Part shown: in pieces, positions 1 to 64,000 of the stretch | Numbering within the stretch: the first letter of the stretch is position 1 | Layout of the letters: each line of letters begins with the position of its first letter | NCBI RefSeq assembly: GCF_014779595.1 | Contig: NZ_JACXZT010000019.1 | Location: 1,271,808 to 1,335,807 of the forward strand | Direction of reading: 5' to 3' | Origin: Halomonas sp. ML-15 | GTDB lineage: Bacteria > Pseudomonadota > Gammaproteobacteria > Pseudomonadales > Halomonadaceae | Length of the DNA stretch: 64,000 bases | Notes under the pieces: model-generated | Database searches by the model: none | Told to the model about the DNA's origin: nothing | Seen by the model: the letters and a program-made list of their open reading frames with translations, nothing else | Translations under genes and position numbers: made by a program

Positions 1-3
1 TGC

Positions 4-1263
4 TTAGCGCACCATGCCAATCACCCGCTCCAGCGCATCGCCGAAGACCTCGACTTCCTCGAGGGTGTTGTAGGCAGCAAAGGAGGCCCGGCAGGTAGCA
101 TCTACGCCGAAGTGGTTGAGCAGCGGCTGGGCACAGTGGTGGCCGGTACGGATCGCCACGCCAAGCTGGTCGATCAGCAGGCCGATATCCTGAGCGTGGG
201 CGCCCTCCACCACGAACGACAGAACGCTGGCCTTGTGCGGTGCGGTACCAAGAATACGCAGCCCCTCGATACGCAGCAGCCGTGACGTGGCAGCCTCGAG
301 CAGCTGCCCTTCCCAGGCGCCGATGGCATCGATACCCACGCCCTCCATCCAGCGCAGCGCCTCGCCCAGGGCAATGACCTCGGCAATCGCCGGGGTGCCG
401 GCTTCGAACTTGTGGGGAATCGCCGCGAAAGTGGTCGGCGTCTCGAAGGAGACCGTCTGAATCATCTCGCCGCCACCCTGCCAGGGCGGCATGGCCTCGA
501 GCAGCGCCGCCTTGCCGTAGAGCACACCGACCCCGGTAGGGCCGTAGACCTTATGCCCCGAGAAGGCGTAGAAGTCGGCATCGATGTCGCGCACGTCCAC
601 CGCCTGGTGAGGCGCGGCCTGGGCGCCATCAATCAGGATCAGCGCGTCATGGGCGTGGGCGATCGCCGCCATCTCGCGCACCGGGTTAACGGTGCCGAAG
701 GCGTTGGAGACGTGGTTGACCGCCACCAGCCGGGTACGCTCGCTGAACAGCCCCCGATAGGCGTCGAGATCGAGCACGCCGCGGGCGTCCACCGGAATCA
801 CCTTGATCACGATCCCCAACTGGCTGGCCAGCAGCTGCCAGGGCACGATATTGGAGTGGTGCTCCATCCGCGACACCAGCACTTCGTCGCCGGGGTGAAG
901 ATTGGTGCGCCCCCAGGCGTTGGCGACCAGATTGATCGCCTCGGTGGTGCCGCGAGTGAAGATGATCTCACGACTATCGGCAGCGTTGAGAAAAGCACGC
1001 ACCGTCTCGCGGGTGCCCTCGAAGGCCGCGGTGGCCTCGTCGGACAACGTATGCAGTCCGCGATGGATATTGGCGTTATAGCGTCCGTAGTAGTCCTCGA
1101 ACGCTGCCATCACCCGCCGCGGCGTCTGACTGGTCGCGGCATTGTCCAGGTACACCAGCGGCTTGCCGTGCACCTCGCGAGCCAGAATCGGAAACTCCTC
1201 ACGCAGCGCAGCAACGTCGAGCGGCGGCGTGTCGAGCCTGGGCTGGGTGGCAAGATCGGTCAT
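4..1263 (-). CDS. sufS: SufS cysteine desulfurase
   Basis: This 419-residue protein is a class II PLP-dependent cysteine desulfurase that removes sulfur from L-cysteine as an enzyme persulfide for Fe-S cluster assembly. The PLP lysine lies in the segment SGHKVYGPTGVG, and the persulfide cysteine in RTGHHCAQP near the C-terminus, the SufS signature. Its length matches the family. It is the fifth gene of the minus-strand suf operon, starting 25 bases after the sufD stop. Its sulfur acceptor (SufE or SufU) is not in the window and may lie just beyond the left edge. Identification is secure. Confidence 0.96.
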   Translation of the reverse strand: MTDLATQPRLDTPPLDVAALREEFPILAREVHGKPLVYLDNAATSQTPRRVMAAFEDYYGRYNANIHRGLHTLSDEATAAFEGTRETVRAFLNAADSREIIFTRGTTEAINLVANAWGRTNLHPGDEVLVSRMEHHSNIVPWQLLASQLGIVIKVIPVDARGVLDLDAYRGLFSERTRLVAVNHVSNAFGTVNPVREMAAIAHAHDALILIDGAQAAPHQAVDVRDIDADFYAFSGHKVYGPTGVGVLYGKAALLEAMPPWQGGGEMIQTVSFETPTTFAAIPHKFEAGTPAIAEVIALGEALRWMEGVGIDAIGAWEGQLLEAATSRLLRIEGLRILGTAPHKASVLSFVVEGAHAQDIGLLIDQLGVAIRTGHHCAQPLLNHFGVDATCRASFAAYNTLEEVEVFGDALERVIGMVR

Positions 1264-1288
1264 TTCACACTCCCGCGGACCACGCCGC

Positions 1289-2632
1289 TCATTGTTCGTC
1301 GAGCGCCGCAGCGGCCTCGACCAGCCCGGTCAGATTGAAACGCTCCGGCAGCTTGCCGGCCACCGCCAGCTCGACGCGTTCGGCGATGACATCCAGATTC
1401 ACCTCCTCGAGCACCTCACCGGCGAAGGCCAGGGTCAACAGGCCGCGTGCGGTCTGCAGATCGATGCCGCGAGTGCGCAGCGCGAAGATCGCTTCCTGGT
1501 CGAGCTGACCGGTGGTGGTGCCGTGGGAACATTTGACGTCGTCGGCGTAGATCTCGAGTTCCGGCTTGGCATCGATCTCGGCGCGATCCGAGAGCAGCAG
1601 ATTGGCGTTACTCTGGAAACCCTCGATCTTCTGGCTGTCGCGCTTGACCACTACCCTGCCGTTGAACACGCCGCGGGCGCGATCATCGAGAATGCCCTTG
1701 TAGTTCTCGTTGGAGAACGTCAACGGCGCGTTGTGGTTGGCCACGGTATGGTTGTCGATATGCTGACGGCCCTGGCCGTAGAACAGGCCGTAGAAGTTGG
1801 CCACGGCGCCCTGGCCGTTGAGATCGCTGATCAGGTCGTTACGCACCAGACCGCCCCCCAGGTTCAGATTGAACGAGGTGTAGCGGCTGTCGCGGGCCTG
1901 TTCGGCGTGGATGCTGGCCACGTGAAGGTCGCCCAGCGGGGCTTCCTGCAGCTTGTAGTGATCGAGGATCGCACCGCGCTCGATGATCAACTCGGCGACC
2001 AGGTTGGTGAAGTTGGTCGCCCCCTCCTCGCCAATATGGTGCTCGATCAACGTCGCCTGGCTGCGCGCGCCGGCTTCGACCAGCAGACGCGGATGACTCA
2101 TCACCGGCGCCTTGCCGTGGCGCGACAGGAACTGCACCACCAGTGGTTTGTCGACCACGCTACCCGGCGCCAGACGCAGCACCGCGCCCTCTTCCATAAA
2201 GGCGGTGTTCAGCGCCGAAAACGGCGAGAACTCGACACCGGTCAAGCGACCCAGCGGCCCACCTACCGCTTCGTGATTATCGGCCAGCGCCTGAGACAGC
2301 GGCAGCAGCTGCACGCCCTGGGGCAGGCCCTCCAACTGAGAGAGTGCCGGGGCATAGACACCGTCGACGAAGGTCAGCCGGTAGGCGTCGATGGGCAGCG
2401 TCAGCGTGGCGGCTACGGTCTGCGAGAAGTCGGCATCTTCGGCCAGCGCAAACTCGCCGTTGGCAATGGCGCGCACATCGGTGTATTTCCACGCCTCGTC
2501 GCGGCGAGTGGGAAAGCCCAGCGCCTCGAAGCGTGCCGCGCCCGCCTGACGCCGCGCGGCGATCCATGTCGGCTCAGGAGCGCGCTTGTCCGCGCGCTGC
2601 GCCAGGCGCTCGAGAAAGGTCTGTTCACTCAT
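1289..2632 (-). CDS. sufD: SufD, Fe-S cluster assembly scaffold subunit
   Basis: This 447-residue protein is SufD, which forms the SufBC2D scaffold with SufB and SufC. It has the SufB/SufD right-handed beta-helix core, and the conserved C-terminal stretch AEIDAKPELEIYADDVKCSH contains the Cys and His expected near the SufB-SufD interface. The start codon overlaps the sufC stop by four bases (ATGA), so translation is probably coupled. The length is normal for the gammaproteobacterial family. Confidence 0.95.
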   Translation of the reverse strand: MSEQTFLERLAQRADKRAPEPTWIAARRQAGAARFEALGFPTRRDEAWKYTDVRAIANGEFALAEDADFSQTVAATLTLPIDAYRLTFVDGVYAPALSQLEGLPQGVQLLPLSQALADNHEAVGGPLGRLTGVEFSPFSALNTAFMEEGAVLRLAPGSVVDKPLVVQFLSRHGKAPVMSHPRLLVEAGARSQATLIEHHIGEEGATNFTNLVAELIIERGAILDHYKLQEAPLGDLHVASIHAEQARDSRYTSFNLNLGGGLVRNDLISDLNGQGAVANFYGLFYGQGRQHIDNHTVANHNAPLTFSNENYKGILDDRARGVFNGRVVVKRDSQKIEGFQSNANLLLSDRAEIDAKPELEIYADDVKCSHGTTTGQLDQEAIFALRTRGIDLQTARGLLTLAFAGEVLEEVNLDVIAERVELAVAGKLPERFNLTGLVEAAAALDEQ

Positions 2633-3381
2633 GCAGCAGACTCCTCGACCACCCAGTCATAACCGCGGGATTCGAGCTGCTTGGCAAGCTCGGCGTCACC
2701 GCTCTTGGCGATGCGACCGTCGACCAGCACGTGAACCTGATCCGGCACGATATAGTCGAGCAGGCGCTGGTAGTGAGTCACCAGCAGGATGCCGCGGTCG
2801 GCGGCACGCAGGCTATTGACGCCGTCGGCGACCACTTTCATGGCGTCGATGTCGAGACCCGAATCGATCTCGTCGAGCATCGCCAGCTTGGGCTGAAGAA
2901 CCAGCATCTGCAGGATCTCGTTGCGCTTTTTCTCGCCCCCCGAGAAACCCTCGTTGACCGCACGCTGCAGAAAGCTGGCGTCCATCTTCATCTCGCCGAG
3001 CTTGTCCTTGATCAGCTTCATGAATTCCGGTGCCGGCACCTCCTCCTCGCCACGCGCCTTGCGCTGAGCGTTGAGGGCGGCCTTGAGCAGATAGATATTC
3101 TTGACCCCGGGAATTTCGACCGGGTATTGGAAGCCCAGCAGCAGGCCCGCCTGGGCACGCTCCTCGATCTCCATCTCCAGGACGTCCTTGCCCTCGAAGG
3201 TGATCGAGCCACGAGTGACTTCATAGCCATCCTTGCCGGCGATCACTGCCGACAGCGTCGACTTGCCGGCCCCGTTAGGACCCATGATGGCATGGACCTC
3301 ACCGGCCTTGATGGACAGCGAGAGGCCCTTGAGGATGGCCTGACCCTCTACCTCGACGTGCAGATCCTTGACTTCGAGCAT
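2629..3381 (-). CDS. sufC: SufC, Fe-S assembly ATPase
   Basis: SufC is the ABC-type ATPase of the SufBC2D complex. From the chosen start (MLEVKDLHVE) it is 250 residues with Walker A GPNGAGKST, signature FSGGEKKR and Walker B LAMLDEIDSG. The frame is open 28 codons further upstream, but the start at 3381 has a purine-rich ribosome-binding site (GGAAAAGG) and matches normal SufC N-termini. A 194-base gap separates it from sufB; no strong terminator is visible there, so the operon is probably continuous. Confidence 0.96.
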   Translation of the reverse strand: MLEVKDLHVEVEGQAILKGLSLSIKAGEVHAIMGPNGAGKSTLSAVIAGKDGYEVTRGSITFEGKDVLEMEIEERAQAGLLLGFQYPVEIPGVKNIYLLKAALNAQRKARGEEEVPAPEFMKLIKDKLGEMKMDASFLQRAVNEGFSGGEKKRNEILQMLVLQPKLAMLDEIDSGLDIDAMKVVADGVNSLRAADRGILLVTHYQRLLDYIVPDQVHVLVDGRIAKSGDAELAKQLESRGYDWVVEESAA

Positions 3382-3575
3382 TGCGATTACCTTTTCCGAT
3401 TCTAGTGAGCCGCCGCGGCGACCCGTAACATTGGCAGTATTTTCTCGACGAACCAGGCGCGTCATGAGCGATGGTCAATCAAGGCGGAGGCCCGACGAGT
3501 GCAGCGGAGTTGACTGCTGCTCAATGAGCATGCCGAGGAGGGCCTCCAACGCAGAGTGACCGAGCGCAATAGCGC

Positions 3576-5018
<1,443 letters not shown>

Positions 5019-5077
5019 GTTCAATCCCCTCCCGGGCATTACCGTCGAGCGCCAAGCTCGACATGGACATAATAGAT

Positions 5078-5545
5078 TTAGCGGCCGGCGCCGGCGGCCA
5101 GTGTCACGGTCTGAATCGGCAGCTGGACCGGTAGCTTGATCGGCGTGGTCTGGGCCAGATGCGCCAGGGTGACGCTGTCGAGCAGGGTGCGCACGGCCAG
5201 CGACACGCGCTGCCAGTTGTCGGCCACACCGCAGGTCGCCACCAACTCGCAGTCGCCGTCGACGTGGCTGCACTCGGTCATCGCCACCGGCCCTTCTATT
5301 GCCGCGATGATATCGCTGGCGGTGATTTCGCTTGCATCGCGCGCCAGGCGATAGCCGCCTTGGGCACCGCGCTGAGACGCCAGCAGGCCAGCGCGCACCA
5401 GCGACTTGAGCGTCTTGCTCACGGTCGGGTGCGGCAGATGGACGGCCTCGGCCAGTTCGGCCGCGGCATGGGGCTGCTGCGGGTGACGCGCGATATGGGC
5501 CATTACCACAGCGGCATAGTCTGTCATGCGTGAAAGCTTGAGCAT
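5078..5545 (-). CDS. Rrf2-family SUF operon regulator (SufR/IscR-like)
   Basis: This 155-residue protein has an N-terminal winged-helix domain of the Rrf2/IscR type ([12 protein letters not shown]) with the recognition helix in TVSKTLKSL. Three cysteines at about residues 92, 99 and 105 ([15 protein letters not shown]) have the spacing used to bind an Fe-S cluster in IscR-like sensors. It is the first gene of the suf operon and most resembles the 'SUF system Fe-S cluster assembly regulator' group. It probably senses cluster status and represses its own operon. A candidate operator lies just upstream at 5592-5606. Confidence 0.9.
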
Positions 5546-5591
5546 GCGGCACGTCCTCGACGATCAGGGCCAGGGTGGCGGCTCGGATTGG

Positions 5592-5612
5592 GGACCATTT
5601 TAGTCCTGTATA
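5592..5612 (-). promoter_or_regulatory. Candidate operator and -10 region of the suf operon
   Basis: On the plus strand 5592-5606 reads GGACCATTTTAGTCC, an imperfect inverted repeat (GGAC/GTCC arms) whose GACT-A-rich-AGTC character recalls IscR type 1 sites. On the minus strand it directly follows TATACA, a plausible -10 box at 5612-5607. A repressor bound here would cover the transcription start. No convincing -35 box was seen. The assignment to the adjacent regulator is inference. Confidence 0.4.
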
Positions 5613-5940
5613 ACCCCGATGTGAAGCGTCAGCGGCATTTCTTGCCTGAGCAGCGCAGGATATCGACATGATCGACACCGATCGCATCAATAATAACAAT
5701 TATTCCCATTACACATTAACGCTGCAGTATCCCCCTCACAGCCCACGGGATCGCTGACGACACCCCACTGTCCCTGCTGAGAGACACCGCCTGTCGACTG
5801 ATTTCAAAGTTATTTTCCTACTCCCATGACCCAGGCGTTGCCGAGTGCCGACAGATCAAGCGCTGATAAATGCACGCCAGACGTCCCAAAAACCCGACTT
5901 CCGTCCAATAAATTGCTGTTATTAAAGATATAAAAATCAC
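5613..5940. other. AT-rich intergenic region between suf and the exopolysaccharide operon
   Basis: This stretch separates the divergent suf and exopolysaccharide operons and is clearly richer in A and T than its surroundings. It contains the palindromic AATAATAACAATTATT near 5691-5706 and an A/T-rich run at 5908-5938. No credible gene was found. It is a natural place for activator sites serving the sigma-54-like promoter just downstream, but no specific site could be assigned. Confidence 0.5.
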
Positions 5941-5958
5941 TTGGCACGCTTTACGCAA
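5941..5958 (+). promoter_or_regulatory. Sigma-54-type promoter of the exopolysaccharide operon
   Basis: The sequence TTGGCACGCTTTACGCAA matches the -24/-12 sigma-54 pattern: TGGCAC, a GG at 5943-5944, exactly ten bases, then GC at 5955-5956. The -12 half is ACGC instead of the usual TTGC, so the match is good but not perfect. Transcription would begin near 5967, giving a 5' leader of about 145 bases before the dehydrogenase start. If real, the operon needs an enhancer-binding activator. Confidence 0.55.
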
Positions 5959-6111
5959 TCATGGAGATGTTTCGCCCAGATGTTGACGGCTGTGAACTCC
6001 CCCAAGGATGAGAGGGAGGCTGGCCGTCCAGATGGTTTTATCACTACTTCTTCCGCTCACAGCACCGCGCGAACACGCCATGGAAGAGTCGACAAGCAAG
6101 GAGCGTCACTC

Positions 6112-7458
6112 ATGCGGATCACCATTTTTGGCTCGGGCTATGTGGGCCTGGTTACTGGCGCCTGCCTGGCCGACGTTGGCCACGACGTCATCTGCGTCGA
6201 TATCGACAACGACAAGATCGCCGCCCTCAACGACGGCCAGGTACCCATTCACGAGCCGGGCCTGGAGACCATCATTCGTCATAACCTCGAGGCCGGCAGA
6301 CTGCGCTTCACCACCGATGCCGCCCGCGCGGTGGAGTTCGGCCTGCTGCAGTTCATCGCCGTGGGAACGCCCCCCGACGAGGACGGCAGTGCCGATCTGC
6401 AGTATGTGCTGCAGGTGGCTCGCACCATCGCCACCCACATGCAGGAGTACAAGGTCATCGTCGACAAATCGACGGTGCCCGTTGGCACCGCCGAGAAGGT
6501 CCACGCCTGCGTGGCCGAGACCCTCGCCGAGCGCGGCGCGACCCTGGCCTTCGATGTCTGCTCCAACCCGGAGTTTCTCAAGGAAGGTGCCGCCATCGAA
6601 GACTTTTCGCGCGGCTCACGGATCGTCGTCGGTACCGACAGCGATAGGGTTCGCCAAGCCATGCGCGAGTGCTATGCGCCTTACAACCGCCTTCAGGACA
6701 AGCTGATCTTCATGGACATTCGCAGTGCCGAGCTGACCAAGTACGCCGCCAATGCGATGCTCGCCACCAAGATCAGCTTTATCAACGAGATCGCCAACCT
6801 GGCTGAGAAACTCGGCGCCGACATCGAACACGTGCGCCACGGCATCGGCAGCGATCCGCGCATCGGCCACCACTTCATCTACCCCGGCTGCGGCTACGGT
6901 GGCTCGTGTTTTCCCAAGGACGTCCAGGCCCTGGCACGCACCGCCCACGCGATTGGCCACCAGCCACAGCTACTCGAAGCCGTGGAGGCCATCAATGTGC
7001 GCCAGAAAGACCTGCTGTACTCCAAGCTCGCGCGCGCCTTCCACGGCGACCTGGCCGGCAAGACCATCGCCCTGTGGGGGCTGGCCTTCAAGCCCAATAC
7101 CGACGACATGCGCGAAGCTCCCAGTCGCGCGCTGATGGAAGCGCTTTGGGATGCAGGAGCTCGGGTTCAGGCCTTCGACCCGGAGGCCCAGGACGAGTGT
7201 CGACGCCTCTACGGCGAGCGCGACGACCTGTCACTGTGCAAGCGCCGCGACGAAGCACTCGAGGGGGCCGATGCGCTGGTCATCTGTACCGAGTGGAAGG
7301 CCTTCCGCACGGTCGACTTCAGCGTGCTGAAGCAGACCCTGGCCAGCCCGATCGTGATCGATGGCCGTAATCTGTTCGAGCCTGCCCAGCTCAAACGGGC
7401 CGGCCTCGACTACTACGCCATCGGGCGCGGCGACTCACTGCAGGCCGCCCTGGCCTAG
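6112..7458 (+). CDS. ugd: UDP-glucose 6-dehydrogenase
   Basis: This 448-residue enzyme oxidises UDP-glucose to UDP-glucuronate with NAD. The N-terminal Rossmann motif is [10 protein letters not shown]. The catalytic cysteine lies in [10 protein letters not shown] and the substrate-binding stretch in [14 protein letters not shown]. The segment [13 protein letters not shown] is the UDP-glucose form; GDP-mannose dehydrogenase (AlgD) carries a different sequence there. The start at 6112 has an AGGAG site upstream; the frame extends further but without family similarity. It is the first gene of the Alg-like operon, nine bases before the synthase gene, which points to UDP-glucuronate as the polymer precursor. 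Confidence 0.92.
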
Positions 7459-7466
7459 GAGTCGGC

Positions 7467-9038
7467 ATGCAACCCTCAACGCCCAAATCCTCTGTCGCCA
7501 GCTGGGCGACGGAGGTCACCGTCATGCTGTTTGGACTGGCGCTGCTAGTGGTACTGATCAGTGAGCTGCCCCGCGACATCTTCTCGCCGGAGTCGCAGAG
7601 CTTCTTCTTCGTGATCGGTGCCATCGGCATCTGGCGCTACTCTTGGTGGTTCGTCCAGGCGCTGCGCTCAACATGGTACAACCGCCAGGTGTTTCCTCAG
7701 CTGCGCGCCGAGGCTGACGCGCTGGGCGCCGCCGGCATGCCCAGCGAGCTGTATGTGCTGTGCACCTCCTATCGTATCGAGCCGGCGGTCAATTTCGCGG
7801 TCTACGACGCGCTGATCGGCGAGGTCCGCGACTATGGCGTGCCAACGGTGATTTTCGCCGCCATCTCTGATCGCAGCGACGTCGATGTCATCGACCACGT
7901 CCTCGATGAGCACGGCTGGCCAGCCAATGTCGAGGTGCGCTACATGTTCCAGAAGGGCGATGGCAAGCGCTCGGCGATGGCCGAAGTGCTGCGCGCCATC
8001 TCGCGCTGCATGCCGGCGCCGGATGCCCTGCTGGTATCAATGGATGGCGATATCCGTCTCGAGCCCGGCACCCTTGCACACTCACTGCCGTTCTTCGCCC
8101 TGCAGGATGATCTCGGCGCGCTGACCACCAACAACGCCGCCATCGTCACCGGCGACGACGCCACCAAGGAGTGGTACGACCTGCGCTACGCCCAGCGCCA
8201 CCTGGTGATGAGCTCGATGTCGCTCTCCGAGCGTCTGCTGGTGCTGACCGGTCGCTACAGCGTGTTTCGCGCCGAGCTGGCGACCCATCCCAGTTTCATC
8301 GACCTGGTCGAGAACGATCACGTCGAGCACTGGCGCTTCGGCGACTTCAAGTTCTTGTCCGGCGACGACAAGTCGACCTGGTACTGGCTGCTAAAGCGCG
8401 GCTGGAAGATGCGCTACCTGCCCGACGTCTACGTCTCGGGCTTCGAGGAGCTACCCGACCGACGCCGCTTCTTCGCCTCGACCCTCGACCTGATGCGTCG
8501 CTGGTACGGCAACATGCTGCGCACCAGCAACCGCGCCATCGCCCTGGGGCCGCGCCCCATGGGGCTGTTTACCTGGTGGAGTCTGATCGATCAGCGGCTG
8601 TCGATGTGGACCACGCTGGTAGGGCCTACGGTCGCCATTCTGGTGACCGCCTTCGTGCGTCCATCGTTCATCTTCGCCTATCTGCTGTGGATCATCTTCA
8701 CCCGCAGTATTGCGGCGCTGGTGCTGGCCTGGCAGCGCGGCCGCTTCAGCCTGCTGTGGGTGCCGCTGCTCTACTACAACCAGATCGGCGGTGCCCTGCT
8801 CAAGACCTATGTGAGCTTCCGTTTCAATCGCCAGAAATGGTCACGCCAGGGTATCTCCGCCGGTGAACCCGACAGCCGTCGCGCCGCGCGACGACAGCGG
8901 CGCATGGGCCACTTCATGCACGGCGTCTACATGGCCAGCCTGCTGTTCGTACTGGTGCTGGCCACCGGCGTGCTGGCGCCGCCGGATGCCGTGTCGCTGA
9001 ACATCTTCCAGGACAACGGTGGCCTCAACGGCCGCTGA
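7467..9038 (+). CDS. alg8: Alg8-like exopolysaccharide synthase (GT2)
   Basis: This 523-residue inner-membrane processive glycosyltransferase belongs to the Alg8/mannuronan synthase branch of GT2. Two N-terminal membrane segments (about 16-32 and 46-62) precede the catalytic domain, which carries MDGD at 192-195, SGDDKSTWYWLL at 298-309 and the acceptor-site variant LMRRWYGNM at 342-350. Further membrane segments follow (about 383-445 and 490-510). In Pseudomonas, Alg8 polymerises mannuronate from GDP-mannuronate. Here the operon supplies UDP-glucuronate instead, so polyglucuronate synthesis is inferred. Activity should depend on the downstream PilZ partner. Confidence 0.88.
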   Translation: MQPSTPKSSVASWATEVTVMLFGLALLVVLISELPRDIFSPESQSFFFVIGAIGIWRYSWWFVQALRSTWYNRQVFPQLRAEADALGAAGMPSELYVLCTSYRIEPAVNFAVYDALIGEVRDYGVPTVIFAAISDRSDVDVIDHVLDEHGWPANVEVRYMFQKGDGKRSAMAEVLRAISRCMPAPDALLVSMDGDIRLEPGTLAHSLPFFALQDDLGALTTNNAAIVTGDDATKEWYDLRYAQRHLVMSSMSLSERLLVLTGRYSVFRAELATHPSFIDLVENDHVEHWRFGDFKFLSGDDKSTWYWLLKRGWKMRYLPDVYVSGFEELPDRRRFFASTLDLMRRWYGNMLRTSNRAIALGPRPMGLFTWWSLIDQRLSMWTTLVGPTVAILVTAFVRPSFIFAYLLWIIFTRSIAALVLAWQRGRFSLLWVPLLYYNQIGGALLKTYVSFRFNRQKWSRQGISAGEPDSRRAARRQRRMGHFMHGVYMASLLFVLVLATGVLAPPDAVSLNIFQDNGGLNGR

Positions 9039-9075
9039 TGTCCTCCCCGATTCGCGTTTGCAAGGAGCCTGTCAC

Positions 9076-10686
9076 ATGAATCCCCGTTATCCCGGTCATC
9101 ATGATCGCAGCGAACCCACTCTCGGCGTCCGACGGCGCTACCTGAACGACGACCGGCCAGCGCAACGGGACAGCGACGCGTACGACGCGGCTCCCGAGCG
9201 ACAAGGCCCGCGTGATCCGCACGCTTATCGCTCGCCGCCCCCCCACCGCGAGGCGCTGAGGCATGAGCGCCGCGATGAGCGTCAACATGTGCGTATCTCG
9301 CCGCCGTTTCAGATCGAACTGGCCGACGGCCGGCGCCTTAGCGGGTTGGATCTGTCGCTGGGCGGTTTCGCCGCCCACGCCGACACCTCCCTTGCCATCG
9401 ACAGCGTGGTCGACGCCAACCTACTGATCGAAGCCGGTGGCGCCGAGCTGATTATTCCGCTGCAAGCCCGCTGCCTGCGCTGCCATCCGTTCGAGGCGCA
9501 TGCCGATCACAAGCTGGCCTTCCAGATCGTCGCCATCGACCCGCCCCATCTCGAGCTGCTCCGCAAGGTCATACGCGCCCACCTCAGCGGCCGGCATGCC
9601 AGCATCGAGCGACTGGTCGGCGAGGAGGACCCGCAGACCCCGCGCAAGCGCCAGCAGCCTACCGGCACCACCCCTCCGGGTCGACCGCCCAAGCCCTGGG
9701 GGCGCTATGCGTTACTCTTCGTCGCGGCCGGGGTGCTGGTGGTGGCCGCTGCCGCCACCGCCTACCGCAACTTCATGCTGATCGAGCCGAGCTTCGCTGC
9801 TGTCACCGCACCGCGCATCGATATCCGCGCACCCGGGGCGGGGATACTTCGCGAGCATCAGTGGGAGGCCGGCGACCGCGTTGAGCGCGACGAGTACCTG
9901 ACCGGGGTCAACAACAGCGACCTCGAATCGGACCTGATCCTTGCCCAGGCCTCGCACCGCTACAACTCACAGCTGATCGATAACCTTCAGGCCAGCCTCG
10001 ACGACCCCAACGCCCAGCAGGTCAGTCTGGTCAATTCGACCCAACCGGCCAGCGGCGACACCGTCAACTACGAGACCGCCTCACCGGAGATTGCCCAGGC
10101 CCGCGTCGAGCAGTTCGAAACCACCCGCGACTACGAGAGCTCGCGGATCAGCGCCCTGCAGTCGCGGATGTCGATGAACGAGATCACCAGCCCCTGCGAC
10201 TGCCTGGTGGCCTGGGCGCTGTCGAGTGCCGACGGCACCTATATCAACGAGAGCGAACGCATCATGACGCTGATTCGCACCGGTGAAGACGACGTCATGG
10301 TCGAGGCGCTGGTGCATATGAGCGATATCGCCCGCATCGAGCCCGAGCAGGTCGCCTATATCGCCCTGCCCCACGCCTCGGAGCCAATTCGCGCCCAGGT
10401 GCGTAGCGTGGCGCTCGACGTCGAGCGCCAGCCGCGCGCTGGCTTCCCCGACTGGGTGCGCCAGCAGCAGAACGTCGCCAGCGTGCTGCTGGTGCCCGAG
10501 ACCGACCTGCCGGCGGATGCCGTGGGCAAGCCTGTTGACGTGCGTTTCACCGAGCAGCCAGTGCTGGCCGCCGGCGCCGAGTGGGTCTGGCAGGGCGGCC
10601 GTGCCATGGCGCAGTTCGTCGAGCGTCTCTACCAGTCAGCGCGGGGCGGCGCTGACGATCCCCCCGAGCAAGCCCAGGAGAGTTGA
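9076..10686 (+). CDS. alg44: Alg44-like PilZ/membrane-fusion co-polymerase
   Basis: This 536-residue protein has an Alg44-like plan: a cytoplasmic PilZ domain, one membrane helix (about 211-230) and a periplasmic HlyD-like region. The c-di-GMP residues are intact, with RxxxR at 69-73 (RQHVR) and DxSxxG at 92-97 (DLSLGG). The lipoyl-like stretch beginning IRAPGAGILREHQWEAGD marks the membrane-fusion part. The first 65 residues are polar and low in complexity. The start at 9076 follows CAAGGAG; an earlier in-frame codon overlaps the synthase end. The protein probably activates the Alg8-like synthase when c-di-GMP binds. Confidence 0.87.
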   Translation: MNPRYPGHHDRSEPTLGVRRRYLNDDRPAQRDSDAYDAAPERQGPRDPHAYRSPPPHREALRHERRDERQHVRISPPFQIELADGRRLSGLDLSLGGFAAHADTSLAIDSVVDANLLIEAGGAELIIPLQARCLRCHPFEAHADHKLAFQIVAIDPPHLELLRKVIRAHLSGRHASIERLVGEEDPQTPRKRQQPTGTTPPGRPPKPWGRYALLFVAAGVLVVAAAATAYRNFMLIEPSFAAVTAPRIDIRAPGAGILREHQWEAGDRVERDEYLTGVNNSDLESDLILAQASHRYNSQLIDNLQASLDDPNAQQVSLVNSTQPASGDTVNYETASPEIAQARVEQFETTRDYESSRISALQSRMSMNEITSPCDCLVAWALSSADGTYINESERIMTLIRTGEDDVMVEALVHMSDIARIEPEQVAYIALPHASEPIRAQVRSVALDVERQPRAGFPDWVRQQQNVASVLLVPETDLPADAVGKPVDVRFTEQPVLAAGAEWVWQGGRAMAQFVERLYQSARGGADDPPEQAQES

Positions 10687-11582
10687 TGATGTCGATGTTT
10701 CCAACCCGTCCATGGATCGCCAGCGGCACCGTGGCCATCAGCACACTGGTGGCGGCGACACCACTGGCTGCCGACGACGTCGATGCCACCCTGACCACTC
10801 CCGAGTCTCAGGGCTGTTCGGCGCGCTACACCGAGGTAGCCCATCATCGTCCGGACACCGCTGCCGCCAATCCCAAGCAGGCTGTGCGGCGCGGCTTCGC
10901 GACCAACCGCGACTGGGGCACCGAGCATAACGTCGATATCCTGCCGGCTGGCCAAGAGGGCATCGACGAGCCGGTGCTACGCGTTCACTACCCCGCCGGC
11001 ACGTCCTCCCCCGGCGACGACGACGGGGGCCGCGGCCGGGGCGGTGCCGGCTTCTATACCGAGGACGCCGCTCTGGCCGAGGCCGACCGCGCCTGCCTGC
11101 GCTATCAGGTGCGCTTTGCCGATGGCTTCGACTTCGTGCGCGGCGGCAAGCTCCCGGGGATCTACGGCGGCGAGGGCCCTAGCGGCGGAGAAACCGCCGA
11201 TGGCGAGAACGGCTTCTCGATGCGTTTCATGTGGCGCGAGGAGGGACAGGGCGAGCTCTACGAGTACGTGGTCAATCAGGACGAGGATCATGGCGCCTCG
11301 GTGGGCCGCGGTCTGTGGCACTTCCCCACCGGCCGCTGGGTCACGGTCGAGCAGGAGGTGGTCCTCAACCACCCCGAGCGCGACGACGGCATCGCTCGAG
11401 TGTGGATCGACGGTGAGCCGGTACTCGAGCAGCGCGGCATCGTCTATCGCACCAGCCCGCAGGTCGGCATCGAGGGCATGATGTTCTCGAGCTTCTTCGG
11501 CGGGCACGGCGAAGGTTGGCGCACACCGCATGATCAGTACGCCGACTTCAGTGATTTCCGGCTCTATATCCCAGGTTCATGA
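10686..11582 (+). CDS. Secreted PL14-like polysaccharide lyase
   Basis: This 298-residue protein has a signal peptide (about 1-29, ending ATPLAAD) and a single jelly-roll domain. The motifs GGKLPGIYGG (153-162), FSMRFMW (177-183), GRWVTVEQEVVLN and MFSSFFGG resemble polysaccharide lyase family 14. Characterised PL14 members cleave alginate or glucuronate-containing polymers, so a periplasmic role in trimming the operon's product fits. The start overlaps the end of alg44; ATG codons at 10686, 10689 and 10695 are all possible behind AGGAG. The family call is by motif memory; a glucuronan lyase of another jelly-roll family is the main alternative. Confidence 0.7.
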   Translation: MMSMFPTRPWIASGTVAISTLVAATPLAADDVDATLTTPESQGCSARYTEVAHHRPDTAAANPKQAVRRGFATNRDWGTEHNVDILPAGQEGIDEPVLRVHYPAGTSSPGDDDGGRGRGGAGFYTEDAALAEADRACLRYQVRFADGFDFVRGGKLPGIYGGEGPSGGETADGENGFSMRFMWREEGQGELYEYVVNQDEDHGASVGRGLWHFPTGRWVTVEQEVVLNHPERDDGIARVWIDGEPVLEQRGIVYRTSPQVGIEGMMFSSFFGGHGEGWRTPHDQYADFSDFRLYIPGS

Positions 11583-12835
11583 TGCCCATGATGTCGAATT
11601 CCGCTATACCCTCTTCGCGTCGGCGGACAGCGCTGCGTGGACTGGTTGCCGCGGCACTGCTCGGCGCGGCGTCCAGTGCCGCCGCCTTGACCATTGCCGA
11701 ACGCGAAGCGCTGGATCTCTCCGACTACACCGTCAACGATCCGGAGGCCGGCTACTTCGACGTCGAGGCGCGCATGGCCCTGCTCGACGACACCCATAAC
11801 GCCATGCTGCTGCAAGAGCTCGACGAGCTCGCCACCGGCGTCAGCTGCCGGCAGCTGCTGAGCATTCCTCCGATTACCACGCGCTTGCGGGTACCGGGCT
11901 TCTACCCCAATCCCGAGGAGTGGCGGCTGGCCTCGGAGCCGCTGTTCCAGTTCGAGGACAGCGTATCGCTGCTGGCCGGCAGCTTCGTCGCCACCGGCGA
12001 CGACTACTATGCCGACTGTCTGGTGACTTTCCTCGAGCGCTGGGCGGTCAACGATGCGCTAATGGACTTCCACTATGAATCGATGGAGCCACAAGCGTGG
12101 TTCGCCACCGAATCGATGATCTTCGCCGCGGCCATGGCCTACTCGGTGGTACGTCCTCATGTCGAAGACCGCGAGCAGGAGCAGGCCGATGTCGAGGACT
12201 GGCTAAAACGCCTCAGTGATCGGCATATCGGCATCCCCGGCGAAGAGGGCAACAGTTGCTGCAACAACCACTTCTATCGCCGCGCCCTGTATGCGGCGAT
12301 GGTCGGCGTGCTGCTGGAGGACGACGAGCTGTTCCAGATCGGCGTCAGCGCCGTCTACTCGGCGCTCCATGACCTCACCGAGGACGGCGCCCTGCCGCTG
12401 GAAGTGGCCCGCGGCCGCCGCGCCACGCACTACCAGAACTATGCGCTGCTCTACCTGATTCCGATCATGGAGATCGTCTCCCGTCAGGGCTACGACATCT
12501 ACTCTCTCGAGATCGACGGCCGCGATATCCACGATGCCGTGGACTTCCTCATGCAGGCTATCTACGACCCGGCCAACCTGGGTGAGGACGTCCCCCTCGA
12601 GCAGTTCGGCGGCTTCCTCCAGGACCCTCAGTACTTCGTGTGGATGGAGCTCTACCAGACTCGCTTCGACGATCCGCGTATCGCCGACTTTCTGCCCCGC
12701 CTGAGACCCATCTACAACCGCAGCGCAGGCGGCTACATGACCCTCTATGTGATGCCGCCCGAGGCGCAGCAGCAGGTCATCATCGACGACGATGCCCCCG
12801 CCACCCAAGGCTTCGATGGCCTTGCGGCGCATTGA
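11579..12835 (+). CDS. algL: AlgL-like polysaccharide lyase (PL5)
   Basis: This 418-residue periplasmic protein has an export signal with a run of arginines (SRRRTALRGL, possibly Tat). The alpha/alpha-barrel lyase motifs are clear: NNHFY at 229-233 aligns with the catalytic Asn-His of AlgL, and VARGRRATHYQNYAL at 276-290 with its Arg/His/Tyr cluster. In alginate producers AlgL removes stray polymer from the periplasm. Here the substrate is probably a uronan whose identity is open. NNHFYRR differs from the usual NNHSYW, which may reflect another substrate. The start overlaps the previous stop (ATGA). Confidence 0.85.
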   Translation: MMPMMSNSAIPSSRRRTALRGLVAAALLGAASSAAALTIAEREALDLSDYTVNDPEAGYFDVEARMALLDDTHNAMLLQELDELATGVSCRQLLSIPPITTRLRVPGFYPNPEEWRLASEPLFQFEDSVSLLAGSFVATGDDYYADCLVTFLERWAVNDALMDFHYESMEPQAWFATESMIFAAAMAYSVVRPHVEDREQEQADVEDWLKRLSDRHIGIPGEEGNSCCNNHFYRRALYAAMVGVLLEDDELFQIGVSAVYSALHDLTEDGALPLEVARGRRATHYQNYALLYLIPIMEIVSRQGYDIYSLEIDGRDIHDAVDFLMQAIYDPANLGEDVPLEQFGGFLQDPQYFVWMELYQTRFDDPRIADFLPRLRPIYNRSAGGYMTLYVMPPEAQQQVIIDDDAPATQGFDGLAAH

Positions 12836-12870
12836 ACGTTGTACACCCCCTCAACGGGAAGGAATCCACC

Positions 12871-15405
12871 ATGCCACGACCACACGACACACGCCCCATC
12901 ATCACCCCCTGGCGCCAGCTGCCCGCCTGTGCCGGGCTGGTTCTGCTGGTCGGTATGGCCGGCTGCGCCGGCTCCGGCGGCGCACCACCCGGGGAGAACC
13001 ACGCCACCGCCCTGCCCTCGCAGTACGCTCACTGGTTCGAGGGTAATGTCGAGGCCGATATGAGCGGCGACGACTGGAACCGTATCAACTATGCCCAGCG
13101 TCTGATCGAAGAGGGCGACTACGCCCGCGCCGAGGACCAGCTGCGCCAGATGATCAACCTCGGCTTTCCACCGGCCTCCTACCACCTGGGCCGGATGTAC
13201 GAAAACGGGCTCGGCGTCGAACGCGATACCGCCGAGGCCGCCCGTCTCTATGCCGAGGCGCTGGAGCTGCCCTCGTCATCGCGGGGCCACGCCTCGCTCA
13301 ATCTGGCCAAGCTCTATCTCGAGGGCGACGGCGTGGTACGCAACGACGCCCTGGCCTACTACCTCCTGTGGCAAGCCATCGACGAAGACGTGGAGCGTGA
13401 CGCCGAAATCACCCTGGCGGCGTTGATGGTGGAAGGCGGCGACGGCGTCCAAGCCGATCGCCGCCTGGCCCGTCGCCTCTACCAGCGCGCCGCCGAGCGC
13501 GGTGATCCGCGCGCACAGCTGGCCCTGGCCGAGGCCTATCGCCCCGATGGCTGGCTGGTCGATGACCCCGAACGCTCCGAGCAATATGCCGAGCAGGCCG
13601 CCGCCACGCTTCAGGCCGAGGCCGAAGCCGGCGATACCGGCGCCATGCAGCGCCTGGCACGACTCCATGGCGACGAGGGCCTACTCGACGGCGACCCGCA
13701 GCAGCGCCTCGACTGGCTGCTGGCCGCCGCCGAATCCGGCGAACCCGGCGCCCAGACCCAGGCCGCGCGCCTGCTGCTCGAAGACGGCGATGAGGCCCAG
13801 GCCATCAGCCTGCTGGAGACCGCCGCCGAACAGGGCGATGTCGACGCCATGGCGCTGCTCGGCGACCATCTGCTGGAGCGTTCGGCCCACGACGGCCAGG
13901 GCATCGCCTGGCTCGAACGCGCCGCCGAGCGTGGCTCGGCTGATGCCGCGGTCAGTTTGGCCAGCGCCCACCTCGATGGAGACGGCATTGCCAGCAATCC
14001 GCAGCAGGCCATAGCGCTGCTTGAGCAGGCCGCCGAACAGGACGACGGCTATGCCCTGGCGCTGCTCGGCGAGCTCTATCTCAGCGACGAACACCTGCCT
14101 TCGCAGCCACTGCAGGCCATCGACTACCTGCAGCGCGGCCATGAGCTGGGCCACCCCTACGCCACCATGCAGCTCGGTGAGGTCTATCTCGAGGGGCGCG
14201 GCGTGGCCGGCAACCCTCGCCAGGCCGAGACCCTGCTGCGCGAGTCGGCTAGCCAGGGCCAGGCCAGCGCCAAGCGGCTGCTGGGAGAGGCCTACCTGGA
14301 GGGCGAAACACTCGACTACCATCCGTCGCGCGCTGAGCGACTGCTGCGCGAAGCCGTCGAGGCCGGAGACACTCGCGCCATGACCGTGCTTGGCGAGGCG
14401 TATCTGGAGGGCATCGAGGGCGAATTGCAGCCCGAGTGGGGCATCGATCTGCTCGAGGATGCTGCCCGCCAGGGCGACGACTACGCCATGGTGGTCATGG
14501 GCCGCGCCTATCGCCATGGCGACGGCGTCGAACGCGATCTGCAGCGCTCCGCCTACTGGCTGCAGCAGGCCGAGGACGCCGGTCACGAATCGGCCGGCGA
14601 TGCGCTGATGTACACCCAGCGCGATCTCGGTGCAGCGGGCGATATCGAGGCGCTGGTCCACGCCGCCGAAGAGGGCCACCCGGGCGCCATGGCCGACCTC
14701 GGCCGCGCCTACCTCAATGGCCAAGGCGTAGCCGCCAACGCCGATCAGGCCCGTGCCTGGCTAGAGCGCGCCGATCGCGCCGGCCATCCCGGCGCCGCAG
14801 CGAGCCTCGGCCGCCTGCAGCTTGATGCCGGCGACGAGGCTGGCGCCCGCGACTATCTGGAACGCGCAGTGGCCGGCGGCCATAGCGGCGCCCATGCCGA
14901 TCTCGGTGAGCTGCTGATAGAATCCGGCGACGACCCCGAGCGAGGCATGCAGCTGCTCACCCAGGCCGCGGATGCCGGCCACAGCGGCGCACGCCTCCAC
15001 CTCGCCCAGGCCTATCTGTACGGTGACGACGGTCTGCCGCAGGACACCGAACGCGGCCTCGGCTATCTCCAGGAAGGAGTCGATAATGGCCACCCCGGCG
15101 CCCAGGCAGTGCTGGGCCGGGAGTACCTGCGAGGCGAGGTGCTGGAGTATGACGCCGCGCGCGGCAGCGACCTGCTGTTGGCCGCCGCCGAGCAGGGCCA
15201 TGAGAGTGCCCGCCTGGCACTGGCCGAGGCCTATCTGGCGGCCAACGGTCTGGAGAGTGCCAACAACGAACAGGCGTTGATCTGGCTGGAGGGGGTGATC
15301 GAAGGCGACAGCCAACTGGCCTCCCAGACCCTGCGCCAGTTGCTTACCGAAGACAGCGCCCGAGACGCCATTGGCAGCCGCGACCTGTCGGCGGCACTCG
15401 AGTAG
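12871..15405 (+). CDS. algK: AlgK-like Sel1-repeat outer-membrane lipoprotein
   Basis: This 844-residue lipoprotein has a signal peptide and lipobox LVGMAGC (Cys about residue 31), then almost entirely Sel1-type repeats of about 36 residues, by estimate around twenty. Typical units read LGRMYENGLGVERD or LGEVYLEGRGVAGN. AlgK, the alginate secretion lipoprotein that positions the outer-membrane porin, has the same architecture but is only about half as long. As the last gene of the operon it may organise polymer export. The start at 12871 follows GGGAAGGAA and gives a proper lipoprotein signal. Orthology to AlgK is inferred from context. Confidence 0.72.
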   Translation: MPRPHDTRPIITPWRQLPACAGLVLLVGMAGCAGSGGAPPGENHATALPSQYAHWFEGNVEADMSGDDWNRINYAQRLIEEGDYARAEDQLRQMINLGFPPASYHLGRMYENGLGVERDTAEAARLYAEALELPSSSRGHASLNLAKLYLEGDGVVRNDALAYYLLWQAIDEDVERDAEITLAALMVEGGDGVQADRRLARRLYQRAAERGDPRAQLALAEAYRPDGWLVDDPERSEQYAEQAAATLQAEAEAGDTGAMQRLARLHGDEGLLDGDPQQRLDWLLAAAESGEPGAQTQAARLLLEDGDEAQAISLLETAAEQGDVDAMALLGDHLLERSAHDGQGIAWLERAAERGSADAAVSLASAHLDGDGIASNPQQAIALLEQAAEQDDGYALALLGELYLSDEHLPSQPLQAIDYLQRGHELGHPYATMQLGEVYLEGRGVAGNPRQAETLLRESASQGQASAKRLLGEAYLEGETLDYHPSRAERLLREAVEAGDTRAMTVLGEAYLEGIEGELQPEWGIDLLEDAARQGDDYAMVVMGRAYRHGDGVERDLQRSAYWLQQAEDAGHESAGDALMYTQRDLGAAGDIEALVHAAEEGHPGAMADLGRAYLNGQGVAANADQARAWLERADRAGHPGAAASLGRLQLDAGDEAGARDYLERAVAGGHSGAHADLGELLIESGDDPERGMQLLTQAADAGHSGARLHLAQAYLYGDDGLPQDTERGLGYLQEGVDNGHPGAQAVLGREYLRGEVLEYDAARGSDLLLAAAEQGHESARLALAEAYLAANGLESANNEQALIWLEGVIEGDSQLASQTLRQLLTEDSARDAIGSRDLSAALE

Positions 15406-15445
15406 CCACTCTCTTAGTAGTAGCGAGAATCACCACGCCACTACG

Positions 15446-15475
15446 CAACGAGCCGCCCCTAGGGGCGGCTCGTTG
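15446..15475. terminator. Perfect GC-rich hairpin between convergent operons
   Basis: A 30-base perfect palindrome centred at 15460/15461 (arm CAACGAGCCGCCCCT) lies between the convergent algK-like gene and purA. It lacks a long T-run on either side, so it is a terminator-like bidirectional hairpin and not a textbook intrinsic terminator. Confidence 0.7.
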
Positions 15476-15499
15476 TCTATTGCGCTTTAGCGCCGGCCA

Positions 15500-16840
<1,341 letters not shown>

Positions 16841-16843
16841 TCA

Positions 16844-18025
16844 TCAGCCCAGGGGAGACACCTGCCAGTCGTCGCCGCTGCCGGTCAGCTGGCGGTCGCA
16901 GCGATGCGCCTCGGGGCCGGTACGCTGTCCCGGCAGGGCCACTACCACCCGTTCACCCGCATCGCGCAGTGCGGCCACTCTGGCCGCCTGCTGTTCAGCT
17001 ACCTCGGCCGCCACCCAGATGCCGTCGCAGGCTGGCGCCGAGAGCGCCAGCGAGGCCAGCAACTTGAGGTCCATGGAGAACCCGGTGGCCGGCCGGGCAC
17101 GCCCGAAGGCCCGCCCGGTATCGTCATAGCGCCCGCCCTTGGCCAGCGCCTGACCGTAGCCCGGCACATAGGCGGCGAACATCATGCCGGTGTGATACTG
17201 ATAACCGCGCAGCTCGGCAAGGTCGAAATAGAGCTCGACTTCCGGGTACTCGGCACGCACACCGGCACTCAGCGCGAGCAGCTGATCGAGTGCGGCGTTG
17301 ACCGCAGCGGGCGCCTCGGCGAAGGCGCCACGCGCCGCTTCGAGGACCTCGTCGCCGCCGTGCAGCTCGGACAGCGCCAGGAACATCTCGGCCAGGGTCG
17401 GGTCAGCAACGCACTCCGACACCCTGGCGGCGAGCTCGCCTGGCGACTTGAGGTCGAGCGCCTCATACAGCGCCCGCTCCTGGGTCGCATCGAGTTCAGC
17501 GGCCTGCACCAGACTACGGTAGATGCCGATATGCCCGAGTGCCAGGTGAATTTCACCGGCACCGGCCACTGCCAGGCTCGACAGCGCCAGGCGCAGGATC
17601 TCCAGATCGGCCTCCTGGCCGGCGTGGCCGAACAGCTCGACCCCGACCTGAACCGGGCTGCGCCCACCCTGATGCTGGTCGGCCTTGGCGCGCAGCACAT
17701 TGGTGCAGTAGCACAGCCGAACGGGGCCCTGACGCCGCAGCGAGTGGGCATCCATGCGCGCCACCTGGGGGGTGACGTCGGCGCTTACGCCCATCATCCG
17801 CCCGGTAAGCTGGTCGGTGAGCTTGAAGGTCTGCAGGTCGAGGTCGGTGCCGGTGCCGGTCAACAGCGAGTCGAGAAACTCCACCGGCGGCGGCATCACC
17901 TGATCGTAACCCCAGCGATAATAGAGATCGAGCAGCGCCCGACGCAGCTCTTCCATGCGGGCCGCCTGCGGCGGCAGCACTTCATCCATACCGTCGGGAA
18001 GCAGCCAGCGGTCAGCGATGGTCAT
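16844..18025 (-). CDS. hisZ: ATP phosphoribosyltransferase regulatory subunit HisZ
   Basis: HisZ is a histidyl-tRNA synthetase paralogue with no aminoacylation role that pairs with short-form HisG in the first step of histidine synthesis. The 393-residue protein starts at 18025 (MTIADRWLLPDGMDE); the frame extends nine codons upstream without support. Class II synthetase-like motifs are seen in LLDLYYRWGYDQVMPP and near KGGRYDD. Its place between hflC and purA matches Pseudomonas-type genomes. A short HisG is expected elsewhere in the genome. Confidence 0.93.
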   Translation of the reverse strand: MTIADRWLLPDGMDEVLPPQAARMEELRRALLDLYYRWGYDQVMPPPVEFLDSLLTGTGTDLDLQTFKLTDQLTGRMMGVSADVTPQVARMDAHSLRRQGPVRLCYCTNVLRAKADQHQGGRSPVQVGVELFGHAGQEADLEILRLALSSLAVAGAGEIHLALGHIGIYRSLVQAAELDATQERALYEALDLKSPGELAARVSECVADPTLAEMFLALSELHGGDEVLEAARGAFAEAPAAVNAALDQLLALSAGVRAEYPEVELYFDLAELRGYQYHTGMMFAAYVPGYGQALAKGGRYDDTGRAFGRARPATGFSMDLKLLASLALSAPACDGIWVAAEVAEQQAARVAALRDAGERVVVALPGQRTGPEAHRCDRQLTGSGDDWQVSPLG

Positions 18026-18050
18026 GTGTCCTGTCCTGCCAGAAATGCAC

Positions 18051-18075
18051 AAAAAAACCGGGCCACGCCCGGTTT
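18051..18075 (-). terminator. Intrinsic terminator after hflC
   Basis: A perfect 9-bp stem (AAACCGGGC at 18055-18063 with GCCCGGTTT at 18067-18075, 3-base loop) is followed on the minus strand by a run of seven T, so it is a classic intrinsic terminator for hfq-hflX-hflK-hflC. A second GC hairpin (18096-18115, CCCCGGGGT with ACCCCGGGG) lies between it and the hflC stop. The short distance to hisZ suggests that hisZ-purA has its own promoter or relies on read-through. Confidence 0.85.
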
Positions 18076-18127
18076 GCGGATTCTACCACGTTTGACCCCG
18101 GGGTGAACCCCGGGGCCCGGCCGTTCA

Positions 18128-19015
18128 CTACTCTTCGGCGCCCATTGGATTGGCGCTGTTGAGGTAGCGGAAGAAGTCGCTGGTCGGCTCCAGCACCAGC
18201 ATGTTGCCGTCACCCTCGAAGCTCTCGCGGTAGGCGTTGAGGCTGCGATAGAAGGTGAAGAACTCCATATCCTGCTCATAGGCCTCGGAGAAGATCGCTG
18301 CGGCTTCGGCATCACCCTCACCGCGCAGGGTCTCGGCGCGCTCGGTGGCCTGGGCCAGCAAGACCTGACGGCGACGATCGGCGTTGGCGCGAATCCGCTC
18401 GGCCTCTTCCTGACCCTGGGCACGCCACTCGCGGGCCTCACGCTCACGCTCGGAGCGCATGCGATCGAAGACCGCCGCCGAGACGTCCTCGGGCAGGTCG
18501 ATACGCTTGATACGAATATCGCGGATCGACACCCCTAGCTCCTCGCGCATCAGCGCGTCGAGATCCTCGGCCGGCCCAATCATCAGGTCATCGCGGCGCT
18601 CGGCGATGATCTCCTGCAGATCCAGGCGACCGAACTCGTTACGCAGGCTCTCGTCGACCCGCGGCTGGATCAGGCGCACGGCCTGCATCTCGTCACCGGA
18701 GGTCGCCTCGTAGTAGCGGGTCGGATTGACCACCTGCCACTTGACGTAGGAGTCGACGATTACCGCCTTCTGCTCGAGGGTCAGATAGCGGCTGGTATCG
18801 GTATCCAGCGTCAGCACCCGGGTGTCGAACTTGCGCACCGTCTGGGTGATGGGGATCTTGACGTGAAGACCCGGCTGGATGTTCTCTTCGATGACCTCAC
18901 CGAAGCGCAGCTTGACCGCGCGCTCGGTTTCGTCGACCACATAGAGGCTGTTGCTGGCCAGCCAGGCGGCGGCCGCCAGGCCACCCACGATAAGCAATGA
19001 CTTATTGTTAATCAT
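18128..19015 (-). CDS. hflC: HflC, modulator of FtsH protease
   Basis: HflC is a band-7/SPFH-domain membrane protein that forms the large periplasmic HflKC assembly around FtsH and restrains its proteolysis. The 295-residue protein has one N-terminal membrane helix (about 5-26) followed by the SPFH domain (AVKLRFGEVIEENIQPGLHVK) and a coiled region rich in Glu and Arg. Its start overlaps the hflK stop by four bases, so the two are translationally coupled. Confidence 0.96.
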   Translation of the reverse strand: MINNKSLLIVGGLAAAAWLASNSLYVVDETERAVKLRFGEVIEENIQPGLHVKIPITQTVRKFDTRVLTLDTDTSRYLTLEQKAVIVDSYVKWQVVNPTRYYEATSGDEMQAVRLIQPRVDESLRNEFGRLDLQEIIAERRDDLMIGPAEDLDALMREELGVSIRDIRIKRIDLPEDVSAAVFDRMRSEREREAREWRAQGQEEAERIRANADRRRQVLLAQATERAETLRGEGDAEAAAIFSEAYEQDMEFFTFYRSLNAYRESFEGDGNMLVLEPTSDFFRYLNSANPMGAEE

Positions 19016-20247
19016 TGGCGGCCCTCCCGACGGATACCACTGTTGCTGCTACCACTGCCGCCCTGCTGCTGCTGGCGGAGACGCTCGATCACCTGCGGGT
19101 CGATATCGTCGCTGCTCGACTCGCTGGAACGCTGGCCGCCCTGGCCACTGCTACCGGAGCGCAGCTGGTCGAGGGGCAGATACATCAGCGGACTGCTGTC
19201 GCTGACATCGATCAGCACCTTGTTGGTCTTGCCGAACACTTCGCTGATGGCATCCAGGTAGAGACGCTCACGCATCACCTGCGGCGAGGTCTGGTACTCA
19301 CCCAGCAGCGAGTTGAAGCGGTTGGCCTGACCCTGGGCTTCGGCCACCACCGATTCGCGATAGCCCTGGCCCTGCTCGATCAGGCGCTGTGCCTGACCCT
19401 GCGCGGCCGGGATGATGGCGTTGGCGTAGGCCATGCCTTCGTTGATCGTACGCTGACGATCCTCACGGGCGCGAATCACGTCATCGAAGGCGTCGATGAC
19501 CGGCTGCGGTGCCGACGTCGACTCGATGTTGATGGTCTGCAGACTGATGCCGGTGCCGTAGCTGTCCAGGTAAGACTGCAGTCGACTGGAAACCGAGCTA
19601 CCCAGAATCTCACGACCCGATGTCAGGATGTCGATCATGTCGGTGCCACCGACCACGTGACGCAGCGCCGAGTCCAGGGCGTTCTCGATAGAGAGCTCCG
19701 GGCTACGCACGTTGAGTACGAAGTCGCGCGGGCTGGCGACCTGATACTGAGCCGAGATCTCGACCTCGACGATATTCTCATCGCGGGTCAGCATCGACTG
19801 GGTCTGGGTCAGTGAGCGCACGCGGGTCACGTTGACCATGCGCACGTCATCGATCAACGGCGGATTCCAGTGCAGACCCGGCGTGACCACTTCCTGATAC
19901 TCGCCGAAGCGTAGCACCACACCGCGCTCGGACTGGTCGACCAGGTAGAAACCCGTGGCCGCCCAGATCGCCAGCGCCACCACCACCAGCAGACCCGGCA
20001 GAGCGAAGGTATTGCGCGGCTTACCACCGCCCTTGTTACCCCCGCCGTCGCCGCCGCGCTTGCCGCGACCGCCGCCCAGCATACCGTTGAGCTTGTCCTG
20101 AAACTTCTTCAGCGCCTCATCGAGATCGGGCGGCCCCTGATTGTTGCCGCCACCGCCGCCGTTACCGCCGTTTCCGCCGCCACCGCGCCGGCCACCGCCG
20201 CTCCAGGGGTCGTGCTGTTTGCCACCACCAGGCTCATTCCAAGCCAT
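19012..20247 (-). CDS. hflK: HflK, modulator of FtsH protease
   Basis: HflK is the partner of HflC in the FtsH-regulating membrane complex. The 411-residue protein has a Gly/Asn-rich cytoplasmic N-terminus (first 75 residues), a membrane helix at about 85-105 and the SPFH domain starting near VVLRFGEYQEVVTPGLHW. A low-complexity Ser/Gly/Gln tail ends the protein. Length and composition match other gammaproteobacterial HflK proteins. Confidence 0.96.
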   Translation of the reverse strand: MAWNEPGGGKQHDPWSGGGRRGGGGNGGNGGGGGNNQGPPDLDEALKKFQDKLNGMLGGGRGKRGGDGGGNKGGGKPRNTFALPGLLVVVALAIWAATGFYLVDQSERGVVLRFGEYQEVVTPGLHWNPPLIDDVRMVNVTRVRSLTQTQSMLTRDENIVEVEISAQYQVASPRDFVLNVRSPELSIENALDSALRHVVGGTDMIDILTSGREILGSSVSSRLQSYLDSYGTGISLQTINIESTSAPQPVIDAFDDVIRAREDRQRTINEGMAYANAIIPAAQGQAQRLIEQGQGYRESVVAEAQGQANRFNSLLGEYQTSPQVMRERLYLDAISEVFGKTNKVLIDVSDSSPLMYLPLDQLRSGSSGQGGQRSSESSSDDIDPQVIERLRQQQQGGSGSSNSGIRREGRQ

Positions 20248-20395
20248 ACGTCGTCTCCACTATGCGTTAATCACTTATGCGGTACCGGACACCACTCCCG
20301 TCCGATACGGCAACAGCATTGGTTGCGAAATCACCCGCGTCCCCTTGGCGACGCGCTCGCCACTCAGAGGTGGCAGCCCACCGTAGTGCCAGGCG

Positions 20396-21712
20396 TCAGG
20401 CCTCCCAGACCGGACGACTGCGCTCCTCGGCAGGCAGGTAATCGTCGGCACGTTCACCCAACCGCGCCATCAGCTGCAGGAAGTCGCGGCGCGGCAGCCG
20501 CACCTCGAGCTGGCTGCAGCCACCTTCGTCAAACTGTTCGTCGCGGACCGCGCCCAACTCATGCAGGCCGGCGCGCAACTTGCCCTGCTCCGGGGCCAGC
20601 GTCAGGGCAATATCGAGGACGTCGTCGGCCAGGCACTCGGAGAGCGCCTGGGCCAGCAGATCGAGCCCCTGGCCTCGCTGTGCCGACAGCCATACGACCT
20701 CGGGGCGCCCCTCGCTATCACGCTCGATGCGCGGCGCGCTGTCGAGCAGATCGATCTTGTTCATCACCAGCAGGCAGGGTACCTCATCGGCCCCAATCTC
20801 CTGCAATACCCGCTGCACCTGTTCCACGTTGAGCTCGCGGTCGGGGTCGGCGGCATCGATGACGTGGACCAGCAGGCTGGCCTCGGAGGCCTCCTGCAGC
20901 GTCGCACGAAACGCCTCCACCAGTTTGTGCGGCAGGTGACGAATAAAGCCTACCGTATCGGCCAGCACCACCGGCCCGACGTCTTCGACCTCGAGTCGAC
21001 GCAGGGTCGGATCGAGGGTCGCGAAGAGCTTGTCTGCGGCATACACCGTGGACTGCGTCATTGCGTTGAAGAGCGTCGACTTGCCGGCGTTGGTATAGCC
21101 GACCAGCGAGACGCTGGGTATCTCGGCCCGGGCCCGGGCGCGACGGTTCTGCTCGCGCTGGCTGCGCACCTTGTCGAGACGTCTGTGAATCGACTTGATG
21201 CGGCCGCGCAGCAGGCGCCGGTCAGTCTCGAGCTGGGTTTCGCCAGGACCGCGCAGACCGATGCCACCCTTCTGCCGCTCCAGGTGGGTCCAGCCGCGTA
21301 CCAGGCGCGTCGACATATACTCGAGCTGAGCCAGCTCAACCTGCAGCTTGCCCTCATGGGTGCGCGCTCGCTGGGCAAAGATATCCAGGATCAGGCCGGT
21401 ACGGTCGAGCACCCGGCACTTGAGCGCCCGCTCCAGGTTACGCTCCTGTGAAGGGCTCAGCGAGTGGTTGAAAATCACCAGCTCGGCATGGTGAATTGGC
21501 ATCAGCTCCTTGAGCTCATCGAGCTTGCCGCTGCCAATGAATGTTCGGGAATCGGGCCGATGCCGGCTACCCGTCAGCAGGGTAGCCGGTTCGGCGCCGG
21601 CGGAGCGCACCAATTCCAGAAATTCGCCGGAATCTTCGCGCTCCTGTTCGTCCTGAAAATCAATATGGACGAGTATCGCCGTTTCACCGGCGTCGGGACG
21701 TTCAAAAAACAA
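20396..21712 (-). CDS. hflX: HflX ribosome-splitting GTPase
   Basis: HflX is a heat-shock-linked GTPase that binds the 50S subunit and splits stalled ribosomes. The 438-residue protein has the N-terminal HflX domain (FIGSGKLDELK), the glycine-rich linker GGIGLRGPGETQLETDRR and a G domain with G1 GYTNAGKST, G3 DTVGF and G4 NKID. It starts 14 bases after the hfq stop and is probably transcribed with it. Confidence 0.96.
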   Translation of the reverse strand: MFFERPDAGETAILVHIDFQDEQEREDSGEFLELVRSAGAEPATLLTGSRHRPDSRTFIGSGKLDELKELMPIHHAELVIFNHSLSPSQERNLERALKCRVLDRTGLILDIFAQRARTHEGKLQVELAQLEYMSTRLVRGWTHLERQKGGIGLRGPGETQLETDRRLLRGRIKSIHRRLDKVRSQREQNRRARARAEIPSVSLVGYTNAGKSTLFNAMTQSTVYAADKLFATLDPTLRRLEVEDVGPVVLADTVGFIRHLPHKLVEAFRATLQEASEASLLVHVIDAADPDRELNVEQVQRVLQEIGADEVPCLLVMNKIDLLDSAPRIERDSEGRPEVVWLSAQRGQGLDLLAQALSECLADDVLDIALTLAPEQGKLRAGLHELGAVRDEQFDEGGCSQLEVRLPRRDFLQLMARLGERADDYLPAEERSRPVWEA

Positions 21713-21726
21713 TCACTACCTCGCGT

Positions 21727-21978
21727 TCAACTCTCTTCTTGCGCCGCCGCAGCAGGATCCTGGGCCGGCAGACGCACGTTACGCGACGGAACAACCGTCG
21801 AGATAGCGTGCTTGTAAACCATCTGGCTAACGGTGTTACGCAGCAGAATCACGAACTGATCGAAGGATTCGATCTGACCCTGCAGCTTGATCCCGTTGAC
21901 CAGGAAAATCGATACCGGAATGCGCTCCTTGCGCAGAATATTCAGGTACGGGTCTTGGAGGGACTGCCCTTTGGACAT
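21727..21978 (-). CDS. hfq: RNA chaperone Hfq
   Basis: Hfq is the Sm-like hexameric chaperone that pairs small RNAs with mRNAs. The 83-residue protein carries Sm1 ([16 protein letters not shown]) and the Sm2 motif [11 protein letters not shown], with a short C-terminal tail as in other members of this order. The frame is open 24 codons further upstream, but the start at 21978 ([13 protein letters not shown]) has a GGGAGAG ribosome-binding site and the canonical N-terminus. It sits between miaA and hflX as in E. coli and Pseudomonas. Confidence 0.97.
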
Positions 21979-22100
21979 TTTGCTCTCCCTAACTGTCTCT
22001 TTGAGTGATGTCATTTTTCTATGACACCGGCGGTGACACGGCCGGCGCATGGTTTATCAACGGTGCCAAGGTGGCAGCCAATCGAAACACGTATCTTACG

Positions 22101-23039
22101 CTAACTGCTTAGAGTGCGCACGAGTTTCAGGATACGATCCAGGCAATCCGGGGCCAGGCTGTCGACCCACGCAAGCCCTTCCCAACTGCGCATCCAGGTG
22201 AGTTGGCGCTTGGCTAGCTGACGAGTGGCAACGACCCCCTTGTGGCGCAACCAATCATCATCATGCCCTGCTTCCAACGCCTCCCATGCCTGACGATAGC
22301 CGACGCTCTTGATCGACGGTAGCCCCGGATGCAGATCTTGCCGCTTGCGTAACTGCACCACTTCGTCGATAAATCCCTCGGCCAGCATGGCCTCGAAACG
22401 CGCCGCGATACGCTGATGTAGCACGCTGCGCTCAGACGGTGCCAACCCTATCGACAGCGTACGCCAAGGGAAGGTTTCCGAGGGCTGCGATTGCCAGTGG
22501 GAGGTGAGGGAGCGCCCGCTGAGACGATAGACCTCCAGTGCACGCATCAGCCGCTGGGGGTCGTTGCGATGAATACGCTGCGCGGCGGCCGGGTCGACCC
22601 GTGCCAGCTCGTCATGCAGGGCGCCAAGCCCCTGTTCATCGGCCTGCCGCGTCAGCTCGGCACGCAGCGCCGGGTCCGAGGCGGGTAGCTCGGCGACCCC
22701 GGCCAGCAGCCGCTTGTAGTACATCATGGTGCCGCCGACCAGCAGCGGGATACCGCCGGCTGCGCTGATTTGTCGCATCTCCTGCAGGGCGTCGCGGCGA
22801 AACTCCGCCGCCGAGTAGGGCTCGGCCGGATCGCGGATATCGATCAGCCGGTGCGGTGCGCGGGCCAACTCCTCGGCGGAGGGCTTGGCGGTACCGATAT
22901 CCATGCCGCGGTAGACCATCGCCGAATCGACGCTGATCAGCTCGCAGCCGAGGCGCTCGTGGAGGGCGATGGCCAGGTCGGTCTTGCCGGCGGCGGTGGG
23001 GCCGACCAGCAGGATGGCGGGGGGGCGCATATCATGCAT
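22101..23039 (-). CDS. miaA: tRNA dimethylallyltransferase MiaA
   Basis: MiaA transfers a dimethylallyl group to A37 of tRNAs that read UNN codons. The 312-residue protein has the P-loop GPTAAGKT, the acceptor-binding [16 protein letters not shown] and the conserved [10 protein letters not shown]. Two nearby starts (23039 and 23030) are possible and differ by three residues. It lies between mutL and hfq; a structured intergenic repeat separates it from mutL. Confidence 0.96.
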
Positions 23040-23087
23040 TGGCGTAATGTATAGCTCTTTTGGGTCTATCTTGCCGCCAATCCAGTA

Positions 23088-23201
23088 GAGGAGCTTACCT
23101 GGGGGCAGGCTGTCGCGAGGGCGCTGTAAACCCGTCCATGGGCGCTACTTTTTCCTTCCCTGGAAAAAGACCCTCGCTACACCCTGCCCCCAGCGCTCCT
23201 C
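23088..23201 (+). repeat. Structured intergenic repeat, copy 1 (mutL-miaA gap)
   Basis: This is copy 1 of a four-member family in this window. Stems seen: GAGGAGC 23088-23094 with 23195-23201; GGGGGCAGG 23101-23109 with 23183-23191; CGAGGG 23116-23121 with 23171-23176. Inside these are two hairpins, CCC/GGG (23131-23133 with 23140-23142) and TTTTTCC/GGAAAAA (23149-23155 with 23162-23168). Conserved unpaired motifs are GCGCTGTAAA and CGCTAC. The function is unknown. Confidence 0.8.
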
Positions 23202-23237
23202 GCGAGATAGGTGACCAGTAGTAAGGGTTTTAAGGGG

Positions 23238-25172
23238 TTATTGGCCACGCAAGAATAGTTTGTCGAGGTCATGCATGCTCATCTCGGTCCAGGTCGGGCG
23301 GCCGTGGTTGCACTGGCCGCTGCGCTCGGTGCGCTCCATATCGCGCAGCAGGGCGTTCATCTCGGCCACGCTGAGCTTGCGGTTGGCGCGCACGCTGCCG
23401 TGGCAGGCCATGGTCGAGAGCAGTTCGTTGATGCGCGCTTCGAGGCGGTCCGAGCGGCCGTAGCGCTCCAGGTCGGCGAGCATATCGCGCACCAGCGGCT
23501 CGACGTCGGCATCGCCGAGCAGCGCCGGTACCTGGCGCACCAGCAGGGTCTCCGGCCCGGCCACGTCGAGCTCGACCCCGAGACGGGTGAAGGCCTCGCG
23601 TTCGGCTTCGGCGGTGGCCACCTCGGCGGGACTGGCGGCCAGCGACACCGGCACCAGCAGCGGCTGGGCGTCGAGCGCCCCGCCATGGACCTGGGTTTTC
23701 ATGCGCTCATAGACGATGCGCTCGTGTGCGGCGTGCATATCGACCATCACCAGGCCACGCTTTGACTGGGCGAGGATATAGACGCCGTGCAACTGGGCGA
23801 TGGCGTAGCCCAGCGGCGGCGCCTGGGTCGGATCGTCCTCGCCAAGCGGAGGGGCCGGCGCCATTCGCGCCACAGGCGCTGCGCCGGTCTCTGCAACAGA
23901 CGTGTGGTGGCGCTCGGCCAGGGCGACCTCGGCGGCACTGCCTCCCGGCGGCGCCGGCTGAGGCGTCAGCAGACTCTCCTCATGCTCGGGATGCAGTGCC
24001 CGGTAGCCGGCCATGAACTGGCGCACCCGATCGGCACCGGGCCTTGCCTCGGCAACGCCCTCGCGCAGCGCCATGGGCTGCTGCTGCCAGGCCGAGCCGC
24101 TGCTCTGGGTTGCCGTCTGCTGCTGCGGTTCGTCCGAGGTCTCCGGCGAGTCATTGGGGCGCGCCTCACCCAGCGCGCGGTGCAGGCTGGAGAACAGGAA
24201 GTCGTGGACCAGGCGGCCATCGCGGAAGCGCACCTCGTGCTTGGTGGGGTGCACATTGACGTCGACCACGCTGGGATCGAGCTCGAGATAGAGCACGAAC
24301 ACCGGCTGGCGGCCGTGGAACAGCACGTCACGATAGGCCTGGCGAATGGCGTGGGCCACCAGCCGATCGCGCACCACTCGGCCGTTGACGAAGAAGTACT
24401 GCTGGTCGGCCTGGGCGCGGGCGTGGGTGGGCAAGCCGACCCAGCCCCAAAGCCGCAGCCCGCCGCTTTCGAGATCGAGGTGCAGGGCGTTGTCGATAAA
24501 CTTGCTTCCAAGCAGCGCGGCGATGCGCCGCTCGCGGGCCGCGGCGTCACTCACCGGGCGCAGCTGGTGCACGGTCTTGTGGTTGTGACGCAGGGTCCAG
24601 CCGATATCGTAGCGCGACAGGGCCAAGCGCCGAAAGGCTTCCTCGACGTGACCGAATTCGGTCTTCTCGGTGCGCAGAAACTTGCGCCGCGCCGGGGTAT
24701 TGAAGAACAGATCGCGGACCCCGACGCTGGTGCCTCGCGGGTGGGGCGCGGGGGTCACCCGCGGCTCCATGTCGCGGCCCTCGGCGACCACCCGCCAGCC
24801 GGCCTGGGGGTCCTCGGCGGCGTTGGAGATCAACTCGAGTCGCGATACCGAACTGATCGAGGCCAGCGCCTCACCGCGAAAGCCCAGGCTGGCCACGCCC
24901 TCCAGGTCCTCGAGACTGTCGATCTTGCTGGTGGCGTGGCGCGACAGCGCCAGCGGCAGGTCGTCTTCGGCGATGCCGCTGCCGTCATCACGTACGCGAA
25001 TCAGCTTGGCACCGCCGCCCTCGAGCTCGACCTCGATACGCTGGCTACCAGCGTCGATGGCGTTCTCGATCAGCTCCTTGACCACCGATGAGGGTCGCTC
25101 GACCACCTCACCGGCGGCGATCTGGTTGGCCAGACGCGGATTGAGGACCTGGATACGGCGCGATTGTGTCAT
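23238..25172 (-). CDS. mutL: DNA mismatch repair protein MutL
   Basis: MutL links MutS mismatch recognition to strand incision. The 644-residue protein has the GHKL ATPase N-terminus ([20 protein letters not shown]), a variable Pro/Ala/Gln-rich linker (about 340-450) and a C-terminal dimerisation domain. The C-terminal part carries [12 protein letters not shown], which fits the D(Q/M)HA(X)2E(X)4E metal site of endonuclease-active MutL proteins, and ACHGSVRAN. MutL of this type nicks DNA itself, so the organism probably lacks MutH. It starts 18 bases after the amidase gene. Confidence 0.96.
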
Positions 25173-25189
25173 ATCACCTCGAAAGCGGC

Positions 25190-26698
25190 TCAGGAGCGCG
25201 GGATCTGCAGCACTTGCCCGACCCGGATCACGTCGCCGTTGATATTGTTGGCCTGCTTGAGTTGGCTGAGCGACACCTGGTGGCGCGAGGCGATTTCCGA
25301 CAGCGTATCGCCGGGCTGGATGCGGTACTCGTTGCTGCCGCCGCCACGACCCTGGTCACGCTGCCATGCCAGCAGGCTGGCCGGCGGCGGATTGCGCTGG
25401 AAGTGCTCGTCGAGACCAGCCATGATCGCCTCGGCAAGCTTGCGCTGGTGGCCGGAATCGTTGAGCCGGCGCTCCTCGTCGGGGTTGGAAATGAAACCCG
25501 CCTCGATCAACAGCGAGGGGATATCCGGCGAAGTCAGGACGCGAAAGCCCGCCTGCTCGACCCGCGACTTGTGCAGGCGATTGACCTGCCCCAGCTGATC
25601 GAGTACCTGACCGCCGATCGACAACGAGTCGTTGAGCGTCGCGGTCATGGTCAGATCGAGCAGCACACCGCGCAGCACTTCATCCTTGTCGCGCAGCGAC
25701 AGGTTGCCGTCAACGCCGCCAATCAGGTCGGCGCGGTTCTCGCTCTCCGCCAGCCACTGGGCCGTCTCGGAGGTCGCGCCGCGCTGGGACAGGGCATACA
25801 CCGAACTGCCCTGGGGGCGTGGGCTGGTAAAGGCGTCGGCGTGAATCGAGACGAAGAAGTCGGCCTTCTGCTCGCGGGCGATCTGGGTACGCTGGCGCAA
25901 GCCGACATAGTAGTCGCCGTCGCGGATCATCACCGCACGGAAGCCCTCGGTGCCGTCGACCAGCGACTGCAGCCGTCGGCTGATATCCATCACCACGTCT
26001 TTCTCGCGAGTGCCGCCCGGGCCGATGGCACCGGGGTCCTCGCCGCCGTGACCGGGGTCGATGGCAATAATGATGTCGCGCTTGGGGTGGGGCTGCGCCT
26101 GCTGCAGCGCGGCAGCGGGATCGGCCTCGACTTCCGGAGTTCGACCATCATCGACGCTGGCACGTCCTGCAGCGATCTCCTGCTCGCGAATCATCGCCTC
26201 GATCGGGTCGATGGGGTTCTCCACCGCACTCTCGCCGGGATACTCGAGATCGACCACCAGACGATGGCCATACTGATCGTTGGGCGGCAGCGTGAAATGG
26301 CGCGGCTCGACCTTGCGCTCCAGGTCGAGCACCACTCTAAGCCCGCTGCCATCGCGCACCCCGGTGCGCAGCGAGCTGATCGCGCTGCCATCGAGGTCGA
26401 GCCGTGAGGTGTCGGCCTGCATGCGGCTGTCGTCGAGGTCGATCACCAGGCGGTCAGGGTTGTCGAGGGTAAACACCGACGCCTCGGCGGGATCGGACAG
26501 GTCGAACACCAGGCGCGAGTGGTCCGGCGCCGACCATAGCCGCACATTGTCGATGTCGGCGGCATGGCTGGGCAACGCCGGCAACAGCGACATCAAGAGG
26601 GCGAACAGGATCGTCAGCGCCGCCCCCACTGCCCGCCCAAGGGGGGCAGCGGCCTGGGTCCCTGGCCGCGGGGTCGTTCGGGTGTTGCTCAGGCTCAT
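25190..26698 (-). CDS. amiB: N-acetylmuramoyl-L-alanine amidase, AmiB type
   Basis: This periplasmic amidase cleaves the stem peptide from murein during daughter-cell separation. It has a signal peptide (hydrophobic core [22 protein letters not shown]), an AMIN domain ([20 protein letters not shown]), an Amidase_3 zinc domain ([15 protein letters not shown]; later [10 protein letters not shown] and [10 protein letters not shown]) and a C-terminal LysM ([16 protein letters not shown]). The start at 26698 gives 502 residues; an in-frame ATG at 26737 (515 residues) is possible but has no better ribosome-binding site. It is in the conserved tsaE-amiB-mutL order. Confidence 0.94.
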
Positions 26699-26743
26699 CG
26701 ACGGGTCTCGGCTTCGATCCAGGAAAACGCTGTTCATTTACAT

Positions 26744-27223
26744 TCAGAGATGACTATCCGCCAGTCCGGCGGGAGTTTCAAGGCGCGCCATCACCGCCTC
26801 ACCATAGGCGCTGTGCGCATTCAGCGTCACCCCGCGACCGACATCCAGCACCTCGAGCTCGAGCGCCAGATCCGGCTCGGGCAGCCAGCCGGCGCCGCGA
26901 CTCGGCCACTCCACCAGGCTCAGGGTGTCGGCGTCCAGCAGATCGCGGGCGCCGATAAACTCGAGTTCCTCCGGGTCGCCGAGGCGATAGAGGTCGAAGT
27001 GGTTCACCTCCAGCTCGCCCAGCCGATACGGCTCGACCAGGGTATAGGTGGGGCTCTTGACCGCCCCCTGATAGCCGTAGGCACGCAGAATGCCTCGGGT
27101 CAGGGTGGTCTTGCCAGCCCCCAGCTCGCCCTCGAGATGTACCCGGCCACGACCCGCCAGCGCACTCCCCAGCGCCGCGCCAAAGGCGATCTGGGCATCT
27201 TCATCGGGCAGTATCACGTACAT
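26744..27223 (-). CDS. tsaE: TsaE, ATPase of the t6A tRNA-modification complex
   Basis: TsaE hydrolyses ATP within the TsaBDE complex that makes N6-threonylcarbamoyl-adenosine at A37 of ANN-decoding tRNAs. The 159-residue protein has Walker A HLEGELGAGKTT and the conserved SPTYTLVEPY and HFDLYRLGDPEELEF. Its start overlaps the end of nnr by 23 bases, so it is probably coupled to it. Confidence 0.95.
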   Translation of the reverse strand: MYVILPDEDAQIAFGAALGSALAGRGRVHLEGELGAGKTTLTRGILRAYGYQGAVKSPTYTLVEPYRLGELEVNHFDLYRLGDPEELEFIGARDLLDADTLSLVEWPSRGAGWLPEPDLALELEVLDVGRGVTLNAHSAYGEAVMARLETPAGLADSHL

Positions 27224-28721
27224 CGTTTATCCGCGGGTTAGCCAATAGTCGCGCATAGGATGCCAGATCGCCGGCCAGCAGGCCACGCTCGCCACCGCCG
27301 GCGGCAGCCAGGTCGGCCGCGCGCGCATGAAGCACCACCCCACAACGCGCCAACTCGGCGAGTACGCTGTCACCGGAACGGCCAAACTGCGCCACCAGTG
27401 CCCCCAGGATGCCACTCAGGGCGTCGCCCATGCCGCCGCTGGCCATGCCGGGATTGCCGAACGGGCAGACCGCCAGCGCCGCCTCGTCACCCACCAGCGA
27501 GCCGGCCCCCTTGAGCACCCAGTGCCCGCCATAGCGCCGCGCCAGCTCGGCCACCGCGGCAGGCCGGTCGCGCTGCACATCGCGGCTCGAGCAGCCCAGC
27601 AGCCTCGCCGCTTCGCCGGGGTGCGGGGTAAGGATCCAGTCGTCGCGCTTGGGCGGCGCTACCGCCTCAGCCAGAAGGTTGAGCGCATCGGCGTCGACCA
27701 CCAGCGGCTTGCCGGCGGCCAGCGCCGCCTGCCACATGCCCTGCCCCCAGGCCGCCTGACCAAGCCCCGGCCCTACTACTATCGCATCGGCGGCGGCGAG
27801 CAGCGGTGTCAGGTCGGCGGGGCTGCGCACGCCATGCACCATCACTTCCGGGCAACGGGTGAGGCTGGCCGTGACGTGCTCGGGGGCCGTGGCCAGGCTG
27901 ACCCGGCCGGCTCCCAGCCGCGCAGCGGTTTCGCTGGCCAGCAGCGCCGCGCCGCCAAACCCCGGCGCCCCGCCGATCACCAGCAGGTGGCCGTGGTCAC
28001 CCTTGTGGCTATTCCGACGACGCGGCGCCAGCCACCCACTAGGCGTGTCACCGAGCAGCCAGGCGGCGGGTACCAGGTCGGCGTGTTGCGACGCGTCCAC
28101 CCCCAGCGGCAGCAACCGATGCTCACCGACATAAGCCGCCGCGGCGCCGGTATGCAGCCCCAGCTTGTCGGCGATAAAGGTGGTGGTAAGGGTCGCCTCG
28201 ACGGCGCAGCCAAGCACCGCACCCGTGTCGGCCGAGAGCCCTGAAGGGATATCCACGGCCAGCAGCGGCTGGTCGCTGGCATTGAGCATGGCGATGGCGG
28301 CGGCGAACGGCTCGCGCACCTCCCCGCTCAGCCCCGTGCCGAGCAGCGCATCCACCGCCACGTCGCCCGTTAGCCTGATATCGGCAGACCAGGCCTGCGG
28401 CCGCAGGCCGGCGCGGCGCGCCATGGCCACGGCGCGGCCAGCGTCACCGTCGAGGCCGTCGGGATCGCGCAGCGCGATCAGCTGTACGTCGAAGCCGTCG
28501 CACACCGCCAGTGCCGCCAGCACATAGCCGTCGCCGGCGTTGTTGCCGGCGCCGCACAGCACACTCAGCCGGCGCGCTTCGGGCCAGCGCTGGCGCAGGG
28601 CATCGAAGGCGGCGCTGGCGGCCCGCTGCATCAGGGCAAAACCGTCGATGCCCGCCGCGATGGTGCGGCGGTCGAGTTCGCGCACCTGCTCGGCACGGTA
28701 TAGGGGTCGCATGGGTTGCAT
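27201..28721 (-). CDS. nnr: Bifunctional NAD(P)H-hydrate epimerase/dehydratase
   Basis: This two-domain enzyme repairs hydrated NAD(P)H. The N-terminal NnrE/YjeF epimerase domain (about 1-215) includes GAGNNAGDGYVLA, and the C-terminal ribokinase-like NnrD dehydratase domain (about 225-500) includes KGDHGHLLVIGG and the catalytic SGGMGDALSGILGAL. At 506 residues it is full length. The start at 28721 has GAGGAG five bases upstream. It is the first gene of the minus-strand nnr-tsaE-amiB-mutL series and is divergent from queG. Confidence 0.95.
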   Translation of the reverse strand: MQPMRPLYRAEQVRELDRRTIAAGIDGFALMQRAASAAFDALRQRWPEARRLSVLCGAGNNAGDGYVLAALAVCDGFDVQLIALRDPDGLDGDAGRAVAMARRAGLRPQAWSADIRLTGDVAVDALLGTGLSGEVREPFAAAIAMLNASDQPLLAVDIPSGLSADTGAVLGCAVEATLTTTFIADKLGLHTGAAAAYVGEHRLLPLGVDASQHADLVPAAWLLGDTPSGWLAPRRRNSHKGDHGHLLVIGGAPGFGGAALLASETAARLGAGRVSLATAPEHVTASLTRCPEVMVHGVRSPADLTPLLAAADAIVVGPGLGQAAWGQGMWQAALAAGKPLVVDADALNLLAEAVAPPKRDDWILTPHPGEAARLLGCSSRDVQRDRPAAVAELARRYGGHWVLKGAGSLVGDEAALAVCPFGNPGMASGGMGDALSGILGALVAQFGRSGDSVLAELARCGVVLHARAADLAAAGGGERGLLAGDLASYARLLANPRINDVRDTAR

Positions 28722-28808
28722 AGGGGCTCCTCAATGACCTCGCGGTAAGACTAGTATAAGGTGGTGCGCCCTTGGCCCCATCCACTCAGCTTCCAGCATC
28801 TTTCCACC

Positions 28809-29912
28809 ATGTCCGAGACAACCTCTTCGCTGGCTGCCGGCGATCTCCAGGCGCTGGCCGCTGACATCAAGACCTGGGGCCGCGAGCTGGGCTTTCAGCA
28901 GGTCGGCATCACCGATACCGACCTGCACGACCACGAACGCTATCTCGAGCGCTGGCTGGCGAATGGCCACCATGGCGAGATGGGTTTCATGGCCAAGCAC
29001 GGTACCAAGCGCACCCGCCCCGCCGAGCTGGTGCCCGGCACGCTGCGCGTGATCAGCGTGCGCATGGACTATCTGCCGCCGGAGGTGGAGACCACCAGGA
29101 CGCTTGGCCAGCCGGGGATCGCCTATATCTCGCGCTATGCCCTGGGCCGCGACTACCACAAGCTGATTCGCAAGCGCCTGGCGCAGCTCGCCAAGCAGAT
29201 CGAGCAGCGCGTCGGCGCCTTCGGCTATCGCGCCTTCGTCGACTCGGCGCCGGTGATGGAGCGCGCCCTGGCGCAAAAGGCCGGGCTCGGCTGGTTCGGC
29301 AAGAACTCGATGCTGCTCAACCCCCAGGCCGGCTCGCTGTTCTTCCTCGGCGAGCTGTATACCGACTTGCCGCTGCCGGTGGATGAGCCCTTTACCGGCG
29401 AGCACTGCGGCAGGTGCGACGCCTGCCAGGTGGCCTGCCCCACCGGCGCCATCGTCGATGACAAGGTGGTCGACTCGCGGCGCTGCATCTCCTACCTGAC
29501 CATCGAGCTACACGGATCGATCCCCGAAGAGTATCGCCGCGCCATGGGCAACCGCGTCTACGGCTGCGACGACTGCCAACTGGTCTGCCCTTTCACGCGC
29601 TTTACGCGGCTCTCCCGTGAAGGCGACTTCGCGCCGCGCCACGACCTCGACCGCGCCTCACTGGTAAGACTATTCGGCTGGAGCGAGGTAGAGTTCCTGG
29701 CCAACACCGAGGGCAGTGCGATCCGCCGCATCGGTTATCCGCGCTGGCTGCGCAACCTGGCGGTGGGGCTGGGCAATGCCCCGCCCAGCGAGAGCGTGCG
29801 CGCCGCGCTGCGCGCCCGCCTCGCCTACCCCTCGGACCTGGTCCGCGAGCACGTGCGCTGGGCGCTGGCGGAGCAGGGGCGGAAGCAGGCCACGCTGATC
29901 ACCAGCGGATGA
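28809..29912 (+). CDS. queG: Epoxyqueuosine reductase QueG
   Basis: QueG reduces epoxyqueuosine to queuosine in tRNA using cobalamin and Fe-S clusters. From the start at 28809 (MSETTSSLAA) it has 367 residues. Two ferredoxin-type 4Fe-4S motifs are visible, CGRCDACQVACPTGA and CDDCQLVCPF, and the C-terminal HEAT-like region (about 290-360) is present. It is divergent from nnr and convergent with orn, only three bases from it, as in many gammaproteobacteria. Confidence 0.96.
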   Translation: MSETTSSLAAGDLQALAADIKTWGRELGFQQVGITDTDLHDHERYLERWLANGHHGEMGFMAKHGTKRTRPAELVPGTLRVISVRMDYLPPEVETTRTLGQPGIAYISRYALGRDYHKLIRKRLAQLAKQIEQRVGAFGYRAFVDSAPVMERALAQKAGLGWFGKNSMLLNPQAGSLFFLGELYTDLPLPVDEPFTGEHCGRCDACQVACPTGAIVDDKVVDSRRCISYLTIELHGSIPEEYRRAMGNRVYGCDDCQLVCPFTRFTRLSREGDFAPRHDLDRASLVRLFGWSEVEFLANTEGSAIRRIGYPRWLRNLAVGLGNAPPSESVRAALRARLAYPSDLVREHVRWALAEQGRKQATLITSG

Positions 29913-29915
29913 CGC

Positions 29916-30485
29916 TTACTCTGGCAGTTTCAGGAAGGTCTCACGATAGTGGGCGAGTTCGGCCACGGACTCCTTGATATCGTCCATCGCCAGATGCACA
30001 TTGCGCTTCTCGAAGCCCTTGGTAGCGGCCGGATGCCAGCGCTTGGCCAGCTCCTTGAGGGTCGAGACATCCAGATTGCGGTAGTGGAAGAAGGCCAGCA
30101 GCTCGGGCATCTCACGCTCCAGGAAGCGCCGGTCCTGATGCACGCTATTACCGCACATCGGTGAGCTGCCGGGTTTGACATAGCGGGCGAGGAACTCCAG
30201 CGTCTGGCGCTCGGCCTCGTGGGTACTGATATCGCTCTCCTGGACCCGCTTGACCAGGCCGGACTCGCCGTGGGTCTTCTGATTCCAGGCGTCCATGCCC
30301 TCCAGCAGACTGGCGTTCTGGTGCACCGCGATCACCGGACCTTCGGCGATGACCTCGAGGTGGTTGTCGGTAATCAATGTCGCCACTTCGATAATCCGTT
30401 CACGGGCCGGGTCCAGCCCGGTCATCTCCAGGTCGATCCACACCAGCAGGTCGTCGCGGGGGGCCTGGCCTTGATCATCCGCCAT
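29916..30485 (-). CDS. orn: Oligoribonuclease
   Basis: Orn is the 3'-5' exoribonuclease that finishes RNA decay by cleaving diribonucleotides, including pGpG from c-di-GMP breakdown. The 189-residue protein is a DEDDh exonuclease: Asp and Glu in [11 protein letters not shown], a middle Asp in [13 protein letters not shown] and the His/Asp motif [11 protein letters not shown]. Its role in pGpG removal ties in with the c-di-GMP genes elsewhere in the window. It is divergent from rsgA across a 54-base region holding a perfect inverted repeat. Confidence 0.96.
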
Positions 30486-30501
30486 CAGAGGTCACTCCTT
30501 G

Positions 30502-30525
30502 AGGTACAATGGGCTCATTGTACCT
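30502..30525. promoter_or_regulatory. Symmetric inverted repeat between orn and rsgA
   Basis: The sequence AGGTACAAT-GGGCTC-ATTGTACCT is a perfect 9-bp inverted repeat with a 6-base spacer in the middle of the divergent orn/rsgA promoter region. Each arm contains TACAAT, a good -10 hexamer, one on each strand. It may be a pair of back-to-back promoters, a shared operator, or both. No convincing -35 boxes were found. Confidence 0.5.
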
Positions 30526-30539
30526 ATCCTTGGGGCATC

Positions 30540-31568
30540 ATGAGCAAACGCAATCTGACCCGCCAGCAGCGCTGGCGAATAGAGAAAATCCAGGCCGAAC
30601 GCGCCAAGCGTGCCGAGCGCCTCGACGCCCGCGACGGCGATCGCCTCGAGGCCGGCGAGTACGGCCCCGAGCGCCCGGGTCGGGTGACCGCTCACTTCGG
30701 CCGTAGCCTCGACGTCGAGGCCGTCGATGACAGCGGTGAGCGGCAGCGCCAGCGCTGCCATATGCGCGCCAACCTCGACGGCCTGGTCACCGGTGACCGG
30801 GTGGTGTGGCGCCAGGCCAACGACGGCAGCGGCGTGGTGGTGGCACGCAGCGAACGCGACAGCGTGCTCGAGCGTCCCGACGCCCGCGGCCAGCTCAAGC
30901 CGGTGGCCGCCAACCTCGACCAGATCCTGATCGTGTTCGCCGCCGAGCCGGTGCCGCATGCCAATCTGATCGACCGCTACCTGGTCGCCGCCGAGGCCAC
31001 CGGCATCGCGCCGGTGCTGGTGCTCAACAAGGTCGATCTGCTGCCCGAGCAGGGAGGCGAGCTGCGCGACCTGCTGGACCGCTACGAGGCACTGGGCTAC
31101 CCGGTGGTGCTGGCCAGTGCCAAAGACGAAGGCGGCCTCGACGCCCTGCACCGGCGCCTCACCGATCGCACCTCGGTGTTCGTCGGCCAGAGCGGGGTCG
31201 GCAAGTCGTCGCTGATCGACCGCCTGCTGCCCGACCATGCGCTGCGCATCGGCGCGCTGTCGGAAGACTCGCGCAAAGGCACCCATACCACCACCACGGC
31301 AATGCTCTATCACCTGCCGGCCGGCGGCGAGCTGATCGACTCGCCGGGCATCCGCGAGTTTGGTCTCACCCATCTCGATGCGCAGCAGGTCACCGAGGGC
31401 TTCATCGAGTTCCACGACTATCTCGGCCACTGCCGGTTTCGCGACTGCCGCCACCGCGAGGAGCCCGGCTGTGCGCTGCTGGCGGCCGTCGCCCGCGGCG
31501 ATATTCATCCGCAGCGCTTCGCCAGCTACCGTCGTATCCTCGCCTCGCTGGAGACCGACGGTGACTGA
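30540..31568 (+). CDS. rsgA: Ribosome biogenesis GTPase RsgA
   Basis: RsgA is a circularly permuted GTPase that checks maturation of the 30S subunit. The 342-residue protein has an N-terminal OB fold, then G4 (VLNKVDLL) ahead of G1 (GQSGVGKSS) and G3 (DSPGIREF), and a C-terminal zinc site (CRFRDCRHREEPGC). The start at 30540 (MSKRNLTRQQ) was chosen because the upstream in-frame sequence overlaps orn and its promoter. It begins the plus-strand series rsgA-rhodanese-psd. Confidence 0.96.
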   Translation: MSKRNLTRQQRWRIEKIQAERAKRAERLDARDGDRLEAGEYGPERPGRVTAHFGRSLDVEAVDDSGERQRQRCHMRANLDGLVTGDRVVWRQANDGSGVVVARSERDSVLERPDARGQLKPVAANLDQILIVFAAEPVPHANLIDRYLVAAEATGIAPVLVLNKVDLLPEQGGELRDLLDRYEALGYPVVLASAKDEGGLDALHRRLTDRTSVFVGQSGVGKSSLIDRLLPDHALRIGALSEDSRKGTHTTTTAMLYHLPAGGELIDSPGIREFGLTHLDAQQVTEGFIEFHDYLGHCRFRDCRHREEPGCALLAAVARGDIHPQRFASYRRILASLETDGD

Positions 31569-31640
31569 GGTCGCTCGCCGCGCGCAGCCGGAGTGTGCCA
31601 TCATCGCGTCAACGTCACCGCAGACCGCAAGGAGTCACCC

Positions 31641-32471
31641 ATGAGCTCTGAAGCCAACCTCCTGCCCTTGATCGTCGAACCGGAGCAGCTGGCCGAACAC
31701 CTCGACGCCCCGGAGTTGTTGATTATCGATGTGCCGCTCAAGGCCGAGAGCTACGCCGAAGGCCATGTGCCCGGCGCGGTGTTTCTCGATCACCGCCAGT
31801 TGGTGCTCGGTAGCGGTGAAGTGCCCAACGATGTGCCCGACGCCGAGGCGCTCTCGGCGCTATTCTCGTCACTGGGGCTGACCCGCGATACTCACGTGGT
31901 GGCCTACGATGACGAAGGCGGCGGCTGGGCCGGGCGGCTGCTGTGGACCCTGGAGCTGATCGGCCACACCCGCTACTCCTACCTCAACGGCGGCATCCAC
32001 GCCTGGCGCCAGGAGGGCCTCGAGGAGTCCCGCGAGCCCCATGCCCCCACCCCCAGCGACTATCAGGCAGAGATTCTGAACCCCGAGGTCAATATCGACG
32101 TCGAGGCGATCAAGGAGAGCCTCGGCGATCGCCAGTTTGCGGTGTGGGATGCCCGCTCCCCCGAGGAGTACGCCGGCGAAAAGGGCCAGAACAAGCATCT
32201 GGGCCATATCCCCGGCGCCGTCAATATGGAGTGGACCCGCGCCATGGACCCCGAGCGCGGCCTGCGCATCCGCGACTACGCCGAGTTGATTACCGAACTC
32301 GAGGCGCTAGGCCTGACCCCTGACAAGGAAGTGATCACTCACTGTCAGGGCCACCATCGCAGCGGCCTGACCTGGCTGGTGGGCAAGGCGCTGGGCTTCG
32401 AGAAGATCCGCGCCTATGCCGGCTCCTGGCGGGAGTGGGGCAACCGCGACGATACCCCCATCGAAAAATGA
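31641..32471 (+). CDS. rhdA: Two-domain rhodanese sulfurtransferase
   Basis: This 276-residue protein has two rhodanese domains. The N-terminal one (about 10-135) is the inactive structural copy, and the C-terminal one carries the active-site loop CQGHHR in [13 protein letters not shown]. That loop is unlike the CRxG of bovine rhodanese or CGSGVT of mercaptopyruvate sulfurtransferases, but resembles the CQTHHR loop of Azotobacter RhdA. A thiosulfate:cyanide or general persulfide-transfer role is likely. The start at 31641 follows AAGGAG. Confidence 0.88.
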
Positions 32472-32517
32472 GCCGCGCCGCGACGGACGCGGCCGAACAC
32501 CACCGCAACGCAATGGA

Positions 32518-33369
32518 ATGACCACCTTGTCACTGTCACGACTGTTTGCCCTGATTCAATACCCGCTGCCCCACCACCTGATCTCGCGACTGGTGGGAAA
32601 GCTCGCCGAAACCCGCATCGGCTGGCTCAAGAACCTGCTGATCAAGGCGTTTATCCAGCGCTTCAAGGTCGATATGAGCCAGGCCGCCGAGCCTGACCCA
32701 ACTGCCTACCTCTGCTTCAATGACTTTTTCACCCGCGCCCTGAAGCCCGACGCCCGCCCGCTGGGCGAGGGGCTGCTCTGCCCCGCCGACGGCACCCTGT
32801 CACAGTACGGCGTAACCCGCCACGGCACCCTGGTACAAGCCAAGGGCCGAGCCTACTCGGTGACCAGTCTGCTGGGCGGCGACATGCAGCGCGCCGAGCC
32901 CTTTCGCCAGGGCAGCTTCGCCACCGTCTATCTGTCACCGCGGGACTACCACCGCGTGCATATGCCGCTGACCGGTACGCTGCGCGAGATGGTCTACGTG
33001 CCAGGGCGGATCTTCTCGGTCAATCAGGCCACCGCCGACCATGTGCCGGCGCTGTTTGCCCGCAACGAGCGGCTGGTGTGCATCTTCGATACCGAGCACG
33101 GCCCCATGGCCATGGTGCTGGTGGGGGCGATGATCGTCGCCGCCATCGAGACGGTATGGGCCGGCCAGATCACGCCGCTGGGCAACGAGGTACAGTCGAT
33201 CCGCTTCGACACCCCCATCACCCTCGAGCGCGGCGCCGAAATGGGCCGCTTCAAGCTCGGCTCCACGGTGGTGATGTGCTTCTCGGAGGAGATGCCCTTC
33301 GATGCTGCCCTCACGTTCGGCGACAGCGTACAGATGGGGCAAACATTAGGCGCGCTCAGCACCCCATAG
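32518..33369 (+). CDS. psd: Phosphatidylserine decarboxylase proenzyme
   Basis: Psd makes phosphatidylethanolamine from phosphatidylserine at the inner membrane. The 283-residue proenzyme contains the self-cleavage motif LGST in FKLGSTVVM near the C-terminus, where the serine becomes the pyruvoyl group, and conserved HRVHMPLTG. The start at 32518 ([10 protein letters not shown]) matches the family N-terminus. It lies in the widespread orn-rsgA-psd neighbourhood. A structured repeat (copy 2) begins soon after the stop. Confidence 0.96.
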
Positions 33370-33377
33370 CGAGGGGC

Positions 33378-33472
33378 GCCGGGGACAGGTCGAAACGGGG
33401 GTCTTTTGCCATGGATGGCAAAAGTAGCGCCCAGGGACGGGTTTACAGCGCCCCCGTGTAGGCCTGTCGACG
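33378..33472 (-). repeat. Structured intergenic repeat, copy 2 (psd-epmA gap)
   Basis: Copy 2 is inverted relative to the other three. Stems in plus coordinates: GACAGG 33384-33389 with CCTGTC 33463-33468; ACGGGGG 33395-33401 with CCCCCGT 33451-33457; hairpin TTTTGCCA 33404-33411 with TGGCAAAA 33416-33423. The reverse complement shows the conserved GCGCTGTAAA and CGCTAC motifs. It lies between the stop codons of the convergent genes psd and epmA. Confidence 0.8.
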
Positions 33473-33518
33473 GAGTAGCCCCGAGCGGTGAAAGTCGCTT
33501 AACGCATGATCAACCGCC

Positions 33519-34493
33519 CTAGCAGCGCGGCGTGGCGAAGGCCATGACCTCCGCCACGCTCTGCTTGCCCAGCGCCAGTTGCAGAAGCCGATCGAGGCCC
33601 AGCGCCACGCCACAGGCCGGCGGCATGCCCGCCGCCAGCGCCGCCAGCAGGCGCTCGTCGATGTCGACCTCGGGGCGACCCAGCGCCCGGCGCTGGGCAT
33701 TATCCGCGCCAAAGCGGGCGCGCTGCTCATCGGCATCGGTGAGTTCGTCGTAGCCGTTGGCGAGCTCCAGCCCGGCCAGATAGATCTCGAAGCGTGCCGC
33801 CACCCACTCGCCATCCTGCGGATCCCGCCGACGCCGCGCCAACGCCGCCTGGCTGGCCGGATAGTCGACCACCACGTCGACCCCATCGCGGCCCAGGGTC
33901 GGCTCGATCACCAGGCTCATCAGCAGGTCGAGGCAGTCATCCCGGGGGCTGTCGGCCATGTCGAGCGCGCCCTGCGTCCCCGCCAGGCACTGCAGATCGG
34001 CGAGGGGCTCGGTAAACGGGTCGATGCCCAGGTGCTCGCCAAACAGCTCGCGATAGCGGCGTTGGCGCAGCGGCCCGGGGTCCTGCGGCAGCAGGTGGCG
34101 GATCAGCGCGTCGCACTCGCCAATCAGCGCCGCGAAGGCCATGCCGGGGCGATACCACTCGAGCATGGTGAATTCGATATTGTGGCGGCGCCCAACCTCG
34201 CCGTCGCGAAAGCTGCGCGCCAACTGGAAGATCGGCCCTGAGCCTGCGGCCAGCAGCCGCTTCATGTGGAATTCCGGCGAGGTCTGCAGCCACAGCGTCT
34301 CGCGCCCCTCTGGCGTGGTCGCCTGGCAGGCCAGCGAGGCCAGGTGCACGTCGCTGCTGCCGCCATGGCCCAGCACCGGGGTCTCCACCTCCAGCACGCC
34401 GCGCTCGGCGAAGAACGCCCGCAGCTTGGCGATCAGCCGGGCGCGGGCGTGCAGCGTCGTGATCTCCGCCGTTGGTCGCCATTCAGCTTCCAT
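33519..34493 (-). CDS. epmA: EF-P lysine ligase EpmA (GenX/PoxA)
   Basis: EpmA is a truncated class II lysyl-tRNA synthetase paralogue that attaches (R)-beta-lysine to Lys34 of EF-P. The 324-residue protein has only the catalytic domain with motif 2 (FRDGEVGRRHNIEFTMLEWYR) and motif 3 (ACGVALGLDRLLQL) and lacks the anticodon-binding domain, as expected. The start at 34493 (MEAEWRPTAE) fits the family; the open frame upstream runs into repeat copy 3. It is flanked by inverted copies of the structured repeat and lies next to efp. Confidence 0.94.
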   Translation of the reverse strand: MEAEWRPTAEITTLHARARLIAKLRAFFAERGVLEVETPVLGHGGSSDVHLASLACQATTPEGRETLWLQTSPEFHMKRLLAAGSGPIFQLARSFRDGEVGRRHNIEFTMLEWYRPGMAFAALIGECDALIRHLLPQDPGPLRQRRYRELFGEHLGIDPFTEPLADLQCLAGTQGALDMADSPRDDCLDLLMSLVIEPTLGRDGVDVVVDYPASQAALARRRRDPQDGEWVAARFEIYLAGLELANGYDELTDADEQRARFGADNAQRRALGRPEVDIDERLLAALAAGMPPACGVALGLDRLLQLALGKQSVAEVMAFATPRC

Positions 34494-34574
34494 GACATCG
34501 TCCTCTACAACGACGCAGGCCACGCCATGAATCGGCGTGGCCTGCAGTAAGTCGCATTGAGGCCGCGGCTTGTC

Positions 34575-34675
34575 GGCGACAGGCCTACGAGAGGGCGCTG
34601 TAAATACCTCCCTGTACGCTACTTTTGCCATCCATGGCAAAAGACCCTCTCTACGACCTGTCCCCTGCGCCGCTC
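34575..34675 (+). repeat. Structured intergenic repeat, copy 3 (efp-epmA gap)
   Basis: Stems: GACAGG 34578-34583 with CCTGTC 34657-34662; GAGAGGG 34589-34595 with CCCTCTC 34645-34651; a small hairpin TAC/GTA (34605-34607 with 34614-34616); and TTTTGCCA 34623-34630 with TGGCAAAA 34635-34642. In the small hairpin the CCC/GGG pair of other copies is replaced by TAC/GTA, a compensatory change. The conserved motifs GCGCTGTAAA and CGCTAC are intact. Confidence 0.8.
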
Positions 34676-34722
34676 GTGGCCCGTAGCCATTAGCAGCGGC
34701 TCGCTGACCATGGCGTATTTCC

Positions 34723-35289
34723 TCAGGCCCTTGAAACGTACTCGCCGGAGCGGGTATCGATCTTCAGCACCTCGCCCTGATTGATAAATAGCGGCACGCG
34801 TACCACGGCACCCGACGACAGCGTGGCCGGCTTTGAGCCGCCCTGGGCGGTGTCGCCCTTGAGGCCGGGATCGGTCTCGACGACCTCCAGCTCGATAAAG
34901 TTGGGCGGATTGACGTTGATGACCTTGTCGTCCCACAGGGTGATCGTGTAAGCCACTTGCTCCTTGAGCCACTTCTCGGTATCGCCCAGGGCGCGCTTCT
35001 CCACTGCATACTGCTCGAAGGAGCCATCGGTCTTCATGAAGTACCACATCTCGCCATCGTTGTAGAGATACTCCATCTCCAGTTCGAGGACGTCGGCTCC
35101 TTCCAGCGATTCGCCGGACTTGAAGGTGCGCTCCCAGACCCGGCCGGTCATCAGGTTGCGTAGCTTGACGCGGCTGAAGGCCTGGCCCTTGCCCGGCTTG
35201 ACGAATTCGTTCTCCACAATCGAGCAGGGGTCGCCATCGAGCATGACCTTCAGGCCGCCCTTGAATTCGCTGGTAGAATAGTTCGCCAT
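34723..35289 (-). CDS. efp: Translation elongation factor P
   Basis: EF-P relieves ribosome stalling at polyproline. The 188-residue protein has the KOW-like N-terminal domain with the modification-site lysine at position 34 in VKPGKGQAF and two following OB domains. Lys34 is the residue that EpmB and EpmA beta-lysylate, and both enzymes are encoded alongside. The start at 35289 ([10 protein letters not shown]) is the standard one; codons upstream are not conserved. It is divergent from epmB. Confidence 0.97.
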
Positions 35290-35397
35290 GATGCCTCGCT
35301 GATGATGCTGGCGCCGTAAACCGGTAGCCCGGATCACGTGCAGAGAAAGTGACGACGACGGGCCTCGCCCACCGCCTTACCATGTTGAGTGTGCCGC

Positions 35398-36438
35398 ATG
35401 ATAACCCGAAGCCCCGCCAAAGTGCAGACCACCGGCCCACTGCTGGCCTCCGATGCCGCCGACAAGGCGCGCTGGCAGCGCCAGCTATCCCAGGCGATTC
35501 GCAGCCCTGAGGCGCTGTGCCGGCGCTTGGAGCTCGACCCCGCCTGGCTGCCCGGCGCCGCCCAGGGACATGCACTGTTCGAAGTGTGCGTGCCCGAGGC
35601 GTACCTCTCTCGCATTGTCCCCGGCGCCCCCCAAGACCCGCTGCTGCGCCAGGTGCTGCCGCTGGCCGCGGAAGGTGAGACGCCCGACGGATTCGTCAAC
35701 GACCCGCTGAGCGAAGCGGCACACACCCCCCGCCAGGGGCTGATCCACAAGTATGCCGGTCGGGTGTTGCTGATCGCCAGCCCGACCTGCGCCATCAACT
35801 GCCGCTACTGCTTCCGCCGCCACTTCCCCTACGACGCCAACGCGCCGTCCCGAGCGCAGTGGCAGCAGAGCCTGGACTATCTGCGCGACGATCCCAGTCT
35901 GCATGAGGCGATTCTCTCCGGCGGCGACCCGCTGGCCGCCAGCGACCGCCAGCTCGCCTGGCTGGTGGGCGAACTCGAGGCGATCCCCCACCTCAAGCGG
36001 CTGCGTATCCACACCCGCCTGCCGGTGGTAATCCCAGAGCGCATCGACGCGGCCCTGCTCGACTGGCTGGCGGCCTCACGACTGCAGAAAGTGGTGGTGC
36101 TGCATATCAATCACGCCAACGAGATCGATGACGCAGTGATGGCAGCCTGCGCGCGTCTCAAAGCGGCCGGCGTCACCCTGCTCAACCAGAGCGTGCTGCT
36201 GCGCGGCGTCAATGACAGCGTCGATGACCTGGCCGCGCTCTCCGAGCGGCTGTTCGAGGCCGGGGTGCTGCCCTACTACCTCCATGTACTCGACCCGGTG
36301 GCGGGGGCGGCGCACTTCGACGTGCCCGATGGCGAGGCCCGCGCGCTGGTCGCGGAGCTGCGCAAGTCGTTGCCGGGATTTTTGATGCCGCGGCTGGTGC
36401 GCGAAGTGCCCGGCGAAGCCAGCAAGACGCCGCTGTAG
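35398..36438 (+). CDS. epmB: EF-P lysine 2,3-aminomutase EpmB
   Basis: EpmB is a radical SAM, PLP-dependent enzyme that converts L-lysine to (R)-beta-lysine for EF-P modification. The 346-residue protein has the cluster motif CAINCRYC, the GGDP motif (SGGDPLAASDRQ) and the later HINHANE and LNQSVLLRGVND segments of KamA-type aminomutases. It is shorter than clostridial KamA, as is normal for EpmB. The start is ATG 35398; a GTG three codons earlier is also open. Confidence 0.95.
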   Translation: MITRSPAKVQTTGPLLASDAADKARWQRQLSQAIRSPEALCRRLELDPAWLPGAAQGHALFEVCVPEAYLSRIVPGAPQDPLLRQVLPLAAEGETPDGFVNDPLSEAAHTPRQGLIHKYAGRVLLIASPTCAINCRYCFRRHFPYDANAPSRAQWQQSLDYLRDDPSLHEAILSGGDPLAASDRQLAWLVGELEAIPHLKRLRIHTRLPVVIPERIDAALLDWLAASRLQKVVVLHINHANEIDDAVMAACARLKAAGVTLLNQSVLLRGVNDSVDDLAALSERLFEAGVLPYYLHVLDPVAGAAHFDVPDGEARALVAELRKSLPGFLMPRLVREVPGEASKTPL

Positions 36439-36674
36439 CAAGGCCTTGTGGGCCATCAAGGCTCCACAGCGATGCACCACAACAATGCAATCAGCCCATA
36501 TGCGCACCAGCATCGCCCAACAAGATCACACCACGTTGACAACACGGGCTGCTAGACACGTTCAAGCTGCTGTTTACCCGGCGATAACATCATACTGGGC
36601 ATTCGTTTTGCTTTGAGTTAAGCGATACGGGGTATCGGCAGTGCATCGTTGGCTGCCAGACAATCTAGTTTCCA
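36439..36674 (+). other. Intergenic region upstream of the guanidine riboswitch
   Basis: No gene is seen here. A GC hairpin just after the epmB stop (GCCTTG/CAAGGC, 36443-36462) may weaken read-through but has no T-run. TTGACA occurs at 36536-36541 without a convincing -10 box 16-18 bases downstream. The promoter of the guanidine operon must lie in this region but could not be fixed. Confidence 0.4.
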
Positions 36675-36830
36675 ATGGACGGCTAGGGTTCCGATCGCAT
36701 CATCACTTACCCCGATGCGATGACTGGTCCGAGAGCTGTCGACCCGGCGCAAGAGAGGGCACGCCCAAAAGGGGCTTCCCATTCACAGCGCAAGGTTACA
36801 CGGCGGGAGAAAAGCCCGGGAGGATCAGGT
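36675..36830 (+). promoter_or_regulatory. Guanidine-I (ykkC) riboswitch
   Basis: Conserved ykkC features appear in order: CTAGGGTTCCG at 36683-36693; a hairpin with ATCGCATC (36694-36701) pairing GATGCGAT (36714-36721); ACTGGTCCGAGAG at 36723-36735; and, after a variable arm, ACACGGCGGGAG from 36798 with AAAAGCCCGGGAGG ending at 36823. This is the guanidine-I class that binds free guanidinium. It lies 55 bases before the transporter gene. No terminator with a T-run follows it, so control of translation initiation is more likely than attenuation. Confidence 0.93.
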
Positions 36831-36884
36831 GCAGCAGGATGCGCCGATGCCCCCGACATTTTCTCGAGCCCATTGGAGGCCACC

Positions 36885-37973
36885 ATGTCCCAGCCACTGC
36901 GTCCATTCTCCGCCAAGCGACTCCCCCTCGCCGCCGCCATTACTACTACCTTGTTGGTCTCTGCCCTCACCGCCGCGCCGCTTCAGGCTCAGGATCGCGA
37001 CCAGTTCAGCGTCTGCTGGTCGATCTATGCCGGCTGGATGCCCTGGGGCTATGCCGACGAGGCCGGCATCGTCGATCGCTGGGCCGAGGAGTACGGTATC
37101 GAGATCGATATCGTCCAGGTCAATGACTACGTCGAGTCGATCAACCAGTTCACCTCCGGCAACGTCGACGGCTGCGCCATGACCAATATGGACGCCCTGA
37201 CCATTCCCGCCGCCAGCGGCGTCGACTCCACCGCGCTGATCGTCGGCGACTACTCCGACGGCAATGACGGTGTGGTGCTGAAGAACGCCGACAGCCTCGA
37301 GGACATTGCCGGGCGCGACGTCAACCTGGTGCAGTTCAGCGTCTCCCACTACCTGCTGGCCCGCGCCCTCGACAGCGTCGGCATGAGCGAGCGCGACGTC
37401 TCCACCGTGAATACCGGCGATGCCGATATCGCCGGGCTCTTCGCCAGCCGCGACAGCATCGACGCGGTGGTGACCTGGAACCCCCAGCTCTCCACCGTCA
37501 CGGATATCGAGGGCAGCACCCTGGCCTTCGACTCGAGCGAGATTCCCGGTGAGATCCTCGACCTGATGGTGGTGAACACCCAGACCCTGGCCGACTACCC
37601 CGAACTCGGTCACGCCCTGGTAGGTGCCTGGTACGAGACCATGGCGCTGATGGCCGATGGCGATGAAGAGGCGCTGTCGCAGATGGCCGAGGCCGCCGGC
37701 ACCGACCTTGAGGGCTATCGCGCCCAGCTCGACGCCACCTACCTCTACACCGATCCCGCCGAAGCCCTCGAGCTGATCGAGAGCGACGACCTGCTCGAGA
37801 CCATGCAGCGGGTCGCCGAGTTCAGCTTCGCACACGGCCTGCTCGGCGACATGGCGCCCGATCCCGGGGTGGTGGGCATCGAGACCCCACAGGGCGTGTT
37901 CGGCGACGAGGGCAACATCAAGCTGCGCTTCGACCCGAGCTTCACCCAGGCCTATATCGACGCACAACAATAA
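36885..37973 (+). CDS. ABC transporter substrate-binding protein (guanidine operon)
   Basis: This 362-residue periplasmic protein has a signal peptide (residues 1-35, ending LQAQD) and a NitT/TauT-type (SsuA/NMT1-like) substrate-binding fold. It matches the 'putative urea ABC transporter substrate-binding protein' found with urea carboxylase genes. Given the riboswitch and the enzymes downstream, guanidine or a related compound is the likely ligand. The start at 36885 has TTGGAGG upstream and is the first codon giving a clean signal peptide. Confidence 0.87.
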   Translation: MSQPLRPFSAKRLPLAAAITTTLLVSALTAAPLQAQDRDQFSVCWSIYAGWMPWGYADEAGIVDRWAEEYGIEIDIVQVNDYVESINQFTSGNVDGCAMTNMDALTIPAASGVDSTALIVGDYSDGNDGVVLKNADSLEDIAGRDVNLVQFSVSHYLLARALDSVGMSERDVSTVNTGDADIAGLFASRDSIDAVVTWNPQLSTVTDIEGSTLAFDSSEIPGEILDLMVVNTQTLADYPELGHALVGAWYETMALMADGDEEALSQMAEAAGTDLEGYRAQLDATYLYTDPAEALELIESDDLLETMQRVAEFSFAHGLLGDMAPDPGVVGIETPQGVFGDEGNIKLRFDPSFTQAYIDAQQ

Positions 37974-38046
37974 GCCAGCCGTCAGGAGCGTGTCGCTGCC
38001 CCAGGGTGGTGGCGCGCTTGCCCCCTTACCCTGACGTGGAGCCTTC

Positions 38047-38874
38047 ATGAAACGCCTGATCAATCTCACCCCCTCCCGCGGTGGCCGCTGGCTGCTGGGC
38101 CTGCTGCCCTTTCTGGTCGTGGCGATGGTCTACCTGAGCCTCTCCAACGCGCGGCTCGCCGAAAATCCCAATGATCGGCTGCTGCCGGCCCCGGCGACCA
38201 TGGCCAACACCTTCTACACCATGGCCACCGAAGAGAATCAGCGCACCGGCCAGATCGTCCTCTGGGCGGACACCTTCGCCAGCCTCGAGCGGCTGCTGAT
38301 CGGGGTCGCCATCAGCGCGCTGATCGGCCTCAGCGTTGGACTCATCAACGGTGGCCTGCCGCTGATCCGCGCCAAGTTCTCGCCGCTGGTGACGGTGATC
38401 TCCCTGATTCCGCCCATGGCCATCCTGCCGATCCTGTTTATCGCCTTCGGCACCGGGGAGGCCGCCAAGGTCGCGCTGATCGTGATCGGGGTGACGCCCT
38501 TCCTGATTCGCGACCTCCAGGGCCACGCCCTGCGCCTGCCCGACGAACAGCTGATCAAGGCCCAGACCCTGGGCGGCAACTCCTGGCAGGTCCTGACCCG
38601 CGTAATCCTGCCGCAGCTGACGCCGAGGCTGCTCAACGCCACTCGCCTGGCGCTGGGCACCGCCTGGCTGTTCCTGATCGCCGCCGAGGCGATCGCCGCC
38701 CAGGAGGGGCTGGGCTATCGGATTTTCCTGGTGCGTCGCTACCTGTCGATGGATGTGATCCTGCCCTACGTGGCCTGGATCACCCTGCTGGCCTTTCTGC
38801 TCGACCAGCTGCTGGCGCGGACCTCGCGACTGGCCTTCCCCTGGTACCACGCCGAAGAGGGAGACAACTCATGA
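38047..38874 (+). CDS. ABC transporter permease (guanidine operon)
   Basis: This 275-residue inner-membrane protein is a binding-protein-dependent permease of the NitT/TauT type with about six membrane helices, the first at about 15-30. The EAA-type loop that contacts the ATPase is seen in LIKAQTLGGNSWQVLTRVIL. It lies between the binding-protein and ATPase genes and overlaps the latter by four bases. Substrate assignment is by context only. Confidence 0.9.
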   Translation: MKRLINLTPSRGGRWLLGLLPFLVVAMVYLSLSNARLAENPNDRLLPAPATMANTFYTMATEENQRTGQIVLWADTFASLERLLIGVAISALIGLSVGLINGGLPLIRAKFSPLVTVISLIPPMAILPILFIAFGTGEAAKVALIVIGVTPFLIRDLQGHALRLPDEQLIKAQTLGGNSWQVLTRVILPQLTPRLLNATRLALGTAWLFLIAAEAIAAQEGLGYRIFLVRRYLSMDVILPYVAWITLLAFLLDQLLARTSRLAFPWYHAEEGDNS

Positions 38875-39665
38875 GCCTGCTCGAAGCCAAGCGCCTGGAG
38901 AAGCACTACGGCGAGCACGTCGTGCTGGAGCGCCTCGACTTCCGCGTCGAGGCCGGCGAGTTCGTCACCCTGGTGGGGGCCTCGGGCTGTGGCAAGACCA
39001 CCTTCCTCAAGATGCTGCTGGGCACCGAGCGCATCTCCCGCGGGTCGCTCACCCTCGATGAGCGGCCGATCCCCGAAGAGCCGGGCCCGGACCGCGGCGT
39101 GGTGTTCCAGAAGTACTCGGTGTTCCCCCACCTGACCGTGCTCGGCAACGTGATGATCGCCGAAGAGCTCAGCCAGTCGCGCTGGCTGGGCAAGAGTTTC
39201 GGCGCCGCGCAACGCCAGGCCCGGGACAAGGCCATGGCGCGCATTCAGGAAGTCGGCCTGGCCAATGCCCTGAGCAAGTACCCCCACGAGCTTTCCGGCG
39301 GCATGCAGCAGCGCCTGGCCATCGCCCAGGCACTAATGATGCGCCCGCGCATTCTGCTGCTCGATGAGCCCTTCGGCGCGCTGGACCCGGGCATTCGCCA
39401 GGATATGCATGAGCTGATCCTGACCCTGTGGAAGGAGCAGCAGCTGACCATCTTCATGATCACCCACGACCTCAAGGAGGCCTTCGCGCTGGGCACCCGG
39501 CTGTGGGTGTTCGACAAGCTGCGCCACGACCCACAGGCACCGGAGGCGTTCGGCGCCACCATCACCTATGACCTGCCGATCGGCGAGCGCCAGCCGCCGG
39601 CGGACCTGTCGGCCCGCTTCGCCGAGCGCGGCCTCAAGACCCTGACCCAGGAGACGCTGCTATGA
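38871..39665 (+). CDS. ABC transporter ATP-binding protein (guanidine operon)
   Basis: This 264-residue ATPase powers the adjacent permease. It shows Walker A GASGCGKTT, signature LSGGMQQRLAIAQALMM, Walker B ILLLDEPFGALD and the switch histidine in MITHD. It overlaps both neighbours by four bases (ATGA on each side), so transporter and deiminase genes are translated in a coupled row. Confidence 0.92.
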   Translation: MSLLEAKRLEKHYGEHVVLERLDFRVEAGEFVTLVGASGCGKTTFLKMLLGTERISRGSLTLDERPIPEEPGPDRGVVFQKYSVFPHLTVLGNVMIAEELSQSRWLGKSFGAAQRQARDKAMARIQEVGLANALSKYPHELSGGMQQRLAIAQALMMRPRILLLDEPFGALDPGIRQDMHELILTLWKEQQLTIFMITHDLKEAFALGTRLWVFDKLRHDPQAPEAFGATITYDLPIGERQPPADLSARFAERGLKTLTQETLL

Positions 39666-40399
39666 CACGCCCCGCTGAGCCAAGCGACGCGCTCTACACC
39701 ACCCACTTGCCCGGCGGCCACCACTGGTCGTTGCGCCTGCGCCGCGGCACCACCCTGACGCTTGCCGCCAGCGCAGCAAACGCCAATGTCGGCCTGCTCT
39801 GCTACAACCCCGAGAACCTGCTCGAGCGCCTCAACCTGCCCGACACCCTGAAGTGCCAGCACACCTTCAAGCTGACCCAGGGCCACTGCCTCTACTCCGA
39901 TATGGGGCGCATCTTCGCCTCGATCATCCACGACGACCTGGGCTGGCACGACAGCGTTGGCGGCAACCTGATGCGCCACCACCTGGTCGCCAAGGGCTGG
40001 CAGCCGGTGAGCTATCAGCAGGCCCACAACGACTGGACCCGCAGCGGCCACGACGCCTTCCTGGTGGAGCTGGCCAAGTATGGGCTGGGCCGCCGCGACC
40101 TGGCCGCCAACCTAAATCTCTTCTCGCGGGTGGAGAGCGACGCCGACGGCCAGCTGCGCTATGTGCCGGACCACTGCCAGGCCGGCGACAGCGTCACGCT
40201 GCGCGTCGAGATGGACACCCTGGTGCTGCTCCACACCTGCCCCCATCCGCTCGACCCCAGCCCCGACTACCCGCGGCGCGGCGTGGATATCCGCCTGGGC
40301 GTCGCCCCGCCGCCGGATGAGAACGACCTCTGCTACCGCTCGCGGCCGGAGAACGCCCGCGGCTTCGAGAACAACCGCCTCTACCACCTGGGCCTCTGA
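39662..40399 (+). CDS. cgdA: Carboxyguanidine deiminase subunit (UAAP1/DUF1989)
   Basis: This 245-residue protein belongs to the DUF1989 family long annotated as urea amidolyase-associated protein 1. In guanidine-degrading bacteria the two UAAP proteins form carboxyguanidine deiminase, which converts carboxyguanidine to allophanate and ammonia. Conserved Cys and His appear in LLCYNPENLLERLN, DTLKCQHTF and HTCPHPLDP. The riboswitch and the downstream carboxylase and allophanate hydrolase support this role over urea metabolism. Confidence 0.85.
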   Translation: MTRPAEPSDALYTTHLPGGHHWSLRLRRGTTLTLAASAANANVGLLCYNPENLLERLNLPDTLKCQHTFKLTQGHCLYSDMGRIFASIIHDDLGWHDSVGGNLMRHHLVAKGWQPVSYQQAHNDWTRSGHDAFLVELAKYGLGRRDLAANLNLFSRVESDADGQLRYVPDHCQAGDSVTLRVEMDTLVLLHTCPHPLDPSPDYPRRGVDIRLGVAPPPDENDLCYRSRPENARGFENNRLYHLGL

Positions 40400-40414
40400 G
40401 GGAGGATGCACCGC

Positions 40415-41053
40415 ATGATCATCGAAAGCACCCTGCGCCCCGACAACGCCGTGAGTCGCATCACGGTAGACGCCGGCGATCACTACATCGGCACCCTGAA
40501 GGCCGGTCAGACCCTGCGCATCCTCGACCTGGAGGGCAATCAGGCCGCCGACACCCTATTCTACAACGCCCACGACACCAGCGAGCGCTACAGCGCCATG
40601 GACACCGTGCGCGAGCAGGGCGCCGTCTATCTCAGCGCCGGCTCGACGCTGCTCTCCAGCGCAGGCCGGCCGATGCTGACCATCACCGCCGATACCTGTG
40701 GCCGCCACGACACCCTGGGCGGTGCCTGCGCCAGCGAGAGCAATACCGTGCGCTACGACCTCGAGAAGCGGCATATGCACTCCTGCCGCGACAACTGGAT
40801 GCAGGCCATCGCCGACTATCCGCAGTACGGCCTGACCAAACGCGATATCACCCATAACATCAACTTCTTCATGAACGTGCCGGTGACCCCCGAGGGGGGA
40901 CTGACCTTCGAGGACGGCATCTCGGCACCCGGCAAGTACGTGGAGATGGTCGCCGAGATGGACGTGATCGTGCTGCTCTCCAACTGCCCGCAGCTCAACA
41001 ATCCCTGCAACGGCTACAACCCGACCCCCGTCGAGCTGCTGGTGTGGGACTAG
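40415..41053 (+). CDS. cgdB: Carboxyguanidine deiminase subunit (UAAP2/DUF1989)
   Basis: This 212-residue DUF1989 protein is the partner of the previous gene product (formerly UAAP2). Family features include [29 protein letters not shown] and the C-terminal [19 protein letters not shown] with its cysteines. The ATG at 40415 is preferred over 40406 because GGGAGG sits nine bases upstream of it, while for 40406 it is too close. An 87-base gap rich in short GC hairpins separates it from the carboxylase gene. Confidence 0.85.
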
Positions 41054-41140
41054 TCATCTGCTGGCATTGACCCCGGGGACGACCCCGGCGGCACTTTTCC
41101 CGGACGCGGGACGACCCGCACCGTTGATGGACAAGGCAAT

Positions 41141-44100
41141 ATGTTTAGCAAGGTTCTGATTGCCAATCGCGGCGCCATCGCCGCCCGCATCCTGCGCACC
41201 CTCGAGCGGCTCGGTGTCGGCTCGGTGGTGGTCTACGCCGAGGCCGATCGCGACGCACCCTATGTCTACCAGGCCGATGAATCCTACTCGCTGGGAGACG
41301 GCGCGGCCGCCGACACCTACCTGGATATCGACAAGCTGATCGCCATCGCCCGCCAGAGCGGCGCCCAGGCGGTACATCCCGGCTACGGCTTCCTCTCCGA
41401 GAACACCCGCTTTATCGACGCCTGCGAGGCCGCCGGACTGGTGTTCCTGGGCCCCACCGCCGAGCAGATCCGCGGCTTCGGCCTCAAGCATGAGGCGCGC
41501 CTGCTCGCCGAGCGCGCCGAGGTGCCGCTGGTGCCCGGCTCCGGGCTGCTCGACGGCGCCGAGGCGGCCCTCGCCGAGGCCGAGCGCATCGGCTATCCGG
41601 TGATGCTCAAATCCACCGCCGGTGGCGGCGGGATCGGCATGCAGGTCTGCCAGGATGGCGCCGAGCTGGCCCGCGCCTTCGACTCGGTGCGCGGGCTCGG
41701 CGAGCGCAACTTCGGCGATGGCGGGGTCTTCGTCGAGGCCTATATCCCCCGTGCCCGTCATCTGGAAGTACAGCTGTTCGGCGACGGCCAGGGCCGGGTA
41801 GTGGCCCTCGGCGAGCGCGACTGCTCGACCCAGCGCCGCCACCAGAAGGTGCTCGAGGAGTGCCCCGCCCCCGACCTGCCCGACAGCGTGCGCCACGAGC
41901 TCCATGCCACCGCCGTTCGCCTCGGCGAAGCGGTGGCCTACCGCAGCGCCGGCACCGTGGAGTTTATCTACGATGCGCAGCGTCAGACCTTCTACTTCCT
42001 CGAGGTCAACACCCGGCTGCAGGTGGAGCACGGTGTCACCGAGGAGGTCTGGGGCGTGGATATCGTCGAGTGGATGGTGCGCCTCGGCGCCGGCGAGCTG
42101 CCCGACCTGCTTGTGCTGAGCCGCGACCTGGCGCCCCGCGGTCACGCCGTTCAGGCGCGGCTCTACGCCGAGGACCCGCTGCACGACTTCCGCCCCAGCG
42201 CCGGCCTGCTCACCGAGGTGAGCTTCCCCATCGGGAAAGGACTGCGCGTCGACGCCGCCATCGAGGCGGGCCTGGAGGTGTCGGCACTGTTCGACCCGAT
42301 GCTGGCCAAGGTCATCGTCCACGCCGAGGATCGGGCGACGGCCTGCGCGCAGCTGGCCGAGGCGCTGGACGCCGCCAGCGTCTACGGTATCGCCACCAAC
42401 CGCCGCTGGCTCTCCCATGTGCTGCGCGACCCGCGCTTCCAGCGCGCCGAGATCCACACCCGCTGGCTGGCCGATCTCGACTGGGCGCCGCCGGTGATCG
42501 AGGTCCTGGCAGCGGGGACCATGACCACCATCCAGGATCACCCCGGCCGCCAGGGACACTGGGATGTGGGCGTTCCTCCTTCAGGGCCCTTTGACGACTG
42601 GTCATTCCGGCTCGGCAACCGCCTGCTCGACAACCCCGCCGAGGCCGCCGGCCTGGAGATCACCCTTACCGGCCCCACCCTGCGCTTCCACCGCGCCACC
42701 CAGGTGGTACTGGCCGGTGCGGTGCTGCCCGCCACCCTCGACGGCGAGCCGGTGGCCTTCTGGCAGGTGCTCGATATCCCCGCCGGCGCCACCCTCAAAC
42801 TCGGCAAGGCCGCCGCCGGCGCCCGCGCCTACCTGCTGGTGCGCGGCGGCATCGACTGCCCGCGCTACCTGGGTTCGCGCAGCACCTTCACCCTAGGACA
42901 GTTCGGCGGCCACGGCGGGCGCGCCCTGCGCAGCGGCGATATGCTGGACCTGCCCGCGCTCGCCCCTATCCAGCCGCGGCGCCTGGATCCCCAACTGATA
43001 CCCGCCCTGGGCGGGCAGGGGCAGACCTGGCAAATCGCCGTGCTCTACGGCCCCCACGGCGCGCCGGACTTCTTCACCGAGGGCGATATCGACGCCTTCT
43101 TCGTCCACGACTGGGAAGTCCACTATAACTCCAGCCGCACCGGGGTACGGCTGATCGGCCCTCGCCCCGAGTGGGCCCGGGCCGACGGCGGCGAGGCGGG
43201 GCTGCACCCCTCCAATATCCACGACAACGCCTACGCCTTCGGCACCATCGACTTCACCGGCGATATGCCGGTGATCCTCGGCCCGGACGGCCCGTCACTG
43301 GGCGGCTTCGTCTGCCCGGCCACGGTGGTCCGCGCCGAGCGCTGGAAACTCGGCCAGCTAGCCGCCGGGGATAGGGTGCGCTTCGTGCCGGTCAGCCTGG
43401 ACACCGCGCGGGAGCTCGAGGTGCGCCAGTTGGCCGCCCTCGACAGCCTAACGGCGCAGCCCTACGGCCCCCTTGCCGAGCAGTGCGACACGCCGCTGCT
43501 GCGCGACGTGCCGGCCGAGGAGGCCGGCGAACGGATCCTCTACCGCCGCGCCGGGGACGACTTCCTGCTGATCGAGTTCGGCGCCATGGAGCTGGATATC
43601 GCCCTGCGCTTCCGGGTTCATGCCTGGATGCTATGGCTCGCCGAGCACCCACTGCCGGGGCTGCGCGAGCTCACTCCCGGGATCCGCTCGCTGCAGGTGC
43701 ACTACGAGCCACGCGAGCTGGCCCTCGACGACCTGCTCGCCCACCTGGCCCAGGCCGAACGCCAGCTGCGCGACGTCGAGACCCTGGAGGTCGAGTCTCG
43801 GGTCGTGCACCTGCCGCTCTCCTGGGACGATCCGGCCTGCCATGAGGCCATCGACAAGTACCAGCGCTCGGTGCGCCCGGACGCCCCCTGGTGCCCCAGC
43901 AACCTGGACTTCATTCGCCGCATCAACGGCCTGGAGAGCGAGCGCGAGGTGCGCGACATCGTCTTCGAGGCCCGCTACCTGGTGATGGGGCTGGGCGACG
44001 TCTATCTGGGGGCGCCGGTGGCCACCCCGCTGGATCCGCGCCAGCGCCTGGTCACCACCAAGTACAACCCGGCGCGCACCTGGACCGCCGAGAACTCGGT

Positions 44101-44749
44101 GGGCATCGGTGGCGCCTATCTCTGCGTCTACGGCATGGAGGGCCCCGGCGGCTACCAGTTCGTCGGCCGCACCCTGCAGATGTGGAACCGCTATCGGGTC
44201 ACAGAGCATTTTGCGCAGCCCTGGCTGCTACGCTTCTTCGACCAGCTGAGCTTCTTCGAGGTCAGCCATGACGAACTCGCCCAGATCCGCCGCGACTTCC
44301 CCCATGGCCGCTACCCCCTCGAGGTCGAGACCACGCGCTTCAAGCTCGCCGACTACCAGGCCGAGCTGGAACGCCAGGCGGCGGCCATCGCCCGCTTCCG
44401 TGAGCGCCGCGAGGCCGCCTTCCAGGCGGAAATGACCGAGTGGCGGGCCAACGGCCAGTTTACCTTCGAGGATCAGGCCCCACAGTCGGCCGACGCCGCC
44501 GAACTCGACGACCATGAGCAGGGCGTCGACAGCCCGGTGACCGGCAGCCTGTGGAAGCTGCTGGTCGCCGAGGGCGACCAGGTCGACGCCGGCCAGGCCG
44601 TGGCCCTGGTGGAGTCGATGAAGATGGAAGTCGAGATCACCGCCGCCGAGGCGGGCCGCGTCACGCGCCTACCCCTCGAGGAGGGGGCCTCGGTAGCCCC
44701 GGGACAGCCCATCGTGATTCTGGAACCCACAGAGGAAAAGCCGGCATGA
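41141..44749 (+). CDS. uca: Guanidine carboxylase (urea carboxylase family)
   Basis: This 1202-residue biotin enzyme combines a biotin carboxylase domain (about 1-450; KSTAGGGGIGM, VEVQLFGDG-like ATP-grasp segments, EVNTRLQVEHGVTEE), carboxyltransferase domains related to KipA and KipI (about 460-1050) and a C-terminal biotinyl domain with VESMKMEVE (biotin Lys about 1161). Such proteins are usually annotated urea carboxylase. With a guanidine riboswitch and carboxyguanidine deiminase genes, carboxylation of guanidine is the better call. Sequence alone does not exclude activity on urea. Confidence 0.9.
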   Translation: MFSKVLIANRGAIAARILRTLERLGVGSVVVYAEADRDAPYVYQADESYSLGDGAAADTYLDIDKLIAIARQSGAQAVHPGYGFLSENTRFIDACEAAGLVFLGPTAEQIRGFGLKHEARLLAERAEVPLVPGSGLLDGAEAALAEAERIGYPVMLKSTAGGGGIGMQVCQDGAELARAFDSVRGLGERNFGDGGVFVEAYIPRARHLEVQLFGDGQGRVVALGERDCSTQRRHQKVLEECPAPDLPDSVRHELHATAVRLGEAVAYRSAGTVEFIYDAQRQTFYFLEVNTRLQVEHGVTEEVWGVDIVEWMVRLGAGELPDLLVLSRDLAPRGHAVQARLYAEDPLHDFRPSAGLLTEVSFPIGKGLRVDAAIEAGLEVSALFDPMLAKVIVHAEDRATACAQLAEALDAASVYGIATNRRWLSHVLRDPRFQRAEIHTRWLADLDWAPPVIEVLAAGTMTTIQDHPGRQGHWDVGVPPSGPFDDWSFRLGNRLLDNPAEAAGLEITLTGPTLRFHRATQVVLAGAVLPATLDGEPVAFWQVLDIPAGATLKLGKAAAGARAYLLVRGGIDCPRYLGSRSTFTLGQFGGHGGRALRSGDMLDLPALAPIQPRRLDPQLIPALGGQGQTWQIAVLYGPHGAPDFFTEGDIDAFFVHDWEVHYNSSRTGVRLIGPRPEWARADGGEAGLHPSNIHDNAYAFGTIDFTGDMPVILGPDGPSLGGFVCPATVVRAERWKLGQLAAGDRVRFVPVSLDTARELEVRQLAALDSLTAQPYGPLAEQCDTPLLRDVPAEEAGERILYRRAGDDFLLIEFGAMELDIALRFRVHAWMLWLAEHPLPGLRELTPGIRSLQVHYEPRELALDDLLAHLAQAERQLRDVETLEVESRVVHLPLSWDDPACHEAIDKYQRSVRPDAPWCPSNLDFIRRINGLESEREVRDIVFEARYLVMGLGDVYLGAPVATPLDPRQRLVTTKYNPARTWTAENSVGIGGAYLCVYGMEGPGGYQFVGRTLQMWNRYRVTEHFAQPWLLRFFDQLSFFEVSHDELAQIRRDFPHGRYPLEVETTRFKLADYQAELERQAAAIARFRERREAAFQAEMTEWRANGQFTFEDQAPQSADAAELDDHEQGVDSPVTGSLWKLLVAEGDQVDAGQAVALVESMKMEVEITAAEAGRVTRLPLEEGASVAPGQPIVILEPTEEKPA

Positions 44750-46557
44750 CCATCGACCTTACCATTGCAAGCCTCCATGCCGCCTATCGCCGCGGCACGT
44801 TGACACCGCATGCCCTGATCGAGCGGCTGCTCGACCAGGCCAATGCTCGCGGCCATGACCCCGCCTGGATCACTCGGCTGGACCGCGATCGGCTCGAGCC
44901 CTACCTGGCGCGCCTCGAGGGGGAGTCCCCGGACAGCCTGCCGCTCTTCGGCATCCCCTTCGCCATCAAGGACAACATCGACCTGGCCGGAGTGCCGACC
45001 ACCGCCGGCTGCCCGGCCTTCGCCTACACCCCCGAGCAGAGCGCCTTCGTGGTTCAGCGGCTGATCGACGCCGGCGCCCTGCCGCTGGGCAAGACCAACC
45101 TCGACCAGTTCGCCACCGGCCTGGTCGGCGAGCGCGCCCCGGAAGAGTACGGCGTACCGGCCAACGCCTTCGACGCCGCCTACATTCCCGGTGGCTCCAG
45201 CAGCGGCTCGGCGGTGACCACCGCCGCCGGTCAGGTGAGCTTCGCGCTGGGCACCGATACCGCCGGCTCCGGCCGGGTGCCGGCCTGCTTCCACAACCTG
45301 TTCGGCGTCAAGCCGAGCCTGGGGCTGCTCAGCACCCGCGGGGTGGTACCGGCCTGCGCCACCCTCGACACCATCAGCCTGTTCACTCTGACCGCCGACG
45401 ATGCGCATACGGTCCTCCAGGTCGCAGCGGCCTACGACCCGCACTGCGAGTGGTCGCGGCGCCACGACTTCGCGATCCACGGCAAGGCCTATGGCCAGGC
45501 CCCGGCGCGCTTCCGCTTCGGGGTGCCCTATGAGAGCCAGTGGCAGACCGATACCGCCTACAGCGCCGCCATGCACGCCGCGATTGCCCAACTGGAGGCG
45601 CTGGGTGGCGAGAAGGTCGAACTCGACGGCAGCCCGCTGCTGGCGGCGGCGCGCCTGCTCTATGAGGGGCCCTGGGTGGCCGAGCGCTACCATGCCATCC
45701 GCGGCCTGCTCGAGAGCAACCCCGCGGCGGTGCACCCGGTGACCCGTGAGATCACCCTGGGCGGCGCGACGCCGCTGGCGGTGGACGCCTTCGACGCCCG
45801 CTACCAGCTGGCCGAGTACCGGCGCCAGGCGGATGCGCTGATCGCCCGGGTCGATGTGATGCTCTCCCCCACCACCGTGACCCACCCCACCAAGGCCGAG
45901 GTGGCCGCCGACCCCATCGGCGTCAACTCGCGGCTGGGCACCTGGACCAACTTCATGAACCTGCTCGACTACAGCGCGCTGGCGGTGCCGATCGGCTTCG
46001 CTGACAGCGGCCTGCCCGTGGGGGTGACGCTGTTCGGTCCGACCTTCGCCGACCTTGGCCTGCTCAGCCTGGGCCGCGCCCTGGAGGAGCGGCTCGACCT
46101 GCCGCTGGGGGCTACTGACCTCCCCCGCCCGGCGCTACCGCCGCTCGCCCCGGCCCGGGACGGTACGCTGGAGCTGGTGGTGTGTGGCGCGCACCTCGAC
46201 GGTCTGCCGCTCAATCACCAGCTCACCGAGCGTGGCGGCGTGCTGGTCGAGGCGACCACCAGCGCCCCGCGCTACCGACTCTTCGCGCTGGCCGACGGGC
46301 CGCCGGCGCGCCCGGCCATGACCCGCGACGCCGCCAACGGTGCCGCCATCGAGGTGGAGGTGTGGCGCCTGCCGATCGAGACCCTGGGGAGTTTCCTCGC
46401 CGGCATTCCCGCGCCGCTGGGGCTGGGCCAGGTGGAGCTCGCCAGCGGCGCGTGGAAGAGTGGTTTCATCTGCAGCGCCGGAGCCCTGCATGAGGGCGGC
46501 GAGGCGACCGATGTAACCGCCTACAGCGGCTGGCGCAAATGGCTTCAGCAGCGCTAG
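44746..46557 (+). CDS. atzF: Allophanate hydrolase
   Basis: This 603-residue enzyme splits allophanate to two ammonia and two CO2, the last step of the guanidine route. The amidase-signature domain shows Lys75 in FAIKDNID, the serine-rich GGSSSGSA at 149-156 and the nucleophile region GTDTAGSGR with Ser175. A C-terminal domain of about 150 residues (after about 450) matches the AtzF C-terminal domain. The start overlaps the carboxylase stop (ATGA). Confidence 0.94.
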   Translation: MTIDLTIASLHAAYRRGTLTPHALIERLLDQANARGHDPAWITRLDRDRLEPYLARLEGESPDSLPLFGIPFAIKDNIDLAGVPTTAGCPAFAYTPEQSAFVVQRLIDAGALPLGKTNLDQFATGLVGERAPEEYGVPANAFDAAYIPGGSSSGSAVTTAAGQVSFALGTDTAGSGRVPACFHNLFGVKPSLGLLSTRGVVPACATLDTISLFTLTADDAHTVLQVAAAYDPHCEWSRRHDFAIHGKAYGQAPARFRFGVPYESQWQTDTAYSAAMHAAIAQLEALGGEKVELDGSPLLAAARLLYEGPWVAERYHAIRGLLESNPAAVHPVTREITLGGATPLAVDAFDARYQLAEYRRQADALIARVDVMLSPTTVTHPTKAEVAADPIGVNSRLGTWTNFMNLLDYSALAVPIGFADSGLPVGVTLFGPTFADLGLLSLGRALEERLDLPLGATDLPRPALPPLAPARDGTLELVVCGAHLDGLPLNHQLTERGGVLVEATTSAPRYRLFALADGPPARPAMTRDAANGAAIEVEVWRLPIETLGSFLAGIPAPLGLGQVELASGAWKSGFICSAGALHEGGEATDVTAYSGWRKWLQQR

Positions 46558-46576
46558 CCGGCTTATTTGACTAACA

Positions 46577-46604
46577 CAAAGGCCCCACCTTAGTGGGGCC
46601 TTTG
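46577..46604. terminator. Bidirectional terminator after the guanidine operon
   Basis: A perfect 12-bp stem (CAAAGGCCCCAC at 46577-46588 with GTGGGGCCTTTG at 46593-46604) and a 4-base loop lie between the convergent atzF and the unknown membrane-protein gene. The A and T tracts at the stem ends fit termination in both directions. Confidence 0.85.
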
Positions 46605-46622
46605 CAGTGACAGAGGGGGGAT

Positions 46623-47720
46623 TTAAGCCCGGCGCTTGGCGGACGCAACACTTATCACACTGACCCCTATACGCAGGAGAGGCATCAGCAACCATAGCAG
46701 CGGCGTAAGCAGCCAACGGTATACCCATCGTGCGACGACCAAAAGGGGGAAGAGCACAGCCAACCAGATCAGAAACTGGCCCAGCCATGCCGGCCAGCCG
46801 AGCCAGCGGGCGAGATTGGCGCCAAGCGCGCTGATCAAGCTGGGGTGGCGAACGACCACATAGGCGGTGCCGGCCACCGCGGCCACCTTGGCCATACGCG
46901 GCAGTGCCCCGAAGCGTCCGCCGGAGGCGACCATGCCCTGCCCCGCCCGGGCACCCTGGGCCTCGACGCTGCCCAAGCGCGCGCCTCGCGCTGTCCGCCC
47001 CGCCTTTAGCACCTTGACGGTGCTGGCCATGACCAGCAGATCGACACCGGCCCAGCCCACATCGCCTGCGCCTATCGACTCGCCGCGCCGCCACTGGCTC
47101 TCCAGGTCGCGTAGCCCACGGGTGAAGAAATCCCCCACCCCGGCTACCATGCGTTCGCCCTGCAGCCACTCCACGCGACCCTCGTCGCCGACCACAAACT
47201 GGTTGAGCAGCCCGTGGCCGTGAGACTCCAGCAACGCAATGCCCATCAGGCCGCGGCGGTAGGGGGTCAATTCCGCCACCCCAGGCGCCGGTTCGCTATC
47301 ATCGCTCCACCAGTCGCTGACTTGCTGATAGCGCTCGCCAAGCCAGTGCTGTGCGCGCAGGGTGGCAATATCGTGGTCGCGGAAGTAGCTCACCGGCAGT
47401 ACCGTATCCGCTCCGTAGCGCACCAGCAGATCCTGAAAGGGGGGCGACAGCCCATAATCGAGCAGCGTGCTGCGCGCAATGTCGCCGTGGCGCATCATCG
47501 CCAAGGAGGCGCTCATCCACAGCGCCTGATCCGACGCCAAGCTAAGAAAGAGCGCGTTGATCTCCGGCGACTCCTCGCGCAGTGATGGCGCAATAGCGGG
47601 AAGGGTCCGCTCAACCTCCAAGCGCACCAGCTTGGCCTCGAATGGCTCGTGAGACGCCGCCGCGGATACCACGCCAGCACTCAGCACCGCCACCAACACC
47701 ATTATCTGCCAGGGCCGCAT
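46623..47720 (-). CDS. Uncharacterised exported/membrane protein
   Basis: I do not recognise this 365-residue protein. It has an N-terminal signal peptide (MRPWQIMVLVAVLSAGVVSA), a soluble region of about 250 residues with an acidic, Trp-containing middle (HWLGERYQQVSDWWSDD), and strongly hydrophobic segments near 285-345 that look like two or three membrane helices, ending in a basic tail. The start at 47720 has GGGAGGGGAGG upstream; the frame extends into leuA without support. It follows leuA by 29 bases on the same strand but has no evident link to leucine synthesis. Confidence 0.75.
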   Translation of the reverse strand: MRPWQIMVLVAVLSAGVVSAAASHEPFEAKLVRLEVERTLPAIAPSLREESPEINALFLSLASDQALWMSASLAMMRHGDIARSTLLDYGLSPPFQDLLVRYGADTVLPVSYFRDHDIATLRAQHWLGERYQQVSDWWSDDSEPAPGVAELTPYRRGLMGIALLESHGHGLLNQFVVGDEGRVEWLQGERMVAGVGDFFTRGLRDLESQWRRGESIGAGDVGWAGVDLLVMASTVKVLKAGRTARGARLGSVEAQGARAGQGMVASGGRFGALPRMAKVAAVAGTAYVVVRHPSLISALGANLARWLGWPAWLGQFLIWLAVLFPLLVVARWVYRWLLTPLLWLLMPLLRIGVSVISVASAKRRA

Positions 47721-47749
47721 GGCCTCCCCTCCCGGTCCAACATCCAGAC

Positions 47750-49456
47750 TTAGCCCAGGCTCTCGGCGGTGACGTTGGGCGCCGGCGCCTGAGTCGAGCG
47801 GTGGCGGTTGATGGCACTGATCACCGCCTTCATCGAGGCGCTGGTGATGCTCTCGTCGATGCCGACGCCGAACACCGCCTCCTCGCCGAGCCGCACTTCG
47901 ACGTAGGCCACCGCCTCGGCATCCGAACCCTGTCCGCGGGAGTGCTCGTGATAGTCGATGATCTCGGCGTCGACGCCATGGGCGGCCAGGGCCTTGATAA
48001 AGGCCGCCAGCGGACCGTTGCCGGCGCCGGCAATGGTGTGGCGCTGGCCGTCCTGATCGATGGCGGCCTCCAGCGCCACCCGCGGGCTGTCGGCCTCCGA
48101 CGCGAGCCGATGATTGATCAGCGCCAGTGGCGAGGTCTGCTCGAGGTACTCGTCGGCGAAGGCCTGGAAAATCATCTGTGAGGTGATCTCCTTGCTGGTG
48201 CGCTCGGCGACCTCCTGGACCACATGACTGAACTCGATCGACAGCCGGCGCGGCAGCTCGATGCCGTGCTCCTGCTCGAGCAGGTAGGAGACCCCGCCCT
48301 TGCCCGACTGGCTGTTGACGCGGATAACCGCCTCGTAGCTGCGGCCCACGTCGAGCGGGTCGATGGGCAGATAAGGCACGTCCCACACCGCCTCAGGATG
48401 CTGGCGGCGCTCGCTCATGCCCTTCTTGATGGCATCCTGGTGGGAGCCGGAGAAGGCGGTGAATACCAGGTCGCCGACATAGGGGTGCCGCGGATGCACC
48501 GGCAGCTGGTTGCAGTACTCCACCTCACGCATGATCGGCGTGATATTGGAGAAATCGAGGCCGGGATGCACTCCCTGGGTATAGAGGTTCATGGCCAGGG
48601 TCACGATATCCACGTTGCCGGTGCGCTCGCCGTTGCCGAACAGCGTGCCCTCGACCCGGTCGGCGCCGGCCATCACCGCCAGTTCGGCGGCCGCCACCCC
48701 GGTACCGCGGTCGTTGTGGGGGTGGACGCTGACGATCAACCGGTCGCGATGATTGATATTGCGGCAGAACCACTCGATCTGATCGGCGTAGTTGTTGGGC
48801 GTGGCAACCTCCACAGTCGCCGGCAGGTTGACGATCATCGGCTTGGCGGCGGTGGCGCCGTAGGTCTCCATCACCGCTTCGACGATCTCCACCGCGAAAT
48901 CCATCTCGGTGGAGGTGAACAGCTCCGGTGAGTACTGGAAGGTCCAGTTCGTTTCGGGGCGTGCCGCCATCAGGTCGCGAATCTGCGCGGTGGCGTCACA
49001 GGCGATCTTGATGCACTGCGGCTTGTCGACGTTGAACACCACCCGGCGGAACATCGGATCGGTGGCGTTGTAGACGTGCACGATGGCGTTCTTGGCACCC
49101 TGCAGCGCCTCGAAGGTGCGCTCGATAAGGTGCGGGCGCGCCTGGGTCAACACCTGGATGGTGACGTCGTCCGGCACCAGGTCCTGCTCGATCAGCTCAC
49201 GCACATAGTCGAAGTCGATCTGCGAGGCCGAGGGGAACCCCACTTCGATCTCCTTGAACCCCAGCGACACCAGCATCGAGAAGAAGCGCCGCTTGCGCTC
49301 CATGTCCATGGGGTCGATCAGCGCCTGATTGCCGTCGCGCATATCCACGCTGCACCAGATCGGCGGGGTCTCGATACGCTGGTTCGGCCACTGGCGATCG
49401 GGCAGGTCAACGGCAACGAAGGGGCGGTACTTGACGGATGGGTCGCTGAGCATCAT
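47750..49456 (-). CDS. leuA: 2-isopropylmalate synthase LeuA
   Basis: LeuA condenses acetyl-CoA with 2-oxoisovalerate, the first step of leucine synthesis. The 568-residue protein is the long form with [17 protein letters not shown] at the active site, the metal-binding HPHNDRGTG and a C-terminal regulatory LeuA dimer domain (about 430-560) that normally binds leucine. The start at 49456 follows GGAG; a second ATG is the next codon. A leader with an intrinsic terminator lies directly upstream, pointing to attenuation control. Confidence 0.96.
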
Positions 49457-49638
49457 GGCGTAATCTCCAGGGCGTGGGGGCAAGGTATGGACGAACGAAA
49501 ACGCCCCGAGCGCAGTGGGCGCATCGGGGCGTAGATAGCAGCAGAAGCGCGGCGCTTAGCAGCGCCAGCGACCTGTCGACGAGTGACGACGCACTCGGCG
49601 TTGAAGGCTGCATCAGCAGTAAAACGGTAGTAAGACAT
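49453..49638 (-). CDS. Possible leuA leader ORF
   Basis: This 61-codon frame starts with [16 protein letters not shown] behind a good GAGGG site and ends with TGA overlapping the leuA ATG. It runs through the terminator hairpin. Its own frame is Ala/Arg-rich, but the +1 frame over 49593-49535 encodes a leucine-dense run ([14 protein letters not shown]) just before the terminator. A leucine leader peptide would be expected there, so either the Leu frame is used from a weak start, a frameshift occurs, or the base sequence has an indel. Confidence 0.4.
49490..49532 (-). terminator. leuA attenuator terminator
   Basis: On the minus strand a 9-bp stem (ACGCCCCGA at 49532-49524 with TCGGGGCGT at 49509-49501) is followed by TTTCGTTCGT, making TTTT with the last stem base. 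It lies 34 bases ahead of the leuA start and after the leucine-codon run, the expected place for an attenuator. Leucine shortage would let an antiterminator form. I did not derive the competing structure in full. Confidence 0.75.
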
Positions 49639-49800
49639 TTCAACCCTCAGCGTAGCGTGACTATCAAGATGCGGTGCGCGGCACCGCCCGGCGCGATCAG
49701 CGGCCGGCTAGTAGTCGTAGGGCTAGGCGTAGGCGAAGAAATGTCATATCCATACGCATAGAAAATCAGGCTAGCGCCAGCGTGTCAAGCTTCATCGCCG
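49533..49800 (-). promoter_or_regulatory. leuA promoter and leader region
   Basis: No other gene is seen here. A TTGACA -35 box lies at 49788-49783 on the minus strand, with A/T-rich TTTTCTATG about 17-18 bases downstream as a possible -10. Between it and the leader start the GC palindrome CGCGGCACCGCCCGGCGCG and neighbouring repeats may fold. The 5' untranslated leader would be over 250 bases including the leader ORF, unusually long and consistent with RNA-based control. Confidence 0.5.
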
Positions 49801-49812
49801 TCGCCGGGCGAT

Positions 49813-50160
49813 TTAGCCCCGCTTCAGGGCCTCCCGGTCACGCCACAGGAGCAGCAACTCCTCGGGCATTCGCTGCTCGTCGAGCTCCGCGGACCACTGG
49901 CAGCGACCCTCGGCATCCTCGACGGCGAGGTGGAAAATGCGCTGGTCGGCGGCCACCGTTACCCGCGTCTCCGCCGCACGCCTCGCGGCCTCCGTGAGCA
50001 GGTCCAGCAGCCGTTCGCGCTGGGCGTCATCGAGCCGATCGCAGCGAATGTAGCGTGGCTTAGCCAGTCCGGGGATGTGCGCGATGCCGCCCTGGCGACG
50101 CAGGCTAAGGCAGCTGGAAACGTCCAGCGAAGGCGGCCCGCCCCCCACATCGCCGCTCAT
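49813..50160 (-). CDS. Emfourin-like protealysin inhibitor
   Basis: This 115-residue protein resembles emfourin, the small proteinaceous inhibitor encoded beside protealysin-type M4 proteases. The region LSLRRQGGIAHIPGLAKPRY and the C-terminal TVAADQRIFHLAVEDAEGRCQWSAELDE fit that family's beta-rich fold; no signal peptide is visible. It starts 22 bases after the stop of the M4 gene. The call relies on family memory plus this pairing. Confidence 0.75.
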   Translation of the reverse strand: MSGDVGGGPPSLDVSSCLSLRRQGGIAHIPGLAKPRYIRCDRLDDAQRERLLDLLTEAARRAAETRVTVAADQRIFHLAVEDAEGRCQWSAELDEQRMPEELLLLWRDREALKRG

Positions 50161-50182
50161 GGCGCAGTCTCTCGCACGGTCA

Positions 50183-51232
50183 TCAGCGGGTCACCGCCAC
50201 ACCGACGCCTCGCCACGCATCGCGGACCGCCAGCCACTCGCGGCCACCCTGCCCATGCCGCTGCGCGGCGTTATCCAGCGTCAAGGCAGCAAAGGCCATG
50301 AAGTCGCTCTCAGGCTCAAGGCGCTCATCCAGCAAGGTGGCATACCACAACGGACCAGCGACATCCCAGGCATGGCCACCCAGCGTCATGGCCAGCAGAT
50401 GGAAAGCCCGGTTGGGAATGCCGGAGTTGATATGCACGCCACCGTTATCCTCCTGGGTCTCGACAAAATCGCGCATATGCCCTGGCTGGGGATCACGCCC
50501 CAGCAGCGGATCATCATAGGCGCTGCCGGGGTCGGCCATGGAACGCAGGGCACGTCCCTCGACACGCTCGGTGAATAGCCCTTCGCCGATCAGCCAGTCG
50601 GCTTCCTCGACGCGCTGCCCCATCCGGTACTGCTTGACCAGGCTGCCGAATACATCCGACAGTGACTCGTTGAGCGCCCCCGCTTGGTTGGCGTAAACCA
50701 GATCCGCTTCATGCTGGATCACGCCATGGGTCAGTTCGTGGGCAATGATGTCCAGCGCAATGGTGAAGCGATTGAACAACTCCCCATCGCCATCACCAAA
50801 GACCATCTGAGTACCGTCCCAGAAGGCGTTTTCGTAGTCGCGACCGAAATGCACCGTCGCCCGTAGCGCCATCCCCCGGTCGTCGATGGAGTGACGCCCG
50901 TGTGTCTCCCAGAAATAGCGATAGGTCGCCCCGAGGCCATGATAGGCTTCGTCGATAGCAGCATCGCCACTGTCGGCCTCGTCGCCCTCACGCCTCACCA
51001 GTTGCCCTGGCAGCTCCTGCTGCTGCCGTGCAGAGTGCACGAAGCGCGCCGGGACGCCTCGCTGTGAACTCCGCTTAGGCGAGTGCGGCGCTGCCGTGCG
51101 GGCTCTAAACCGCTGGTCGGCAAGCAACGTATGTTGGGCACACTCGCGCAGTCGCGGGCTACCTCCGGAAGCGATGCGTTCGAGCAGATAGGGCGGCAAG
51201 AACGGCCGCGACACTTGCTGATAGTCGGTCAT
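50183..51232 (-). CDS. Protealysin-like M4 metalloprotease
   Basis: This 349-residue zinc protease of the thermolysin family has the HELTH zinc site, the third ligand Glu in GALNESLSDVFG and the catalytic His in DNGGVHINSGI. There is no classical signal peptide. The N-terminus has the short protealysin-type propeptide with the PPYLLERIA motif. Protealysin relatives often stay in the cytoplasm or leave by unusual routes, which fits the missing signal and the cytoplasmic inhibitor partner. It precedes the inhibitor gene in a two-gene unit. Confidence 0.93.
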   Translation of the reverse strand: MTDYQQVSRPFLPPYLLERIASGGSPRLRECAQHTLLADQRFRARTAAPHSPKRSSQRGVPARFVHSARQQQELPGQLVRREGDEADSGDAAIDEAYHGLGATYRYFWETHGRHSIDDRGMALRATVHFGRDYENAFWDGTQMVFGDGDGELFNRFTIALDIIAHELTHGVIQHEADLVYANQAGALNESLSDVFGSLVKQYRMGQRVEEADWLIGEGLFTERVEGRALRSMADPGSAYDDPLLGRDPQPGHMRDFVETQEDNGGVHINSGIPNRAFHLLAMTLGGHAWDVAGPLWYATLLDERLEPESDFMAFAALTLDNAAQRHGQGGREWLAVRDAWRGVGVAVTR

Positions 51233-51325
51233 AGCTCAGGTCCCAGTCAGTCCATGACAGTTGCTCACCGATGGCATATCCACCGGCCTCTCTCCATGAG
51301 GCTCGCGTCTCTTATAAAGGTTCCG

Positions 51326-52156
51326 TCACCGCTCCCTCTGCTGCAGCAGCGCCTCCATCCGCGTCAGCTGGTCGCGAAGCTCGCGCACGTCGCTGCGCAG
51401 GCCGTGGAGCTCGGCGGCTTCACCCTCGCCGCTTTCGAGCTCCATCAGAGTGTTCTCCTTCTGCATCACGTCGAGCACGATGCCGATCATCATATTGAGA
51501 AAGATAAAGGCGTTGAGAAAGATGAATGACAGGAAGTAGATCCAGCTGTAACCGTAGTGCTCCATGGTCGGATAGAGCACCGCGGTAGCCCAGCTCTCGA
51601 AGGTTGCCACCTGGAACAGGGTCAGCATGGCCAACGAGATATTGCCCCACAGGCTCTCGTCGACGTCGTGGAACAGGAAGCTGCCGACCGCGGCATAGAT
51701 GTAGAAAATGATGAACATCAACAGCGCCACATAGCCCATCCTGGGGATCGACTTGAATAGCGCCGAGACCAGCATGCGCAGCTCGGGAATCATCGACACC
51801 AGACGCAGCACGCGGAAGATCCGCAGCAAGCGCGCCAGCAGCACCATCTCCGAATCCTCCAGCGGGATCAGGCTGGCGGTGACGATGACGAAATCGAAGA
51901 TGTTCCAGCCTTTCTTGAAGAAGTCGCGCAAGCGCTTCTCCGCGGCCATGCGAATCAGGATTTCGATCAGGAAGAAACCGGTGACCGCCATATCGAAGAG
52001 GCGCATCACCTGCTCGAAGCGGTTGGCCTCTTCATAGGTCTTGGCCCCCACCAGCAGCGCCGAGACGATGATGATGGCGATCACACAGGTTTCGAAGATC
52101 TTGTTACTGCGCAGACGCTCGAAGCGCGCCTGCCAGGTAGTGAAGGGTTGGCTCAT
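51326..52156 (-). CDS. Bacterial voltage-gated sodium channel (BacNav)
   Basis: This 276-residue protein is a single-domain six-helix channel. The S4 sensor carries spaced arginines (LLARLLRIFRVLRLV, about 106-120), the pore has the selectivity-filter motif TFESWAT at 185-191 (sodium-type, compare TLESWAS of NaChBac), and S6 is near 205-230. The C-terminal 45 residues form an acidic neck and a coiled coil (LRDQLTRMEALLQQ) for tetramer assembly. A role in sodium and pH balance or motility would suit a halophile. Confidence 0.92.
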   Translation of the reverse strand: MSQPFTTWQARFERLRSNKIFETCVIAIIIVSALLVGAKTYEEANRFEQVMRLFDMAVTGFFLIEILIRMAAEKRLRDFFKKGWNIFDFVIVTASLIPLEDSEMVLLARLLRIFRVLRLVSMIPELRMLVSALFKSIPRMGYVALLMFIIFYIYAAVGSFLFHDVDESLWGNISLAMLTLFQVATFESWATAVLYPTMEHYGYSWIYFLSFIFLNAFIFLNMMIGIVLDVMQKENTLMELESGEGEAAELHGLRSDVRELRDQLTRMEALLQQRER

Positions 52157-52246
52157 GGGGTAACACCCGGGTCGCTCACTGACGCCGAAAGGGCGCGCTA
52201 TAATAGCATAATCCCCGTTTCTGCACTCACGCCCGGACGCCGAGAT

Positions 52247-53965
52247 TCAGGCGTAAGTGGCTTGGCTCGGCGCACGCGGCACCACCAGCGATTCGGGCTT
52301 ACCCAGCTTCGCCAGTTGGGCGTCCCGCAACACCTCGCCGAGTTCGCTGCCTGGCTGCACCGGCCGCGGGGTAAGCTGCACCTGGCGCAGCTCGCCGTTG
52401 CGGTCGAGACGCTGCACCCAGCCCAGCTCACCGCTCGCGAAGCGCGCCAGACTGCCCACCGGAGTAATCCCGAAGCGGCGGATATAGTGCTGCACCCACT
52501 GGCGGTCGAAGACATTCGGCTGCCCCAGCAGATAGCGATATATTTCGCTGGGAGAACGCGCCGGACGATCCGCCCGCGGTCGCCCCATGGCGTCTGCCAC
52601 ATCCACCACCGCCGCCATCCGCGACACGTCTTCGAGTTGCTCCCCCTGCCGCCCGGCCGGATAACCGCTACCGTCGAGGCGCTCATTGATGCCCCATATC
52701 ACCGCGTTACGAATATCTCGCGACAGCCAGCGACAATCGCCGAGACGCGCCTCCAGCAAACTGACATGCTCACGCAGTGCATGGCGCTGAGCATCGTTCA
52801 GACTCGGCGCACGGCGCAGCGCCTGGCGCAGCTCGGGCGGCAGAAGCGCTTTGCCCAGGTCATGCAGCAGGGCGCTGGCCACCAGCGCCTTACGCTCATC
52901 CCGGGGTAGCCCCTGGCCCGCCGCCAGATCGGCCAGTTTGATCGCCACGCCAATGCCGTGCTGGATCAAGGGAGGGTCGTCAACCAGGCATACGCCGGCA
53001 AACAGCAGCGCGTCGCGATCCTCTTCGTGGAGTCCCAACAGCGTATCGCTGTAACGGGACAGTAGCCCGGCGTGGATCGGCTGGCCTTCGATCAGTTGCA
53101 GCAACTGGCCATCCAGATAGGCTGCGACCTTGGCCAGCCGCCGCGCCATCGGCGTGGCGTAGTCGGCACCGTGGCTCCGGGCCGGAGTAGCCGGCGCATT
53201 ACCCTCCTGGTCAAACAGCGACGAAGGCGACAGCTCGCGGCTCCCTTCGACGGCAGTGCGCGCGCCTTCCCGCTCGATTTCACGCACGAAGTACCATAGC
53301 CGTCGCTCGAGCTCGGCATTCACCTCGCTAAATTCGCAGCCCAGCCGTACTTGCTGCTCACCGTCAGTCTGGATATGCCGCACCTGGGCACTGGCGATCA
53401 GCTGCTGCTGATTGGGGAAGCGCAGCGTCAATATATCGACGTGCTGCCCAGGACGTAGTCGCATCGCCGTGCTCAACGGTACGTCTAGCAGACAGCCCCC
53501 AAGCGACAAATTTTTCAATTGCCCCGCCAACTGCAGACTTTCCTGACCATCGTCGACGACCAGCGACGCATCAACCTGCATGCCCGGCCGCAGTTCGGCG
53601 CGAAACACCTCGCGGCGATGCATGACCCACAGCTGCTCGGGATAGTCGCAGCGAAACTGCAGCCGTCCGGGAGCATCGACCCAGCCTTGAACCACCAGCG
53701 GCGGCGTGGTCAGCATCGCACCGCTGGTCTGCCCCATCAGCCGCAGCGGTTTATCGCTGTTGATCTCGGCGGCGATCTCACCTACGGCGGTGATATCGAT
53801 CAGCAGCGAGTGCCCCTCCTCCACGGCCATCAGCAGGGCGGGAATGGGTTCGCCCGCCGGCTCACCAATCGCCAGCGAGGCGCCCCCCGGCTCACTGAGC
53901 CCTTCCAGCAAGGTGTTGATCTCACTTGGGTGCTCGACCACTAGATGGCTGTCATTAAGCTCCAT
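52247..53965 (-). CDS. PilZ / HD-GYP fusion protein
   Basis: This protein (572 residues from 53965, 576 from the alternative ATG 53977) joins a YcgR-like N-terminal domain, a PilZ domain with RxxxR (REVFR) and NxSxxG (NLSLGG), and a C-terminal HD-GYP domain. The HD-GYP part keeps HDLGK and DGSGYP, but the usual HHE before DG is INE, so some metal ligands are lost. It may be a weak or inactive c-di-GMP phosphodiesterase, or a receptor. The start at 53965 is preferred for its GAGAG site. Confidence 0.85.
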   Translation of the reverse strand: MELNDSHLVVEHPSEINTLLEGLSEPGGASLAIGEPAGEPIPALLMAVEEGHSLLIDITAVGEIAAEINSDKPLRLMGQTSGAMLTTPPLVVQGWVDAPGRLQFRCDYPEQLWVMHRREVFRAELRPGMQVDASLVVDDGQESLQLAGQLKNLSLGGCLLDVPLSTAMRLRPGQHVDILTLRFPNQQQLIASAQVRHIQTDGEQQVRLGCEFSEVNAELERRLWYFVREIEREGARTAVEGSRELSPSSLFDQEGNAPATPARSHGADYATPMARRLAKVAAYLDGQLLQLIEGQPIHAGLLSRYSDTLLGLHEEDRDALLFAGVCLVDDPPLIQHGIGVAIKLADLAAGQGLPRDERKALVASALLHDLGKALLPPELRQALRRAPSLNDAQRHALREHVSLLEARLGDCRWLSRDIRNAVIWGINERLDGSGYPAGRQGEQLEDVSRMAAVVDVADAMGRPRADRPARSPSEIYRYLLGQPNVFDRQWVQHYIRRFGITPVGSLARFASGELGWVQRLDRNGELRQVQLTPRPVQPGSELGEVLRDAQLAKLGKPESLVVPRAPSQATYA

Positions 53966-54003
53966 GAGGGCTCTCATTCTTCATAGGGGGTATCACCAAC
54001 GCA

Positions 54004-54042
54004 GCGACGCCGGTCCAATACAGATGTATCGACCGGCGTCGC
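54004..54042 (-). other. Long stable hairpin upstream of the PilZ/HD-GYP gene
   Basis: GCGACGCCGGTC (54004-54015) pairs perfectly with GACCGGCGTCGC (54031-54042), and the loop holds a further ATAC/GTAT pair. It lies between the TIGR02647-type gene and the PilZ/HD-GYP gene. No T-run follows on the minus strand, so it may be a factor-dependent terminator or an RNA element in the 5' leader. Confidence 0.55.
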
Positions 54043-54073
54043 GGTTACTTTAGGGTTACATGACAACTCGACG

Positions 54074-54322
54074 TCAGCCCACCGTGATCGGGCCATTGAG
54101 AATGGTCAGCAGATCCTGTGCGTGCTGGGCTGCATCGTGCCCGAGAGTCGTCAGATAGCCGCCATCTTCCTGGGTCACCAGGCCTTTCTCGAATAGCCGT
54201 CGGGTCGCCGCGATAGCGTCTGGTTCGGCACTCGAATGTACCTTGATTCCCTCCTGGGTAGTAGACAGATTGAACAGCCTGAGGATCTTCAGCTCTTCGA
54301 GCAGCTCGGAGGTGTAAGTCAT
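54074..54322 (-). CDS. Small conserved protein, TIGR02647 type
   Basis: This 82-residue protein matches my memory of the TIGR02647 family, small conserved proteins of Pseudomonas and relatives (LFNLSTTQEGIKVHSSA; LTTLGHDAAQHAQDLLTIL). It looks like a compact helical winged-helix fold and is sometimes annotated as DNA-binding. The function is unknown. It lies between serB and the PilZ/HD-GYP gene on the same strand, with 60 bases to serB. Confidence 0.75.
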   Translation of the reverse strand: MTYTSELLEELKILRLFNLSTTQEGIKVHSSAEPDAIAATRRLFEKGLVTQEDGGYLTTLGHDAAQHAQDLLTILNGPITVG

Positions 54323-54382
54323 GGCGGCCTCATGTTGTGATTATCGTCCATCGGCGCGGACGTAGTGACGTAGGCTAACTGC

Positions 54383-55612
54383 CTATGAGTGTCCGTCTTC
54401 CAGATCGATCTGTCGATAGCCGATCAGGTAGAGCACCGCGTCCAGCCCCAGGGTGGAGATCGACTGACGCGCCTGGCTGCGCACCAGCGGCTTGGCACGA
54501 AACGCGATCCCGAGCCCCGCGGCGGCGAGCATCTTGAGGTCGTTGGCACCATCGCCGACGGCGATGGTCTGCTCCATGGCAAGCCCCTCGCGGGTCGCGA
54601 TCTCGCGCAGCAGCTCGGCCTTGCGGTCGGCATCCAGGATCGGCTCGCGCACCTCGCCGGTGACCTTGCCATTCTCGATCACCAGCTCGTTGGCGTGCAC
54701 CTCGTCGAAGCCCAGCCGCTGCTGCAGGTAGTCGGCGAAATAGGTGAAACCGCCGGAGAGGATCGCAGTGCGATAGCCGAGCCGCTTGAGCTGCGTCATC
54801 AGGCGTTCGACGCCATCCATCAGCGGAAGCGTAGCGGCGATTTCAGCCAGCACCGACTCGTCGAGCCCTCTGAGCTTGGCCATGCGCTCGCGAAAGCTCT
54901 GCTGAAAATCGAGCTCGCCGCGCATCGCTCGCTCGGTGACCTCGGCCACCTCGTCGCCAACGCCGTGGCGGCGCGCCAATTCGTCGATCACCTCGGTCTG
55001 GATCAGGGTCGAATCCATGTCGAAGCACACCAGCCGGCGGTGGCGGCGCCAGATCGAGTCCTCCTGGAGAGCGATATCGACACCGTGCATGGCACCCAGT
55101 GCCAAGGCCTTTTCACGCAGAGCGTCGAGGTCGATTTCGTCGCCGCGAAGCCAGCACTCCACGCACGCGCCCTGGATGCTGTCTCGCTCACGTGGAATAC
55201 CGCCATCCAGAGGCTCGCGGCCGGAGAGGCGATGGATCAGCTCGACGGTCAGGCCATGCTCAGCGGTCAGCGCCCCCACCTCGGCGAGAATGCCCGCCGG
55301 CAGATGCGGCGCCAGCAGCGTCAGGATCAGCCGCGGCTGGCTGGCTTCGCTGCTCCAGCGCTGGTACTCCTCGGCGGCCACCTGGATCGCCTGGACGTCG
55401 AGGCCCAGTGCCGCACCGCTCTCGGCGAGCAGCGCCTCAAGGTCTTCATCGCGCTCGATGCCCACCAGGGCTTCCAGCGACATGATGCCGAAGGTCACGC
55501 TCTGGTTGATATCCAGCAGCCGTGCACCGCTCTTGGCCAGCGCCTTGCCCAGGCCCGCCAGTTGCCCCGGGCGTGCCTTACCGGTAGCACGAATCAGCAG
55601 CCGTCGAGTCAT
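54383..55612 (-). CDS. serB: Phosphoserine phosphatase SerB
   Basis: SerB removes phosphate from phosphoserine in the last step of serine synthesis. The 409-residue protein is the long form: two ACT-like regions (about 1-170) then a HAD phosphatase domain with FDMDSTLI (nucleophile Asp), [10 protein letters not shown] and [12 protein letters not shown]. The stop of parC overlaps its start by four bases, so the two are coupled. Confidence 0.96.
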
Positions 55613-57861
55613 GCGGACACCTCCAGTGCGTCGACTTTCTGGAAGCCCCGCGGCAGCTTGCTGCCGCGGCGGCCGCGTTCGCCACGGTAGTAGACCAGAT
55701 CATCGGGCTTGAGCGTCAACTTGCGCTTGCCGGCGTGGATCACCAGGGCGTCGCCTTCGCCGAGCACCACCAGGTCACGCACGAACTCTTCGCGGCGCGC
55801 GGCGCGAGCGCCGGGAATGTCGATCATCTTGTTACCTTTACCTTTGGCCATCTGCGGCAGACTGTCGAGGTCGAATATCAACAGCCGGCCTTCATTGGAC
55901 ACCGCCGCGACCAGCCCACCCTCAGCGGCCGGAAGGATCCGCGGTGGCAAAACGTTGCATCCCTTGGGTAGGCTGAGCGCTGCCTTACCCGCCTTGTTCT
56001 TGCCGGTGAGGTCCTCGAGGCAGGCAATGAACCCGTAGCCACCGTCCGAGGCCAGCAAGAAGCGCGTGCTGGGCGGCGCCAGCATCAATCCGGCCATATG
56101 CGCGCCGGCCACCACATTGACCCGGCCGGTGACCGGCTCCCCCTGGCTACGGGCGCTGGGCAGGTTGTGGGCTGCCAGGGTGTAGGCGCGACCGGTATCG
56201 TCGAGCAGCACCAGCGGCTGATTGGTCTTGCCCCTGGCGGCCAGGGCAAAGCGATCTCCCGACTTGTAGGAGAGCCCGTGAGGGTCGATTTCATGGCCCT
56301 TGGCGGCGCGAATCCAGCCCTTCTCGGAGAGCACCACGGTGATCGGGTCGGCGCCGACCAGCTCGACCTCGGAGAGCGCCTTGGACTCCTCACGCTCGAC
56401 CAGCGGCGAGCGCCGGGGGTCACCGTGCTCACGCCCCGCCTCGCGGATCTCCTCCTCGATCAGGTCGGTGAGGGCGGCATCGTTGCCGAGCAGCTCCTGC
56501 AGCCGGCTACGCTCGGCCAGCAGCTCGTCCTGCTCGCCGCGAATCTTGAACTCCTCGAGCTTGGCCAGATGCCGCAGTCGCAGCTCGAGGATCGCCTCGG
56601 CCTGGCGCTCGCTGAGTCCGAAAGCCTCCATCAACGCCGGCTTGGGAGCGTCCTCCTCGCGGATGATGCGGATCACCTCGTCGATATTGAGGTAGGCGGC
56701 AAGCAGGCCCTCGAGAATATGCAGCCGGTCCTCGACCTTGCCAAGGCGGTGCTCGAGGCGGCGGCGCACCGTGACACGCCGGAAGCGCAGCCACTCGGCG
56801 AGCATCTCGGGCAGTGGCAGCACCCGCGGTCGTCCATCGAGGCCGATCACGTTCATATTGACGCGAATGTTCTTCTCGAGGTCGGTGGTGGCGAACAGAT
56901 GCGCCATCAGGGATTCGACGTCGACCCGGTTGGAGCGCGGCTCGATCACCAATCGGGTCGGCTCTTCGTGGGTCGACTCGTCGCGCAGGTCGTCCACCAT
57001 CGGCAGCTTCTTGGCCTGCATCTGGGCGGCGATCTGCTCCAGCACCTTGGAGCCGCTGACCTGGTAGGGCAGCGCGGTGATCACGATGCTGCTCTCTTCC
57101 ATCACGTAGCGCGCGCGCAGCTTGACCGAGCCGCGGCCACTCTCGTAGAGCTTACGCAGGTCATCCGGGGGCGTGATGATCTCCGCCGCGGTGGGGAAAT
57201 CCGGCGCCGGCAGGTGCTGCATCAGCTCTTGGCAGCTGGCCTCTGGCTGGCGCAGCAGATGACAGGTCGCCTCGACCACTTCAGCCACGTTGTGTGGGGG
57301 AATGTCGGTGGCCATGCCCACGGCGATGCCGGTGCCGCCGTTGAGCAGCACGTGGGGCAGGCGCGCCGGCAGCACCACTGGCTCATTCATGGTGCCGTCG
57401 AAGTTGGGCGTCCAGTCGACGGTGCCCTGCCCCAGCTCGGCAAGCAGCACCTCGGCGAATTTCGACAGCCGCGCCTCGGTGTAGCGCATGGCGGCGAAGG
57501 ACTTGGGGTCGTCCGGGCTACCCCAGTTGCCCTGGCCGTCGACCAGCGGGTAGCGATAGCTGAACGACTGCGCCATCAGCACCATCGCCTCGTAGCAGGC
57601 GCTGTCGCCGTGGGGGTGGAACTTGCCCAGCACATCGCCGACGGTACGCGCCGACTTCTTGTACTTGGCACTGGCGTTCAGCGCCAGCTCGCGCATGGCG
57701 TAGATGATACGCCGCTGCACCGGTTTCATGCCGTCGCCGATATGCGGCAAGGCGCGGTCGAGAATCACGTACATCGAGTAGTCGAGGTAGGCCTTCTCGG
57801 TATATTCGCGCAGCGAGAGACGTTCGACGTCGCCCTCCGCGACCTGGATATCTATGGTCAT
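55609..57861 (-). CDS. parC: DNA topoisomerase IV subunit A
   Basis: ParC is the DNA-breaking subunit of topoisomerase IV, which unlinks daughter chromosomes. The 750-residue protein has the active-site Tyr in [11 protein letters not shown], the preceding [13 protein letters not shown] quinolone-region sequence (Ser present), a coiled-coil gate and a beta-pinwheel C-terminal domain. A structured repeat (copy 4) separates it from parE upstream. Confidence 0.97.
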
Positions 57862-57953
57862 AGCACGTTGACCCTATTCGCGATCGTGGAATCGTCGAGG
57901 GTTATTCCCTCTGCAAACTCATCAAAGCGGGTGGCTTCGAGTCGCAGCTGATC

Positions 57954-58050
57954 CGGGGACAGCTCACCGAGGAGGCGCTGTAACCCCATCCCTGGGCGCT
58001 ACCGATGCCATCCCTGGCATCGAACCTCCTCTTTGAGCTGTCCCCGGCGC
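57954..58050 (+). repeat. Structured intergenic repeat, copy 4 (parE-parC gap)
   Basis: Stems: GGGGACAGCT 57955-57964 with AGCTGTCCCC 58036-58045 (perfect 10 bp); GAGGAGG 57969-57975 with CCTCCTC 58025-58031; a small hairpin in CCCATCCCTGGG; and CGATGCCA 58003-58010 with TGGCATCG 58015-58022. The last hairpin replaces the TTTT/AAAA ends of copies 2 and 3 by CGAT/ATCG, again compensatory. Conserved GCGCTGTAA and CGCTAC motifs are present. Confidence 0.8.
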
Positions 58051-58071
58051 CGCTTAACTGGGTGCCGGGCG

Positions 58072-59964
<1,893 letters not shown>

Positions 59965-59999
59965 CTATGAGTGAAAGTCGTCGTCCAGGCGTGGTCGCG

Positions 60000-60620
60000 T
60001 CATGCCCCGGATGCCAGGCGATGGCCACCGTGGGCGAACAGCGCCGGCAGATACTCGGCCAGGGCGCTGAAGCCATGATCCCCGCCCGCCTGCAGAATCA
60101 TCGGCGCACCACGGTAGGCGGCGGCGCCGTCGCGTGGATCCAGGGTCTCGTCGGCCGTACCCAGCAGCACCAGATAGCGCCGCGGCTCGAGCCGTGCCGG
60201 GGTCAGCTCGGCCAACTCATCGCGATGCGCGCCCTCAATGGTGAAGCGCTCGCCGGTGTACTCATTGACGAAGGCCTCCCCCAGCCAGCTCTCGACCAGC
60301 CCCGCCGGGCGCACCGCAGGATTGATCACCACCGCGCGAAGGTCATGCCGTTCGGCCAGGCAGCTGGCCAGAAACCCGCCCATCGAACTGCCCACCAGCA
60401 GCGGCTGCGGACCCAGGGTCGCGAGCAGCGACTCGGCCAGCGCCAGCGCCTCCCCAGGGCGATGCGGCAGCTGCGGTGTGGCACAAGGCAGCGGGCCCGC
60501 GTCGAGCCGCGCGCAGCCCTGCGCCACCAGGCGTGCCTTGGGCGAGGCGCTGCCGCTATTGAAGCCGTGCAGGTAGAGTACGCCACTCGCCGCCGATGTG
60601 GCAGCCGGCTGGCTCAGCAT
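60000..60620 (-). CDS. yqiA: YqiA/YcfP-family alpha/beta-fold esterase
   Basis: This 206-residue alpha/beta hydrolase has the early LYLHGFNSGSASPKA, the nucleophile elbow VGSSMGGFLA with Ser, an acid in GTADETLDPRD and the catalytic His in GGDHGFS, all typical of YqiA-type esterases often found beside parE. Substrates in the cell are not known. The start at 60620 (MLSQPAATS) is favoured; six further codons upstream are open. Confidence 0.88.
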   Translation of the reverse strand: MLSQPAATSAASGVLYLHGFNSGSASPKARLVAQGCARLDAGPLPCATPQLPHRPGEALALAESLLATLGPQPLLVGSSMGGFLASCLAERHDLRAVVINPAVRPAGLVESWLGEAFVNEYTGERFTIEGAHRDELAELTPARLEPRRYLVLLGTADETLDPRDGAAAYRGAPMILQAGGDHGFSALAEYLPALFAHGGHRLASGA

Positions 60621-60648
60621 ACCGCAACCCCTGTACAAAACAACAGCA

Positions 60649-62352
60649 TCACAATCCCGCCTTGTGCTCCGCCGCCCACAGCGCCTCGATCAGCCCGCGG
60701 CTGGAGTCGTCCATGCGCTCCAGCCCCTCGTGGCTGGTCAGTATCTGTTCGGTTTCGCCGGCAATCTGCTTGCCAAGCTCGACCCCCCACTGGTCGAAGG
60801 GGTTGATGCCCCAGATCGTCGCCTGGACGAAGACCTTGTGCTCGTAGAGGGCGATCAGCGCCCCCAGGGTCGCCGGCGACAGCCGCTCGAGCAGCAAGGT
60901 GGTCGACGGCTGGTTGCCACGATAGCGCTTGTGACTGGGACGTGGGCCATCCTCGTCGATGGCGTCGTCGCCCAGCATCAACAAGCGCGACTGGGCGAAA
61001 CAGTTGGCCAGGGTCAGGCGATGCTGGGCCTTGAGGTGGGCACGGGTGGCGTCATCCTCGACCCGGTCGTAGCGGCGCATCGGCGCGATGAAGTCGCACT
61101 CCACCGGCTGCGTGCCCTGATGCAGCAGCTGATAGAAGGCATGCTGGGCATTGGGACCCAATTGGCCCCATAGCACCGGGCAGGTGGAGTAGGGCGTGAC
61201 CTGGCCATCGTTGGTCACCGACTTGCCATTGGACTCCATCTCCAGCTGCTCGAGATAGGCGGCGAAGTACTCCAGGCGCCCATCGTAGGGCAGGATCGAG
61301 TGGGCACGGATATCCAGGAAGTTGACGTTCCAGATCCCCGCCAGCGCCAGCAGTACCGGCAGATTGTCCTCCAGCGGCGCCTCGCGAAAGTGCCGATCCA
61401 TGGCATGCGCCCCGGCCAGCAGCTCGCGGAAGTTGGCCATGCCCACCACCAGTGCGATGGGCAGGCCGATCGCCCCCCACAGCGAGTAGCGTCCGCCGAC
61501 CCACTCCCAGAACTCCAGCTGATTGACCTCGGCGATGCCCCACTCGCTCATCTTGTCGGGACTCGCCGAGACACCGATGAAGTGCTGCCGCATCACCAGT
61601 GCGCGGTCGATCTCGGCCGCCGCGCCGTTGCCGGCGTCACCGCGGCTGCACACTAGCCGGGCGTAGAGCCAGTCGCGGGCGGTGCGCGCATTGGAGAGCG
61701 TATCAATGGTGGTAAACGACTTGGATGACAACACGAACAGCGTGGTCTCGGGGTTGAGGCGCGAGAGATAGTCGGCCAGCTGAGAGCCATCCATGGTCGA
61801 GGCGAAGTGCACCTGCACGTCGTGTACCCCCTCGGGGCGGTAGTCGGCCAGCGCATGGGTGACCATCAGCGGGCCGAGATCAGAGCCGCCAACCCCGAGG
61901 TTGACTACGTCGCTGATCGCCTTGCCGGTGGCGCCACGCCACTGGCCAGCATGCAGCTTATCGACCATGCGCTGCATCTGCGCCAGGGTGGCATGCACCG
62001 CCGGCACCAGATCCTCCCCTTCGACCTCAAGACGCGCGTGCTCCGGCAAGCGCAGCGCGGTGTGCAGCGCCGGGCGGTCTTCGGAGCGGTTGACCCGCTC
62101 GCCGTCGAGCAGCCGGGTGATGGCATCCGGCACCCCCGCCTCCCGGGCCAGCGCCAGCAGCAGCGCATGGGTCTCATCACTCCAGCGCTGCTTGGAAAGA
62201 TCCAGGGTCAGGCCCGCCGCCTCGCGACTAAAGCGGGCAAAACGCCCCGGGGTGGCAAACAGCTCGCGCAGATGGACCTCATGCATCTCGCCGGCATGGG
62301 CCTCCAATGCCCGCCAGGCGGGGCTCTGGTCGATGCGATCTTCCTGATTCAT
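60649..62352 (-). CDS. pgi: Glucose-6-phosphate isomerase
   Basis: Pgi interconverts glucose 6-phosphate and fructose 6-phosphate. The 567-residue protein has VGVGGSDLGP, the FVLSSKSFTTIDT phosphate-binding loop, GGRYSLWGAIGLP and the C-terminal GINPFDQWGVELGK signature. The start at 62352 (MNQEDRIDQS) has GGGAGAGAG upstream; the longer open frame is not Pgi-like. It also links to UDP-glucose supply for the uronan operon. Confidence 0.97.
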   Translation of the reverse strand: MNQEDRIDQSPAWRALEAHAGEMHEVHLRELFATPGRFARFSREAAGLTLDLSKQRWSDETHALLLALAREAGVPDAITRLLDGERVNRSEDRPALHTALRLPEHARLEVEGEDLVPAVHATLAQMQRMVDKLHAGQWRGATGKAISDVVNLGVGGSDLGPLMVTHALADYRPEGVHDVQVHFASTMDGSQLADYLSRLNPETTLFVLSSKSFTTIDTLSNARTARDWLYARLVCSRGDAGNGAAAEIDRALVMRQHFIGVSASPDKMSEWGIAEVNQLEFWEWVGGRYSLWGAIGLPIALVVGMANFRELLAGAHAMDRHFREAPLEDNLPVLLALAGIWNVNFLDIRAHSILPYDGRLEYFAAYLEQLEMESNGKSVTNDGQVTPYSTCPVLWGQLGPNAQHAFYQLLHQGTQPVECDFIAPMRRYDRVEDDATRAHLKAQHRLTLANCFAQSRLLMLGDDAIDEDGPRPSHKRYRGNQPSTTLLLERLSPATLGALIALYEHKVFVQATIWGINPFDQWGVELGKQIAGETEQILTSHEGLERMDDSSRGLIEALWAAEHKAGL

Positions 62353-62456
62353 CGTCTCTCTCCCTGAAGCGGTCGCACACGGCGCCGTGGTTTCGTGCAG
62401 CCCGGCGCCGCGGCGCGTAAAATGCTCGGACTTTGGTCCGGACCCGCAGCGACGCC

Positions 62457-63197
62457 ATGAGTGATGCATCTTACCGTGACGCCATCTTTTCGACACCCCT
62501 GGATCGGGTGGCGCGTTTCTCTTTCGATGAACAGGTGGTGGCCTGCTTCCCCGACATGATCCGCCGCTCGGTGCCCGGCTATGGCCAGATACTGGGCATG
62601 CTGGGCGTGATCGCCGAGCGCCACCTGCGCCACGGCGCCCACGTCTACGACCTGGGCTGTTCACTGGGGGCGGTAGGGCTGGCTCTGGCCGGGCGCCTGC
62701 CTCCAGAGGCTTTCAGCCTGACCGGCGTCGACCTGTCGCCGGCGATGGTCGCCCGTGCCCGTGAAACCTTCGCCAGCGAGTCCCCCGAGCACGCCATCGA
62801 GATCGTCGAGGGCGATATCCGTCACCTCGACTATCGGCCATCGGGCATGGTGGTGCTCAATTTCACGCTGCAGTTCCTCGCCCCCGGCGATCGCGACGCG
62901 GTGATCGAGGCGCTCTATACCGCCCTCGAGCCAGGCGGTGTGCTGGTACTGTCGGAGAAAGTCGTCGCCGAAGATGAGCAGGACAACGCCTGGCTGGTGG
63001 AGCGCTACCACGATTTCAAGCGCGCCAACGGCTATAGCGAGCTGGAGATCAGCCAAAAGCGCAATGCACTGGAGAACGTGCTGGTGCCCGACACCCTCGA
63101 CGCCCATCGAGCGCGCCTGGCCCGCGCCGGTTTCGCACGCAGCCAGGTGTGGTTCCAGTACCTCAACTTCGCATCGCTGATCGCCTTCAAGCCGTGA
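62457..63197 (+). CDS. cmoA: Carboxy-S-adenosyl-L-methionine synthase CmoA
   Basis: CmoA makes carboxy-SAM from SAM and prephenate for the cmo5U wobble modification of tRNA. The 246-residue protein has the SAM-binding VYDLGCSLGAVGLAL and family segments such as FSFDEQVVACFPDMI and LNFTLQFL. The start at 62457 (MSDASYRDAIF) is the family start. CmoB, its usual neighbour, does not follow here; a phospholipase D-type gene does. It is divergent from pgi. Confidence 0.94.
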   Translation: MSDASYRDAIFSTPLDRVARFSFDEQVVACFPDMIRRSVPGYGQILGMLGVIAERHLRHGAHVYDLGCSLGAVGLALAGRLPPEAFSLTGVDLSPAMVARARETFASESPEHAIEIVEGDIRHLDYRPSGMVVLNFTLQFLAPGDRDAVIEALYTALEPGGVLVLSEKVVAEDEQDNAWLVERYHDFKRANGYSELEISQKRNALENVLVPDTLDAHRARLARAGFARSQVWFQYLNFASLIAFKP

Positions 63198-63222
63198 GGG
63201 ACCTCGTCATGAGAGTCACACC

Positions 63223-64000
63223 ATGAGCCTCGGAGTCTGGCTAACCGCTGCAGCGCTGGCGCTCTATCTGGCCACCGTCTGGTGGCACTCGCGCAAACCG
63301 CTGCCCCCCGGCCTCGGCGTCGAGGGCGAGTGGCGCTCGCCCGGTGCACCCCGGCTGCTGCTCGACGAAACCTTTGTCGACGCCGATGGCCAGCGTCACT
63401 GCCGGCAGCAGATCTTCGACGAGATGTTTCGCCTGATCGACCAGGCCGAACGGCTGGTGGTACTGGATATCTTCCAGTTCAACGACCCCGCCGACGACCA
63501 CCGCGACTGTTATCGTCAGGTATCGGTGGCGCTACGCGACGCCCTGCTGGCCCGCAAGCGCCAGTGCCCTGATATCGAGATGGTGGTGATTACCGACCCC
63601 ATCAACGCCGTCTATGGCGGGCGCGATCTCAGTCACCACCGGCAGCTCGAAGCGGCCGGCATCCGTGTCGCCACCACCGACCTGACCATCGGACGCGACC
63701 CCAACCCCAGCTGGACCGCGCTGTGGCGGCTCTGCTTTCGCTGGCTGCCCCACTCATCCCGCGGCTGGCTACCCAATCCCCTTGGCCCCGGCAAGGTCGG
63801 CCTGCGCAGCTACCTGACCCTGCTCAACCTCAACGCCAATCACCGCAAGACCCTGGTGGTCGACGAGGGAGATAGCTGGACCGCCATGGTCAGCTCGGCC
63901 AACGCCGACGATGGCAGCAGCGACTACCGCGACGTGGCGCTGCGCGTCTCCGGCGATATCGCCCTCGACCTGCTCGCCTCGGAGCGCGAGATCGCCGCCC
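63223..64000 (+). CDS. Phospholipase D-family protein (partial, cut by window end)
   Basis: The frame is open from ATG 63223 to the window end (259 codons) and continues beyond. It has an N-terminal membrane anchor (MSLGVWLTAAALALYLATVWW), a first PLD-like region (DIFQFNDPADD) and an HKD motif NHRKTLVVDE with the following SSANADDGSSDYRD. A cardiolipin synthase-like or other phosphatidyltransferase role is likely; the second HKD motif would lie outside the window. It starts 25 bases after cmoA. Confidence 0.8.
   Translation, partial: MSLGVWLTAAALALYLATVWWHSRKPLPPGLGVEGEWRSPGAPRLLLDETFVDADGQRHCRQQIFDEMFRLIDQAERLVVLDIFQFNDPADDHRDCYRQVSVALRDALLARKRQCPDIEMVVITDPINAVYGGRDLSHHRQLEAAGIRVATTDLTIGRDPNPSWTALWRLCFRWLPHSSRGWLPNPLGPGKVGLRSYLTLLNLNANHRKTLVVDEGDSWTAMVSSANADDGSSDYRDVALRVSGDIALDLLASEREIAA

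Follow-up and report, generated by a model that had tools for sequence, protein, structure and literature searches.

An Alg8-type operon with a UDP-glucose dehydrogenase in Halomonas sp. ML-15: a candidate glucuronan synthesis system

Introduction

What does an operon make when an Alg8-type synthase and its alginate-type partners are encoded beside a UDP-glucose dehydrogenase in place of a GDP-mannose dehydrogenase? The question is raised by a locus in Halomonas sp. ML-15, which lies within a stretch of 64,000 nucleotides that was analysed as a whole (the window).

Results

Gene content, order and distribution

ORF analysis of the window revealed six genes on one strand, almost touching and flanked by SUF genes and purA. 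The features are:

6112..7458, + strand: ugd, UDP-glucose 6-dehydrogenase, 448 aa (TIGR03026 above cut-off, bit scores, dehydrogenase tree)
7467..9038, + strand: Alg8-type membrane GT2 synthase, 523 aa
9076..10686, + strand: Alg44-type co-polymerase, N-terminal PilZ and HlyD-like part, 536 aa (alternative start GTG 9019)
10686..11582, + strand: PL14 polysaccharide lyase, 298 aa, signal-peptide-like N-terminus (PF21294, E 2.4e-62)
11579..12835, + strand: PL5 lyase of the AlgL/A1-III/Smlt1473 type, 418 aa (PF05426, E 1.6e-39)
12871..15405, + strand: AlgK-like Sel1-repeat lipoprotein, 844 aa (Sel1 PF08238, E 1.2e-60)
15445..15476, no strand: strong inverted repeat between algK and the convergent purA (folding of 15405-15500, -47.8 kcal/mol, z -6.5)

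An earlier note on this DNA had described an operon of Alg8, Alg44, a PL5 lyase and a Sel1 lipoprotein with a UDP-glucose dehydrogenase. The reading frames and family assignments bear this out, but its start at 5941, a TTG, is over-extended (ugd starts with the ATG at 6112), and the sixth gene, encoding the PL14 lyase, had been overlooked. The inverted repeat is probably a bidirectional terminator; a promoter scan 5' of ugd gave weak matches only.

Related loci were found at 92 places in genomes of the family (Halomonadaceae), 30 of which were taken with their surroundings; further loci entered as named loci from a contig scan for relatives, which used the best 80 of 580, and Pseudomonas and Azotobacter are absent among these 80. 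Counting loci with identical Alg8 once reduced 62 loci to 54 distinct ones, whose Alg8 proteins share 57-96% identity with that of the window. The order ugd-alg8-alg44-PL14-PL5-algK on a single strand is present in 48 of the 54 (46 by best-scoring ORFs, together with L147 and L170, which have the standard order plus a second PL14/PL5 pair), and this conservation rules out chance clustering. ugd is also present in L125 and the truncated L138 and is absent from L076, and in several loci, L134 and L084 for example, genes are broken into multiple ORFs. For sixteen of the 54 loci, some of them on short contigs, the stretch examined shows no adjoining SUF genes or purA, so position by itself does not keep the six-gene set together.

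An Alg8-type synthase occurs in 89 of 275 family genomes, and all 89 also have PL14. The same operon, with a ugd from a different lineage, is found in the alphaproteobacterium Caenispirillum salinarum. H. saccharevitans (L148/L065) has an Alg8 gene without partners on a contig that ends about 540 bases downstream, and PL14 lies on a different contig of its genome (G448). A scan of viral contigs for Alg8 yielded one relative among 54 pattern matches, which was left out of the analysis.

The dehydrogenase and alginate genes elsewhere in the genome

The operon dehydrogenase scores 592 bits against the UDP-glucose dehydrogenase (UGD) structure 2y0e and 208 against the GDP-mannose dehydrogenase (GMD) 1mfz, and it falls on the UGD side of the dehydrogenase tree. 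Both results reject a GMD misread as UGD, and the earlier assignment to the UDP-glucose rather than the GDP-mannose type stands. Of the five sugar-nucleotide dehydrogenases encoded in the genome, two are of the UDP-glucose type, and the remaining three are a WecC (UDP-ManNAc) type, a TviB type and a divergent enzyme; none looks AlgD-like. No GMD was detected in any of the 275 family genomes at a threshold of E 1e-85, at which 3 of 3 controls were detected; the C. salinarum genome likewise gave no AlgD-type match, the best score (175 bits) being that of the operon's own UGD.

The genome-wide search for algA, algD, algG and algE that had been proposed earlier recovered the first of these, an AlgA-type GMP/PMI gene away from the operon, and none of the other three. 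At E 0.1 the genome has no match to the AlgE porin (PF13372), the AlgG epimerase (NF038177) or the AlgX/J family (PF16822), and the sole match to PF05426 is the operon's PL5 lyase. A complete alginate set concealed elsewhere is rejected, given that AlgD, AlgE, AlgG and AlgX/J were not found in these searches.

The synthase and its clade

The operon synthases form a separate clade, with support of 96 in a tree of 126 Alg8 sequences thinned to 78 at 80% identity, and of 99 in a tree from which L146 and L121 (2 of the 78 rows) were dropped. The phylogenetic comparison called for by the earlier note thus places them apart from the GMD-linked synthases, in a set without Pseudomonas or Azotobacter Alg8. 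Drawn as their sister in the tree with support 96 is clade A, the Alg8s of Rhizobium, Microvirga and roseobacter clusters. Among 63 Alg8 loci outside the operon clade, the stretch examined contains a GMD in 24, a UGD in 4 and neither in 35; the dehydrogenase of a Rhizobium-cluster locus scores 372 bits against AlgD.

Four positions differ between the operon clade and two GMD-linked clades. F161 is present in 55/55 clade synthases (Arg in 12/12 and 14/15 of the GMD-linked clades), N223 in 55/55 (Glu in 12/12 and 15/15), V259 in 55/55 (Thr in all 27 GMD-linked) and Y264 in 53/55 (Met in all 27), the counts excluding four Grimontia/Enterovibrio loci and L121 (5 of the 63 non-clade loci).

The window's Alg8 is 38-41% identical to Alg8-like proteins. 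A phmmer search with it against the PDB gave no sequence match at E 0.01, an Alg8 profile found nothing there, and a second profile found a weak chondroitin synthase match only (E 0.21). The nearest solved fold is that of hyaluronan synthase (Chlorella virus, Xenopus) with UDP-GlcA bound, at 13-15% identity.

Alg44, the AlgK-like lipoprotein and the two lyases

A profile of Alg44 built from 33 relatives (6 from outside the clade) matches the PilZ structure of Pseudomonas Alg44 (4rt0, E 1.2e-14). As a single sequence the window's Alg44 matched neither Pfam PilZ nor 4rt0, and it contains HlyD_3 above cut-off. The motif RxxxR...[DN]xSxxG is present in 52 of 54 Alg44 sequences, the window's among them. 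The profile match and the motif support the earlier suggestion that the system may be controlled by c-di-GMP.

The AlgK-like protein scores 101 bits against the AlgK model NF038194, for which the cut-off is 700, and its 844 aa are almost double the length of Pseudomonas AlgK (475 aa). Of 51 ORFs, 48 carry a lipobox-like motif close to the N-terminus, the window's among them.

The PL14 protein matches the alginate lyase 5gmt (3.1e-29) and vAL-1 (3a0n, 1.8e-6). Residues K155, S178, R180, Y192 and Y194, which we take from work on vAL-1 and AkAly30 to be the catalytic residues of PL14, are kept in 52, 50, 52, 53 and 53 of 53 sequences, respectively. Matches of the PL5 protein are to A1-III (1hv6, 1.1e-45), 7fhu (1.7e-30) and 4ozv (2.8e-13); N230 and H231 are present in 53 of 54 sequences and R278 and Y285 in 52 of 54, the remainder being gaps or masked letters. 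Roles for the corresponding N, H, R and Y residues of PL5 enzymes are given in PMC8511899, and Smlt1473, a PL5 enzyme, is reported there and in PMC4444821 to be active on polyGlcA.

Discussion

A predicted glucuronan system

Judged by its gene set, the locus is not an alginate operon. We propose, with a probability of roughly 0.64, that it is a c-di-GMP-controlled, synthase-dependent exopolysaccharide system whose product is a glucuronic acid polymer, most likely beta-1,4-glucuronan, a homopolymer. Ugd, judged by its family, would convert UDP-glucose to UDP-glucuronate, which the Alg8-type GT2 synthase, from its family and fold, would polymerise while passing the chain across the inner membrane. 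Binding of c-di-GMP by the PilZ domain of Alg44, itself recognised from profile and motif, would turn the synthase on. The polymer may then traverse the periplasm along the AlgK-like lipoprotein, where PL5 and PL14 could trim or remove stalled chains; because members of both lyase families cleave 1,4-linked uronates, the chain would be expected to contain uronate.

On balance we also favour the view that this clade comprises the first identified glucuronan (poly-beta-1,4-GlcA) synthases: mannuronan-type and c-di-GMP-gated, accompanied by a pair of uronate lyases that keep the periplasm in order and by export without AlgE, and occurring in roughly one in three Halomonadaceae genomes as well as in at least one alphaproteobacterium using a ugd of its own lineage. 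The clade's probable origin lies among, or next to, the mannuronan-type synthases, with UDP-glucuronate replacing GDP-mannuronate as the donor.

The product could instead be a copolymer in which UDP-GlcA alternates with another common UDP-sugar, for instance UDP-GlcNAc or UDP-Glc, in the manner of the single GT2 hyaluronan synthase. We regard this as unlikely, since the synthase is Alg8-like in sequence and hyaluronan synthases match it by fold alone, the operon has just one donor-making enzyme, and where the product of an Alg8 is known it is a homopolymer. UGD is also the common entry to the donors UDP-GalA and UDP-Xyl, and an epimerase or decarboxylase encoded elsewhere might supply one of these for a polymer of that sugar; neither enzyme belongs to the six-gene set, however, xylan is no lyase substrate and, to our knowledge, PL5 and PL14 are not pectate lyase families, which makes this quite improbable.

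Retention of GDP-mannuronate as the donor in a reduced alginate system, with ugd a neighbour serving another polymer, is likewise quite improbable. The remaining parts are of the alginate type, an AlgA-type GMP/PMI gene is in the genome, L076 lacks ugd and the MAG of L127 has a GMD-like gene elsewhere, but ugd accompanies the other five genes in 48 of 54 loci and, from a second lineage, in Caenispirillum, GMD was not detected in the family genomes at E 1e-85 or in that of Caenispirillum, and AlgG, AlgX and AlgE were not found in the operon's own genome. We give least credence to a decayed or seldom-used remnant. Alg8 of H. saccharevitans has no partners on its contig (though PL14 is on another), L076 has no ugd, some loci have split ORFs and no porin was found; against this, the lyase active-site residues and PilZ motif are conserved in nearly all of the 53-54 sequences, and Alg8 remains conserved throughout the 54 loci.

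The glucuronan reading bears on a gap noted in 2023, when PMC10180729 stated that the genes for glucuronan synthesis were still unknown. If confirmed at the bench, the operon would point to genes that may underlie bacterial glucuronan, and with six candidates in many cultured halophiles the question becomes testable. It would also represent a processive synthase switching both nucleotide and sugar within an otherwise conserved secretion machine, for which positions 161, 223, 259 and 264 form a short list of candidates for the donor change. The H. smyrnensis genome paper gives such genes the labels 'alginate biosynthesis protein Alg8' and 'alginate lyase precursor'. If the reading is true and these genes belong to the clade, such labels would mislead.

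Comparison with known systems

The alginate operon of Pseudomonas and Azotobacter has the order algD-alg8-alg44-algKEGXLIJF-algA. The window operon shares with it an Alg8-type synthase, the Alg44 PilZ co-polymerase, the PL5 lyase and a synthase-dependent logic, and has an AlgK-like lipoprotein; it differs in having a UDP-glucose dehydrogenase in place of the GDP-mannose dehydrogenase and an additional PL14 lyase, and in lacking AlgE, AlgG, AlgX/J and the acetylation genes. The Rhizobium, Microvirga and roseobacter clusters (L087-L092, L126, L128 and L159) likewise begin dehydrogenase-Alg8-Alg44, several with PL5 and AlgK, but unlike the window they have a GDP-mannose dehydrogenase and an AlgG-like epimerase, and some have GMP/PMI and acetylation genes. 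Hyaluronan synthase, also a GT2 enzyme, shares its fold with the window synthase and uses UDP-GlcA; it alternates GlcA with GlcNAc, and we know of no PilZ partner, lyases or AlgK associated with it.

A literature search that covered few subscription journals found no published description of the six-gene set. Bundalovic-Torma et al. 2020 (PMC7112194) describe atypical alginate operons, some without algKE or modification genes; those loci are named alginate operons, and the part of the text searched contains no mention of Halomonas or of 'glucuron-'. Glucuronan producers are recorded in PMC10180729, namely Sinorhizobium meliloti M5N1CS and Peteryoungia rosettiformans, with a glucuronan lyase reported in S. 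meliloti; the product of these two organisms is the one predicted for the window operon.

Organization and conservation of the operon

The operon consists of six genes in the same direction, flanked in the window by SUF genes on one side and purA on the other; the genes, from orf and domain searches, and a hairpin predicted by folding are as follows.

6112-7458, + strand: ugd, UDP-glucose dehydrogenase (UGD)
7467-9038, + strand: alg8, synthase
9076-10686, + strand: alg44, co-polymerase
10686-11582, + strand: PL14 lyase
11579-12835, + strand: PL5 lyase
12871-15405, + strand: algK-like lipoprotein gene
15445-15476: hairpin (z -6.5)

Gaps of 8, 37 and 35 bases separate ugd/alg8, alg8/alg44 and PL5/algK respectively, and there are overlaps of 1 base (alg44/PL14) and 4 bases (PL14/PL5). 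The PL14 gene is an addition to the set listed in the earlier note. The strong hairpin lies 3' of algK and sets the convergent purA apart from the operon.

The synthases form a clade (support 96–99) separate from the synthases linked to GDP-mannose dehydrogenase in the set compared; 62 loci of this clade other than the window (54 distinct) were examined. The order ugd-alg8-alg44-PL14-PL5-algK on one strand is present in 48 of the 54, 46 recognized by script together with L147 and L170, which have the same order plus an extra PL14/PL5 pair. The exceptions are L125 (Caenispirillum salinarum), with ugd between alg44 and PL14; L076, without ugd; L127 (a Geminicoccaceae MAG), with alg8-alg44-PL5 only; L148, a lone alg8 close to the end of its contig; and L116 and L138, at contig ends. 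No GDP-mannose dehydrogenase (GMD), AlgG, AlgE, MBOAT or AlgA-type (GMP/PMI) gene was found in the stretches examined around the 54 loci. SUF genes are neighbors in 20 (15 of these also with purA), purA alone in 18, and neither in 16, a figure that includes several short contigs, so that true relocations are fewer than 16. In Billgrantia (L137, L139, L147, L170) an extra PL14 and PL5 pair lies downstream of algK.

Alg8 relatives occur in 89 of 275 family genomes and 11 of 24 genera, the nearest to that of the window being in G390 (96% identity), and in 10 of 369 genomes drawn from the class (E 1e-20, own genome counted). PL14 is found in 97 of the 275, including all 89 with Alg8; in two of these (G448 and G457) PL14 and Alg8 are on different contigs, and matches in the eight genomes without Alg8 score 59–105 bits.

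The sugar-nucleotide dehydrogenase

The earlier note took the dehydrogenase to be of the UDP-glucose rather than the GDP-mannose type, and this holds: it scores 592 bits against a solved UDP-glucose dehydrogenase and 208 against the Pseudomonas GMD, whereas the dehydrogenase of a Rhizobium Alg8 cluster has the opposite pattern (372 bits to GMD, against 167 to that solved UDP-glucose dehydrogenase and no more than 211 to any such enzyme). Among 46 dehydrogenases placed in a tree, flagged for long branches, the 24 GMDs adjoining other Alg8 genes lie on one side of a branch with support of 97, and the UGDs on one side of another (support 98). Against the TuaD NCBIfam model the window ugd scores 486 bits, under the cut-off of 700.

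The 4.8 Mb genome encodes five sugar-nucleotide dehydrogenases, none AlgD-like: a pair of the UDP-glucose type, single WecC- and TviB-type enzymes (each above its curated cut-off), and a divergent one. The divergent UGD-like enzyme (L015:922-2226), barely above the general family cut-off, adjoins a gene that by eye is galU-like. Of the genes algA, algD, algG and algE, for which the earlier note proposed a search, a single AlgA-type gene is above cut-off, and AlgD, AlgG and AlgE types are absent at the thresholds used; the AlgE, AlgG and AlgX families have no match in the genome at E 0.1. Across the family, a GMD query has no match in the 275 genomes at E 1e-85, a threshold that a very divergent GMD could escape; it recovered three of three control genomes at 416–967 bits, with a second, UGD-like match of only 224 bits.

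The alphaproteobacterium Caenispirillum salinarum shares the synthase (918 bits), the co-polymerase, the two lyases and AlgK, and its Alg8 is nested within the Halomonadaceae clade. Its ugd differs in operon position from those of Halomonadaceae, scores 506 bits against the TuaD model (cut-off 700), and falls outside the group of operon ugds, the second ugd of the window's genome and Ramlibacter ugds (support 97). No GMD-type match is present in this genome, the top score of 175 bits being the operon ugd itself, against 392 and 477 bits in two control genomes. This pairing of one synthase clade with two distant ugd genes is the strongest sequence evidence that UDP-glucuronate (UDP-GlcA) would be the donor. 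The gene content of L127, basal to the clade, counts against this argument, as ugd is missing from its contig, and the MAG has a GMD-like gene (315 bits) elsewhere.

Lyases

By sequence search of the structure database, PL5 is most similar to A1-III, next to the 7fhu group (Smlt1473), and more distantly to AlgL; the N, H, R and Y residues named for Smlt1473 are retained. Smlt1473 is reported as active on polyglucuronan (PMC4444821), with polyGlcA activity peaking at pH 7 (PMC8511899). PL14 is among the alginate lyase families (PMC4444821), and its member vAL-1 was crystallized with D-glucuronic acid (PMC3764139). Every synthase-dependent operon is stated to encode an enzyme able to degrade its own polymer, and AlgL is shown to clear the periplasm (PMC8829089). 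Taken with this rule, the two uronate lyases point to a polymer probably made of uronate, on which we infer that they act.

PL14 genes also accompany other Alg8 relatives. An Alg8-Alg44-PL14 cluster outside Halomonadaceae (L024:8617-12959) adjoins an arylsulfotransferase gene, its PL14 being 46% identical to that of the window over 196 residues. In Planctomycetes (L119:6677-8485, L142:11467-12234) PL14 is immediately 3' of alg8, and in L119 is fused with a beta-helix domain. Legionella saoudiensis (L172:4775-11527) has a GMD-alg8 pair with PL14 about 3 kb upstream, and PL14 is thus not tied to UGD.

Alg44 and c-di-GMP

A profile of 33 Alg44 relatives, six from outside the clade, matches the solved Pseudomonas Alg44 PilZ domain (E 1.2e-14); the window Alg44 as a single query does not. 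The c-di-GMP motif RxxxR...[DN]xSxxG (PMC8461298) is present in 52 of 54 Alg44 sequences, window included, and missed in L069 (Ala replaces Ser) and L127 (masked stretch). The synthase is probably gated by c-di-GMP. In an Aquificota MAG (L094:12610-13830) a GGDEF protein is encoded immediately 3' of an Alg44-Alg8 pair, which suggests a local supply of c-di-GMP.

Other Alg8-like groups

A second Alg8-like clade, clade D, includes Ramlibacter and a gammaproteobacterial MAG (L100:9953-12595; also L098, L108, L130). At several loci the Alg8 orf is at least 880 aa, and in L100 it contains a weak pectate-lyase/epimerase-like match 3' of the synthase part; UGD is nearby on the opposite strand in 4 of 31 loci. 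Clade D may be a further uronate polymer system that has an epimerase or lyase built in. Alg8-like genes are also found in Grimontia/Enterovibrio (L146, L152, L153, L161), with an Alg44-like gene in three of the four. L146 has a very long branch beside the synthase clade, and L153 has DNA polymerase genes and a hybrid histidine kinase as neighbors, with no dehydrogenase or lyase found there.

Relationship to known systems

Our reading is that UDP-GlcA would be polymerized to a beta-1,4-linked homopolymer. The genes for glucuronan synthesis are stated to remain unknown (PMC10180729), and no published description of the ugd-alg8-alg44-PL14-PL5-algK set was found in a literature search outside which most subscription journals lie. 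'Alg8' and an 'alginate lyase precursor' appear in the genome paper on H. smyrnensis with no further interpretation in the portion consulted (PMC4523562), and 'alginate' and 'alg8' are absent from the main texts, as available, of the H. malpeensis and H. desertis genome papers. Atypical alginate operons without algKE or modification genes are described by Bundalovic-Torma et al. (PMC7112194). By its gene set the operon is outside the alginate family, and its working mode is probably alginate-like.
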